From: Albifimbria verrucaria
Taxonomy: Eukaryota > Ascomycota > Sordariomycetes > Hypocreales > Stachybotryaceae
Direction: 5' to 3'
Assembly (NCBI GenBank): GCA_020081605.1
Contig: JAHREC010000011.1
Span: 2,914,001-2,978,000, forward strand
DNA: 64,000 bases
The notes below the pieces were generated by a model that had not been told where the DNA came from, searched no databases, and worked only from the letters and a program-made list of their open reading frames with translations. Of this stretch, positions 1 to 64,000 are shown piece after piece. How positions within the stretch are numbered: position 1 is the first letter of the stretch; each line of letters starts with the position of its first letter. The position numbers were made by a program, and so were the translations under genes.

Positions 1-2132
1 AGGATGTAGCTCTAGGATTTTATGGCCAGCCGACGCGTTACCTCTACGTGTCGTGAATTGACATCTATGAGGGTTAGTAGAATACGAATCACAAATTCAA
101 GAGCATGACACGAGACATTCACGTAACATATGTCATGTTAGCTGCTGTATACGCAACTTTAGACGCTAGAATCGGTACCGTTTCCCATCTGCTATAGAGC
201 TCTACCCTACATCACGAGTTTAAAACATCGGCCGAAGGGAGTGTCTTGGATTGGTGATGAGAGTCAACCTGCTATGCCCTTTATTCGGAGCAACGTACGG
301 AATGGGATCTAGGCTGAATCTGTCCCTGGCTCGTTGACCAAAACCTTCAGTGGATTGACTCGTTATTTGTTACTCAGGGATAGCCCGAGTCGAAGACTTC
401 ACCAATATTCCCATTGTAGGAATTCTAGCTACGTGTGCCGAGGTAGGCGATTCAACAAACCGTTGTTTGCTTCGGCGTTGTTCCTTGAAGGAGTGATAGT
501 CCCCTGCTAGATGCCCGTGTTGCCTCCAAAAGTCTTATTACATGTGGACCGAAGATGAGGTCAAGTGAGTCTAGCTTTGCCGTTCTACTCGAGAAAAATG
601 GATGAAAGGAAATGCCCAATCTCCAATTTGCCAGGCCTGGTTTGTTCTGTTTCGCTTTGTCGATGAGTTCCAGTCTTTTATGGGGAGTGACCCACAGCGG
701 ACCAACGTTGCTAGCCGCTAAGTTGTAAAAATCACCACTGCAAAACAAGGCTAGCAGGGTTTGTTAGTGCCTTGGTGAATTTTTTTTGCTCTATTTTTTC
801 CTTTTTCTGCCATTGCGGCAAGAAATTCTGCCGGCTGGGCGGTGAGAGCTGCCTTGCAGCTGCTATAAGTAGCCGCCTTACTCTCGTCCTTTCGATTTCT
901 TTTTCTTTTCTTCTTCACGTCGACAATACTTCAGTATGTCCCCCTACCTTTTCCATCATCACCATCGTCCAAGCGCCTTGCTAACAATCTTGCAGGAGAA
1001 TCATTTCTATAGTATTCGACCTTCTCTTGGTTCCCTAAAAGAGCCACAGATCCCACCCTGGTTGATGAGTGCATATCCTCGACACCCTAGAGTGAATACC
1101 TTGGTCCTCTCGCACTATCCGCAAGGATGGCGGTGACTTGCTCGTCAAGCCACTGTATAGAGAGTCGTTTCCCTCTTGATGATCTCGACCCTGTCCGCGG
1201 TCTGCCTTCGGGCGCGAGGATAGGGTGGGTGTTGATGGACGTCTGACAGGCATTTTTTTCATTGTGGTTCGAGGCTTGTCTCGGTCATGAAGAAGAATCC
1301 ATGTGCGATCAAAACTTCCAAGAAGGGGAAAAAGTTCCTATACACTTGTCCACCCATGTCATGCCGTCAACCTCTTGCGACTTACTCTCTTGGGCTGATG
1401 ATTACCGATGAGACCGTCGTGTTGAGTGCTTGAGACCGTTGAGGCAGGCCTTGGTCTTCAACTCGACCAGCTGTGCGTGGTGGACAGAGCCAAAGAGCAT
1501 AGTTGTGTCTATCCACGCACACCAATTCCTTCGGCGCACCAACATGGCCGATAGAGTCAGTCTTATCTTCAAATGCTGGTGTCGCAAACTGAATTGCTTG
1601 CTGTTTCTTCTCCCTCTCTTTTTGTTCATGAATCAGCTTGGTTAACATGAATCGCGGAGACTGACTGGCGCATCTCCGTCATGTAAGGCTGCAGTCATGG
1701 CCACGGAAGCCGACCCTTTTGCTCCCAATATCGAACCGGTAGTAATGGAGGAGTGACAGTGACATGGAGAAAGCTGGCCGCCACTTGCTCACATCACCAT
1801 ACATCCACGTCTTCAATGAAACATATTTGAGGAAAGTTAATTTACTTGGAGCATACGCTAGTTGGCAGATATAGACTCCTGATATTCTAATGATACACCC
1901 AATCAGAGGGCAATTGGTCTGTTTTTGCAAAGAGTGCTTACTGTAGAAATTACAGGGATATACTTAGTATATGGGGCTCAAGAACTTTTCAGGCAAACGT
2001 CAGGGCGGGAAGCCGCCGTACGACAATCTCATGCCTCACCTTCTGGACTGTCTTGGAACTACATGATTGTGCTTGATATTGATTACCCTCAAAGCCACCA
2101 TCTTCAAATAGCGGGTACCACATTGTTAAATC
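1..2132. other. No recognisable gene
   Basis: Only short overlapping open frames on both strands, none with a recognisable motif. A 30-codon stretch from about 1287 has a Lys-rich Cys-containing look but is too short to call. The last 200 bases are probably the 5' leader of the HET gene that follows. Confidence 0.5.
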
Positions 2133-4244
2133 ATGCAAGATTCGTCGGAAGCTTTATGCCCATCCTGTCAAAAGATAAACCTCGACAGCCTGTTCGGACA
2201 AATACCTTACACAGCTTCTCTTGAAAAGGAACCGGTCTTGATTCTGGAAAGAAAGCTCGGGTGGAGAGATTCAACATGTCCCCTCTGTGTCTTCTTTTTC
2301 GAGATGCTCGCTGATGAGGAGAGGGAATCCTCCGACACAGTCTTTATCTTCAGGTACTGTTCAGCTCAAAGAAATGGTGCAACCAACTCGTCGTTAAATA
2401 CAGGCAAATTTGATACTCGGACAGCTTTGTTGTCTACTACAAAACAAGGCGTACAAATAACATGGAATAAGCCGTTAATAAACTACAGCAAGGCACCTGA
2501 AGTTCCAGTACTTATTGACAGTACTCGTGTGGATTATCCGGCGTTGGTAACATGGGTTGAAAAGGCACGGCGATTCGAAAGGGATCCCATGGAAACCCTG
2601 CCAGTTTCTGTGATTGATTGTCATACCCGCGAGATAATAGCAGTGCAAGGCCCACTGGATTATGTTGCTCTTAGCTATGTATGGGGCGCCACTGTCCAAC
2701 AGGCTGCTCCTGACAGTAAGATATTGCCCCTTCATCTTCCACGCACAGTAGAAGACGCAATGGCTGTCGTCAGAGAGCTTGGTCTTCGCTACCTTTGGGT
2801 CGATAGATACTGTCTGGATCAAATGAACAAGGCTGAGTTCCAAACACAACTCAATCTCATGGCCGACATCTACAGGCACGCCTTGATGACCATCATCGGA
2901 GCAGCTGGCTCTAATGCAGATTATGGACTACCCGGCGTAGGTTCCCGTCCTCGGATCAAACAGCCTAGTATCAGACTCGGCGACTACACGCTTTGGTCAT
3001 CCATGTCAGATCCACGAGATGTAGTAAAAAAGAGCAAGTGGATGACTCGTGCTTGGACTCACCAGGAAGGAGTTTTTTCATGGAACTGGATCGCCTTTAC
3101 GGATGAGCAGGTTTTCTTCCAGCGCTCAAACAAAGAGTTGGCGAACATGGAGCGTGGGTGGAAAACCTCATCTGAGATGTTTCCTTATGGAGGCTTGGGA
3201 GCTGATGCCAACTGCCCTTTACTGCAGATGTTTGACAATATATGGGCAAACGAAGGGGCAGTGCACATGTTACTGGCGCAGTATACTGCTCGAAGTTTAA
3301 CATACCAGATGGATGCATTGAATGGGGCACTGGGTCTTTTGAAGCGATGTGGTAACGGCCCATACCCCATGAACCATTACTTCGGAATCCCTGTCCTAGG
3401 ACCACTGGTCAGTCATCGCAAGGCTATGGGGCGAGACCTAAGTCGAACGTGGACGTTGACTGAGGCCCTCCTGGCAGGACTGTGCTGGACTTCGAATGGG
3501 AGTGGCCAACGAAGGCCTGGATTTCCGAGTTGGTCGTGGACTGGCTGGCAAGCAATTTACAGAAAACCTACCTGGTGTTTTCTGTACCAGGGCCCATCCT
3601 ACAAGAGTTCGATCACAGCCAAGTTATCTGTTAAGACTGCCGAAGTATTGATGGACTGGGAAACCATGTGTAATACCAGAAACTGGGATATCCACGAGGA
3701 CCTCACCTCTCTACCACAAGAGCTATACATCCAAGCCCCGACCATCCCACTCATCATCTGTCAAGACCCTAGATCTGCTGGAGGACCTGTATACGGCCAT
3801 GCGGCGAAAGCTGATCGCATGAAATGGTGCGCTATATTCACAGCTCAAGATTGTGATATTCTTGTTGAGGTCGATATAGTCGACGAAGCTGTTGATGCAG
3901 CTCTCTTGGATTCAGAATCTATTTTACTCAAAGGTATTTTACTCCGCAAAATCGACTTAGAAAAAGTGAAGGATAGTCCAGAAAGGGGTATCAACGAAGT
4001 TTGGGTGTTTGCTCTCATTGTTAGAGAGGACGAAGATGGGATGACTCGAGTAGGGAGCTTAGAATTAAGAGCTGATAACTACTTTGCGCGATGGAGGGAG
4101 CAAATCCACCATACCACCACGAAGACTGACAATTATTGGCTTCACAGCAACCTTATAGAATACGAGGACTGCGCGGAGTGCAGGGTGGTGGCAATGGAAG
4201 CAATTGTAAAAGAACAGCAAGACGATATTACGAAAGTAGTTTAG
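2133..4244 (+). CDS. HET-domain (heterokaryon incompatibility) protein
   Basis: Single-exon frame of 703 residues starting at an ATG. HET proteins are fungal allorecognition or cell-death regulators; nothing here shows the partner. Visible features: an N-terminal pair of CxxC motifs (CPSC near residue 9, CPLC near 50), common at the start of long HET proteins. The HET domain starts at YVALSYVWG (about residue 178), then LRYLWVDRYCLDQ (about 217-229, usually LWVDaICINQ) and MADIYRHALMTIIGAAG (about 243-259). GFPSWSWTGWQ lies near residue 470, as is usual C-terminal to the domain. The His/Cys-poor C-terminal half is family-typical in length. No frameshift or intron is needed. The next gene is another HET protein of a different subtype, so these are not recent duplicates. 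The family call is firm; the function is unknown. Confidence 0.9.
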   Translation: MQDSSEALCPSCQKINLDSLFGQIPYTASLEKEPVLILERKLGWRDSTCPLCVFFFEMLADEERESSDTVFIFRYCSAQRNGATNSSLNTGKFDTRTALLSTTKQGVQITWNKPLINYSKAPEVPVLIDSTRVDYPALVTWVEKARRFERDPMETLPVSVIDCHTREIIAVQGPLDYVALSYVWGATVQQAAPDSKILPLHLPRTVEDAMAVVRELGLRYLWVDRYCLDQMNKAEFQTQLNLMADIYRHALMTIIGAAGSNADYGLPGVGSRPRIKQPSIRLGDYTLWSSMSDPRDVVKKSKWMTRAWTHQEGVFSWNWIAFTDEQVFFQRSNKELANMERGWKTSSEMFPYGGLGADANCPLLQMFDNIWANEGAVHMLLAQYTARSLTYQMDALNGALGLLKRCGNGPYPMNHYFGIPVLGPLVSHRKAMGRDLSRTWTLTEALLAGLCWTSNGSGQRRPGFPSWSWTGWQAIYRKPTWCFLYQGPSYKSSITAKLSVKTAEVLMDWETMCNTRNWDIHEDLTSLPQELYIQAPTIPLIICQDPRSAGGPVYGHAAKADRMKWCAIFTAQDCDILVEVDIVDEAVDAALLDSESILLKGILLRKIDLEKVKDSPERGINEVWVFALIVREDEDGMTRVGSLELRADNYFARWREQIHHTTTKTDNYWLHSNLIEYEDCAECRVVAMEAIVKEQQDDITKVV

Positions 4245-5041
4245 GGTTGTGCTTTCTTTATGGTTTGATTAGAGCAATGCTTGATGCCATTTAATACAGG
4301 CCCCTTGGCTTCCTGGCTCCCAACCGATCATTATCTGTGTATCGTGACTGAAAACTAGATATATATCTTCTTTCTTCTTGTTGAGGTTTTGCTATTGGCT
4401 TCAGAAAATATTGGATATGGTCGCAATTAGCTTCACGCTTCCTCGGCTGCTTTATGTGGGAAAGAGATTGTTATCTTCCGATATAAATACCGAGACGATC
4501 TTGCAGCTTTCACGTGGACCGTCCAGGTGCTACTAATTCCTTGGCCAACTCCGCGTATGCGCACCTGGGGCCCCGGTGCAAGGCTGCTGGCGTCATTCAA
4601 GATGCACTTTCACAAGCCAGAGCCAGGAAAACTAATGCAGCTGATATGATCAGCCAGCCGCCTTGTGGCGGGTACAAGGATCTGAGAGCCACGAACTGGT
4701 ACTCGATGACAGCTGTGTCAGACTGTTACTTACATGTACTTGCCAGATTTCGCCGCGCCAACACAGTCACCATTTTGTCTGAGCTGAAAATCGATAGTCG
4801 TTAGCGTGACAATTGTGCAATTATATATGCAATAGATACAAACACCTACAGAATCTTACGTCGGTTAAGTGAGGGGCTTCATTGCTTAGCAACAGGGATT
4901 TGTTCTGAGGAACCTGAGAATTCGATATGAGCAAAACCCTACTCAAGTTTTGACCTCATAGGCATCAGGTTAACATCTCCATATACTCAACAATGGTTTT
5001 GCATATGCTTGCCATTGGTGCAGTTGCCGTTGAGGGCTCGT
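4245..5041. other. Intergenic, no gene seen
   Basis: 3' region of the first HET gene and 5' region of the second. The longest open frame (4514-4804) has no ATG at its start and no familiar motif. Confidence 0.5.
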
Positions 5042-6912
5042 ATGTACCGAGAACTACAAGAGGAACGACGGCGAGAGCGCAACACGGCAACAACTGTGCA
5101 GCCGTCTACAACATCGCGAGAACTTTACCACGAAATCGGATTAGACGAATCAGCCCCTTCCCCATATAACCTGCATGATTTATACAAGCAGATACCTATC
5201 ACAGGCCGTCAAATCCGTATACTTGTTCTTCAACCAGGAGCCTTCTGCGACAGCCTCCAGTGCACGCTAGAGGCAGGCAATGTGGATTGCTCCGAGTATG
5301 AAGCGCTCTCCTACACATGGGGTACCCTCACAGACACCCGCAACATGACCGTAGGGGAGTTAATGCCATCATCGGAGAGAACCTGTACCATGCACTGAAA
5401 TATCTACGTCACCCTGTCGGTGGCAGCCCTCGTAGATTATGGGTCGATGCTATCTGCATCAACCAGGAACCAGGAAATGCAGAAGTGAACGAGCAAGTAC
5501 CTATGATGGGAGATATTTATATGGAAGCGTGCAGAGTGCTTATTTGGCTTGGAGAGTCAGATAAAAAGAGTGTGGCGGCTCTCGCTCATTTTCGGAGTAT
5601 AAATGACGGCACTCTAACGTCGGATAGCATGTTGCAAGACTACAGCTTCAATAAGGAGAGGTGGTTGGATTTTGGTGACTCATTGCTTTGTCGTGAGTGG
5701 TTCACGCGGGTGTGGACTGTTCAAGAGTTTGTTTGTGCACGCGAAGTTCGATTTATCTGTGGTATGGACTCGGCCCCGGTGAGCTTTTCGGCATGATTGG
5801 ACTACTTGGTAGGTCTCATGGTCTTCAACTCACTCGATCGCGACCTCTCATGCGAGAAAACAATTCTGCAATATTAGAGGACATGTCAATGATCATTGCT
5901 TGTCAACAACTCTATCGGTCTGGCGAGGGTATGGAACACCTCGGCAAGTGGATTGTTCAATTCGCCCATAGAAGCTGCAAAAACCCCGCGGATCACATAT
6001 ATGGCTTCATGGCACTGGATAAGAAAGCACCTATCAACCCAGATCATACTGTGCCATGGCAGACTCTGTATCAAGACGTTACTGAGTATATGATCCAACA
6101 CCACATGGCGCTCGACTACATACTGGTTGGCCAAGGGATTGGTCGGGATAGTTCCCTACCTAGCTGGGTGCCTGATCTTCATAGCACCTCACGTGGTTTC
6201 CAAGATATTCTTCCTAGGCTTAATGTGCACAAGCCTGTTTTCAACGCGAGCTCCTCACGACTGCCCAGTGTAAAAATCATTGGCGACTGCCTGGAGGCGG
6301 GCGGTCGGACTTTCAAGAAGATCATAGCTCTAAGCCACACGCATGATGATAGTGAACACTGCTTGCAAGAATCACGCCAGATTGCCTATGGCCCATCCTA
6401 CAGCCAACAACACAAACTGTATCCATGTGCTCATGGCCACAGTTACAAGCAAGCCTTCAGCCACACACTGACGATGGGACTAAACTTCGAAGGAGAGAGA
6501 CGCAGTAATTGGGATGGATTAAACATGGAAAGACATCCGCCATCCTCTTTCGCAACAGAACTACCAACCAACGAGCGGCTAAGAAGCTTCCAGACGAAAC
6601 TTGCTCAAAGTGAAATAAAATGGCGGATAGCCCGACGCTTCGCCCTCATGGAAGGCGGTTACATGGGACTCGTTCCGCATCGGGCTGAGATTGGTGATAG
6701 GGTAGTGGTGCTGGAGGGTGCCAGTCTGCCAATGATTGTACGACATCATCCATGGCGAAAGGTCACGACACCTTAATCGGTGCCTGGTGAGTTCATCCTC
6801 TTGATCTGTATTTTGTCAAATCAACTGATGAAGTAGCTATGTCCATGGTATTATGGATGGTGAATGTTTTGATGAGAGTTTGGGACATTATTGTACGGTA
6901 AAGCTATGCTGA
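5042..6912 (+). CDS. Second HET-domain protein, frame broken twice at homopolymers
   Basis: HET protein of the short subtype. The ATG at 5042 gives MYRELQEERRRER. The HET domain carries YEALSYTWG (about 5301), RLWVDAICINQ (about 5435) and MGDIYMEACRVLIWLGES (about 5507). HGNKNPADHIYGF-like and LPSWVPDL blocks follow, and the C-terminal GD/GACYVHGIMDGE block of the family lies in the last exon (6837-6912). Two introns fit: 5779-5879 (GTGAGC...TTAGAG) and 6787-6836 (GTGAGT...AAGTAG, 50 nt). The frame breaks twice, at the G run 5354-5357 and the A run 6758-6760. One extra base in each restores the conserved reading, so consensus error is more likely than gene death. A genuine pseudogene remains possible. 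Function beyond incompatibility-type signalling cannot be inferred. Confidence 0.78.
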
Positions 6913-8067
6913 ATGCGTAGTTAAGAAGTAGGATGATGAAGGTAATTTGCAATTCACCAACGCGCATTTTAGTTGATAACAATAATCCCTATATGTGGCG
7001 TATATGAAGAAGATACTTATAGGCTTGCATAACCAAAAGGATGCTCATGACGCAAAAGCATCCGCCAATGCTTTTCCTTGGTTGAACCTAAGCCTGAGAG
7101 TAGAGGATGGTTGATTGTACTTCTTTTCTCGCGCCTTCAGTCTCACTACAACATGCCTGGCTTCCACAGAGCTTATAACAAGATAAATTCGATGACCTTG
7201 GGAGAAGCCGCGCTGAAACCCCATGAAATGCGAGGGATTCTGTTACAGTGGCACTTTCATACTTGTTCTACGCCTATCAAGTTAGTGAATCGTGACGAGG
7301 ACAAACCGCAGTGATCAATTCAAGAAGACATCGAACTCAGGGGAACAGCAAACAAACTCCGTTGCTACCCTGTTGGGCGATCGTATTATGACACTACCAT
7401 ATGCCCCTAGATTTCTCGTATTGTTTCAAGTACACCTTTGATGTAGCAGATAAAATTCCATGAATTGCCCTTTAGGACACCACCCCTGGCCTAATATGGT
7501 GAAGTACAGTACACAATGAATTATTACTAATTGATGTGGCAGAGATCTCTGTCTCAATCTTGTTACATTGTCTCACTTGCATTTACAGTATATACATGTC
7601 TGGCGATGGTCAATTTACAGATATGGTGTGGCTGATGGCTATTTCCAAAATTGGAGCCTTAACCTATTTGGTAATTGCAAGAATTGAATCTTGTGAATGA
7701 TCCCAGACTCAAGATAAATAGGAAAGAAGAATATCTTGATATGAAGAGAATTCCTTATTCTCTTGTCATGGCCTCCTGAATAGTTCACACTATCCAATCT
7801 ATGTTTCAAATGACCTTCCAGTAAGACATTCCAAGAGTCACGCGGGACTCACTCATAGAATAGACCAATTATGTATGCAAGCAAACATAAATGACGTTGA
7901 AATGGTTAGTGAGTCTAGGATTGAGGAATTTAGACACGTTAACTTGACAGATAGTGAACCCACTGAATCGGATATAAAGCTGGGGTTTCCGCTCCAGTTG
8001 GACTTGAGCCTTCCCTTCACCTCCATTCGAAACTTAACACTTCATTTGACTCTTCACAATATTCGTC
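6913..8067. other. Intergenic, AT-rich, no gene seen
   Basis: No frame with recognisable content. The last 60-80 bases before 8068 are pyrimidine-rich and look like the promoter and leader of the small secreted protein gene. An open frame at 7875-8147 overlaps that leader but has no coding character. Confidence 0.45.
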
Positions 8068-8640
8068 ATGCTCATGTACAACTTGTTACCAATATTTTTT
8101 CTAAGTGCGTTTGCAACTGCACAAGACAGTTCTACAACTGCACCTGAGATCGTAAGCTCTAAGTAGGCTTTCCTAGACTTGAATACTAACAGCAATTTAG
8201 GCCATAATTTACCGCCAGGAGAATTACTTACAGAAGAGCAAGGGTCAAGAAATTCCCATCAATAATAGATGTGTCAAGATTTCAGGTGAAATGTAGTATA
8301 TCGTGAATCTAGGTTGAGATTGTTGAGCTAATATAGTCGATAGTCCCACTGTTAAATCTATTCGGTTTCCTAAAGGCCCTTACAAGTGCTATTTCTGGTA
8401 AGTTATAGGTTCCTGTTATAGATCCAAGAATGGAGACTTTCTAAATATCGTAGGGAAGGATATTGCGACGACCTCATCGAGTCAGTAACGGGGAGTCAGA
8501 GGACGCTCGACATAGAAGCCGACAGTATTTATTGTTTCAAAATCGAGGAGGAACCCTCCGATGAACCCTCTGATGAACCCTCTGATGAGCCCTCTGGAGA
8601 ACCCTCTGGAGAACCCTCTGAAGAACCCTCTGACCAATAA
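8068..8640 (+). CDS. Small secreted four-cysteine protein, crystallin-like pattern, EPSD repeat tail
   Basis: Four exons, 138 residues: 8068-8151, 8201-8285, 8337-8397, 8454-8640. Introns of 49, 51 and 56 nt have clean signals (GTAAGC/ATACTAACAGC; GTGAAA/GAGCTAAT; GTAAGT/TTCTAAAT). Splicing keeps one frame throughout without any correction. The product starts MLMYNLLPIFFLSAFATA, a signal peptide with cleavage likely after the Ala-rich end; the ATG at 8074 could also serve. The mature part has four cysteines in the order RCVKI, YKCYFW, YCDDL, IYCFKI. This resembles the beta/gamma-crystallin-like pattern of many fungal small secreted proteins (C-x(n)-C-x-F-x-x-x-x-C-x(n)-C). The last 30 residues are acidic tetrapeptide repeats of EPSD/EPSG/EPSE. 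It is likely extracellular, possibly an effector or wall-associated protein. The role is inferred only from architecture. Confidence 0.8.
8552..8635 (+). repeat. 12-bp tandem repeat coding EPSD/EPSG units
   Basis: Seven copies of a GAACCCTCTGAT-like unit, in frame with exon 4 of the secreted protein. Units differ by single bases (GAT, GGA, GAA in the last codon). Copy number of such units often varies between strains. Confidence 0.9.
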
Positions 8641-9504
8641 GTAATCCGTTCCGATGAGCCTCAATATAAGTAGAGCATTCTCTATCTAGAAAGTATTTGT
8701 TAAAAGTTGTGGGACACCGTTACTGTTCAATGGAGAGATGGTGTCCAATGGTCTGAAATTGCGCAGTATAAGGAAGATGTTATATATGACTGTCGTACCG
8801 TCAAGCTCAGTGAGACAAAACGTTGGTAAAAGTGTTACTGAGCATTTGGTCACTCAGGGTCACTAACATGAGGTGCAAATTTGCAAAGCTTACGCGAGGT
8901 AAGGTCACTGCACCGCATAACCAACGATATGAAGAACGTTCACGTCATATTATTGCAGTCAATATAATGATTTATGCTTGACGATTATTTCATATTTTAA
9001 AATTTTTTATCCAAGCTGAACATGCGGCGCTTTAACCTGAGCCAACGTGAACCACCTGAGTCGGATAGACAGCTGATGGTTTGCCATACTGAGTCCAACT
9101 GAGTAAGACTCCTTTGATTTGGTCCTAGCCAAATATAGGGCAATCCTGATGAGGTTTGTGAGACTTGACTGGAATAGGAGTTTTATTTGAAGTCTCGTTT
9201 CGTGTGGGATCAGCCTTGTCTCTATAAAGAGAAAGACTGCCAAGTCGGCCATGGCTGGAAGCAATTCGCGAGGTGATTCTGTGTTCTCAAGAATAAAGTA
9301 TAACACGCACATAATCACCAACATGTTGTGGATACATGAAATATTTTCTCGTTGTACCTGAAATACTCTCCTTTGACTGCGCAGTTCTTGATAACCTAGA
9401 TCGATATGCACAGAACAAGCTGTTATACTACGTAGAGCCTCCTTTGTGGCATTTGATACTCATGACAAACATGTATCTGTCTTGTTTGGTTTCTAGCCCA
9501 ATAT
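8641..9504. other. Gene-poor; one coding-like stub at 8715-8829
   Basis: The stretch 8715-8829 reads as VTVQWRDGVQW...YDCRTVKLSETKRW and a stop, with coding-like composition, but has no start and no clear donor upstream. It could be a remnant or an unrecognised last exon. The rest, including a 134-codon minus-strand frame at 9007-9411 that lacks an initial ATG, shows nothing recognisable. Confidence 0.35.
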
Positions 9505-10385
9505 ATGCAGGTCAGCCTCGACTTTCTAAATCGGGCCTCGTGGCAACGTAACACGTATCACTACAAAAAAGCGATGGAGCACATAAGCACCAGACCATGG
9601 ACTTCTCCGAAACAGACAAGTTGTCCTTTCTACTGCCAATCGAATGCCAAAATGTATGCCCTTGGATCCAATACTATAGATTCGATCAATTCCATTCCTG
9701 GTTTGTTTATCTCAGAGTAGTACCATCATACCCCTGCCCCAGCCCCATGCTATGAATTTGGAGCCGCTGACGAAGAACATTAAACAGCATCACAACAGCA
9801 CGATCCCCAGAAACTCTTGCCAACCATGGGATCAGCCATATACTCAGTGTGATGGGCAAGCTGGAATTCCCGAATGACCCTGGCGTTAACAAAGCCCTGG
9901 ACATACAGTTTCTTCATCTGGACATTGAAGACAACCCGTACGAGGATCTTCTCATGTCACTGGACGGTCTGTGCGCCTGGCTTGAGGATGCACTCAGAAC
10001 AAGTAAAGGACAAGCCGGAGTTCTGGTGCACTGCATTCAAGGTATTTCCCGTAGTGGAGCCGTTGTCATTGCATACCTGATGCGCACCCACAACATTGGG
10101 TTCTACGAAGCTCTTCACGTAGCGCAGCGCTCGCGACCTCTTATCCATCCAAATAGTGGGTTCTCCGAACAACTACGGCTTTGGGAGCAGTTAGGGTACA
10201 CCATTTTCGAGGAGACGAGCCGAGATGACGAACAAGGCGGCGTTCCCAAAGTGAAACAGCAATATAAGGATTGGAAAGCAAACAGGGGTACTCTTCTTTC
10301 CAAAGAGGCAGAGTTGAAGCAAGAGCATATAAGAAAAACCATGGTCGATGTGTTCATGCAGTTTCGTAGGCCAAAAGGAGAATAG
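9505..10385 (+). CDS. Dual-specificity protein phosphatase
   Basis: Dephosphorylates phospho-Tyr/Ser/Thr on proteins; the substrate is unknown. Two exons fit: from about 9505 (the start could also be ATG 9574 or 9651) to 9716, then 9788-10385, with an intron GTAGTA...TTAAACAG. Joining gives the family's N-terminal block IPGLFISDITTA, then ETLANHGISHILSV and QFLHLDIEDNP. The P-loop HCIQGISRSGAVVIAYLM (Cys-x5-Arg) is at about 10030. A general-acid Asp is available in DIEDNPYEDLL upstream. The YEALHVAQRSRPLIHPNSGF block after the loop is typical. The C-terminus is a charged, Lys/Glu-rich helix of about 60 residues. There is no signal peptide, so it is probably cytosolic or nuclear. The 5' end is the weak point of the model. 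Confidence 0.85.
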
Positions 10386-11119
10386 GAAGCAGCATGGCAG
10401 CAGCCTCGACTGATAAAGGTAGCACGAAATTTACATTTAGCCAAGATATTGCAGAGCCCATGGCCGAAGAAGAAGGCAGTGCAACATCCACGGTCATCAC
10501 AATGCATCAAGTCAGTAAAGGTCACATGGAGCCTCTGCCCGACTGTTGGGATAGTGCCCAACACCAGCTTTGGCGGTAATGAAGGTATAGACAAACAAGA
10601 AAAAAAAATCAAGAAAAGGCAATGTTGTTTAGAATTAGTTGTAGTACTGTATTATGCTCAGGGAAAGATAAAAACCTCAAATCTTTCTAAGGGCTTATCT
10701 GGCATAATCTTCTTGTGATAATTAGAGTCTACCCTACTCCAGTAGCCAGTGATACGGTGGTCTGCTGTGTACATATCTCAATGTAAATCCGAATAAAGAA
10801 AGATATTTCTCGACCGAGTAAAACAGGGCAAAGCAAGTTGAGTCGATGCATTGTATGAAATAAGAACGAAGGAGAAACAGTTTATTGAATCTATCTGTAC
10901 ATGTTTTCATCTAAGCATATTCATTCCATAGAACGTCAATATGACGCGACATGGTTGACGTCGTCTGTTCTGGTGACATCATAGAAGCATCTCATTCTGA
11001 GGCCACGAAGAATTACAAACCACACAACCACCACACAACCTACATTCTTATCAAGCATTTTCATCGAAGCTCAAACTCGCGATAATACAACCAGATATCC
11101 TTGGGGACGAATAAAACAC
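10386..11119. other. Intergenic
   Basis: 3' region of the phosphatase and promoter of the hydrolase. Open frames at 10394-10579 and 10449-10718 show no family features and are probably untranslated sequence. Confidence 0.5.
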
Positions 11120-12031
11120 ATGGCTACAGACACCAAGAACTCGTTATCTTTCAATGGGTCAAAGACTCCTGGTCGCCGACCAAGCACTGTCAACGAATAC
11201 AAAGGCGTCCTACGTCCACCGCATATCGATAAATTAGAGAAAATATCCGGAAAGGTAGCCCGAGTGGAGCCCCTCAGCATCCAGGTTGAAGATGATCAAG
11301 ATGGTTTCGTTGCCGGCTTCATTCATTTGCCCCCAAGCTTCACGTCTCGCACAACTATGCAAAGCCATCATCAAACGGCAGTAATTCTCCTCTCTGGAGC
11401 TGGCGGTGGAGTTACTGGTCCAAACTCTTTATACCTCTCCCTGGCCTGCAAGCTGGCAGTTCTTGGTGTTGGCATCCCCACCTTACGTCTTGACTATCGT
11501 GACCCGGCTCGTAACCAATACTGTGTGGACGACGTCAAAGCCGCAATCGAATATCTAGGTGATATGTACGGCCTAACGCACTTTGTACTTGTAGGCTGGT
11601 CATTTGGCGGAGCGCCTGTCTTCACGGTAGGAGGTGACGATCCACGAGTGGTTGGCTGCGCGACAATTGCCAGTCAAACGGCGGAGACAGGAGGAATCCA
11701 GAACCTTGCGCCAAGACCAGTGTTATTGTTGCATGGTACAGGTGACCGCACGTTAAGCTACAAGTGTTCCGAGCAACTATACTCTCAGTATGGTAGTGGG
11801 GGCAGCCGAGTGCTGAAGCTTTTCGAAGGAGATGACCATGCGTTGAGCACGAGCACAAAAACAATTGAGAGTTTGTTGTGCCAGTTTATAATTGCTTGTG
11901 CCGGACTAGAGATAGATTCGGCTGAAGAGAATAATGTGATTGACCAAGACCTTATTGATGAGGCGGAGAGAAAAAGACTTATGGAGAAGGGAGGGATTCA
12001 CGGCCACCAGAGTCAACACAGTGAGCCATGA
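11120..12031 (+). CDS. Alpha/beta-hydrolase (dienelactone-hydrolase-like)
   Basis: Single-exon frame of 303 residues with an ATG start. Visible hydrolase features: VILLSGAGGGVTGPNS (oxyanion region, about residues 89-104); LRLDYRDPA; the nucleophile elbow VGWSFGGAP (GxSxG, Ser near 163); PVLLLHGTGDRTL with the acid Asp (near 214); and EGDDHAL with the catalytic His (near 240). The length and the small lid fit the KANL3/Tex30-like or dienelactone-hydrolase-like cytosolic hydrolases. The substrate cannot be told. No signal peptide. It sits immediately downstream of and convergent with the amino-acid permease, 210 bp apart. Confidence 0.85.
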   Translation: MATDTKNSLSFNGSKTPGRRPSTVNEYKGVLRPPHIDKLEKISGKVARVEPLSIQVEDDQDGFVAGFIHLPPSFTSRTTMQSHHQTAVILLSGAGGGVTGPNSLYLSLACKLAVLGVGIPTLRLDYRDPARNQYCVDDVKAAIEYLGDMYGLTHFVLVGWSFGGAPVFTVGGDDPRVVGCATIASQTAETGGIQNLAPRPVLLLHGTGDRTLSYKCSEQLYSQYGSGGSRVLKLFEGDDHALSTSTKTIESLLCQFIIACAGLEIDSAEENNVIDQDLIDEAERKRLMEKGGIHGHQSQHSEP

Positions 12032-12240
12032 AAGGTTCTTCTATTTCATGTTTGATGTGTGACTAAAGCATCACGCATAAATCCACAAGATAGACACCAT
12101 TTCTATAAGCGAAATAATAATATAGAAGGATCTATGTTGGTAGTATAGATTATATCTATACTGTTTGCTCATCAAGCTGTATTGTGAAAAGGGAAGAGAT
12201 TACCCAGGGATATGTCATATTCATGCCATTCTCGAATATG

Positions 12241-14286
12241 TTACAGCTCGATTTCCACGATCGGTCCAACGTACTCTTTCTTTCCAACTATTAGATACCA
12301 TATAATGGCAAACAAAAGCATAGAACCCCATGTTAAAGCACTGAAGTTCATGGTCTCGGGTGTGACTGGAGTCGCTGGTGGCCAAAATGACCAAAACCAT
12401 ATCACGAGTAGATATATGCAGGCAAAAACATTGTTGATCACTCCTAGTATCCCAGGAATGCGCCATGGACCCCAGCGTAGGTTGCCGGGCCCCACTTTAG
12501 AGATATTTGGGTCGAACGGAAGAATGCCTGTCGGCTGCAGGCGTCTCCAGAGTAGAAGACTAGCACAAAGGAGATACGACGAGTACAAGCCGACGGCACT
12601 GAGGTTCACAATGTTGTTGAATGCGACGCTCGAACCAAGAATGATGAGTGAAAGAAGAACAGATACGATGGTTGTAAAGCCGATTGTATAGATTGGGATT
12701 GAGGTTCGACGGTCCAGCTGGTACGTTGAGGGTTAGTGTGCAAGATGATTGAGATCTTGATAAATTGGTGTTGTCTCACCTTTATGAAATAGCGCCACAA
12801 TGGAACACCTTTGTCTCTTGCGAAAGACCATAGCATTCGGGAAGATGAAGCCAAAACACCAACCGTACTGCACACACCGAGTATAACAATGATGAGGCCC
12901 ATTACCGCTGCACCAGTGTTGGAGCCTGTTCCAGTCCAGAAAACATGAAGGAAAGGAAATCCCAGAGTAGCCTGTGATTCTAAAGCAGCATTTAAATCCC
13001 CAAGACAGAACAGGTAGGCCATAAGCATTGCAAAACCCAAGATGCCATTAAGTATAATGCTGATTAGGACAGCTCTTGGCACAACAATGGTAGCTCGCTT
13101 GATTTCCTCGGCCATCTTAATGAGGTCAGTACGTTGTATAATCTTATACACGGCTAGGGCAGCAGGAATCTTACATGGACAGCGGAGTCAGCACCAACTA
13201 GAGAGAACACAGAAGCCGGTAGACCAATCATAAAGGATAAACCTTGCGTAGGCCAGCCGCCAATATTAACGAACGTTGTGAATAACGAGGTATCCCCATG
13301 TGGTGCAAGGTAGATCAAGGGTATTATAACAGCAAAGAATCCGAGAATGTGTAAAACCAGTATCAGTCCTTCAAATTGCGCTAGAGTCTTACTTGCAACT
13401 GTGTTGATTAGCACTGCGAAACCAAGGATAGCCCAGAAGAACATGACCGTCTGCCACGGTTCGGGGGTATATGTTAGAGTGAATAGCACAACGACGCTTT
13501 GGAAAAGAGATCCTATAAGAAACGCAGCGGAAGCAGTTACGGCCTGCCAGCCAGCAAATGTCATCCATCCTATATAAGACAGTAAGTTGGTACTCGCCAT
13601 TGTGCATCAAACAGAAATACCTGTTATGTAGCTCAGGAACCGCCTAGTTGAGTTAGGGGATAACATGGCAACCCAGCTGGAAACAGGAGGTTAGTAACAA
13701 GACCACGGTTCAACTTCATGGGAACCTACTGATACTGACCGCCTGCGGTTGGCGCCCTATCAATAATTTATTAGCGACAATCATTCCTAACGCCGGTTCA
13801 CTTACATGGAAGCTAGCTCGGAGAGCACGGTATATGTAGACAGGCTGCCAATCCACACAATCAAATAACCCCATATGACGCCTGCTGGGCCCCACTTCAC
13901 AGACAATCAATCAGTGAGCAAGTGGATGATAGAAGTTTAACGTACTTGAGAAGACTTTGAGTAGAGACGCTACGAAAGAGTCAGTTATTTGGTTATGAAT
14001 TAGTAATCGAATGCACATAACGAACATTAAAATGCCTTCCCAAGTAATCAAGACGGTACACGAGAAACCAAGGATGGACATGAACCCAAAGTTGCGCTGC
14101 AAAGTGTTAGCAAAGCATGTGTTGAAGGAGACCTCCAGAAAAAATGCAGGGCTACTTTTAATACAGGCTTTTGCCTAGTCTGATGAGGTCTCTATCGTCT
14201 TGCGAGTACCCTAAATCATCGAAATGGCCATTTGCAGACCTCCCGGAGCCTGCAGACTTTGTCCGAGAACGTAGTTCTATGTCCAT
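12241..14286 (-). CDS. Amino-acid/GABA permease (APC superfamily)
   Basis: Plasma-membrane amino-acid transporter of the GABA/choline permease (AAT) group. Nine exons fit on the minus strand: 14286-14165, 14096-14026, 13969-13946, 13894-13806, 13757-13730, 13676-13621, 13569-13175, 13115-12780, 12717-12241. Introns carry good CTAAC/CTAAT branch sites. Diagnostic blocks in order: RNFGFMSILGFSC, TWEGIL, NGGPAGVIWGYLIVWIG, SELASMAPTAGGQY, HWVAMLSP, the MAEEIKRATIVVPRA helix, and SSRMLWSFARDKGVP. Twelve hydrophobic segments are expected. Two frame breaks coincide with homopolymers (T run 14169-14172 and C run 13890-13893 on the plus strand). One extra base in each restores LGKKP and NGGPAG, so the gene is probably intact. 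It lies upstream of the peptide-related genes and could serve them, but this is only proximity. Confidence 0.88.
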
Positions 14287-15032
14287 GTTTCCCGTCCAGT
14301 ATTAGTCGTATTGTTGGAGAAGAATCAATATAGGAAGAAATATGTCTAGTTGTTGTACAAATCACGAATGGTTAGGACAGGTCTGTATCAACCCTATCCA
14401 TATAGCTGGCGTGCCCTGGTTACCCCTTTTTGAGAGCCACACGGCGCCTTGAAAAGAATGTAAAGAAAAGAAACCGAAATGGGCCGTTGCATCGGTATGC
14501 TACCTTGCATCCTCTTGGACACTACTAATTGGTTATTGAATGCTGCGCATGAAGCACCTGCATGTGGCTCAGGAGGCCATGCTGACCCGAGGCCGTCACA
14601 GTGTCAAGACTTGATATTTCACGGCTCACGCCAATCTTTTCCTTGGACGGCTGAGTGATACGTGTTGACCAGCCTGTTCAGCTTGCGTCGCCCAATTATC
14701 CCTTCAAATGATAGCTTGGATTGCTGGCCCCCAATACGACGTTAGTGGTCCTCGCTCCCACGGATAATGTTCTGGCCACCCTCCTTGTCTTGTGTCGCAC
14801 ACCGCAAGGGTCATGCGTCTGTGGGCTAGAGCTCATTATGCATGGAAGAGATTGAGAAGCGTGGTACATACAAAGCTCCTTGCTAAGGACATGTGCATCA
14901 AATATGCAAAACTGCTAGTGCCCTCATCGAGGAGGCGTTTATGATCTACAGATTGGTCTAACGGCTATTATCATTACACTGCTTAGATTCCTCACCATTC
15001 ACGACTCAAATCTACAATCCTTGTGTCGTGCC
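14287..15032. promoter_or_regulatory. Divergent intergenic region (permease / 7-TM gene)
   Basis: 746 bp between two divergently transcribed genes. It must hold both promoters. No specific motif is claimed. Confidence 0.45.
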
Positions 15033-16230
15033 ATGTCCCAAGAAGAGGTACCCGGTGTCGACCAAGACAGACCTCGTATTACAGAGGACGACTTGTCACC
15101 ACTAATTCAAATACTTGCCTGGCTGTGCCTCACTTTTGCCATACTCTTCGTTGCTGCTCAGTTTCTCACTAAATGGAGCCTCTCCCGGCGGCTGGGCACG
15201 GGAGATGGTATCCTGTTCCTAGCTTTGGTAGCTTGAATCCCAGGCAAAAGTTGCGATGTCTACTAAATGGACAATTGTAGATACTTGCCTCAGCGCAAAC
15301 TGCGACGCTTGTCAGCGCGCCCGGACGAGCCATCGGGAAATCCCACGAACACCTTTCGGTCGATGCTATAAACAAGGCTTTACAGGCGCGTTTACAATAT
15401 ACATAAATGAAAGAGGGAGAGTGTTGACGCCTGACTAGACCTTATATGCTAGCGAGATTCTAAGTGTCTTCGTGCTGGCAGCAGCAAAAGCATTTCTCCT
15501 TGTATCTTTCATGGACATCACACCAGCTCGGAAGCACCATATCATCATCTACGTCACCGGGGTTGTCGTGGGAGTATGGGCAATAGCGGCAGTGTTTGCT
15601 ACAGCCTTTCAATGTTCCTCGGCCGAGAAATGGAACGTATTGGGAGCTCGTTGCGTCAACATTGTAAAGTGTTTTCTGCATCGATAAATTGCTCGAAGCT
15701 GACTTCTCCACAGACTGCCCTCAGAACTTACACAGCAGTGACCAGCCTTTCAATAGACTTTGTTCTCATTATCATCCCAACAATGATAGTTATACCTCTG
15801 AAGCTACGATGGGGAAAACGCTTCACTGTTTTATCAGCCTTTTGGGCTCGGATAATGTAAGTCCAGTCACTGAGATGTAAGCTTAACTGTTGTTCCGCAC
15901 GAGCTCATTGACACTCTTTGCAGAGTAATAGGTGCCACGATTGGTCAAATTATATCACTCAGACGTCTTGCAATTGACGAGAACTACATTTTCAATATCT
16001 GGAAGCTCATCATCTTCAAAGAAATAGTACAAGCAACAAGCATCATGGCAGCGTGTGTGCCCTTTCTCAGACCATTCCTGATGAGCCTGGAGTCAGGCTT
16101 TCTCAGAGCCGACGATGAAACACGCCGAACTGCCACGGATGCATATGGCTCAGGGATCATAGCGGCAAATCCGGGAGGTCCGCAAGAAGTGGTTCAAATT
16201 ACATCAAAATTTCAGACAATCAATCTTTGA
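15033..16230 (+). CDS. Fungal rhodopsin-like 7-TM integral membrane protein (PTH11-related group)
   Basis: Member of the fungal integral membrane family annotated as fungal rhodopsin domain. Five exons: 15033-15227, 15281-about 15385/15389, 15439-15663, 15714-15856, 15924-16230. Seven hydrophobic helices are visible: PLIQILAWLCLTFAILFVAA; GDGILFLAL joined to ILASAQTATLVSA; ASEILSVFVLAAAKAFLLVS; the segment IIIYVTGVVVGVWAIAAVF; SLSIDFVLIIIPTMIVIPL; the segment with VIGATIGQIISL; and the last with IMAACVPFLRPFL. The second intron lacks a GT donor in the right phase (CAG/GCGCGT), so it is either a GC-AG intron or another consensus error. The C-terminal LRPFLMSLESG block is family-typical. It is probably a sensor or orphan receptor in the plasma membrane; the ligand is unknown. 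Confidence 0.82.
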
Positions 16231-17006
16231 ACCCGCCGATTGAGCTTCAGCAAGGTGTTAATCGAGAGCACCTTCACTAGAATTCGGTTGATAGCAATGT
16301 TTTGGGTTGCGTGGCATAATCAGACGCTGTAATTTGGGAGCCTTGTATGACTGTCAATTTCTAGAGCCTCATGGAGTTCGGCTACTTTATGGTTAGAGAA
16401 AAGACGAAAGGGCGATAAGACGGGCTTGGCGACGGAAAATGGAGAGACACGGCAGTGACGGGATGGTCAGCTCACGCTCACAGTATGCCGCACAAGGCTA
16501 CCCCATCTGCGTCTCGGAAAAACATATCATGCTTGTAACCTGAGAAAAAACTTGCTTGTGACAGACACTTGCCGAGTGATTTGATGAAAGGGTGGGCGAA
16601 TACCACCCATACTCATAAGCTGCCTCGCCAATCATCAGGGCTCGAGCGTGAGGGGAATCCCTCTCCAATTGCATTATTATCACATAGCTCCTTGACACCT
16701 CTACGTAAACGAAAAGAGTGCGAATGGGTGAAAGGGATATGAATCATGCATGGATGTGACCCCTTGTCTTTATTATTCGTGCCCGCACCAAAGTTCATGG
16801 GCCCCTGCTCCACGAAAGTACTTCACATATGGTTACTTGTAAGCTTGAGATATCGAGGTTACATTGCATGGCTCCGCGGCAACTTCCATAGGCAATTCTC
16901 CACTTAACAAAAAGTACCGACTGCTTACATCCGACGTATTCGATCCCAATTCTCAGATGCCAGCAATGGCGCTCCATGAAAATGTGCCGTTGCAGGGATC
17001 AAATGT
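16231..17006. other. Intergenic between convergent genes
   Basis: Holds the 3' ends of the 7-TM gene and of the minus-strand repeat protein gene. No frame with recognisable content. The plus-strand frame through the repeat is the antisense of a real gene. Confidence 0.45.
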
Positions 17007-17359
17007 CTATTCCATGATACCAGCGTCGACCAGAGGCGGCACAGGGCTAGAACGCTCCATAATTCCAGCGTCAACAAGAGGAGGAACCGGGCTGGATCGC
17101 TCCATGATGCCTGCGTCCACCAGAGGGGGACTGGGCTTGACCGTTCCATAATGCCAGCATCAACGAGAGGAGGAACCGGGCTTGAGCGCTCCATGATACC
17201 GGCGTCAACCAAAGGCGGTACTGGGCTCGATCTCTCCGCGACGTCGCCTACCATTCACAATTAGGTATCCGATAGTAAATGCCTTGAAGGGAACTCACCA
17301 ATTGGTGCAGAAGCTGCACCCAGCGCAAAAGCAAACATGGCGATGACTCTGAACTGCAT
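17007..17359 (-). CDS. Secreted five-repeat peptide precursor (candidate RiPP precursor)
   Basis: Two exons on the minus strand, 17359-17299 and 17247-17007, with an intron GTGAGT...CCTAATTG...GGTAG of 51 nt. The product is 100 residues. It starts with a signal peptide (MQFRVIAMFAFALGAASA), then PIGDVA, then five copies of ERSSPVPPLVDAGIM and a final Glu before the stop. All five units are identical in amino acids while most codons differ by synonymous changes (for example Arg is AGA, CGC, CGG, CGA, CGT). This shows that the minus frame is the coding one and is under selection. One C is missing from the C run in the third unit (plus-strand G run 17125-17129). The architecture matches dikaritin RiPP precursors: signal peptide plus identical core repeats. 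Each unit has a single Arg (ER) rather than KR/RR, so the cleavage site is unclear. A structural repeat secretory protein is the alternative. Its start is 873 bp from a divergent UstYa gene. Confidence 0.85.
17013..17236 (-). repeat. 45-bp tandem repeat, five units
   Basis: Five 45-bp units (one now 44 bp) coding the 15-residue repeat of the secreted precursor. DNA identity between units is clearly lower than the 100% protein identity, with differences concentrated at third positions. Confidence 0.92.
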
Positions 17360-18232
17360 GATGGGAGATGCCACGAATTAATGTAAAAGTTTGTGAAGAA
17401 AGATGAGTTCTAACGAAATAAGCAAACCAATATCTTATGGTGGACAATTTGCGATAGACATACTACTTATACCCTTCTCCCAAAAACATGCCACCCTCAA
17501 GAAGTTGATACTCGGACTTCTGGACCGACTGCAACTGCCAATCGTGTCACATGAGCTGGAGTCTCAATGCCACCACATGTTGCACTGATTGCGATGCCGA
17601 GCATAAGGCCTAGACCCAACTACCACTTCGTCATGAAGTGATAATGTGGGTGCGGAGCCTCAACAATCCCTGCCGTGCCATCCCTCCGTCTTCTTGTATG
17701 TGCCAGCTGTTCAATGATTATAGGCTATAATTATGCGGGATAGTGTTCCAAGTACCACTCTTACCCAGACAAGCGGCCGGAAACCCCATGACAATACGTT
17801 GGCCTTGTGTGAATACATGCATCGAGAGGGCGGCACAACAAGTAAGGGAATGAGATTACGCATAAGACCCTGCATGTCATGGTAAGCTGTACCGTCGGAT
17901 TATACTTCTTAATTGGGAATTCAACGGCGTACATCATGTTGCCAAGATATCAACTGGGGATATTTCATCTAATTGGGTATCTTAATGCCTCCGTGTCGCC
18001 TCTCATGAGTTGCCGATTGCAACCTTGCCCAGGCTAAGCACCCATATCCGAAGTACCAAGTCTGGGACTTGGCATTTCCGAGCCTCCATGGATTTGAATT
18101 CCTCCTCGTTTAACCCCTCCTTATGCCAAACCACCAGGCAGGCTACCTCTCTAGTGCTGAGAGCCAGCGATTCCTCTTCATTCTGACTCCTTTTGTTTCC
18201 GGTCAGGCCCAAGGAAAAACTCCAAGCCCTTT
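17360..18232. promoter_or_regulatory. Divergent promoter region of repeat precursor and UstYa gene
   Basis: 873 bp separating the start codons of the two divergently transcribed genes, which suggests co-regulation. No coding frame with recognisable content. No specific binding motif is claimed. Confidence 0.55.
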
Positions 18233-19223
18233 ATGAGTAACAACGAGGAAAAGTGCTCTTCCGACTATGGCGAAAGCCAGGAACCACTATTAGAGGACTC
18301 GATGTTTGAGAGGCAGAGGAAACCCTGGTTTCCCAACTTCTGGGCACGAGCATCCTTCGCAATACTCCTCCTCTATACGGTGGTTTCAGTCCCGATCCTT
18401 GTGATTTCAGGACGAAATCAGATGCCGCGGCCATACTGTAAGTCTGGTAGCAATTTCCCGGTCTCTCGCAGATTTTGACAGACTACAGCCCCGGCAAGCA
18501 ACGTCGTTTCTTACAGGCGCGAGCCTTTATATTTTGGGGAGGATCCAAAGTTTACTGGAGATCCGGATGATGTAGACGAAGCATGGGATAAATTACTCGA
18601 GCGTACGCATCATTCAAGTGTCACTGAACGCTAAAAGCTGTCACTGACAACCAGGACAGCATTGAACATCCGAACTAGCTACGAAGAGCAGGTCAAGGCT
18701 CATTCGAAGATAACACCAGAGATTGTCCAACCAGCAGAAGGAGGATATGTATCAGTTCTGTCTGTTTACCATGAGCTGCATTGTTTGGTAAGCGCCGTGA
18801 TGAATGGGCAGCCGCGTTCATTGTTAGAGCGTACAGAAGTTAACCTGGTTCCTAGGACACGCTTCGAAGAAACTTGTACATCGAGCGATACTATTCAAAT
18901 ATATCTGAGGCTCAGAGAAAGAATAATGCCATTCATATGAGTTTAGTGGACCCATTTCTCCTCGACAATGTTGAATTCAACTAATCTTCATAGCACATTG
19001 TATTGACACGATAAGACGCAGCCTCATGTGCAAGGCGGACACAGCCATTTACACAGCGTACTGGATTGGTAATCATACGGCGATTCCGAGCAAGGAGCTT
19101 CGGTCTGAATCTGACTCAATCTGTGTCAACTGGGAGGCACTAGACACATGGGCCAGGAAGCGCCTCTTGCCCCGAAATGTGTACAAAGTCAAGCCTGGAC
19201 CCTTTGAACAGAAGCACGGTTAG
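18233..19223 (+). CDS. UstYa/DUF3328-family oxidase-like protein
   Basis: Family of membrane-anchored proteins that carry out oxidative cyclisation or modification of peptide cores in fungal RiPP clusters (UstYa/Yb, PhomY) and related steps elsewhere. Five exons fit: 18233-18437, 18482-18602, 18655-18787, 18856-18940, 18994-19223. Features: an N-terminal cytoplasmic tail, one TM helix (FWARASFAILLLYTVVSVPI, residues 36-55), a YSPA(S)NVVSY-like block, FTGDPDDVDEAWDKLL, then VLSVYHELHC (first HxxHC) and, across the fourth intron, HMTHCIDTIRRSLMC (second HxxHC). It ends with ADTAIYTAYWIG...CVNWEALDTWA, as the family does. The fourth intron has an unusual GTTTAG donor. The frame needs one C fewer at 18489-18492 and probably one more G at 18655. 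Both catalytic motifs are intact. The enzyme substrate is inferred only from the adjacent repeat precursor. Confidence 0.88.
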
Positions 19224-19950
19224 AGAATTCTTAGCTAGACCTTAATCTTGGTCTGAAATGAAACTGAAGCATTTGTCATGGCTATTTACTAGAAAAAGCA
19301 AACATGAATGTCAAGGGCTGAAGATTGAGCGCAGACATTATTGTGCAACTCAAACTTTCCACGCCCACACACCACACCAAGCAAACAACGGCGACGCCAG
19401 GCTCAATGAGATAAAGAGGATGATCGACAGCCCGCTGCTTCAGGATGCCAGGCTCAATATCATGGATCCGACAAAGCGCTAATTCTTGCCACAATCCGGG
19501 CCGCTTACGCTAGACAGGGCCTGATGGAGGGGGAGGAGAGGGGAGGGGACGGGTGTGGAGGAGAGGCTGAGAATAAGAACGACACAGTGCGGAGGTGCCA
19601 CATGGAGAGTTCAGCATTCAATAGCACTGAAACCGGCCCTGTTCGTTAAATCCCACTCATCAATGAACAGTATCGGCGTCCTGCTTCCTTAAGGCATCCC
19701 GGCAAGCAGGGATGTCCTTCGTAATGGTGGCATATTGAAGCTCAGGGCTGAGGCCATCCGCCAACGCCGTCAAAACCTTCCTAGTTGAACAAGCACATGT
19801 ATAAAGGGGGTTACATTCACCTCCCAACTGCATGGTTGCAACAAGCCCTTACGCGGTTTAAAGGCACAGCTTATCCTCCCCGCCAAGTCCGTTTGTGGGA
19901 AAACTGTAGCTCTTCTTACACGTTCAGCGCAGGCACCTACACTCACCACC
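19224..19950. other. Intergenic
   Basis: A purine-rich stretch (GGAGGGGGAGGAGAGGGG-like, about 19525-19550) lies upstream of the peptidase. No gene recognised. Confidence 0.45.
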
Positions 19951-20928
19951 ATGACGGAAGGCCTGGTTGCATTCAACGTGTCAGGCTTATCCGAGCCATG
20001 CCAAACATGGTACAAGACGTTTGGGGATCTCAAGAGCAATGAGACACCACTGGTCATCCTTCACGGAGGGCCGGGAGCCTGCCATGATTACCTCCTCCCA
20101 CTGACCGACCTTACTGTCCCGCTGATCTTTTACGATCAGATTGGCAATGGCAAGTCGACACATCTACCAGAGAAAATGGGGACGAGGACTTTTGGAGTGT
20201 CGATCTGTTCAAAGATGAGCTCAACAATCTCTTGGGGCACTTGGGCTTGGACGACCGACCCATCGATGTGTATGGTCACTCCTGGGGCGGCATGCTCGCC
20301 GCTGAGTGGGCAGTAACACCTGCAAGCTCCAATCTTAGGAAGCTCATCATATCAAACAGCTTGGCTAGCATGGATGTTTGGCGCATTGGGGTGAACTCCT
20401 CAAGGATAAGCTACCAAAGTGTGCTCAAAAGGCCCTTGACAACGCAGAGGACACTGGGAACTTCACTAGTCCCGAATATCTTGCCGCGATTGACACGTTC
20501 TACCAGAGACATCTCAGTCTCGCACGGCCCTGGCCTGCACCGGAAGTTCAAGCAGCTCTCGATTGGTTCGCCGCAGACCCCACGACTTATGAAACGATGT
20601 AAGTGACAATGCGGTTGCGAGGCAATAGTAGACTAACAGGAGCTCTAGGTACGGTCCCAGTGAGCTCACCATAACAGGCTCGCTCCGCGACTGGACCATC
20701 ATCCCTAAGCTACACAAGATCAAAGTACCAACCCTTTTGATGAATGCAGTGTACGATGAGGCTCAGGATGTGGCAATGCGACCCTTCTTTAAACACATTA
20801 AACAATCCAAGTGGATCACACTGGACAATGCAGCGCACTTTACGCATGTTGACCAGCGTGAGAAGTACATAGAGCATTTGCAGGCTTTTTGGATTGGCCG
20901 TAGAGGGTGCGTGAATGCGTTAGAATAG
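19951..20928 (+). CDS. Proline iminopeptidase (S33 alpha/beta-hydrolase)
   Basis: Removes N-terminal proline from peptides; cytosolic (no signal peptide). Two exons, 19951-20598 and 20649-20928, with a 50-nt intron GTAAGT...CTCTAG. Features: LVILHGGPGACHDY (the HGGPG oxyanion motif of S33 prolyl peptidases), FYDQIGNGKS (the DQxGxGxS block), VYGHSWGGMLA with the nucleophile Ser, TLLMNAVYDEA with the acid Asp, and NAAHFTHVDQREKY with the catalytic His. The frame breaks at the G run 20178-20181 and the T run 20377-20379; one extra base in each restores it, giving about 309 residues, normal for the family. It lies between a UstYa gene and a peptide transporter, so it may trim or recycle proline-rich peptides such as the PVPP-containing repeat next door. 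That link is inference. Confidence 0.9.
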
Positions 20929-21385
20929 GTTTTTGTATGATAATCCTCCCTGTTTCGGGCTACATAATCCGACGTTATCCATTCCGACTGCAACTGTGCC
21001 ATCAATGCAAACATTCCTTGCCTCCGGATGACTGAAATCATGATTGCCGCCGCGGCCCAAGGTCTTGCTCACGCAGATTGCAGGGTAGCATTGGCCACCT
21101 CCTGACACAGTGTTGGCTGGTAAGCAAAACGGACGGTTACAACCTCGGGATCTATTGATGCAACTGTAACGCAAATACCAATCAGAGGCTTTGTCTTGTA
21201 CCCTCCATCAATTTCGGCACAATCGCAGTACCAACCGTGTCTCGGGACTGCACAGACAAGAAGAGGACCCCAGCTATACTTTCCCCGCCTACGGACTACT
21301 GCTCTTCCGTCTGCTTACACGCTGTAGGAGACCACCCAGGCCATACAACGGTAGTAGCTGGGCTTTTTGTTTGCCTCATCCGCCA
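20929..21385. other. Intergenic, promoter of the peptide transporter
   Basis: 457 bp between the peptidase stop and the transporter start. No gene seen. Confidence 0.5.
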
Positions 21386-23397
21386 ATGGATTCTCAAACT
21401 AAAGTTGCGACTACAGAAAGTCCCAACGAAGAGCTTCCAAGAGAAGCAACCGAGGACGAAATAAAGAACTTGGTTCATGAGGTCGACGACATTCCATTCA
21501 CAGCATGGCTTTTGACCTTCACAGGTGCGGCAACTCATCTAGCACGGTTTAGTATCACAGTCACATGGCGTAAGACCAGCTACAGTTGTCACCGGTCTTA
21601 TAATTTGCTGAAAACAAGCAGAAAACTATCTCCAAAATCCTCGCGGCAATCCACTGCTCCCTGGTGCATTGGGGTTGGGACAAGCAACGGCAACAACCAT
21701 CCAGAATGTGTATCTCTTCTTCCAGTATTTAACACCGGTTCCATTCGCAATCATATCAGATGCCTGGATCGGCCGTCATCGAACTATGCATCTTAGTCTT
21801 GTGTAAGGCCTAAGCCCCCACATTGTAAATCCTCACCACTAACAAAACTTTCAAGTCTACTCATTGTTGGATATCTTATTCTAATTGGAACATCTGTTCC
21901 GTCAGCACTAGATAAGGGTGCTGGCTTGCCCGGGCTCATAGTCACCATGGTTCTTGTTGGACTAGGGCATGGTGGACTTAACGCTGTTATGTACCCATTC
22001 ATTGGTGCTTCTTCCCTCCTCGTTGGAGCAGAACTATTCTAACTACTTTACAGGGGACCAGATTCCGGACCTTAAGCCGAGGGTAAAGCGTAACAAAAAG
22101 GGTGAATTGGTTGTTGCCGAGCGCGAACTATCCATCCAGTATGTATTCAATGGTTACTATTGGTAAGTCATTTGCTTTTGAGTTCACCTACTCATAGAAT
22201 TCAGCCAAACTGAACAAATCTTTTAGGATGGTGAACATTGGTTCTCTCGCATTGATCCCGACTACCTTGATAGAGAGGCATGTAGACTTCTGGGCAGCCT
22301 TTTTGCTACCATTCGGCATCATGGTTGCTGCCATTGTACCTGTCATCGTCTGGCACAAACGACTTAGTGAGTGGGTTTCACGGTGCGTGTGAGTTCTCGA
22401 GATGTCTGATGATTTCTTAGCAAAATTAGCACCCGAAGGCAACGTGCTTCCACAAGCGTGTCAAGTGATCTTGCTAGCATGCCGCTCCGGCTTTCGATTG
22501 TCTGTTGCTGAGCCCGACCGCCAGAAACTGCTTCACAATCGTGACGTGTCATGGACAACTGCATTTGTCGACGAGATAAGACGTGGCTTACATGCTTGTC
22601 GTGTTATCATGTGCTTCGTGATATTCTGGTTGTGTTACGATCAAACATCGAACAACATCATCTCTCAGGCAGGTCAGATGCAAACTCATGGGATATCCAA
22701 CGATACAATCCAAGTCCTAAACCCAATCGCTTGCGTTATTCTTGGGCCACTCATTCAGGACGTCCTCTTTCCATTCCTACGCCGAAGAAAAATTCCAGCG
22801 GGGCCTATTCTGCGAATGACCGCGGGATTCTTCTTTACTGCCGCTGGTATAGCTTACGCTGCTGGTGTCCAGAAATGGATCTATTCTAGTGGGCCATGTT
22901 TCCAATATCCCTTGGAGTGTCCTGAATCTATCCAAGAAGATTCAAGCAATTTCGGGCAGAGGAGTCCAAACACCCTTAGTGTTTGGCACCAGACGCCGTT
23001 ACTCTTCTTATTGGCCATTGGCGAGATTTTAGGATTGGTCGCACTGAATGAGTATATATATGCGGAAGCCCCAACCAATCTTAAGGCAATGGTTCAAGCT
23101 CTACAATTCTTATCATCTGCGGTGGGTGCAGCCTTAGGGGCAGCTTTGGGGTCGGTGGCGAGGAATCCATGGTTGGTCATTCTGTTTTCTTGCTTGGCTG
23201 GAACCATGGGTCTGTCTACAGCCCTCTTCTGGGCCGCTTTCAGGAAGCGGGATGCTGTATACGCAAAACATGAGGCAGAGCCAGAGACGGTTGGGGTTGT
23301 AGAAACTGGAAATGAGGTCTCGGAAGTCAAGGCGGATGATGAAGCAAAGACTAGGCCGCTAGAAGGCCTAGAAGTCTCGAACAGCAAGACTATTTGA
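21386..23397 (+). CDS. POT/PTR2-type peptide transporter, atypical proton-coupling motif
   Basis: Member of the proton-dependent oligopeptide transporter family (di/tripeptide uptake or peptide export; plasma membrane or vacuole). Six exons: 21386-21569, 21619-21802, 21856-22004, 22054-22162, 22227-22366, 22421-23397. All introns are about 49-64 nt with GT-AG ends, and the frame is unbroken. Features: VDDIPFTAWLLTFTG before TM1, ENYLQNP, ISDAWIGRHRTM (the loop 2-3 signature), the block ending PFIGDQIPDLKPRVKR, IQYVFNGYYWMVNIGSL (PTR2 signature region), the long central loop, and EILGLVALNEYIYAEAP (the conserved E...EFxY region near TM10). The usual ExxERFxYY of TM1 reads THLARFSIT here, so both glutamates are lost. 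It may be a diverged paralogue with changed coupling or substrate. Its position after a peptide-precursor/UstYa/peptidase group is suggestive. Confidence 0.88.
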
Positions 23398-23808
23398 AGA
23401 GTCAATAGAGATATTGATTCGTCTGTTGTCTTCAAAATAAACCATTCAGAAGAAAGCAATACAATATCTTACTTTTCCATACCAGTTCTTGTGCATGTTT
23501 AAGATTCTTGGTTTTGAATAGACTAGCTGAGAGCACAAGATGATATTATGCTGTATTCAAATGCTCTTGGTAGGTTTATTCACTCATCATGCAGGCCTAA
23601 TTCGTATAACTCCGCCTCAACCTGGCATATTACAGCTATTCATTCGAGCTTTTCTAGCAGAACTTTCAAGACTCTTTCTATTTGTGTCTAATCAAGAAGT
23701 AGTCAGAGACTAATTTTGCCTGCCATACTGTTTAAATATATTTTAGTTTGGAGTTGAGAAGAAACGCCCACATAGATTGATAAGATCTCTACAATATCTC
23801 AAAGATTT
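23398..23808. other. Intergenic between convergent genes
   Basis: 3' ends of the transporter (plus) and the nucleoside hydrolase (minus). No gene seen. Confidence 0.5.
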
Positions 23809-24958
23809 TCACAGCTCCTCGCGTGCCGCTTGTGCTGTTGTTTTGGGTGGTGACTCAGAAGAAGTACGGTTGCCGGTAACCGATGCAGCCCCTTGCAAGA
23901 ATAGCCTATCCACTTCTGCAGCTGCAGTACTATTATCGACTTTTAATCTGAGAAAGAACTGGTTACGTACTGTGTTGTCCCAAATCCAATAGTTTGTACC
24001 ATTGGGCTCAACGTGGTTATACCCGTACTCATTCCCGTACTTGAACAGACCGCCAAGTCCTTGGGCAGCATATAATACTGTCAGGGGTCCCATGAAGCTC
24101 GGGGTTAAGAAAAGTATAATATATATAAGCCATTCGCACGGGGTCATATTTTGGTCCGTCAGCCATGAGCGGCCCTCCAGTGTAGACATACTTGCCAACA
24201 TCTCCACCAACAAACACCATCCGGCCATCCCAACTGTTGACAACGTGTGCGGCTAGACTTGAGTTAGAGCCCCAAAAGTTATAGCTATGTCCTGATGGGT
24301 AACCACCACCCATAATGACTAGCTCGGATACTTTGGCAGCAATCAACTGACGGCCCGTAAGCTTGGAGAAAGAGTCGGCAGTTGAATTCAATAGTCCAGA
24401 CAACTACAGATGCATTAGTCAAATCTGTTCACAATTCAGGCATTCTGACTTGCATTATCCAGAAACCCAATGGAGGCAATGGTAACGCTCCCGTCGTCAG
24501 CCTCCGAAAGCACCTTTCGGTACAGATCGACCGGATCCCACGCTTTCTTCGCATGGCCCCAAGGCAGAGTTCCCCAGACCAGTGGAAAGCAACTTTGCTT
24601 GTATACTCCCCAAGCTCGTAGCCCCAAGAATCGAAAAATGTCGCATTTGTCAAGGGGCGACAGATTCCAACTGGGACTTCAGACAACCCGTAATGGGCCA
24701 GAATGGCAGAAGCCGCGAGTGCAGAAAAAGTCGATGGGTAGTTGATGTTGGCACCGACTAATTTGACCTCTGGTAGAGTTGCTGCTAAAAGAAGAGCACC
24801 AGCATCACTGCTACGTGTCAGCCGTCGAGAAAGAAACGCGGTCGGCAGCCTTACTCTACGTCACTAAATAAGTCGGTGTCGATAATCAGATTCTTGCCGG
24901 TAACGCAGCTTATAAAGACGGTTAGGGAAAGGGATATGACATCAGAAAGGTTACGCAT
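23809..24958 (-). CDS. Secreted inosine-uridine-type nucleoside hydrolase
   Basis: Hydrolyses the N-glycosidic bond of ribonucleosides. Exons on the minus strand: 24958-24855, 24807-24454, 24403-23809. The product starts with a signal peptide (MRNLSDVISLSLTVFISC). The Ca-binding N-terminal motif follows (IIDTDLFSDVDDAGAL, the DxDxxxDD of the family), completed across intron 1. Further blocks are SIGFLDNLSGLL (spanning intron 2) and ELVIMGGGYPSGHSYNFW. The second intron has a GC donor (AAT/GCAAGT) with a TGACTAAT branch and TGTAG end. The frame changes once more near 24105 at a T run. The C-terminal tail is Ser/Thr/Ala-rich. Extracellular location suggests purine/pyrimidine salvage or modification of host/plant nucleosides; the substrate is not determinable. 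Confidence 0.88.
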
Positions 24959-26213
24959 GATGCTTTCATTTATGTCTTGCCACAAGAAGTTGTAGCGATG
25001 AGAAATGCCGGACAGCCATCTATCCAATATCTTTGCGAAGGGTGGGTTAAAAGCATAAACGAGGGCGCAGTGTTCTCCTAGGCAATTAAGCTGACATAAT
25101 CCTTGCAAAGTTGTTGTCACTGGCCAGAACAATAAATCCTTGATAATGTGTACAGTAGTGAACAGGGCTATTAGCACTTATTATCGATGGCAGATTACAA
25201 GGTCGGCTGACTTGACATTTTTTGCGATGGTACGCAATTTTAACGCTCATTCATATTCCTCATCTATCCACTCGCGTCATTCGAGTCCTCGTTGTTGTGT
25301 CGGGCATGGAAAGGCAAGAGAGAATACGGCGTTTTATTCTAGCTACCCTAGAATTGGTCGTTTACCTTCATCACTTCAAGGTAGGTGAAGGCTGCGGGTC
25401 ATCTAGCCTTATAGGAAGGGCCTAGTAAACATCTTTTATCTTTCTTTATGAATACAATACGTTCCTCCTACCTTACGCTTCCTCGGAGCATCCATTGATC
25501 AAACGATATATGATACCCAATCTCATTTGTTATTTCCCCAACGTTGTCATTATGACCCTCAAAGTAACCGGACTTACGGTCTGGCATGTGGTGTTGCTTT
25601 GCTCCCAACAAATCATCTATTGTTCCATTGCTGTGATTGTATCTATTACACTTACCTACTCCATATATCAGTGAGCCCTGCCCAGTAGGATTCGCCCAGT
25701 GGCTGTACTCCTTGAACTTCACGCGCCTTCGTCTTCAACTTGTTCATTTGGTTATAGCATAACAATCCGGATTCTACCTGACATGGCCTTCGTTTGATTG
25801 GTCGTGCCGTTTGTCTATTATCCAGAGAGCAATAAGATCCAACCACAAGACGCTTCATTGAAGTCATTCATGTAACGTCTTGTTCAAGGCGTCAGGAATC
25901 AGTTTACGAGGAAACCACTGTACGAAAGCCGATGCTATCGCTAGATAATACACAGACACTCATAAGGGGTTGCAACTCGCTCTCGTCCTAGCCACGTTGA
26001 CCTGAGGTGTAAGTAGGGCCAAGGTAAGGCAGGTTGTGTGATATAGTATTATGGTATGGATGTATGCCTTATTTGTAGGGTTTATCCGAGATGGAGTCTT
26101 TGAACCATGGCCTGTATTGTGCCAGGTAGCAGGTAGCAGGTCTCTGTCAAAGCCTCCACTTTATAGATAGTATTAACCAGCCTCGAAACCATCAAACAAG
26201 CTAAAGAAGCTTA
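24959..26213. other. Intergenic, no gene seen
   Basis: No recognisable frame. A short direct repeat (GGTAGCA, about 26125-26140) is present. The end of the region holds the 5' flank of the tRNA. Confidence 0.45.
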
Positions 26214-26296
26214 TCCGGTATGGTGTAGTGGCTAACATCGCTCGCTCTCATAAAGAGATGATCCGAGCAGCCCTGGGTTCGATTCCCAGTACCGGA
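26214..26296 (+). tRNA. tRNA-Glu (CTC) with a 12-nt intron
   Basis: A full cloverleaf can be drawn: acceptor TCCGGTA/TACCGGA; D-arm GTGT/ACAT with an AGTGGCTA loop; anticodon stem GCTCG/CGAGC; T-arm CTGGG/CCCAG with TTCGATT loop; 4-nt variable loop. With a 12-nt intron at the standard 37/38 position (26251-26262) the anticodon loop becomes CTCTCAC, giving anticodon CTC. The A box (TGGTGTAGTGG) and B box (GGTTCGATTCC) are present. A CAT anticodon reading as tRNA-Met is rejected because it would leave a mismatched stem and a 14-nt variable loop. Confidence 0.88.
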
Positions 26297-26310
26297 GCAT
26301 CCCAGATATC

Positions 26311-26319
26311 TTTCTTTTT
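26311..26319 (+). terminator. Pol III T-run terminator of the tRNA
   Basis: TTTCTTTTT starts 15 bases after the tRNA acceptor end. Confidence 0.7.
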
Positions 26320-27002
26320 GCTCCTTGTGACAAAGCTTTCGGTTGTTATCTTGAGACTGCTTTCCATTGAAGTTGACTCGAACATATCCCATTCGCCCTC
26401 TTTTCCGATCTTCTTAAAGACATTGGTAATCAGATGCACAGCGCCCTTTCTCTCCTTGGACCCAATGGCTTTTAGTGGAATTTTTAGTTCTTGCTGCGTT
26501 GGCTGCGAGCATCGAGTTAAAAGTCTGCGGTGGAGATAGAACATTAGCCCAACACCTGGACCATCCCATCCGAGCCCTACGCTGGCATAGACTAATAGCG
26601 TGTATGGGATTTGCCAGGGTTGTCAGGGCTATCAATGAAGGTGTGTGTTTCCGTTGATTGTAGTAGTAGACCTCTTCCGAATCTTCCTGCAACGCCCGAT
26701 CCGATCCTATCGATACACGTAAGGCTAGCAGTCTTGCTCTTCCCAACTGCCCAGCATCTGCCTGTCTTCGAAATATGAAGTACCTATCTTGCGTGCATGC
26801 AACAGCGTTCCCTTCGACAATACATAGTTGCCTTGGAATTTTGTTTGCTGCAATTGTGCGAGTACCATTTGTCGAATAGGTTGCTGTTGAAAAGCTCCAT
26901 GTCCAGGCTATTCGAGAATGAGGCAATACAGAAACTGCCTGCAGTAGTCTCAAATTACAAGACAAAGATTCATTTCCAGTTTCAGGTTCCTTTTTCTAAA
27001 TA

Positions 27003-28739
27003 TTAGTGCTTCGGTCCACACAAATTTTTGGTATGGGTGAGAGAGATTTGAACAAGTACCTGAAAACCCTGAAGCCCCCTACGGTGGACGCGCACATCGT
27101 CATGTCTAATAGTGTGAGGAGCGAAGTTCAATGGTAATTCACCACCTGTATATTCAATTCTTTCGAGTCGACCAGATCCCGCTGATTGAGCTGGTGGAAG
27201 CGCGAATGCGTCTACGCTATTCGCTACGGGTCTTCGCGCTATCCGAGGCGGCGGAGGCGGCGGAGGCGGCGCGGTGCTCGTGGTAGCGGAGCTCTTTCGG
27301 CGCTTGTCTAAGACTCTGGCGAATCGCGCTGCTTCATCAGCACCTAGAAATGTTAGCACGCTTCTATACGGGGTCCCCAAGCAGAGTGAAGCTCACTATC
27401 GAAGAAGAATACAAACTGTTCGTTGTGGTCGATTCGAGATAGCTCGACACCCTTTTTCCTGTCTACGTACAGGGGATAGTCTGCGAAGTTGTCCAATGCC
27501 CATTGTGTCAGTCGGTCTTTTGTTCTGTCATGGAAAGTCAGAGTGACAATAGAGTTCGTGTCTTCTCCCGCCCGCTCCCATATTCGGACGACTTTGTTTC
27601 TCGCAAGTAACACGTCATGAGATAGTACACGGGAGACGAAGCTTTTAGACATGGAGCCGCCAGATTTTATGATCTTCTTTGGTAGAAAAGTAGCTCTGAG
27701 AGTTCTCTCACGCGCCACATTCATGAACGCGATGCAATCCTCAGGCGAGTCAAATACGTAGATGGGGTCGAGAACAAAAACAGCATATTCGTTTTGTGTT
27801 TCCACTGTGACAAGGTGGTTCTCTAGGAATGATACCTTGACGGCATCAATTTGGTTCGGGGTACATGGAATGCTTCCAAACGGAACTACATAGTATTAGC
27901 GAAGATTGATCAACGGTTCAGTCTTTAGATAATATGACTCACTTTCATGAGTTACCACAATTGCATGGTCTGCAGTCTCATACTGTAAAACTCTGAACGG
28001 AGAAGTGGCGTTTCGATCTATGATACAGAGGCTGTCCAAACGGATTGGTTCGCGGACAAGCGCATTATCGGTGTCTCTTAATGATCTACACCATGTAAGT
28101 AAGAATATCAAACGATGGGGAAATTACATACAAGGTACAAGGCACGCTGGTAGCTGGAGTAATTGCTGTTGGCTCAAGGCGCCCCGTTGATATCCGCTGG
28201 GGTTGCAGCCGTGGAGATGACGGTTCGAGTCCCTCTAGCAGGTTTGTGTCTACTGTCGGTAATGACTGAACGGGTAGGAGCTGTGGAGACATACCACCAG
28301 CTCCTATGCTGCCATGCCTTGCCCTGCTGTGGCTGTTGTTAGCTGGGTGACTCGAACAGCGGTGTCTACACGCAGAAACATATTTCTGGTACTGAACATA
28401 CTCTATTCTTCTGTTTAAGCTCGCATATATGACTGTCAGCGACGAGTTTATACGCTGAACATCTGCGTCCACCGTGGTTGTCCAGAAAAATGCCATTGCC
28501 TGCCGTCTAGGATTCCGATTATCTTGGATAAGCTCTGTTGCCTCCTCGACAAGCTCCTTAATCTCAGCAAGCAGATCCTGGTCCCGATATGGGTTAACAT
28601 CGTCCTCGAGTTCCATCAGTCGGTTTAGTGTGAAGCGAAGAGTTTTGACTGTTTTCCCAACCCTTTTGGCTCTCTCGAGGTTCGACTTGGCCATCTGGAT
28701 CAGCTCGATGGCTGTCATCACAGTCCCAAACACCTCCAT
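27003..28739 (-). CDS. Uncharacterised multi-exon protein with polyproline stretch
   Basis: Not a family I recognise. Minus-strand exons: 28739-28132, 28085-27943, 27885-27397, 27343-27003, with in-frame 46-57-nt introns. The N-terminal 100 residues (MEVFGTVMTAIELIQMAK...) look helical and coiled-coil-like, similar in style to N-terminal domains of fungal STAND proteins. The middle (about residues 200-420) is a well-ordered alpha/beta segment with two similar pieces, each ending in FDSPEDCIAFMNVA or FDSADEAARFARVL, possibly two PH-like modules. Then come eight consecutive prolines and a Gly/Ser/Pro-rich linker. The model ends at 27003, but an alternative intron (donor GTACTT at 27059, CACTAATATTTAG ending 26996) would join a further open frame running to 26414. 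No signal peptide or TM helix. Confidence 0.65.
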
Positions 28740-29700
28740 AGTGTCTAAGCCGTCGTCCTGGCGCTGCTGTTTAGTGTTGCAAGCAATTTGGTGGTAGAAA
28801 GCATTTGGGCCAGCCGCCAGGCTGGACCACCTTTGTAAAACCACTCAGTAAGTAGCCGTTGGCGGTCTTTGACAAGATCCTGGTGTTGATTGAAAGTGTT
28901 GAGCTCGCGTGAGGGAGGCAGGTTCCAAGACATAGAAGGCCAGGATACCACGAGTGCATGTGGGCACGGTTCGTGGGTGTGGGGAAATCAAATCGGGGCT
29001 GTACCTTGCCCCGGGCAACATTTGATTACTATTGAGCCTCACTGGGTTGATCCGAAGTGCTGTGGTGGCGCTTGTGGACAAGTCGGGGCCAGCTTGGGGA
29101 GCGTGGACGTTGTGGTGACATGGCACATAGTGCACAAAGGGGTCAATAAACTGGACTGTGCCACCACCTCAGAGCCGTTTTTGCTTGACCGGAATGCGTG
29201 TTTAGGCCAAGGGTTCTAACGCGTGATGCAAGGATGGGAGGAAGCCACCCATCCGACAGGCACAATTCCAACAATTTCAGCGAATGATTCTCGTCCATTC
29301 GAGCACGACCTCCCGACCCCGGCGTATTATCGCGTGGCTTGTTGCGTTTGCGCACCCTCCTTGTTCCTTCGAAAGCTCCACTATTAGCCAAATGGAATTT
29401 CGGTCTCTATAACGTAGGAAGCCAGGCTGAAGTGGCGCAGTCCATTAACGGCAAGGCAAATTGCTAGGGGCAAGCTAGGTGTTGTGTGGTAGTGTCATCT
29501 CGGGAGAAGTCTCCCTCGGGCAGAGTCACGAGCTGAAACCAATAACTATCAGGCACCCTTGCGATTTGGACGCACCTTCGCGAGCTGCTTTGACAAAGCA
29601 CCGGCATCCTTAGAAAGAGGTCTTTGTTTGCTCCTCCGGAGAGTGCTTCTCCTCAGTCGCCGACAAGACACTGCTAGCAAAGGTGCATCAATATCGCATT
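28740..29700. other. Divergent intergenic region
   Basis: 961 bp between two divergently transcribed genes. No recognisable frame; promoters for both must lie here. Confidence 0.45.
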
Positions 29701-31987
29701 ATGGCTGACCAGATTCGCTCTGAGCGCGACCATCAAGTGGGCGGTCGGTGGTGGGGTTCATCGAATGTCAAACCTGACACAGACCATATCAGAGTGAGCA
29801 TCCTACCACTAATCTTAGTTACAGCAGTATCCGAGGCGATGTCTTTCAGATACCTAACTTCTATCCATACTATCGTTGTCCAGTGAACCCAGTACTAATT
29901 ACCAACATGACAGGACCGGAAGCAAAGAGAACAAGAGGTTCTCGGAATCCTAGATGACATCGGCTTCAATTGGAAGGTCTTTATTGCAGTGTCGGCAGGG
30001 TTCCTCGCATCTTCCTATACCATTTTCTCAAGCAATATCATTGTGCCGGCTCTTCTCTATGTATATCCACAGGAGACAACGCAGTTCCTCGAGCCGGGCT
30101 TGACGATTGATCTGGTCACCATCGGCACCACCACACTGGGCATGATTGTCTTCGGCCATTTGGCCGATCGCTTAGGTCGCAAACGCCTTTATGGCGTTGA
30201 ACTGTTTATAATCATACTTGGGACTGTTGGAATTATCCAGGCCTCCAATGGTTACACTCGCAATGACACGGAACACTCCTGAACGTCTATGCTGCAATCG
30301 CCGCCTGGCGAGGCATCCAAGGTCTAGGCATAGGAGCCGAGGTATGATGTTCCAGTCAAATCAGCATGTAACTGTGTTCATCTGCTAATTCAAGCTCAGT
30401 ACCCCTTTCCGCAATCATTGCCGCAGAATTTTCGTCTACAAAGACACGTGGTACCCTTATGGCTTCCTTCTTTGCGATGCAGTCTGTGGGACGTGTGCTT
30501 GCGTACCTAGTGGTGTATGGAGCCATCCAGGGACTTCCGGAGGACGCAAAAGATCACAGAGTCGAAATCGACGGTATTTGGCGACTTGTCATTGGCATCA
30601 GTGCCATCCCGGCCCTTCTGGCCATTGGTCTTCGGTTGACCATCCCTGAAACACCACGATATTATACTGGCATAGCCAAGGATCTCAAGAAAGCTTCCCA
30701 AGCAGTCCAAAGGGTTGGTGGAAGACCATCTGATCTTGAATCTGTGACGTCAAAGATCAGGCCCACTCGTACAACGCGTGCAGATGATGAGTCAGTTCCA
30801 TGGTTAGGAAGTGCTTGGAACTACCTTTTGGACGTCAAAAGGCATGGAGGCAACTTGCAGGAATCTCTTTCCTTTGGTTCCTGTTGGATGTAGCTTTCTA
30901 TGGCCTTGGCCTTGATAGCCCATCCACATTACATCGGCTCTGGCTTGACAGGAGACCACCCAGTACCGCAGAGTGCCGGGTTACGTCCAACACGACGGCG
31001 CCTGGTCCTATGGTCACAACAGCGACATATACACGAGTAGAGACTTTCACCCTCGCGAACAAAGCCATGACCACGTTGACAGAAGTTGTTACCCGAACAC
31101 TTACAACAATGCCAACAACTACAGCATTGGCATCACCTATGACAACACCCGTGACTGAGCTCCCAGCTTGGAATGAGGACCCGAACAACATGTGCGCTAC
31201 AATCAAGGATTCGTTAGAAACCACCGCAGTCCGTACACTTCTCCTCAGCTCGATTGCATCGATTCTCGGGTCTCTTGCGGCTATTGCAGTAATCAACTAT
31301 TACTCACGCCGTAGTCTCATGGGAGTTACTTCTGGTATTCTGTGCTTTTTCTTCCTCTTCACAGGTATCACCGTCCTGAAGGCGACCGAAACACCCAGCA
31401 ATGAGGCCAGCATGGTCTTTTTGCTCTGACGCAATTCATGTTCAATCTTGGTCCTAACACACTTACCTTTATTATTGCTGCGGAGTCCTTCCCAACGGTC
31501 TTTCGAGGCACGTTCCACGGTGTAGCAGCAGCTTCTGGGAAGCTTGGAGCTCTGCTCATCCGGCCTATAATGGAGCGAGTAGGGAAAGAGAAACACCCAC
31601 TTATGGGAGTGCTGTTCGGCTTCTGCGGAGTCATGTTGGTCATGGTGGTAGTATCTCTACTTCCAGGGGCCCTGCTTGACGTGCAACATCCACGTGGTAG
31701 CGTTGAGCCGGGGAAAGGGGTACTCTTGACAGAGAAGAGCTCGGATGGAGGGCATGGCTTCCTCGAGAGTTGAGAAACAAGACACTTGAAGAGATTGCCC
31801 CAATCCAGAAAACTGGATGGAAGAACTTGAACGACACGGAAACGGAGCGGATACGAATGTGCAGACGATGCTTGTGACACCAAAGCCCGATGATAGCCAT
31901 CAACGGAACGCAAGCGTAGATACATCAGGTTACCCCCTTCACCAAGAATGGTTGGATAGAGTTAATTACAGGCTAAAATTGGAATGA
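29701..31987 (+). CDS. MFS transporter of the phosphate/glycerophosphodiester type, with Thr-rich loop
   Basis: Plasma-membrane symporter related to PHO84/GIT1. Exons 29701-29793, 29914-30341 and 30400-31987. Features: GHLADRLGRKRLYG (MFS loop 2-3), GLGIGAEYPLS (split by intron 2, the classic GxGxGxEYPLS block), FSSTKTRGTL-like, IPETPRYY (end of TM6), and FLWFLLDVAFYGLGL (the PHO84/GIT signature), then FNLGPNTLTFIIAAESFPTVFRG. Between TM7 and TM8 lies an unusual Thr-rich segment of about 90 residues (many TT/TTT, 31000-31190). Six frame breaks all fall on homopolymers (30278, 30402, 30837, 31418, 31717, 31840), so the gene is probably intact. It ends at 31987 after a hydrophilic tail. The substrate (phosphate, GPI or glycerophosphocholine) cannot be told. 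The secreted GDPD gene 5 kb downstream is a plausible partner. Confidence 0.82.
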
Positions 31988-32754
31988 CAATTTAATGACG
32001 GGTTGATTAAGAGGCTGGGTAGAGCTTGGAGTTTGGAGTTTATTTTACAACTCACCTCACCAATACGGAGTACGGCGCATCATGTTGTAAGTTGGAAACG
32101 AGTCTGCAAGAACTCAGCATAAATCTCAATGCAGAACATTCTACGTAGCGGCTTCTGGAAGAATCGAGAACGTGGAACCGAGTCACCACTTCGACAAGAC
32201 TGCTAGCTTAGCTCGTCCCTTGGCTTGGCGCATTGTAGGGCGTAAAGCACTTGGTTAAGCTGTAGGAAATTTTGAGTCAATGAGTAACAATATCTTATGT
32301 CTGGAATTGGACGGAAATGATAAGTGAAATAATATACCTTTTTGCGGAATGGTGATATCAAGTAATAAAATGAACAAACCATATCAAGCTCATCCTGAGG
32401 ATATAAGAGGCAGTAGGCCAGTAAGCGAATTACATCATGTTCAACATGGTGTAATTGCCCGATTGGGTAAGTTCATTGCCTATGTCTTGAGTTTTGTGGA
32501 TGCAGTAGTGGTAGGGCGTGTACGCAGATCATTGACATGTTTAGGGCGCGCGGCAGTCATCGACAGCCAAACCATTCAACGGCCCTGCGCCCTGTGGAAG
32601 GACATGCGCCGATAGGCCCACACTGGCAGCTCACGGCGAGTATGACAGCGCCCATCGAAATATATCAGGAGCCTTTGCCAGCTCTTCAATCCGAACAGGG
32701 TGCTCCTTAACCAAGCACAGTCTTTTCATCTCTATTTGCAAATCCTCCTTTGAC
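31988..32754. other. Intergenic, no gene seen
   Basis: An 88-codon open frame at 32349-32615 has no recognisable feature. The rest is AT-rich flank. Confidence 0.45.
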
Positions 32755-33252
32755 ATGAAGTCATCAACCGACCTGGCCTTCCGGTCACATCGCCCGGGAG
32801 ATATGGGTCTCATGGTGTGTCGTCAGGCTATGTTCTACTCAAAAGAATACGGATGGGATGGGACATTCGAAGCATCGCTTGCCCGCATTGCCGCAGATTT
32901 CATCGACAACTTTGACCCGGCCAAGGACCGGTGCTGGATTGCAGAGAAGGGAGGCCAATTCATGGGATGCGTGGCGGTTGTCAAACACCCAGATCACGAA
33001 GACGCAGCGAAACTCCGGCTTTTATTTGTGGACGAAAACTCGCGGGGATTTGGACTCGGCTCAAAGCTGGTGTACGAATGCATAGAATTTGCGAGACAAG
33101 CAGGATATAAAACGATGTGGCTGATGACACAAAGCTGCCTTGTCGGCGCAAGAAGAATCTACACACAGGCCGGGTTCAAATTGGCAGAAAGCACCGATCA
33201 CGAATCATGGGGTGCCAAATTGACAGAAGAGCACTGGAAGTTGGATCTGTAA
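32755..33252 (+). CDS. GNAT-family N-acetyltransferase
   Basis: 165 residues, single exon, ATG start. Transfers acetyl from acetyl-CoA to an amine; the substrate is unknown. Motif order is typical: FRSHRPGDMGLMVCRQAMFY (beta1-alpha1), CWIAEKGGQFMGCVAVV (beta2-3), AKLRLLFVDENSRGFGLGSKLV (beta4 and the R/QxxGxG/A acetyl-CoA loop, here RGFGLG), then TMWLMTQSCLVGARRIYTQAGFKLAESTDHESWG (beta5, alpha4, beta6-7). This subtype is common as the C-terminal half of bacterial MarR-GNAT fusions, which suggests a bacterial-type origin; that is inference. No introns. Confidence 0.9.
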   Translation: MKSSTDLAFRSHRPGDMGLMVCRQAMFYSKEYGWDGTFEASLARIAADFIDNFDPAKDRCWIAEKGGQFMGCVAVVKHPDHEDAAKLRLLFVDENSRGFGLGSKLVYECIEFARQAGYKTMWLMTQSCLVGARRIYTQAGFKLAESTDHESWGAKLTEEHWKLDL

Positions 33253-34267
33253 AAGGAGTGTTGTTCTGGTAAACAATCAGCGCACAGATGGATGATGGCA
33301 CAGATGTTGCCGCAAATGATGTCCAGAAAAGGAGTTGGAATACGGACAAATTACATGTTTGTGAGATTTTTGAAAACATAAAATAGCAATTTCGGATAGA
33401 ATCCTAGAGTGGCCAGGCTAGATGATGTTAATCAGTTTCTTTTGCCGGTTCCCAAGCATAGTGACGCATTAATCGTTTGTTGAGAATCTTGGAGGGATGC
33501 CAACTCATCTCGCACGGAAGTATCGAGCCTGCTACATGATTTCGATTAGAAGGATTTCCATTCCATGCTCTTAATCTACCACTTTTGTCTTCATTTTGAT
33601 TTTCCTTTTTCTTTTCTTTTGTTATTTGTTCGTTTGTTTAATTCTTCTTGCTCGGAAAAGAAGCCTTGCCCTTTGAACTTGAGTTGTAACCGTCCCTCCC
33701 TGCAGCTACCTTAGTCTTGGTCCCTGGCAGAAGGTATAACTCCATTCATAGTTTATGGAACGGTTTACAACAGTGGTCACACACGAGGTGTGTAACCTAT
33801 CTCATATAATATTTTTCCCTGTTACTCTATAGCTCACCAACAGTAACCAGAATGCGTAGCGTCAACATGCTGCTTCATTACAGTCACAAGGACGAATGAC
33901 CACATCCGTTTCGCAAACTTTTGTTTTAATTCAAGATGACCCTATATTCCAGCGCTTTTATTGGATTCCTATTTTCTTTAAAGAGCCGTGTTTTGGCAGG
34001 TGATTGCTCACTACCGACCTTACTTGTGTTGATGCTGAGAATGGCGGTCTAAAAAGGGTCGCTGTTACCCCGCCACGTTACTGTAGAAGCTTCTCCACCT
34101 TCACGCTGGACCTCTGGATATGGAGCTTCGACAAATGGGCGAAAGACTGGATCAATTCCATACTTCATTCAGCATGCCAACGCCCATCTGCGGCGAATGA
34201 AGAGACTCACTTGAACAGCGCCTAGGTTTGGGGTGTCCGACTCTCAATATTCCCGTCCTTTCCAACG
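33253..34267. other. Intergenic, no gene seen
   Basis: About 1 kb with T-rich stretches (33595-33655) and no frame of note. The end serves as chitinase promoter. Confidence 0.45.
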
Positions 34268-35554
34268 ATGCGGTCCATTGCAGCCTTGGTGGGCTGTCTC
34301 GCACTAGCCTTCACCTTCACACCAGCTATGGGCCATGCGCGTGACCCACGATGCATCATGTATCTCACAGGGTGTGCTGCTCAAAGTGACTAAACTGCGA
34401 TACTGGGCTAACATTGTATCAGACAGCACAATGTCGTACCTTCGGCCGACCTCGTTGCTGAGATCACGCATGTTATTCTCGCGTTTATGCAATCACACGT
34501 CTTCAATGTCGATGAGACGCCCATCGACTTTCCTCTCTTTACCACCGTCGATGAAGTGCGTCGTCGCTTCAAACCTGACACGAGAGTTACAGTGGCGATT
34601 GGAGGCTGGGGGACTCTAAAGGCTTCGAGGAAGCTGCCCATGACAAGCAATCTAGGCAGAGATGGGCAAAGCAGGTGAAAGCCATGGTTGACAAGACAGG
34701 AGCCGACGGAATCGATGTGGATTGGGAATATCCAGGGTATGATACAAAGCCAACTCAAACTCCCAGCGAGTAACCCTGCTTACCACGGTCACAGAGGCAA
34801 TCGCGATGATTACAAGCAAACGCCCAACTCGGAGCGCGTATGGGAAATTGAGGCCTTCGTGTTACTGCTTCAGGAGCTGCGAGCCGCGCTGGGTACAGAC
34901 AAGATCATCTCTATTGCGGTCCCAGGAATGGAGCGCGACTTGATGGCCTTCACGTCGTCGACTATCCCACGTATTATCCGCGAGGTCGATTTCATAAACG
35001 TTATGACCTATGATCTGATGAACCGACGAGACACAACTGTCCAGCATCACAGCGGTGTCGCATCCTCGAGGGACTCTATAAAACGCTACATTGAGCAGGG
35101 TGCCCCATCGCATCAACTGAATATTGGACTTGGCTACTATGTCAAATGGTTCATGACGAAGAATTGTGATCCAAGCAGCATTATTGGATGCCCTGCTCAG
35201 TTACTTGAAGATCCGAACACTGGGGCAGACCTCGGGAGAACATCAGCTTTCAGCTGGCATGATCAAATTCCAGTCGAGCTGGCTGATTCCTTCCAGCGAG
35301 CCACGACTGAAGGACAGTATTTTGAGGATGGTAGCTTCGGTTACTGGGACGCCAAGGAGCGACGTTGGTGGTCATTTGACACTCCTCAAGTGATTACTCA
35401 AAAGTTTGACCGTGTTTACAAGCCCTTGAGACTTGGCGGGGTGTTCGCTTGGGGTCTTGGTGAAGATGCACCTGCGTTTGAGCATCTAAAGGCTACGTCC
35501 GATGGAGTCGCGGCTTTACGAGAACCTCCATTTATCGTTAAAGATGAGCTGTGA
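34268..35554 (+). CDS. GH18 chitinase, secreted
   Basis: Hydrolyses chitin or related GlcNAc polymers outside the cell. Three exons: 34268-34371, 34423-34736, 34795-35554. Introns are 51 nt (GTGTGC...GCTAAC...ATCAG) and 58 nt (GTATGA...CACAG). The product starts with a signal peptide (MRSIAALVGCLALAFTF, cleaved near MGHA). The barrel begins CIMYLTGQHNVVP, with THVILAFM and VTVAIGGWG (the SxGG-like strand), the catalytic DGIDVDWE motif (DxxDxDxE, general acid Glu), VDFINVMTYDLM (MxYD) and GGVFAWGLGED (the Trp-containing last strand). The G run 34608-34612 is one base short; with six G the frame reads WGDSKGFEEAA. There is no chitin-binding module. This group B/killer-toxin-like fold is common in fungal nutrition, autolysis and mycoparasitism. 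Confidence 0.9.
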
Positions 35555-36976
35555 GAGTTGTGTTGACAGAAGGGCATGTTTGGGTCCGGTGTACTATGCG
35601 CGATTTGTAATTCAGACCTGATGAAGTAGTATTGCTCAACCTGGTGTAGTCGACAAGTGGTTCGAGGTCTCCATCTGGCGAGCTGGCAAACGACGTCAAC
35701 CTCACAGATGCACCAACCCTGACAGCACGTTGGCATGACGCAGGGGCAGAACGGAGCATGCCGAGGTCCCGGCCTCGCTTCCTGTCGGTGTCCTAATGCC
35801 GTCTGGTAGCATGATGACATGGGTAGCTTGCTGGTAACTTAGAAAGAAAGCACCATACGAGCCTTTGTGCCCATGCATGTGCGCGTAGGAAACGGCTTGG
35901 CATTCTTGGTAGTAATTATAGTCTATCGGCAGGACATATTGGAAATGTGGGCGTTGGATCCCCTGGTTAACAGGTAGGTAGCTTAGTCTATATGCGCATC
36001 GGTGAAGGCGGGCAAACACCAATAGTCAATCTAGCGCATCGTTTAACTTGCGTAGGCCGTCTCCGACAAAACTCAATTAGAGCAAATGTTTATTCATAAT
36101 AAAGATCGACAAGCTTACTTGTTGGACCGAAACTTTGATAAACAGAAAAACATTGGGGAACTCTGGGGCCGGACGAGGCCGGATCAGGACAAAGCTCAGA
36201 GAACCACTGTAAGATTGCCAACCGGGGTGGACATGCATCCTTCCTTGAGGCCCCGGCCGGCGAATGAGATGCCTCAATTGCGGCACGTCCCGGCCAAGAC
36301 ATGAGGTGGGCTGGGGCACGAGTGTGATCTTCTCCAACACCCTCGCAGGCACGTGCTACTCCGAGACCAGAGAGCTCTCCCCAGCTCCAGCGTCAACCCT
36401 GGGAACACCACGCTGGCGCAAGCCTCTTCGGCAAGCTGGACGACTTTAGGCAGGCCGAAGAGGAGAAGGGACATCGAGCGAGGGGTTGGCGAAGCGTTAT
36501 CAAAGCGGACCATTGTCCTACTGCATCATGCAGGCATCGGCATCCCCAGATCTACGACTACTCTGATTCGCCTCCACCCTGGGCCTGGCGTTTCCCATCG
36601 CGGAATGTGTCTCCGCGTCAGCGTTGCCCATCAACGAAAATCTGCATGGTTCAATGCAGGAACTTTTCCGACCGCAGAGGCACAACGTGTGTGTCTTGGG
36701 AGGGGCGCTAGCTTGAGCGGAGTGAAGGAAGCGGGACGGCTTCCCAAGACCTTGCGTGCATGTCTTGCTCGGACATGGGCGCGGGCTGGAATACATAAGG
36801 ATGGGCTGGGCCCAGGGCCATGCGGGAACCCTCTGGTTCTTGTCTTGCTCCGCACGAGATCGTAGCCCTACAGCTTCCTCTCCTCAAGCCCTCCTGTCCT
36901 CCCATCTTTCACTTTGCGCCACTCGGCCAATTGGGTTTCTCGCTCCCCATAAGTGTGCTCGCAAAGTCTGAACAAG
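35555..36976. other. Intergenic, no gene seen
   Basis: GC content rises from about 36.1 kb towards the GDPD gene. Long open frames on both strands here are compositional. The last 100 bases are pyrimidine-rich leader. Confidence 0.45.
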
Positions 36977-38216
36977 ATGCACATCTCCAGCTCTGTCATC
37001 GTGGCCGGTCTCGCCGCCGTCGGCCAGGTCACGGCCAAGCCGTGTCCCAAGCCGGTCAAGCCCATCAAGAACATCCAGCTCGGCCCTCGACCCTACTACC
37101 TGGTCGACAGCCTTGAGGACAGCCCGCTCAAGGCCAAGCTCGAGTCGTGCAAGGACCTGGAGATGAAGCCCACCGACTGGTCCATCGGCCACCGTGGTGG
37201 CGGCACCCTCATGATCCCCGAGCACTCCAAGGAGTCCGCTCTGGCGGGTGCTCGCATGGGCGCGGGTATCCTCGAGTGCGATGTGGCCTTCACCAAGGAC
37301 CGTGAGCTGGTCTGCCGCCACAGCCAGTGCGACCTGCACTACACCACCAACATCGTCGACATCCCCGAGCTGAACGCCAAGTGCACGACGCCCTTCAAGC
37401 CTGCTGCCGACGGCAAGCCCGCCGAGGCCAAGTGCTGCACCAGCGACCTGACGCTCGCCGAGTACAAGACGCTGTGCGCCAAGATGGAGGGCCAGAACAA
37501 CAACGCCAAGACGGCCAAGGAGTATCTCAACGGCACGCCTGACTGGCGCACCAACCTGTACGGCACATGCGCGCAGCTGCTGACGCACAAGGAGCACATC
37601 AAGTTGGTGGACCAGCTGGGCCTGAAGTACACCCCGAGCTCAAGACCCCTGAGGTCGAGATGCCCTTCGAGGGCAACTATACCCAGGAGATGTACGCCCA
37701 GCAGCTGATTGACGAGTACAAGGAGGCCGGCATCGCGCCCGAGCGTGTGTGGCCTCAGAGCTTCCTTTACAAGGACGTCCTGTACTGGGTCAAGAACGAA
37801 CCCAAGTTCGGCGCCCAGGCCGTGTACCTGGACCCTGCGGAGACCCCGAGCAGATCCCTGATGCAATTGCCTTCCTGGACACCGTCAAGGCCGACGGCGT
37901 GCCCATCATCGCCCCGCCGCTGCCCCTGCTGGTGGACAGCGTCAACGGCACCATCGTGCCCAGCGCCTACGCCAAGCGGGCCAACGAGCTCAAGCTGGAC
38001 ATCATCTCCTGGAGCTTGGAGCGTTCGCCCCCGATGGCCCGCGTGGCCAAGGACGGCAACTTCTACTACTTCACGATTCAGGATGCCGTGAAGCGCGACG
38101 GTGACATCTACAAGCTTGTGGATGTCCTGGCGCAGCAGGTTGGCATCATCGGCCTGTTCTCTGACTGGAGCGCCACCGTTACATACTACGCCAACTGCTT
38201 CGGCCTTGGTATTTAA
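36977..38216 (+). CDS. Secreted glycerophosphodiester phosphodiesterase (GDPD)
   Basis: Releases alcohol and glycerol-3-phosphate from glycerophosphodiesters. ATG at 36977 gives a signal peptide ([20 protein letters not shown]). Features: [19 protein letters not shown] (HRG and PEH, catalytic His and metal ligands of the family), [19 protein letters not shown] (ECDV and H, the second metal site), a Cys-containing insertion of about 100 residues ([18 protein letters not shown]...), and the barrel end with [36 protein letters not shown]. The frame breaks twice, at ACCCCGAG at 37632 and at 37844; one extra C in each restores it. Codon use is strongly C-ending, unlike its neighbours, which suggests high expression. 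The phosphate-type transporter upstream may use its products. Confidence 0.9.
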
Positions 38217-40757
38217 GATGGACACAATGTGAAAACGAAGAGGTGCCCTTTACGGGTTAACCAGTAATGGACTGAACGAGGCAAAAGCGCAGTTGCTGTA
38301 GAATAGTCTTTTAAGAGTGCTAATCAACTGTATGATGAACGAACAATGTTGCGACACAACGCATCTACCTCGTGGCTTTGCCATTGTAATTTTTAAGTGA
38401 TTGATCCGAGTGCATATGTTGAAACGAGACACTGGTTTGCGCATATCCATAGACAAATGCAGGTGGAAATAAAGATCTGTCGATCGTGCTAAAGACTGGA
38501 CAGATGGGATGAGCTGAGCCGCAGCTTGCCGAACCCTTGTCTAGGATGTCGTCACAGATAATGTCTTTGACCTAAGATGAGATGACGCAAAATTGGCCAA
38601 AGTTCAATCAATACTCATAAAGATGGAAGCAAATAAGCGTATAATAGATCAGATAATTCCGCGAAAACGCGTTCCAAGCTGCAACTTAAGAATCATTTAA
38701 CTTATGCGCTTGGACTACCTGGAGGCTTTTAATGAGCACCCTTTCTGAGCCCCGGGATTTGAACCTGGGGAAAAATGAAAGCCATGTTTGGAACCGATTC
38801 GCGAGGTTCTACCTACCCTGTACTTGTCAGACGTGGCCCTGCAAACTGAGTCAATATCGTTTATGGATGTGTCATGCTTGGAGGATGGCTTAGACATCCT
38901 CGGCTATGTTATTCTATTTATTTTTCCCCTCCCCTTGATTTAACTCACTGTCATGTATACCATCAGGTCTTGGTTGTGTCACTCAAGGGAAATGTAGGTG
39001 TAAAGGACCACGACACGACGGAACCTCAAGCAGACTGGACATACGCACAGGCTGCGTTGAATGAGTCCAGATACTTACCAATCCAGATAATCAATAACCG
39101 AAAAAATAAATCGTGCATCTTTAAGCCAGAAAAGATTACCAACGAGATTGACCAGCTTCGCAACAACCATTTGTGCTTGGTGCACAAGCAAGCACAGCCT
39201 GTTTGGTGGTGGTCAGATTTGTCTCACAAGATTGTTACCGCTAACAAGGAAAACGCCTCTTTCATATGCTTAAGATGTACAGCTTCGTGCGTGTTCTGTC
39301 TTGCCCATCTCAGGTGTATTTCTTTAAGAACATAGAGGGGTAGTCGAAGACATGTTACATGGTTAATTAGAATAACAGATTGGTAGTAAGAAGAAGACGC
39401 TGTTGGAAGCAGGACCAGCTGAAGTCACGACATCGTGCGTTACTCTACGACCATCATTCATTCCGATAGTCTCCCAGGCCAGTTGACACTTCGCTCACTG
39501 TTCTGTAGCTACGCTGAGCATAATGCTAAATATAAAGCCAATATGTACCATATTTTCCCCATCTCATCGCCTTACTCTACGTCGGCCAAGGCGCAATGCC
39601 GAGGAGCAAACGCAATGTGTGCTTTCTGTAAGCATATGTCATGGCATCTAGCCCCCAAGGGCTGATCGGTGCTCATGTAGGCGATCTCGGTGTCTTGTTT
39701 CGTGCGACACCCATTTCAACGTCACTGAACATGGGGAGGGGGCAGATAAAGTTGGGGAAGCAAAGCGTAGGGGATCCCGGAAGATCGTCATGGTCGTGGT
39801 CATCATCACGGTCATGCATCATGGCTCGCTTCGGGATTTCAGGGTCTGGAGACAGAAGCGGGTCCAAGGGTCATGACCATATTTTTTGTTTTAATTTATT
39901 TTCTTTTCAGCACTTGGCGCTGTGCCGATGCCGAAGCATGGTGGGGATCAGGCGGGTCAGCAGTTCTTGGGGCCTGGGCCAAGAATTGGGATGAGTCGAC
40001 GACGAGTGCAAGCTGGAGGACCGCTGGGAATGATGGATTACTGTACTTCAGGTAAGTTTACAGTACAGCGTCGGCGACGGTCGAGACACAGCTGAAGCCT
40101 GTGCAACCACCATGGAAATGATGGAACGAGTTTGCGTTTCATTCCGTGATGTGTTTGCTAGAACAATCGATGCGATGCATTGGCGTTGGCAGCCTTACGG
40201 GATAAGGTAGGCAAGGTACTACTCTGTAGAGAGCACCATCGAATAAAGCACCACCCTTACGCAATTTAGGCGCTGGGCTTGTTTGTTCTGTTTCTGGCTG
40301 GTTCTGAGCCGTATTCGAGATCGCAAAAGGGCAAAAGCGGGGCTCGCTGTTAGAGATACTTGGAGGTCTGCGTACCCTACGCTCGGCGCCTTGTGTAGCG
40401 GTACTTCGGCCTCGCTCGCAACAGGCCACCTCGGCGAGCAGCGGTTACATAAGGCAAAGCGGTCGGCTCCCAGCTCAGCACAAGTACCCCCGCGAGCCCA
40501 GGCGTAGCGATCGGCCTCGGGAGAACCCTTGGTGCAGTACCGGATACTTCGCGGTGCGGCTGACGAGCAATGACATGAGCCACAGCGCTACCTCTTGGCC
40601 AGGGTACCCATGACCTCATGTGCGCGACGTCATCAGCCAGTCAGTCAACCGTGACGTTGCAGGTTTTCGCAGCGGCTACGGCTGGTTGGTTAGCGGGTGG
40701 CTCAGCCCAAACAAGCCCACTGCCCAAGCATACGACGACTTTTCTGGCATGCGCCTT

Positions 40758-40786
40758 TGATTTGACTTGACTTGGCTTGACTTGAT
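40758..40786 (+). repeat. TTGAC short tandem repeat
   Basis: Four to five imperfect TTGACT/TTGGCT copies about 200 bp before the MARVEL-type gene. Confidence 0.7.
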
Positions 40787-40929
40787 CTTTTGTATATCTC
40801 TCCCTCGACGCCCCTCTTTCGTCCTCTTTTCCTTACCTCCTCACATCACCTAGAGATCGTATCAACACTCGCCAACACAACGCCAATTTCCATCCCGTCG
40901 CTTTCTTTGCGAGGCTCCGTGGCCCTCCT

Positions 40930-40961
40930 ACACACACACACACAACCACTCACTCACTCAC
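40930..40961 (+). repeat. CA and CACT microsatellites in 5' leader
   Basis: A (AC)7 run followed by (CACT)3, ending 20 bp before the start codon. Confidence 0.85.
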
Positions 40962-40979
40962 CGACCACCACCGCCCACC

Positions 40980-41496
40980 ATGGAGTTCGGAATCTTTACC
41001 ATCATCCACGCCGTTCTGGCCGTCTTCCTTATCATTGAGCTTGGTCTGACCGCATACTGTATGTCGCACCCCTCAAATCGTCTAACACCCCAGCTCACTA
41101 ACATGCCTCGCTAGGCGTTGACGTTACTACCAACTGGTGGTGGAACAACACTCCCGCATCATGGGCCTTTATGCTCTTCAACACCATCTGGTCAATTCTC
41201 GTCCTTCTCTACATTGCCGTCATCCCTCTTTTCTTTGCTCGCGGCTTCAACGGACTGGTCGCCCTCATCCTCGAAGGCATCACCACCATCTTCTGGTTCG
41301 CCGGTTCCATCGCCATGGCTGTTACCGTCGGCGGCGGCACCCTGCTGCTGCTGTTGCCTTTGGCTTCTTCATCTTCGCTCTCTTCGCTGGTCTCTTCGTC
41401 TACGACCTGCTTGGCTTCCTTCGCTCTCGCGGCCACAGCGCTCACGCCGACACCACCCACCACGCCAAGGGCCAGCAGACTTACCCCGGCGTCTAA
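40980..41496 (+). CDS. MARVEL-type four-TM membrane protein (I)
   Basis: Two exons, 40980-41058 and 41115-41496, with a 56-nt intron (GTATGT...GCTAG). The context CACCATGG at the start is ideal. Four hydrophobic segments fit a MARVEL fold: FTIIHAVLAVFLIIELGLTA; MLFNTIWSILVLLYIAVIPL; VALILEGITTIFWFAGSIAM; VAFGFFIFALFAGLFVYDLL. There is an NNTPASW loop after TM1, and a short His/Thr-rich cytoplasmic tail ending YPGV. One C is missing at 41340-41342 (CCC), which splits the frame inside TM4's start. Such fungal proteins sit in the plasma membrane or eisosome-like domains (Nce102/Fhn1 are relatives in a broad sense). The exact role is not known. Conserved, compact and probably well expressed. Confidence 0.85.
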
Positions 41497-42446
41497 GTAA
41501 CGACCCGCACCACCTGTACTGAACAAGGCGACACGTCTATATTTCATCGGGTCATGATTCATGCGTTCATGCTATTATTTTATCTTTTTTATACATTGTT
41601 TTCAAAGCAAAGTTGGAGAGAGTCTTTTCTACGACGAAAAAGAAACGACTCATGGTTATGAGCGTCGATCCCTTGCCATGCCCCACCTGTCGCGTTGGCA
41701 TTTCTCGTTTTGAATCCTGTTTTTTATTTTGGGAACTTCATGATACCCTTCCTAGCTCGGCGCCTGCAAATGGAATTAACACGAGCAAGGTCTCCAGCTT
41801 GGATTGTACTTTTGTTGCTTTGCCAGTTTGCTAGCAGAGCGCGTGGACGCGTGGCTGTTTCGCTGGATGTACGTTTCGATAATAATACCCGGTAGTAATG
41901 ACATTACTTTGACAAATCTTCCGTCTTGTTCGCTTGCCTTGTGAATGTTACAATCGCTACCTATTCGCATGTGACTCATGTACTGACGTATGTCGCCGAC
42001 CAATTCTGTGGCTACGGGATGAGGGGAAAGGTATTTTGTTGGACTAAAAGTCTTGCTGCTCGATGCATACCATCACCAACCCAGCGAGTCAGTAAACCAG
42101 CGTGTTGACGCCGTTGGACCCATGGTATTGGATGCTGTTTACTAACTTCTGTTGCTCAATACGATTCCATTAAAGACCTGGCGCTTGGGTGATTCCTTGG
42201 CGCTGTTGTCCAGGCTCCCATGCATGAGATTTGTAATTTGATTGGAGAATGGGTGTCGCTGTTTATCTGCTCGACCCCATTACAAGGATGGGAGAGATTG
42301 AGACACAGAACGACTTCTCTACGCTTTTGTCAGTCCAACTCACGGCTGGCTAGTCTGTATACTTAATCGCGAGACCATCAGTTCTCCAGCTAACAATCGA
42401 TTTCACTAATTGCCCCCAAACGCGACGCCGCCCGCACCCGTACATC
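41497..42446. other. Intergenic
   Basis: 3' region of the MARVEL-type gene and promoter of the NACHT-WD40 gene. No further gene seen. Confidence 0.5.
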
Positions 42447-45400
42447 ATGGCTGAAGCCTTCGGTGTCGCTGCCAGCGCTCTTGCCGTCACTGAACTGTCT
42501 TCCAAGGTGGTAAAACTCTGCCTTCAATACACGAAAGATGTCGCGGCATCGAGAGACGACATTGAGCGGCTCAAGAAGAAAGTTATTGGCCTAAGTGAGG
42601 TAGCAAAAAGCGTCAAGGATCTATCAGATAACCCCCACAATCAATGATGACTACCATGAAGAATTTACATCCTGTTCTGGAGGAGAGCCGAATGCGCCTT
42701 CAAGGACTTCATTCAAAATTAACCCCTGGCAACAGAGGAACTGCCATGAGAAAATTCGGTATCCGCGCGCTGACGTGGCCCTTCAAAAGCAAGGATATGG
42801 AGAAGATCTTTACAGAACTCGGTGGCTTAACGCAGACTATTTCACTTGCGATGCAAGTTGATCAAATGTGAGCGAGTCTTATCTACCAAAGATATCATCC
42901 TAATATATCTGCATAGGGCTACACTGTTTGGAATGGACCAAAGGTTGGCGCTTGAGAAGCTCCCTGTCGCAGAAGGAGCTACTTACGATTCCTACATCGA
43001 CGAACATAATTCACAATGTCTTCCTGGTACTCGGACTGACATCTTACAAGAGATATCTGGATGGGCTGCAAGACCCCATACGAAATCCATTTACTGGTTA
43101 AACGGCATGGCTGGGACAGGAAATCGACCATATCACGAACTCTAGCCTGCAAGTTCTCCGAAAATGGTACTCTTGGTGCCACGTTCTTCTTTAAAAGAGG
43201 CGAAGGAGACCGTGGTGGGATGAGCAAGTTCTTCACAACGATCACGAGCCAGTTGATTCAACAGGTGCCAGAAATGGCCACGTATGTGAGGGATGCTATA
43301 GCTGCTGACCCCTGATTGTTTCGAAGGCCATGCGAGAACAGTTCGAGAAGTTGATTATACATCCAATTTCTAGCGCTGCACCTACGTCTTCCCCTAGCTG
43401 TACTCGCCTAATCATCGTCGATGCGCTCGACGAGTGTGAGCGGGAAGAAGATGTTCGGGTCCTTATCAAGTTGTTGTCAGTCACCCCAACAACTCCAAAT
43501 GCACCGCTCAAGTTCTTCCTTACAAGTCGGCCAGAGTTACCCATCCGCCTGGGCTTCCAAGCTGTCTATGGCACATATCAGGACTCTATTTTGCATGAGA
43601 TAGCGGAGCCGGTGATCGAGCATGACCTAACCGTATATCTTAAACACCAGCTTAGGCAAATAAGGGAAGACTACAACCAAAGCGCAAGCGGTAACAGACA
43701 ACTAGGGACAGATTGGCCGACTGACGCCCAACTCCAAACCCTTACCAAAATGGCCAGCCCGCTTTTCATCTTTGCTGCAACGGTCTGCCGCTTTATCTCT
43801 GACGGTCGAGTTGGCAGTCCTGATGTGCAATTGATGGAGGTTTTGCGATACCAAAGCATGAGCCAGGTTTCTCAGTTCGATGCAACGTATCTTCCTATTC
43901 TACACCATATGATTGTTGGGCTAAACAGCCAAACCCGAAATAGGGTTCTGGAACGATTTCACACAGTCGTCGGGACGATTGTTACTCTTGCGAATCCATT
44001 GTCTATCCCTGCAATTGCCCGATTGCTTGACTTTCCTGTAGAATCTGTGTTGAGCGCTCTTAATACAATGCACTCTGTGTTGAATATTCCCAAGTCAAAC
44101 GAACAGCCAGTACGACTACTGCATCTGTCGTTCCGTGACTTTTGGTCGATGCGGAGAGACGTGATGACCCTCTCTGGATAAACGAAAAACAAGTCCACGA
44201 TCAGCTAGCCCGTCAGTGCCTACGTATATTGCATACCTCACTCAAGCAGGATATATGTGATGTGCGGACTCCTGGGAAGTTGGCATCATTAATCCGCTCT
44301 ACCGAACTCGACGCAAAACTGGCTCCGGAAGTGCAATATGCTTGTCGGTTTTGGACACACCATCTCCAAGAGGGGACAATGGATGTTCCAGATACAAAGA
44401 GAATCTGGGACTTTCTGTCTGTGCATTTCCTTCATTGGCTAGAGGCCTTGAGTTGGATGGGCAGATTCGCCGAAAGTATCCCCATGGTTCATATTTTGCA
44501 AGTGCTGTTCCGAGTAAGTACACATAGATATACCATCCTATTGTGAGACTGATTGCCAATCATACCAAGGGAACGGATCACCGAAATGGATCAGAATTCT
44601 TGGACGATTCTTTGAGATTCATTCAGACTATGGCTTCTATCGTGCAGATAGCCCCCTTCAGATATATTCCTCCGCTCTAATATTTTCACCAGCCAGCACA
44701 AAAGTTCGCCAAACGTATGAAAGACATATACCGCAATGGATATCTTTAAAACCTACAGTACCCTTGGTCTGGGATCGAAGACTAAAGACACTTGAGGGTC
44801 ACACGAATTTTGTTTTATCTGTGATGTTCTCGTCCGACAGTAAACAGCTCGTATCGGCATCAGAGGACCGTACAGTGAGGATATGGGCTGTTGATACCGG
44901 AAGGCTAGAACAGACGCTTAGGGGTCATAGGGACCAGCTTAGCTCTGTAGCTTTTTCGCCTGATGACAAATGGGTTGCATCAGCATCATGGGATAAAACA
45001 GTAAGAATCTGGGACGTCAATACAGGCGAGGTAATGCAGATCTTCAATGGTCACACAAACTATATTGACTCCGTTGCTTTTTCGCCTGATGGGAAACTTC
45101 TGGCATCAGCATCGCACGACCGCACGGTAAAAGTTTGGGCTGTTGATACAGGCAAGCTGGAGAAAACGCTCGTGGGCCACAAAGCTCCTGTCACCTCTGT
45201 GGCGTTCTCGTACAATGGTGAACTAATAGCATCGGCATCATACGATAAAACGGTGATAATATGGTCCGTAGATACAGCTACACCAGAGAAAATACTTATA
45301 GGCCACAGAAGTTGTGTTACTTCAGTTTTGTTCTCTTCTGACAATCGAAGAGTATTGTCGGGCTCACACGATGACAAGGTGAAGATCTGGGCAGCAGATA

Positions 45401-46608
45401 CGGGCAAGCTTGAGCGGACGCTTAGTGGCCAATGGGGTGGTATTTGGTCCATTTCGCTTTCGCCCGACGGGAAACGGGTGGCATCTGGAGCAGGTGACAA
45501 TACTGTGATGATCTGGGTCATTGACACGGCTGAATCTGAGCAGATTCTCAAGGGTCATACTCGCCGGCCTAACTCAGTTGCATACTCATCTGACGGAGAA
45601 CGACTAGCGTCTGGAGCATATGATAATACAGTGATAGTTTGGACTGTCGGGATGGGTGAGCCTAATCAGACAATCAGTGGCCATGGAAGGCATGTTTACT
45701 CGGTCGCGCTCTCGCCAGACGGTGCAAGAGTGGCATCCGCATCGAAAGATAATACGGTGATTATTTGGAAAGCCGATACAGGCGAGATAGAAAGGACGCT
45801 GAGAGGCCAAGGTTATATTTATGCGGCTGTGTTCTCACCGAACGGTGAACTCCTAGCCTCGGCATCTGGCGACCATCTTATTAGGATTTGGAACGCCAAC
45901 ACAGGGGAACTGGCGCAAAAGCTAGAAGGCCATACGAATGCTATTACATCGGCCGCATTTTCTTCTTGTGGGAAGTTCTTGTCTTCGGGGTCAGCCGATC
46001 ATACCGTCAGAATTTGGGACATCGAAACTGGTCGACTTGAGCGAATTCTCGAAGGCCACACGGAAAACCTCAACTCGGTCGTATTCTCGCCCGACAATAA
46101 GCTTATTGGATCGGTAGCATACGATATGACTCTGCGTATTTGGGCTGCTGATACAGGCGAGCTCAAAAATAAGTTCGAAAATCGCACTAGTCATATCCGT
46201 GGGGTTGCGTTCTCACATGATGGTATGCTAGTAATGTCAGCATCGGAAGAAGGAAAGGTGCTGATTTGGTCCATCACTGGCCGAACAAAGCAGGAGATTG
46301 ATATCGGAGTCTGCCCGTTTCAAATTAGCTTCTGTTTCGATAATATGCACATTTTGACAGACGTCGGGATGCTTGCTATTCAGCGCTCTTCCGACGCCAC
46401 AACTACTATAGAGGAGGATCTTGTGCGGACCAACAGCGACAATGACATTGGGTATGGTATTAGCAGAGACCGCAGCTGGATTACGAAGGATGGAAAGGGA
46501 ATTCTTTGGTTGCCTGTAGAATATAGGCCTTCAACTCTCACTATATCTGAAAGCACTGTTATCATTGGTTGCGGATCCGGCCATGTCTTGATTATGCGGT
46601 TTGAATGA
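42447..46608 (+). CDS. NACHT-WD40 STAND receptor with SesA-like N-terminus
   Basis: Fungal NLR-like receptor of about 1350 residues in three exons (introns 42868-42916 and 44514-44569). Order: a helical N-terminal domain of the NACHT_N/SesA-like type (MAEAFGVAASALAVTELSSK...); a linker ending LPVAEGATYDSYIDEHNSQC; NACHT with Walker A (GMAGTG followed by the KST position at 43118-43130) and Walker B LIIVDALDECE (about 43410); FFLTSRPELPIR (sensor region); LLHLSFRDF; a helical spacer; and twelve 42-residue WD40 repeats (44764-46290), each with GH...SVAFSPDG...ASASxDxTVxIW. A C-terminal 100-residue beta-type tail follows. Frame breaks at 42632, 43121 (inside Walker A), 43309, 44140 and perhaps 44569 are all homopolymers one base short. 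The repeats are well diverged, not the near-identical type of HET-E. Likely role: recognition leading to an incompatibility or defence response; the partner is unknown. Confidence 0.9.
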
Positions 46609-47372
46609 TATGAGACAAGATATGAAATGGTAAAAGTTTAGATATAATTTTTACCAAATGGTTTTCCATCATGCTAATCCCCAATACAGGAGGACATTCT
46701 GAAGTGCCGGTTCTAGGTCCGTCAAGCGTATACTAATGCTGGACTTGTCTCATGCTCCACAGTTTCTCGGATCCATCTCCGGAGTCGTTCTTGAGAGTCA
46801 TCTTCATTTGGAGTCGATAGGACTGTCAGCTCCGATATCGCGGAAGGATCTGATATGCGGAGGGTGGTGATGTGAGAAGAACGGCTCATTCAACGAATGG
46901 TAGCAAAGGCTGCCAGTGAACCGGTACGGTGTCAGGTGATGTTGCATCAGCAACCGCGCGACCACCACCGCTTCTATTCTACTTCTGAATGGTTTCAAAC
47001 TTATAGCCCTACAATTCAGTTCGATAGCTTCTCTTCACAAACGATTGCGGCTACTATTTTGATGAGTAATATGTAGTATAACGGCTGAGAATGTGTTGAG
47101 AGCACTAGGTGTTGTGCCACTCATAAGGTTCGCCATCAAATCATCCAGGACATTCTACGACAAACTCGCGTTATTCCATTTATTTGATATTTACACAAAA
47201 CGGCTATAAAAAGCGATTACGGGTCCAATCTTTCATGTCTGAAAACGAATGTCGGCTGCTGATTTGTGACAGTCGGGATGATCATGCTACTGTAGTAGAT
47301 GTGATATGGAACCCAGGCCACCGGCATTGACATCGCTCTGCTATTCTCATAAACGTGCAGAACATATTCATA
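46609..47372. other. Intergenic, possibly decayed coding sequence
   Basis: Low-complexity AT-rich sequence between the receptor and the DUF7580-like relic. The missing N-terminus of the relic may lie here in unrecognisable form. Confidence 0.35.
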
Positions 47373-48467
47373 ATGAAAGGCAAAAACGAAGGTTATATGG
47401 ATTTAGCATTCGGTAGTATTGAAGCAATACAGCGACTGAAGACCGAGTTGAAAGCATAAAACCCCCGAACGCGGAGCAGGATGTAAGTAGATACAAAGAC
47501 ATCTATCCAATTCAACTGATACATATTACTAGATGAATAAAATTGAAATTGTTTGCACACGAGTCGAAAATGGTCTCAAGCTTGCATTCAACAAATAAAA
47601 GTATTAGGCCAACATTATGAGGCTACGAGTTGCCAACGATGACTTGAAACGCCTGCGCCAGCAGACATGTTAAATTCGACAGCCTATCAAGAGAAATACA
47701 ACAATCGAAAGCTTTGGTTTACTGACGATGGTATGTACGGATATCAATTAAGCATCGATCACTTTATATCAAGCCATGGCAAGAGCATGATCCTGTGGCC
47801 AGTCTGACTACGTTCGTCACTGTTTAAAGATGTTTCTGAATGCAAAAGCAAGAGAGAAAACCCCAAGATGCCAGTAATATGAATACCAGTATACTATTAC
47901 ACCTAGTGATTTTTGAATTTAGTCAATTACATTTGGTATTCTTGATGGTCAAGTCAACCACAAGTCTTATGACTACCACACCATGGCTAGGGAGTGCATG
48001 GAGGGTTCGAGATCTATCATTTACCCACGGGTATGCTGATATTAGTGGCTCTTTGCAGACTCTTCTTGTTGAATTGAAGCCGCAGAAGAAAACTATTGCA
48101 CTAAGGGACAAAAAATTGTCTCGTGGAGGCGCTGAAATAATGAACCTATCAGGCTATAACTCTTTTGATGTCGATGGAGATAAACCAATGAATCATGGAG
48201 TTGGCAATGCAGCACAATATGGCCTTGGCATTGCCCTTCTCCAAATCTACCACGCACAAAACTTGGAGCCAGCAGATGTACTAGACGCAAGGATACTTGC
48301 GAACCTGGCTTCTCCACTGGGACCAAGGTATCAAGAACTCAAACAAATACCTGAAGGGTGACTTTGAATATGGCACTAATATAAACAAATATCAACTTCA
48401 GAAAGCTGTATACGAGTCGGCCGTAGGACCATTGGAGAGCATGATATATGTGTTGAGCATTAATTGA
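47373..48467 (+). pseudogene. DUF7580-like relic (STAND/prion-associated fungal family)
   Basis: Pieces of a DUF7580-type protein in order. An N-terminal piece (MKGKNEGYMDLAFGS, 47373) is followed by a 51-nt-type intron (GTAAGT...ACTAG, ending 47532). Next is an exon with GLKLAFNK and LRVANDDLKRLRQQ that is interrupted by stops at 47596, 47605 and about 47671. The C-terminal half (47890-48467) has the family's YGLGIALLQIYH, LASPLGPRY, GDFEYGTN and LQKAVYESAVGPLE blocks, with a frame change near 48335. All three stops are TAA/TAG where CAA/CAG fits, that is, CpA to TpA on this strand, the RIP pattern. I read it as a RIP-damaged gene. DUF7580 proteins often accompany incompatibility and NLR genes, as here 765 bp after a NACHT-WD40 gene. 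Confidence 0.6.
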
Positions 48468-51400
48468 TGCATGAATACCACTTCAAGGAAATAAGTAGGA
48501 TATGCATGATCCGGACATTCATCCACTCATGCCTCTGCTCTGGTTCAGTTAGAATATCGATATAATATAAGATACAGGGGTGGCTTTGAGTCGTCTTGTG
48601 GCTTGGAAAGTTGCTGTGCCCTAGAGTAATGTTGACATATGAGAAAGCTCTTTGCTCCGGAAAAGGGAAAGAGTGAGCCGAATAACATTTCCAGCAAGTT
48701 TCTCTACCCTAGGTATTCATGATTGATAGAACGTATCAAAGTACTTAGCTTTCCGAAGCATTTTGATTCGAATGTGGTTTTGGGAACCCTGTTGTGTGCC
48801 AGAACTGGATCGTACTGAAACTACCGTTTATAACCCTTAACCCTAGCATTGACAGTAGACACTTCCTGCGCTGTAATCGATCGTACTGATCTACTATACA
48901 TCTACCATGGGTCAAGCCACACTTGCAACCTGATACAAGGGAACCGCAAATAATGTTACGCTGTAGGAGAAAGCCTGCCTTGCATGATGGCTGACTGATG
49001 GCACCTGACTGACCGGCTGCATACCGACGCTCGAAGTGGTAGCTTGCAGAAGTCCTCAGGCAGACGGGCTCTCATCGATGTAGGACTATTTCGATCCTAT
49101 AAGTGTAAGCCCCTTTGTGTTTTCCGCTGGTTAGTTCATCAGCCAAGGCCAGGGGCGTCTGCAAGATGATGGTATTAGGAAGGTTGGAAATACGACCACA
49201 AGAACGCGCCTCTTGTGAACAGAATTCGGCACTCTCTTCATGCAAAACATCAATTCACAACGCTGTTCGGCGCCTCAGCCGAAACATGGCTGCATTCACA
49301 GGCGGGTAAGGTCAGCCACAGGGTCCTTTGCAAGGCAGTTCGTGTAGGTGTCTACTGCATATGGCAATTCAGCTGAAGGTTCTCAGGAGGGATCGCTAGG
49401 AAGACCATCGTTTTCTGCATCTTATCTCGATTTCGGTGCTTCAGCTCGCAGTTGCAAGTACCTCTTAGCCCCCGTCGTGGGGTGTTGTGGACCAGCCAAG
49501 GGGCTCTTTGATCGATAACGGTCGCCCACGCAGGGGTGCGAGTAGTGAAGAACAAACTCATTTTGAGACCAGAACAGGCAGGCACTTAGCACAGGACAGT
49601 CAGAAAAAGGAATTGTACAAGGCGTTTACAGTAGCTTATGAAAGTGTTCATGCTAGTTGATTCCGACAGAGGTGATAAGTCTTCCAGTATTCTCATCATG
49701 CTTCCGGGGATAGCGGGTCCAGGTTCCGGGGAAGAAGATAAGGACGCCGAGAGCTGCAACTACGTGGAGCCACTACTGTCCATTTCGGAATACCGACCGA
49801 GTATTTATCTGCCGTGGCCCTACTTTCTGGGAGCAGCCTAACATGACCCAAGTCTCTGCAATCAATAGACTGTGGGAATATTGTAACCAACTGTGCCTAG
49901 ATGCGGATGACCCTTGGCGATAAAAAGTCAGCTATTGAAATTGAGTCGGCTGGGCCGGCCCCAGATGCTACCGTGTCAGCGTTCCACTGGATACGACGTA
50001 GTCAAGACCTACCTAGAATATCGAATGTGCAAGGCCTCCTTTCATAACCATCCGAGATACGCTGTGTGAAGACGGCCAATGTGTGCTCTGTCGTCTTGTG
50101 CACGGCTTCACACCAAGCGTTACGGCAACGGCAGCTCTACTATGCAGCAGTGCCTGGGCCATCAAGGAATGGGGTCAATGAGAGGTGCTTAGGGGAACGG
50201 CCAGGCTAAATGCGAGCTTGAAATGAATGCTTGGCGGGCTTTCCGACCGGGAAGCTGTAGCGAGAGGTGTCTGATCGGATTGAACTTGGGCCTTTGCTGC
50301 TCTTACTCACAGCGTCTGGTCATGGCGATATCTATCGGACTGCAGTGATAGGGTGGAGCCTTCGATAAGACCCATGTCTATCTTTCTCTGTTCCAGCACC
50401 AACAACGGTGATGTGCTGCATGCGCTTCCCACCATTCGACTGGTTGTACGCCCCGCTTGATTGGATGAGCCCACCCACGGCTGGGGTCCTCGCAGTCAAG
50501 AACTTCTGGACGACGATGGGACTTACCTGAAGGGATTCACAGGCAGCGTTGAGTCGGGAAATAAGGATCGGTCATGGGCGCATCAAGATGAGCGCGGAGG
50601 ATGATCTGTGCGGAATGGTCGAATGCATATGGCATGCGGTCACCAGCTGATCCCCAGAATGGCGAGCTGAGGCTGTGTCTCGTCTAGAAAAGCAAATACC
50701 ATATCGCTTCTTGTCTCTCGGCTGTTCCTGTGCACTCCTCTTTCTTAGCTTCGCAGAAACATCACCAACGGGGAAGAGAGCGCGACTCACAAATGTGACA
50801 TCTCTACAGGGACCCATCTCAAATAAAAAGCCATATGCACATCAGCCAACCATTAAACATTCACCGAGAGGAGAAAAAGCAAGAAAGCTTTAATTGACCC
50901 CGGGCTGTGAGTGGCTCAAGTTGCCCAAGTAAAGGTAGGGAGTGTTTCTCATGGGTAAAACAGGCGAACAGGATGTCGAACCATGGACTAACACCGAATG
51001 CGCATATGCAGTGGCACCCATAATTGTCCCGTTCGGACGTGGCAACTGTGCAGCCGGCTCTCCGTTACTCATCATCCAAGGCTCGCGTGGCTCACGAGGC
51101 TCTGGGAGGAGCGTCCCTTGAATTGTCTCGGTCAAGGTCAGGGTGGGGTTTAGACTCATTGCAGATCCCACGTCTTAAATCGTGGACCCCGGACAACCGG
51201 GAACAGTAATTCATGTGGAAATCCATCACTTCAACCCTCGAGCAAGAATAAGGTGACCTCAAAACCATCGAGGGACAGAAAGGGGAGTGTTGAGGGGTGT
51301 AGACGGAGAGGGATCACATACACTCCCACAACATTCAGCAGGGTGAGTCGCTTGCGGGCGCAACGTCTGCTTGGTGGTCTAACCCGTCCAACCGGAGTGG

Positions 51401-52228
51401 ACAAAAGCATACGAGACGGCATACCGGCGGGCGTTGGGCGAAAGGGAAAACCCTCCTCTCCTCGTTGGATCTCCGGTTCTGAGGTTCGCGTGCTTACCAA
51501 GAGTTGCTCGGGTTATGTCCGTCTTACACTGGACTGCGCTCTTCTCGCTTGAACGTGACATTCGTTGAAGCACGGAGCGCAACGTTAAATAGGCTAACAA
51601 CCAAGGCTGAGAGGCGTCAACATCATATGCCAAAGCAAAGGCCAATCTTGACGACACACTCTTTCACCCCTGCCGATCTACTAACTGCTGTACCAACCAA
51701 CAAACCAATTTTTGATCTATCAATCTACCTAGCCAGCCAGCCTACTGGAAACGCGACATTACGCGAATAGCTTACGAGGCAATCTGGTGGCCATACTTTT
51801 GGCTTGGCTCTCACCCCTGCCCTTGACCAAGACCCTGGGCTCCACGCATCTCCGCTGCCGTGCTGTGATTGTTATCTGCAAGCCGCGGCGACGCCACCTC
51901 CAGAGTTTACAGGGGACCGGAAGAGGTGCCGTTTTGTCGTTAGAATATCCTGTGAAAGCCCTCACGTACCTGACAGAAGCATTTCATTCAACCACACAGC
52001 CTCCCCAGCATTCCCCTGAGGAGCAGCCGAGGGATTTTTTGCGCCTTGTTTTAATTCATTCTGGGCCCTTTAATATACGATCGCTCGCTCATTCCATACC
52101 GGTACTTGGCGCATGAGGGTTCCCTGGGCATTCTACAATACCCATCTACACCAAATAAATTACGCGACAGCCTAATCTAATTAACACAACAGCTGAGCTT
52201 CAGCGAAATACATCGAACCGGTGTCGCC
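48468..52228. other. Long gene-free region
   Basis: 3.76 kb with only short overlapping frames on both strands; none has a recognisable motif or splice-compatible series. The final 400 bp are CT-rich and probably the leader and promoter of the next gene. Confidence 0.4.
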
Positions 52229-55200
52229 ATGTCTCGGGCGAAGCGCCTATGTGCGCAAAAAGATCACCGAAACTAAGCAGGACAAGCAGCGACGCGACCG
52301 TACGAGATCATCCGCCTCATCTGAGCAAGATGAACCCGGTCTCCCGGATTTCCCCATGCCGGCCGGGCCTGTTGGCACTGGTGTTGGAACCACCAATGCT
52401 CGCTTCCTCAAGTTTTCGGATCCGGCCTACCAAACAGGAGCCCGGTGAGCGTACAAAGCGGTGGCGGCAGCAGCAGCGGAGGAGTCTCGATTGGAGATCC
52501 ACGGAGGGATGCTTACGGCCATCCCGGGCAACATATTGGCCCACACGATGAATTCGGCCTTCCCGTACGATGCGAAGACCGACTCTCAAAACAGAGGACA
52601 TTAGTGGCATCGAGAAGAGCGGCTTACGAAGTATGTTGGATAAGCGGAGCGATGATGTCCGTAAGGGCATTGCTAAGACGTTTGCCTTTCGGAAGAAGGA
52701 CAAGGAGGGCGAGGGAAGACGAACTAGTGTTGAGAGACCGCCGAGTGCAGCTACAGTCCGCCCTCACCACCCGTACAATCAAGAGGTGGATTATGGGTAT
52801 GAAGAGCAACCTGCTAGCCCGACTACAGCGCCACACCAGCAGCTACCGCCTCATCTACAATGGTCACAACCGCATATGATGCACCAACAGCAAATGCATC
52901 ACCAATACCTTCAGCAGTTTCCCAGCAAATACCAATGCCGCCTCCACCTCCACCCCTCAGAGCCAATACTGCAATAGTCCTCCAGACGCATGGGATCCTA
53001 GTGCTGGTGCGGCTCCTCCACCCACCGGCAAGCTCCCACCTATCCCACAGCCCCCATTAAGCGTTGGATTGGAGCCGGGCGACCGGTTGGTAGGTGGAAC
53101 AAACTCCGCAAAGATCCTGAGCTGTGGGATCCGAATGGTGATGTACTAGTCTTCCTCGGACGCAGGGGCCAGCAGCCGAGGCCACCACCGAGCTTCCGTC
53201 TCTCATCACATATCATAGAAGCCACCGAGAGCCGGTACTTGGTAACTCTTCTGCGAGAGGGTTTCATTGATGATGATATCCATGCACTACCCATGCCTCC
53301 CTCACCTGCGGGCGCACCTCCACCACATATGAACCACCTTGGCCATAGCCTTGGTGTCGGTCGTGGTGGGCAGCCAACACCTCCGGTGTCTGAAGACGCA
53401 AGCTTGGCGGAGATGGACGGCCAGATATCGTATGAAATGTACTTCCCAACGCCAAATTTGCCCCGAACAGAACAACTCCGTCACCAACTGACGACTCGAA
53501 ACGTATTCGCATTGTTATACCACTCATCGCTAGTAGGATTGACGCTGTACCAGGCGCTCTCTGATCTACATTCCCGGCTCGAAACTTATATGCCCCCAGG
53601 AAGCGACAATGTGGGTCAGATTATCAACTATCTAACGGCTAGAGGCATAGACGATGCGCGAAATGACCCGGAGACAGCTATCGGATTGCTGGCGTGGTCG
53701 GAATCATCAGAAATACGGTGGGAGGAAGGCTGGCGTGAGAGTTTCCTGCATTGCGCTGGCATGCATTCGGACCTTGAGCACTGTGCTGATTTCCGGCACA
53801 CAACACCCATTACGCGAGCTCTTCTCGAACGAGCATGTCTTGAGACCCAACTTCGTGTTCAAACTGCTGAGGAGCGGCTAGCTGACCTGTCATATGCGGA
53901 CATGTGGCCTTCCGCCGCTGGACCGGCCTGGGCAGCCGCCGAGCGGCTGCGTAAGATGCTGCTCGGTCATTACTCGCGGCTGTATGGAACATGGCCTCCG
54001 CCACCAGTACTAACATCCACGAGTGTAGGACAGCAGCCCGGAGGTGGATCCGGCCCGGGCGGAGCAGATGATACTACGAGTACCGAGGATACCTGGTTGA
54101 CACGAACAGTGGCTACGAACCTGCAACGCGACTTCGGTGCACTCTACGACTATCTTGTCAACCGGGACATAATCTGGGATGTATCAGAAGCGCGATCCGG
54201 GCGGAAATGGATGCTCGTGTCGGAAAGCGGAAATCGATCATTTGAGGCAGATGCACTAGATCTACCCATTACGGACATGCTCATCGAATTCGATAACAAG
54301 TTACGATTCCCGCATATTCCCCACCCGTATCCTCTGATTCCGGAATCAATACCACCTGTTACTTCTCCAACAAGTGGTAGTAGTGGCGGTGTTGGTTTCT
54401 TTGGCAGGAAAACCTCCACTCCAGGTATGGACGCGAAGACACCAACCAGCGGCGGAGCAAGCACCGCACGTGCTGGAGCGATGGAACGACGCGTGCATTT
54501 GGCATATACAGAAAGCACGAATATTTACGTGCTGGGAAGCGACTTCACGCAAAGCGATTTAATTGACGCCTTCGTGCGATTCGAAAAGTCTGACAAGATT
54601 GGAGAGGTAGACCCAGCGACAGCACGGCTGGGCCGATGGGTGCTCATCTACGGGGTGTTGCAGACCCTGGCTTCGGTGTCAGTGGATGCACCGGGGCTGC
54701 GATACCGTGATGGCGTAGCATATCACCTGAACCCTCGTCTGAAAGGAACAAAGATTCCGCCATGGAAGGGCACTGCCACAGGGGCATCGCCATCCCCGCT
54801 CCTAACGGCGGGTGGTAATGTTGCAGGAGGAACAGGAAACCCTGACGAGGCATCTCACGAGCTGTCGCATTGCTGGGTTGTACCGCGTACATGGGCTGGC
54901 CATGGAGTGAGCAGCGGTGCAGAATCGTCAAGCGGCTCGCGTAGCGCAAGCCCGGTTGGCGGAGGTGGCGCAAACTCAGGGTCAAGGAGTGGAGGAATAG
55001 GAGCCGGCCAACAGGCTGGGGCGTTGCGGTCTGTGTGGTCGTACAACAGCGGCTCTACGCCGGCATACAGTGTGACGAGCGGCATGTCGGAGTCCGACGC
55101 GATGAGCAGCATCCGCACACCATCAAGCACACCGCGGGGGCTCACGGCACCTCGCGCGGGTCGATCCAAGGACAGGAGCGCCACAGTGGCAGCCCTTCGG

Positions 55201-55326
55201 ATCAACCGAAGCCAGCAGCCGAGGCTTAAGTCGCCCGTGTTTGGCATGGATGACGGGGTGTCTGCGACGGGAAGAGCCGAGCGGAGCAGGAGCCGGGATG
55301 AGCGGGGATTGGTGGGGAGGAGGTGA
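52229..55326 (+). CDS. DUF8004-like conserved fungal protein
   Basis: Conserved filamentous-ascomycete protein of unknown function; from memory it matches proteins annotated DUF8004. About 1030 residues. The N-terminal 290 residues are disordered, with Ser/Gly/Pro/Gln-rich stretches, a basic SGIEKSGLRSMLDKRSDDV helix and PPPPPP. The conserved part starts at WNKLRKDPELWDPNGDVLVF and SHIIEATESRYLVTLLREGF. A helical core follows (53430-53990), then LQRDFGALYDYLVNRDIIWD, GSDFTQSDLIDAFVRFEKSD, GRWVLIYGVLQTLASVSVD and ELSHCWVVPRTW. The tail is Ser/Gly-rich and basic. The reading frame is continuous from about 53095 to the stop. Upstream, several breaks (near 52250-52330, 52452, 52570, 52930-52980, 53093) again sit on short homopolymers. 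The start at 52229 is uncertain. No TM helix or signal peptide. Confidence 0.72.
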
Positions 55327-57220
55327 CGGTAATTCGGGATTTTGATTCGGATTCAGGGCAAAGGATGATATAAGTGGCATGGCTGCTGATGGTCGGGTTT
55401 ATTTGTAATAGTATCATGGATAGCGTGGTAGGACAAGGACAAGAATATGCGTGACGATGGCATGAATGAACGGGCTATATCAATGATTAATGATCAATGT
55501 GATTTAATGAGTGTCCAGCATATATATCAAGTAATTATTTGGCAATTGGGTATTAAATATTGCAGGGATACGTATGATATGATGAAGAGGTGTTGAGGTG
55601 GGAAAGGAGCTGTTGCTTGCAAGAGGATGGATTGAGCAAATGCCTTCCGGATCGTGAAGGTGCAAATAGTTCTTTCTACCCATGTCGTATCCGAGGGTAA
55701 GAGACAGCCCAGATCTTTGGTAGTAGTGTTGTGCTCCATCACTTGTTAGCGTGAGGCATGATTTGGCTGCGTATGCCCGCCCTACTGATCTCAGTGTCGA
55801 CGACAAATAGGGTAAAACTGGACCGGTGCTTCGCCAAAAGCCCGGAGGTGGGGAGGCCGGGTGCACCGAAATAGTGGAGACAGTCCGGGTAGGCGGAGCA
55901 CCAAGCCGACGAGTAAGTAGCACTGGGAATATGCAGCTACTCTGACCCTGATACATTTGCTCAGACTAAGCAAGCGGCCGGCGCAATCCTCCATGCCCCA
56001 AACTCGATGCACTTATCCTATTTTCTCTCCTCTTTGGCCAGAAAGTTGTGCACCCGATGGTTGCCCAGCCAGCCACCCACTTACTACAGACCCAACCTCC
56101 ACTTTTTGCGCTCAAACCCCAGCCCCCATCTTTCTAAGGCTGCAGGGGACGAGCAGGACTCCCAGCTTGACCCCAGCAGCGGCCGCCTCACTCCACGCTC
56201 GGGGCGAGATGGAGACGGTAGCACCAAGCAGCAGATGTAGTGGCCAAATAAACATGGCGACCGTTGGTGAGCATGTCTCACGAAGCACGGCGCGGATGTC
56301 TTGCATCTCGTCGCTCGATGGACGGATGGACACACGTCAATGACCCAACCCTGCATGAACGCAGCAGCCAAACGACGGAACAGGGCAGCATCACGCTGCG
56401 ACGTCATGCCCTCTCTCCCCGTCTTCGTTTCTGCTCACAGGCCCCATCTGCCACGTCCCTCCCCTCCCGCGCAGCGACAGCCATGGCGTGTGGCCGGCCC
56501 ACTCTTGGCTGTCCCCTGTCCCACCCGGTGCCCTGATGTAAAATGGTTGGCTCGTTGGAAGGGACACAGAAGGGGAAGAAAACCGGAAATCGGCGCTGCC
56601 AGGGTGGTGGGCACCCTGGTCAAGTTGCATGGCTTTGGCGTGGCAGACGAAATCGTCGAGTCGAGCTGCGCTACGTCAACTCCATTGTGATGGACATGGG
56701 CGGACGGATCTGTGAGCGCATCGGCTGGGAACATCCTGGGTGGCAGCAGCAAGGCCGTGCAGTGGTGTATCCTTGCTCAGTTCAAAGGGTGTGAAACGAG
56801 TCCTACTGTACAGAGTAGGTTCTTGGTGTTGGCGTGCGCCGCGGACCTGGGGGCCTCGACCAATATCGCCGTGAGCCCAACCTCCTCACATCTCACGCCC
56901 AGCCAGCAGGGTCAACCCCATGAGCTTACAGCCGCGAATACAAAAACCTGCGTCTTGTCGTTTCCTCCCACCCCTCCACCCCACAACGTCATTTCCTCTC
57001 GCCTTGCGCAAAAACGACCTTTTTCTTCCTCGTCTCCCGTCGTCGTGTCTGTCCTGCATCGCATCCTCATTCTCCCGTCAGAGTCTTGCATTGCTTGCGT
57101 CTTGCAACCTCGCCTACCCTACCTTCGTCGGCTTGCATTGGACGTTGTCCGTGACTGCAACATCTTCCCCGTCCTTCCAACCACATCAGCTTGAGAGACG
57201 AGCAGTCCACACCGCCCACC
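55327..57220. other. Intergenic, promoter and long leader of the next gene
   Basis: 1.9 kb. The stretch 56940-57220 is strongly C/T-rich, like the 5' leaders of strongly expressed fungal genes. Many compositional open frames, none recognised. Confidence 0.45.
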
Positions 57221-57958
57221 ATGTTCTTCGCAGCAGCTTTCGTGTCGACGCGCTTGGCGCAAATCTTCACTCTGGTAAGTGTTCCTCGGAAATCGATATG
57301 TGCAGGCAGCAGAGGGCGAGAATGGCTACTGCGGCTTCCTCTGTCGCATGGCCTCCTCGCCAGCTGCGCAATGCGCCTGACCCTTCACCAAAGACCAGAA
57401 TCGCTAACCAACCATTCCTAGATTCCAACTATGGGCATGCTCGCTTGGTTCGTCCATCTGTACAACGACCAAAACCTCCTCACCCCAATCTCCATCCTCC
57501 TCCTTTTCATCGTCTCCGTCCTTGCCCTCGCCTGGGCCATCTTCACCCTCTTCAGCTACCACCGCTCTTCTGCCAACGCCCGCTTCGTCGCTCTCATCGA
57601 CCTGGGCTTCGTTGGCGCCTTCATCGCCGCCGTCTACTACCTGCGCGGCGTCTCTGGCACCGACTGCACCTCTTTGGTCAGGGATGGTCAATGGCGTGGC
57701 ACCCTCGGCAGCATCTCCGTCACCGGACCCGACTACGACCTGCGCACCAACAAGCCTTGCGCCATGCTCAAGGCCGCCTGGGCCTTTGGCATCATGAACT
57801 GCATCTTCTTCGCTTGGACCGCTTTCGTCGCTTTCAACCACGGCGACCGCATCAGTGCCTACGACGACCGCAGGAGCCACCACCGCCGTCACAGCCACCG
57901 CAGCCATTCTGGCTCTCGCCGCAGCTCTCACCACTCTCACCGCCGCGTCTACGTCTAA
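57221..57958 (+). CDS. MARVEL-type four-TM membrane protein (II) with His/Ser/Arg tail
   Basis: Exons 57221-57274 and 57422-57958, with a 147-nt intron (GTAAGT...CCTAG), giving 196 residues. The start codon sits in a CCACCATG context. Hydrophobic segments: N-terminal FFAAAFVSTRLAQIFTL into PTMGMLAWFVHLY; LLTPISILLLFIVSVLALAW; VALIDLGFVGAFIAAVYYL; and, after an extracellular loop with two Cys (CTSLVRD, KPCAM), AAWAFGIMNCIFFAWTAFVA. The C-terminal 40 residues are a basic tail of His, Arg and Ser (RRSHHRRHSHRS...), probably cytoplasmic and membrane- or metal-interacting. The same architecture as the gene at 40980, but low sequence similarity. Function in membrane organisation is inferred from the fold only. 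No frame breaks. Confidence 0.88.
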
Positions 57959-58528
57959 GCACCACGACGCAGGCTATCTGATGATGCGCCTGTCGTAGTT
58001 GTTGAGCAATTGCGGGAGGGTCGCCGTTGGATCCCGGACGAAATGATACGAAAGAAAAGAAGAAAACAAAAACATGAAAGAGAAAACCGCATGGACAACA
58101 AGGAGGGTGGGGATCAAGCAGTTATAAACAGCTCTTGGTCTCTGCGCAAGCCACAATGGCGGCCATTGTCGCCATTGACTGGAATGCAAAATGACCAGAC
58201 CAGCCTTCGGGGTTGGGCATTATCTGCGCTCCCAGTGACAACCAACAAGTAACTATTGATACGACCTTATCTTCTTTAACGCGTTTTACGACTTGCACAG
58301 TTTTTGATTTATATGCACCGGTGGGTGCGGACAAATTCCCTGGTGGAGTTCGATTCCCAGAAACTGGTAGAGAGAGGTGGGATAATCTTGTCATGTATAG
58401 CAGTTAGTTCTATGTAGATACGGCTCACGATGATGAACCAATATTTTAACAGTTTCCTATCAAATCAAAATCAACTGATCTGAAGTTCATAAAATGGTAT
58501 CGTTCGCTTTTCGTGTCCCATGTGCACC
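57959..58528. other. Intergenic between convergent genes
   Basis: 3' ends of the MARVEL-type gene and DPH2. No gene seen. Confidence 0.5.
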
Positions 58529-60154
58529 TCAATGTCTATTTTCTCCCCTACTTCGCTTCCCCATACCCCTCGCAATGCCGCTCCGCCCTTCTTCCACTAC
58601 AGTGCTTGCTTCATTGTCAAAATCAGACCCAAGACCCTGCCATGTCCGCTTTGATAGGAGAAATTCTGCACCAGGGCTCGCGACTCCGTTGATACTAGCA
58701 AGCTCCCCGACCGTTCTCTTCACAAGAGCCTCAGAAGAGCGTGTCGCTGATGATGATGATTGTGCTCCGGGCTTGGCCACTCCTGAGCTACTCTCTGTAA
58801 GTCGCATGGGACGGCTGTGGCTGACAAGTTTTCCTGTGCGAAGGTCGAACTGGGGAGGCAGGGACTCGTCACCCTCAACGCCATCATCTGCATCGGCTTC
58901 ATCGTGTGCTCGCTCCGTCTCAGTAGCAGAGGGCTTTTCTTCGCCATCTTTCAAGGCGTCCTCGCTCTGAACTCCGTCTGCACCATCTAGTCTCAATTTC
59001 TCTAAACCTCCCCACCACTCGCCACCCCATACTCTCTCGTCCTCGCTCATCAATGCCATCTCCATCTCAAACGGTGTGACGACTGGGCGCCAATACCCAC
59101 TATCGTCTTCGATCAAGCCGCTCTCCCAGCACCCCACCACAACCCAGCCTTCGACCTCTGCGAAATTGGCCAGCTTGGCCGGGTTCAGCTTACCCACCAC
59201 TACCGTGTAGCTCTTCTTGCCTGCCTGCGCAATTTTCTTACGCAGTACATCTATCGAAGACATGTAGTTGGATACCGATAGGGTATTGACGAGAATGCCA
59301 ATGACACCGGCGGCGGCAAGGGACAACACACGGGCATACCGCCGACGGAGAAGTCCAGCAGTACGAAATGTTGGGTTGTCGAGGATTGGTGCTGTTGGAG
59401 ATGGCGTGGATAGAACATGGAGAGAGGCAAACCGCGATTGAAGTGCTAAAAGAAGAGACACTGGCGGATCTGAGATGTGAAACAGAGCATGCGTCTTGAG
59501 CGCTTCCTCGTCCATGGTGTCGTCGGCCACGCGCCTGTTCGGTATGGTGCCTCCTGGGTTCCTCACAACTTGGGTACCGATAACGCTCGTGTATCCCTTT
59601 GCTCTCAAGGCATCCACTAGAGGATCGACATGATCATGGTATGTGATATCCGCCATCACCACCACCTTTGCCTCCTTGTCTGCGAAACCATTTTCAAATT
59701 CGCGGATAACTGCCTCGTGGTCCAGAGTATTATTTGTATAAACGTATATGACGGGAAGTCGGCTTGTGGGACTAAGGCATGTCCTTCCATAGTGCACCAC
59801 GACATCGGCATCCGCATGCTCAGCGGCAATCTCGTCAACGCAGCATGCGCTGTAGCTGGTATCGGCCAGGACGTATATTCTCCTCTTGGTCTCCTTCTCC
59901 TCGCTTCCCGACTCCAATTCCCCGTTCAACGCCTCAACCACCCGCGGTGCGTCTACCAGCATGTGATCCGGAAACTGCAGACCGACGCGACTCCATCCTC
60001 CAGCCAGTACCTCGGAGGCGGTACGAGCGATCTCGTATGTAGATCTCAGAGCATCGTCGGAGAGCGTCGACGTGACGTTGGACACGGGAACGGCGTCGAG
60101 GATATAGTCATCCGGCGTGGACAGCACAGGTGGCGCAGACAAATCAGCGGACAT
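58529..60154 (-). CDS. DPH2: Diphthamide biosynthesis protein 2
   Basis: Partner of Dph1 in the first step of diphthamide formation: transfer of the 3-amino-3-carboxypropyl group of SAM to a His of elongation factor 2; cytosolic. Single exon, 541 residues from ATG 60154 ([10 protein letters not shown]). An upstream in-frame extension has no ATG. Features: [34 protein letters not shown] (the family's QFPDeLL block), [20 protein letters not shown] (with the first cluster Cys), [20 protein letters not shown], then [35 protein letters not shown] and [20 protein letters not shown] with [10 protein letters not shown]. The C-terminal 130 residues are acidic and disordered, ending with WQGLGSD as Dph2 proteins do. 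The frame is intact across 1.6 kb. Confidence 0.96.
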
Positions 60155-60480
60155 TATCTCGGGGTATTCTGTACAAGTTTGCAATGGATGCACAATGTCA
60201 AGATGGGTGCTGGACCCATGAAAGTTGCTTGATTTTTGGAGGGTACCTTATCTTATCTACCATGTGCCAAGGTGGGGTTGCCTGCGAGTATCCAACAATT
60301 TTGCACAGCCTTCTAGGTGTGAATTTGCCTCCTCCATTAATTCATCTGTGTTGCCTCAGACGCACCCGATGTCACATACCACATTGGCTCAGCTCCAATT
60401 CCATGGTTATTACATAAGTGATTTTGAAGGCGCTTGACACGCTCAAATCCTGGAATACGAGAACAAAACGGGCACGAAAA
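60155..60480. other. Intergenic between tandem minus-strand genes
   Basis: 326 bp: the DPH2 promoter plus the 3' region of the upstream gene. Nothing else seen. Confidence 0.5.
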
Positions 60481-63395
60481 TCACCCTGTACGGGTGTCTC
60501 GTAACGCCTCAGCACCAACTCGGAGACTCTCCTCCCCAGTCGCCCTAACCATGCGTGCTATGATATGTTGAGGCAGATCGCTCGTCCATTTTTCTTTGCC
60601 TCTTCGAGGGCCTTTATGTAGCATGGATGGGAAAGGAGATGACGTCGCCCAAGGCGCCTTTCCCTTAGCCGTGGCGTGCTTTGCCGAAGGGCTTGCCCTG
60701 GGCATTTGCGGCCCGTTTCCGACACGAGGCATACCTCCGGTCACTGGATGTGCTACCTTGACCCAATTAGATGTCGGTTGAGGAACCCAGGTTGTACTTC
60801 TGTTTGGAGGGATTATTGGCGGTAAATGGCAAGCACTAGAAGACATATCCATCGATGCCATGGAAGATACAGAAGGCGGGTGAGAAGCCAGTGCAATCTG
60901 CTGAGGCGCAAGCGAATTGGGAGGGACTCCTGCTGAGGCCCACGGTCTAGGTTGTGGGAGCCCGTTCGCCCACATGGCTCCTAGCAACTGTAAAGGGCGT
61001 GTTTGATTCGGCAAGGCTATAGTTGATTGTGCCTGTGGCCGGGAGACCTCTTCTCTGGGCGCATTGTTTGGTTGGGCAGCAGATTCTCCTACCTGGGTGG
61101 TTGGCTTTCGTGCTGATGAAGCTTCTGCTTTCGCTTCGGTGGCAATGACTTCCACGGGATTGGTTACTGGTGCATCCACCCGCGTTTGATCATCGCGCGA
61201 CCTTTTAGAGCCTCTGTAGCGACATGTTGTATATCTTCGTCGATGGTGTTGGCTTGTCCATGACGATCCGCGGCGAAATAGCTTTCGTCTTCATGGCTTT
61301 CATCAGGGAGATTTCTCCTTCCTCCGGCGAGCTTGATGAGCACTCCGGGGTTTCAAAGTCATCACACGAGGCGTCTTCGAAGAATGCGGCCACATATTTG
61401 GTACGAACGGGTTGGCTACCGAGCTCTGGCGGGTTGCTTACATTCTGGCTCGCGGCCTCTGCCTCGGCTCCAGGTGACTTTGGCGAACTCTTGCTGTTCG
61501 CTTGAATCTCTGACCCTGTCGATTGCCACGGATCGACTTCTGTAGGGTTCATGCTTGTTTCGCGGGTTGTTTTGCTGCCCTGGAAACTCTCAACTTGGCG
61601 CTTATTTGCCCTTGACTCATTTGCCATGGCTGAATCAGACAAATGTGCAGCGATCATAGACCAGTCTGGACTGGATTCGGCCACAGATTCAACCACCTCC
61701 ATCTGATCAGCCATGAGCTCATCAGTCATACTCCGATCACCCATAGGCTTCTCAATTGGAGAGTCGTCAACCTCATTCTCATGAACCGCAATTTCTTCAG
61801 TCTCAAATTCTGGGATAGCAGATCCATCCATCATATGCTCATCTGCTAGATCTTCGGTCGCTGGTTCGCCCAGAACAGGCACATCAGGGATATACTCATG
61901 AACCATTTCTTTATCAAGCCGAGGGCTTCTGGCCACAGGCTCATCAGCCACAGAATCACCGCCTTTGGTTTCACCAAACAGAGACCCACCAACCGTGGGC
62001 TCGTCGTCCACAGTTTCGTTGACTAGCAGTTCATCGACAATACCAGCTTCACCGACTACAGACTACAGACTCGGACGTGATAGATTCGCAAACTGCCGGT
62101 GTATCATTTACTGCTTCTAAGCGATCGAATGAAAGTCAGTAACCTGCCTATTTGCTCGTGATCCGTGCGAATGGGATCATTTCTCACCAATGACATCCTC
62201 CAAGCCTTGTGCTTCACGCTTGCGAAGATAGTCCCGAACCGATTTGTAATGCGGAATGAGCGAGCGTTGTGAGGTTTCAAAGTTCAAAACCCGAAGGTTG
62301 TCGACTGTGACCCAGCCAACCGCGCTTCTATCAGGGAACTTTGCGCCGTCAAAGTACATTACTGGATACTTTCTTTCCTCGACAAGACTCCCGTCGTCTT
62401 CATAGTCCCTGGCCCATTTTAATTGCTTGGTACGTTTGCTGTATGTGTAACAGGCGGGCAAATCATCTATTAAACCGAGATCTTCGATTGTATCCGAAAT
62501 GCCAACTTCCTCCAAGTTTTTGTTGGCAGAATGAGTACCGCAGACCATTCCTTTGACTTTTGCCAGTATGCAAGGTATATATCTCCTGGTTTAGGGTTCT
62601 GACAAGCAATTCTATCATGATGCTGTCGTGTATCAACTGTGTTTCGTGGTTCTTTGCTTCGTCTTGGGACTGGTTAGCTAAGGTAGTCACAGGGAGGGAC
62701 TCCGTGAGCTAAAAACCTTTGCTTTTCCCATTTCGTCGACCGGAGTCATTCGAGGCAGACTCCTTAGTTTGGGAACGTTTTCTTCCTCGGCCAGGACCTG
62801 GCTCGGGGCTTTTTCTTTCTTCATAGTTCATCAATACAGTACTCTGACACATTCCAATGGATGTACGTACCGCAGTAGAGCTTTCTATACCCTCTGTGTC
62901 ATTAAACGATGCTGGGGTTCGTGAGTTTTCTGGCTCGGACCTTTCCACGCTCACTGTATGTACTCTATCCGAATCGATTTCGATTGGTGAACCAGAGCCA
63001 CTAGTTACATCGTCCCTTCTTCCTCCACCACGTAGTTCTTGAATTAAGCTTCCAACTATAGGAAGCCCGATGGTTGTAAGCATATCTTTGTAAAGCCGCA
63101 TCGTGAGTTCTTGGACAGACTGGTCATAGATCTCTTGGTTCTGATTTACAGAGGCCTGGTGTTTTATCTCCAACTCCTTCAGGTCGCCGCCATGGCCGAC
63201 GATCCTTACTCTTATCTGTGACACACGGTCCGGTGAAGGATCCTCATAAAGCTCTTTCCAAAGATTGTCTATGCTTGCATTCAAGTGCTGGACTTGTTGT
63301 TGGTAGATTTCTTGTGGTGACTTGGTAGAATGAAAGTCATGTCTGTATTGTGCAAGCAAGCGTTCCACCGTGTCAATCAAGCGCATTGGCTCCAT
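60481..63395 (-). CDS. Uncharacterised, probably nuclear, fungal protein with a Tudor/PWWP-like segment
   Basis: Model on the minus strand from ATG 63395. Exon 1 (63395-about 62719) has a helical N-terminus (RLIDTVERLLAQYRHDF...), then a basic Ser-rich linker (GRGRKRSQTKESASNDSG). The next exon (from about 62680) reads PGDIYLAYWQKSKEWSAVLI, a stretch like the first strands of a Tudor/PWWP barrel. It continues LIDDLPACYTYSKRTKQL and KYPVMYFDGAKFPDRSAVGW, ending near 62180. A long disordered acidic region (62011-61205) follows with many E/D/M/A/S, then a Pro/Ser-rich region with SKRSRDDQT and the C-terminal helix DLPQHIIARMVRATGEESLR. Frame changes near 62595, 62530 and 61210 fall at short A runs or are unresolved, so it may be one gene or two. 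Function unknown. Confidence 0.55.
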
Positions 63396-64000
63396 TATGG
63401 ATATCTCAACGTGTTCGCATTAGGTAGAGATTTGGGGCCACCCCAATGAGATCACGAATAAGGAACTCAAGTCTCCAAATCCAAAGCTGCTACAGCAAAC
63501 TTGTTAAGGTGGTCTTGTTTTAGTATGACACTTTCGGAGAGCATAAAATAAGAAGAAATGGGTGCATACAACCAATTTTGTCGGCGGCAGAAGGTGGCTG
63601 GCATTCAAACACCAAGCAAAGAATTGCAAAGATGCAAGTCTTGCTGGCGACAGGCAACATTAAGTAGATTCCAGAGCAAGAGGGGTAGGAAGGATTCCTG
63701 TCCGGACGCTGAGTTCAATGTCTGCATGATATGGAAAGCATGTTGGTTGACCAACAACACCCCTGCTATGCGTCCCGTGATTAATTCGCCCTGCACCGCA
63801 CACAATTTCCAGGTTGAGTGATAGTTCTTAACATCTGATTTGATACCGACAGAGTGGTTTCAACCCAGACTATTGAATTCGTAGCATTTAATGCTTGTTA
63901 GGATCCACACCACCTGCAATTTCAACCTGCTTTTCCCATGAATCCATCGCTTCGAGTCTCTCAGTTTTGTCACCGCCGCTGAGAAAGAGCCTGCCCCAGT
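63396..64000. other. Upstream flank, no gene seen
   Basis: Promoter of the minus-strand gene that starts at 63395. Open frames on both strands at 63558-63821 show no features. Confidence 0.45.

What the first reader, a model, noticed from the sequence alone, without database searches (positions are those of the whole stretch)
17007..17359. Candidate RiPP precursor: signal peptide plus five identical 15-residue repeats
Seen: a two-exon minus-strand gene encodes MQFRVIAMFAFALGAASA followed by five copies of ERSSPVPPLVDAGIM and a stop. Known: fungal dikaritin precursors (UstA, PhomA, VicA types) are short secreted proteins with tandem identical cores. Inference: this is a precursor of a proline-rich modified or free peptide with an SSPVPPLVDAGI-type core, not matching any core I know.
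Basis: partly seen in the sequence, partly recalled or inferred. Interest (0 to 1): 0.95.

Follow-up and report, generated by a model that had tools for sequence, protein, structure and literature searches.

The report
UstYa-linked fungal repeat peptide precursor
A fungal gene encodes a secreted protein made of five near-copies of one 15-residue peptide and sits head-to-head with a gene for a peptide-modifying enzyme of a copper-oxidase family, so it most likely makes an unknown modified peptide, unusual in lacking both the usual cutting sites and the usual aromatic residues.

Summary
A signal-peptide exon, a 51-nt intron and five copies of a 15-codon unit (ERSSPVPPLVDAGIM) lie on the minus strand at 17359-17007. 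Correction: copy 3 is 44 nt, so the copies are not in one frame in this assembly. The four full copies differ at 13 nucleotide columns, all synonymous, so the array was shaped as coding sequence. G/C runs of six or more are absent from a 200-kb sample of the assembly (about 35 expected), so the shift is probably a sequencing artefact, not proven.

An intact five-exon UstYa (DUF3328) gene with both HxxHC motifs starts 873 bp away, divergently. Of eight other UstYa loci examined, four carry repeat precursors of the same build (signal exon, short phase-1 intron, repeats).

Best reading: a dikaritin-like RiPP precursor. It differs from the textbook type in having no Kex2 dibasic site and no aromatic residue in the unit; surveys that require dibasic sites would miss it. 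A second dibasic-free precursor (with Tyr) lies at another UstYa locus. Processing and chemistry are inferred. No homologue of the precursor was found, so conservation of the pair in relatives is untested.

The parts
17299..17359 (-). Precursor exon 1: signal peptide MQFRVIAMFAFALGAASAPI plus one base (phase 1)
   Evidence: same build in four sibling precursors; signal peptide judged by eye
17248..17298 (-). 51-nt intron, GTGAGT ... TGGTAG, with a CTAAT branch-like box and in-frame stops
17013..17236 (-). Five copies of the ERSSPVPPLVDAGIM unit: 17236-17192, 17191-17147, 17146-17103 (44 nt, frame shifts here), 17102-17058, 17057-17013
17007..17012 (-). GAA TAG: end of the frame of copies 4 and 5; the frame of copies 1 and 2 ends at 16925
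17467..17471 (-). TATAA sequence 112 nt upstream of the ATG
   Evidence: consensus match only
17360..18232 (.). 873-bp divergent spacer between the precursor and UstYa start codons
18233..19223 (+). UstYa (PF11807/DUF3328), 253 aa, exons 18233-18437, 18489-18602, 18660-18787, 18856-18940, 18994-19223; transmembrane-like stretch (by eye), HELHC at 144 and HMTHC at 176
19951..20928 (+). Proline iminopeptidase-family alpha/beta hydrolase, no signal peptide by eye, split over three frames; membership in the cluster uncertain
21386..23397 (+). POT/PTR2 oligopeptide:H+ symporter (approximate limits; Pfam match 22228-23157); membership in the cluster uncertain

Best explanation
The locus is a small fungal RiPP cluster of the UstYa (dikaritin-like) kind. 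The precursor enters the secretory pathway by its signal peptide (inferred from sequence). The divergent UstYa enzyme, an HxxHC...HxxHC protein whose characterised relative CctR uses two copper ions and O2 to oxidise a C(sp3)-H bond, modifies the repeated unit (inferred from linkage). As the unit has no aromatic residue, the likely change is on aliphatic residues (desaturation, hydroxylation or chlorination of Pro, Val, Leu, Ile or Asp), not a tyrosine ether ring (inferred). The units are released by something other than dibasic Kex2 cleavage, most simply at the single Arg of each copy, giving 15-residue pieces such as SSPVPPLVDAGIMER (inferred). The break in copy 3 is most likely an assembly error at a homopolymer (supported, not shown).
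For: Synonymous-only divergence of the copies. UstYa divergent neighbour with complete motifs, whose spliced product matches its best relative P0001 without gaps across the four splice junctions other than an alignment-wide gap column block set by another row, at 63% identity. PF11807 matches fall at about 28 places in 48.4 Mb, so a chance UstYa within 1 kb has odds of roughly 0.1% (own arithmetic, whose counts are lower bounds). Repeat ORFs at 5 of 8 other UstYa loci examined against 2 of 18 control stretches at the looser threshold, 4 of 8 against 1 of 18 at the stricter; one of the eight (L034) was fetched because its edge had already shown a repeat, so 4 of 7 without it. The window precursor and four siblings (L028, L032, L034, L036) all have a signal exon ended by a phase-1 intron of 44-64 nt, followed by repeats. 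G/C runs of six or more absent from the sample; the neighbouring peptidase is also frame-split. PMC7329392 (section 7) reports that DUF3328 genes peak at the position next to repeat-precursor genes. PMC12435403 (parts 1-2 of 3 read) shows CctR is copper-dependent.
Against: As assembled the array is not one open frame. No homologue of the precursor among the candidates scored from 5.8 billion proteins and no paralogue in the genome (the only extra hit, L011, reads antisense to what looks like another repeat gene). No dibasic site and no aromatic residue, unlike the four sibling arrays with KR sites. Only one UstYa, and no tyrosinase, methyltransferase or P450 found by Pfam in 0.1-35 kb. [quoted passage not shown] 3 of the 8 other UstYa loci (L030, L035, L037) showed no repeat ORF. 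No transcript or mass data.
Confidence: 0.6

Rival explanations
1. A precursor of linear, unmodified secreted peptides (signal or pheromone-like), or a repetitive secreted or wall protein, next to a UstYa gene that serves something else.
For: No aromatic residue for a classical UstYa ring; single UstYa and no further tailoring gene found; 6120 of 7878 Kex2-type repeat proteins have no DUF3328 neighbour (PMC7329392, section 7).
Against: The UstYa gene is the immediate divergent neighbour and is intact; sibling precursors at other UstYa loci share the gene build; almost all mating-factor precursors lack DUF3328 neighbours (PMC7329392, abstract); the unit has no Trp or Cys, which ascomycete alpha-pheromones carry (PMC6339444, passages).
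Confidence: 0.17
2. A decaying pseudogene: the shift in copy 3 is real and the array no longer makes full-length precursor.
For: The assembled sequence reads this way; the peptidase gene beside it is also frame-split.
Against: Both sides of the shift keep the same unit, with synonymous changes only in the four full copies; G/C runs of six or more are missing from the sampled assembly, 0 against 34.8 expected in 20 stretches of 10 kb; the UstYa gene is intact.
Confidence: 0.15
3. Textbook dikaritin: Kex2-processed precursor and tyrosine-type ether cyclisation.
For: Signal peptide, tandem cores, adjacent UstYa.
Against: No KR/RR/KK/RK in the precursor up to the shift and no Tyr, Phe or Trp in the unit; no tyrosinase found in 0.1-35 kb.
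Confidence: 0.05

Closest known systems
Dikaritins (ustiloxin, phomopsin, asperipin-2a precursors with UstYa)
   Same: Signal peptide, tandem near-identical units, UstYa (DUF3328) gene next door; a five-fold repeat is the average reported in PMC10512285 (passages)
   Different: No dibasic Kex2 sites, no aromatic residue in the unit; no tyrosinase found (ustiloxin and phomopsin need one, PMC7329392 section 7). A single UstYa is also the case in asperipin-2a (same section)
Kex2-processed repeat proteins (KEPs)
   Same: Secreted tandem-repeat protein with repeats of at least 8 residues
   Different: The KEP survey requires KR/KK/RK/RR between repeats (PMC7329392, section 13); none here
Victorin and epichloecyclin (GigA) precursors
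   Same: Multicore secreted precursors; victorin is chlorinated (PMC9233826, passages)
   Different: Phe- or Tyr-based rings and likely Kex2 processing in those (PMC9233826, passages)
CctR of cyclochlorotine (DUF3328 acting on an aliphatic carbon)
   Same: Same enzyme family; the HxxHC...HxxHC copper motif is present in the window's UstYa
   Different: Substrate there is a non-ribosomal peptide; closeness of the window's enzyme to CctR was not tested

Membership tests
Dikaritin (UstYa-type fungal RiPP) | UstYa/DUF3328 gene linked to the precursor | tested here: met
   Divergent UstYa at 18233-19223, intact motifs
Dikaritin (UstYa-type fungal RiPP) | Secreted precursor with tandem repeated cores | tested here: met
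   Signal-like exon and five copies; signal judged by eye, no SignalP; frame interrupted in copy 3
Dikaritin (UstYa-type fungal RiPP) | Dibasic Kex2 sites between cores | tested here: not met
   No [KR][KR] in the precursor reading up to the shift, nor in copies 4 and 5 (same unit); seen by eye in siblings L028, L032, L033, L034
Dikaritin (UstYa-type fungal RiPP) | Aromatic residue cross-linked in the core | tested here: not met
   No F, W or Y in the unit
Dikaritin (UstYa-type fungal RiPP) | Cyclised or otherwise modified product | not testable with these tools
   Needs mass spectrometry
Kex2-processed repeat protein (KEP) | At least 3 repeats of at least 8 aa between KR/KK/RK/RR | tested here: not met
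   criterion from PMC7329392 section 13
UstYa/DUF3328 enzyme family (for the neighbour) | PF11807 match above cut-off and HxxHC(x)nHxxHC | tested here: met
   Two stretches above cut-off; HELHC 144, HMTHC 176
Ascomycete alpha-pheromone precursor | Kex2 sites and a conserved Trp/Cys-bearing core | tested here: not met
   No dibasic site and no Trp; no Cys in the unit by reading

The most novel reading that the evidence does not exclude
There is a branch of UstYa-linked fungal RiPPs whose precursors carry no dibasic sites and are released by another protease (for example at single Arg), and whose UstYa enzyme works on a wholly aliphatic, proline-rich unit by copper-dependent desaturation, hydroxylation or halogenation instead of aromatic ring closure. 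The window locus and, for the missing dibasic sites, locus L036 would be two examples in one genome; repeat surveys keyed to Kex2 sites cannot see them.
Probability: 0.33. Interest if true: 0.75.

Novelty: new variant of a known kind. Interest (0 to 1): 0.55.

Why it matters
The two large surveys of fungal repeat precursors looked for repeats flanked by dibasic sites (PMC7329392, PMC6339444), and the best-known cores carry tyrosine. A UstYa-linked repeat precursor with neither suggests that part of this peptide class is hidden, and gives a short defined substrate (15 residues, no aromatics) on which copper-dependent UstYa chemistry on aliphatic carbons could be tested directly.

Tried and rejected
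Rejected: the plus-strand reading of the array (5 to 12 of 15 residues differ among copies in its three frames). Rejected: L011 as a paralogous precursor (antisense reading of what looks like another repeat gene). Homologue searches of the precursor found nothing: 29 candidates, none at E <= 10, 7997 candidates (those sharing most words) scored, none at E <= 10. The first could see only proteins of about 80-254 residues and the second about 165-525, so shorter relatives, and genes never annotated, would be missed. No solved structure matches the UstYa profile at E <= 0.01. Literature: no paper of the open library holds the three core strings. Dibasic-free UstYa-linked precursors were looked for in the listings, and on neighbouring themes; I saw no clear report in what I read, but PMC6339444 (section 10) says 'almost all', so not all, Aspergillus ust-RiPS precursors have Kex2 sites, so the lack may not be new. 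A peptidase as recurrent partner was tested at one other locus, L036: Pfam found only UstYa and HET there, so the proline iminopeptidase has no support as a recurrent partner. Structure prediction was not run. Repeat scans (threshold 18; threshold 12) were redone at both thresholds; two of the 20 stretches first fetched as controls (L028, L030) overlap UstYa hits and were moved to the UstYa group before counting. In one search the first acceptor tried for L036, and two of three tried for L028, gave out-of-frame readings; the acceptor reaching the repeat frame was kept. L033 exon 1 was not resolved.

Full report
WHAT IS THERE. The window lies in contig 8 (2914001-2978000) of a 48.4-Mb, 41-contig genome that is fungal by its introns and its protein relatives; the nearest UstYa relatives with full coverage are from Clonostachys and Stachybotrys (63%), so a Sordariomycete, perhaps Hypocreales, is likely but was not tested. 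On the minus strand an ATG at 17359 opens a 61-nt exon (MQFRVIAMFAFALGAASAPI plus one base), then a 51-nt intron (GTGAGT...TGGTAG), then an exon that reads GDVA and enters tandem copies of ERSSPVPPLVDAGIM. Tandem Repeats Finder sees the array at 17011-17227.

THE CORRECTION. Four copies are 45 nt and copy 3 is 44 nt. Copies 1 and 2 and the start of 3 are in the frame of exon 1; the rest of 3 and copies 4 and 5 are in another frame that ends at 17007, while the first frame runs on to 16925. So 'five identical copies and a stop' is not one reading of this assembly. Three facts make an assembly error more likely than decay. First, the unit is kept on both sides of the shift. Second, G/C runs of six or more are absent: 0 against 12.7 expected in the window and 0 against 34.8 expected in 20 other 10-kb stretches; A/T runs of six or more number 18 against 28.2 and 48 against 82.1, so they too are short of expectation, but far less so (expectation is a geometric extrapolation from shorter runs). 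Third, the peptidase gene at 19951-20928 matches one family profile in three frames, the first two changes with no gap for an intron, at G runs as far as I can tell by eye. None of this proves the reading.

CODING OR CHANCE. Among the four 45-nt copies 13 columns vary, 11 at third positions and 2 at first positions, and all four translate identically. In the other frames 5 to 13 of 15 residues differ. Placing each copy's 5-7 changes at random leaves the peptide unchanged with probability 5.5e-5 to 8.6e-4 per copy. The array was shaped by selection on this peptide, or by exchange between copies within that constraint.

THE NEIGHBOUR. A six-frame search of the genome with PF11807 gave 35 matches at about 28 places, two of the matches being exons of one gene in the window (the same exons). 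Its five exons (18233-18437, 18489-18602, 18660-18787, 18856-18940, 18994-19223) join to 253 residues, with HELHC at 144 and HMTHC at 176. 23 proteins matched at E <= 0.001; 19 of the 23 were aligned with it, at 41-63% identity (60% for the fragment P0021). Each of the six motif columns is kept in 17 or 18 of the 20 rows; the exceptions are gaps or divergent stretches in P0014, P0017, P0018 and P0021. The two start codons are 873 bp apart, divergent. Umemura 2020 (PMC7329392; abstract, sections 7 and 13 read) found DUF3328 genes most often at the position next to repeat-precursor genes. Huang et al. 2025 (PMC12435403; parts 1 and 2 of 3 read) show that the DUF3328 enzyme CctR is a copper-dependent hydroxylase, and propose that its catalytic domain lies in an organelle lumen.

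SIBLINGS IN THE SAME GENOME. L030 and L034 cover mainly one flank. L034 was fetched because the edge of L003 had already shown a repeat, and L028 and L030 had come in as control stretches. Repeat ORFs were found in 5 of 8 at the looser threshold and 4 of 8 at the stricter (4 of 7 and 3 of 7 without L034), against 2 of 18 and 1 of 18 control stretches; L030, L035 and L037 showed none. Four arrays have dibasic sites and aromatic residues: AKRAEEELDADASETYLGYVNNTDAEV (L032), GKRENSVDSTNNQAGW (L033), DAAWVFTGGNVKREETDA (L034) and VADGFKKRDDEDVV (L028). L036 has two copies of about 20 residues (VVPNVIAYENPKNVVSSGQS) with Tyr and no dibasic site. In the window precursor, L028, L032, L034 and L036 the signal exon ends in phase 1 and the intron is 44-64 nt long (5 of 5; the acceptors in L036 and L028 were chosen to reach the repeat frame). 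Exon 1 of L034 ends API + 1 nt, just as in the window. L033 was not resolved. The UstYa genes of these loci are 22-40% identical to the window's in the aligned stretches, so these are not recent copies.

WHAT IS MISSING. Six-frame Pfam scans of 0.1-35 kb (E <= 0.001) found, besides UstYa, two alpha/beta hydrolases, a POT transporter, an amino-acid permease, a fungal rhodopsin-domain protein, a dual-specificity phosphatase, two HET domains, a sugar transporter, a GNAT acetyltransferase, a GH18 gene and a disordered PT repeat. No tyrosinase, P450, methyltransferase or second UstYa was found. From 35 to 64 kb only selected ORFs were scanned, though the genome search shows no further UstYa match in the window. 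The precursor has no relative found in the protein collection or in its own genome.

HOW IT MOST LIKELY WORKS. Shown: a conserved repeated peptide, a signal-like exon, an intact UstYa gene next door, shared architecture with other UstYa-linked precursors. Inferred: secretion, modification by that UstYa, release of units. With no dibasic site, release at the single Arg of each unit is the simplest guess; a monobasic-specific yapsin is known in yeast (seen only as a reference title in PMC2515848). With no aromatic residue, chemistry on aliphatic carbons is the natural guess: DUF3328 proteins are credited with halogenation, hydroxylation and macrocyclisation of C(sp3)-H bonds (PMC12435403) and with desaturation in phomopsin (PMC10512285, passages). 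In Umemura's survey 65.6% of the repeats beside DUF3328 genes contain Tyr, so about a third do not; lack of Tyr alone is not rare (PMC7329392, section 7). The proline iminopeptidase and peptide transporter downstream may be catabolic bystanders.

VERDICT. A real, probably functional, dikaritin-like precursor gene with an unmatched unit; new variant of a known kind. It works like a dikaritin precursor in outline, but I do not file it as a textbook dikaritin, because the dibasic and aromatic features were tested and not met. The dibasic-free state may not be unprecedented, since Le Marquer et al. (PMC6339444; section 10 and passages read) write that 'almost all' Aspergillus precursors have Kex2 sites.

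Noticed in passing
L036:7049-7346 (+), UstYa matches at about L036:4685-5381 (-): A second UstYa-linked, dibasic-free repeat precursor of 77 residues (two units of VVPNVxAYENPKNVVxSG), open after splicing of a 64-nt intron and also divergent from its UstYa gene.
   Followed up: partly
L028 (minus strand), L032 (plus), L033 (minus), L034 (plus): Four further UstYa-linked repeat precursors with KR-type sites and aromatic cores, none searched for relatives.
   Followed up: partly
window and L012-L031 (264 kb): No G/C homopolymer of six or more; runs of five or more are under half of expectation. Frame breaks in this assembly should be read with care.
   Followed up: yes
window 19951-20928 (+): Proline iminopeptidase-family gene split over three frames, 0.7 kb downstream of the UstYa gene.
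   Followed up: partly
window 14919-16230 (+): Fungal rhodopsin-domain (PF20684, match 15424-15678) gene, apparently spread over several frames, on the other side of the precursor.
   Followed up: no
window 23809-25177 (-): Overlapping ORFs in several frames that look like one gene; they resemble a nucleoside hydrolase by recall only, and the Pfam scan up to 25000 gave no hit there.
   Followed up: no
window 8551-8633 (+): Tandem array of period 12 (GAACCCTCTGAA), matching the PF04886 'PT' disordered repeat.
   Followed up: no
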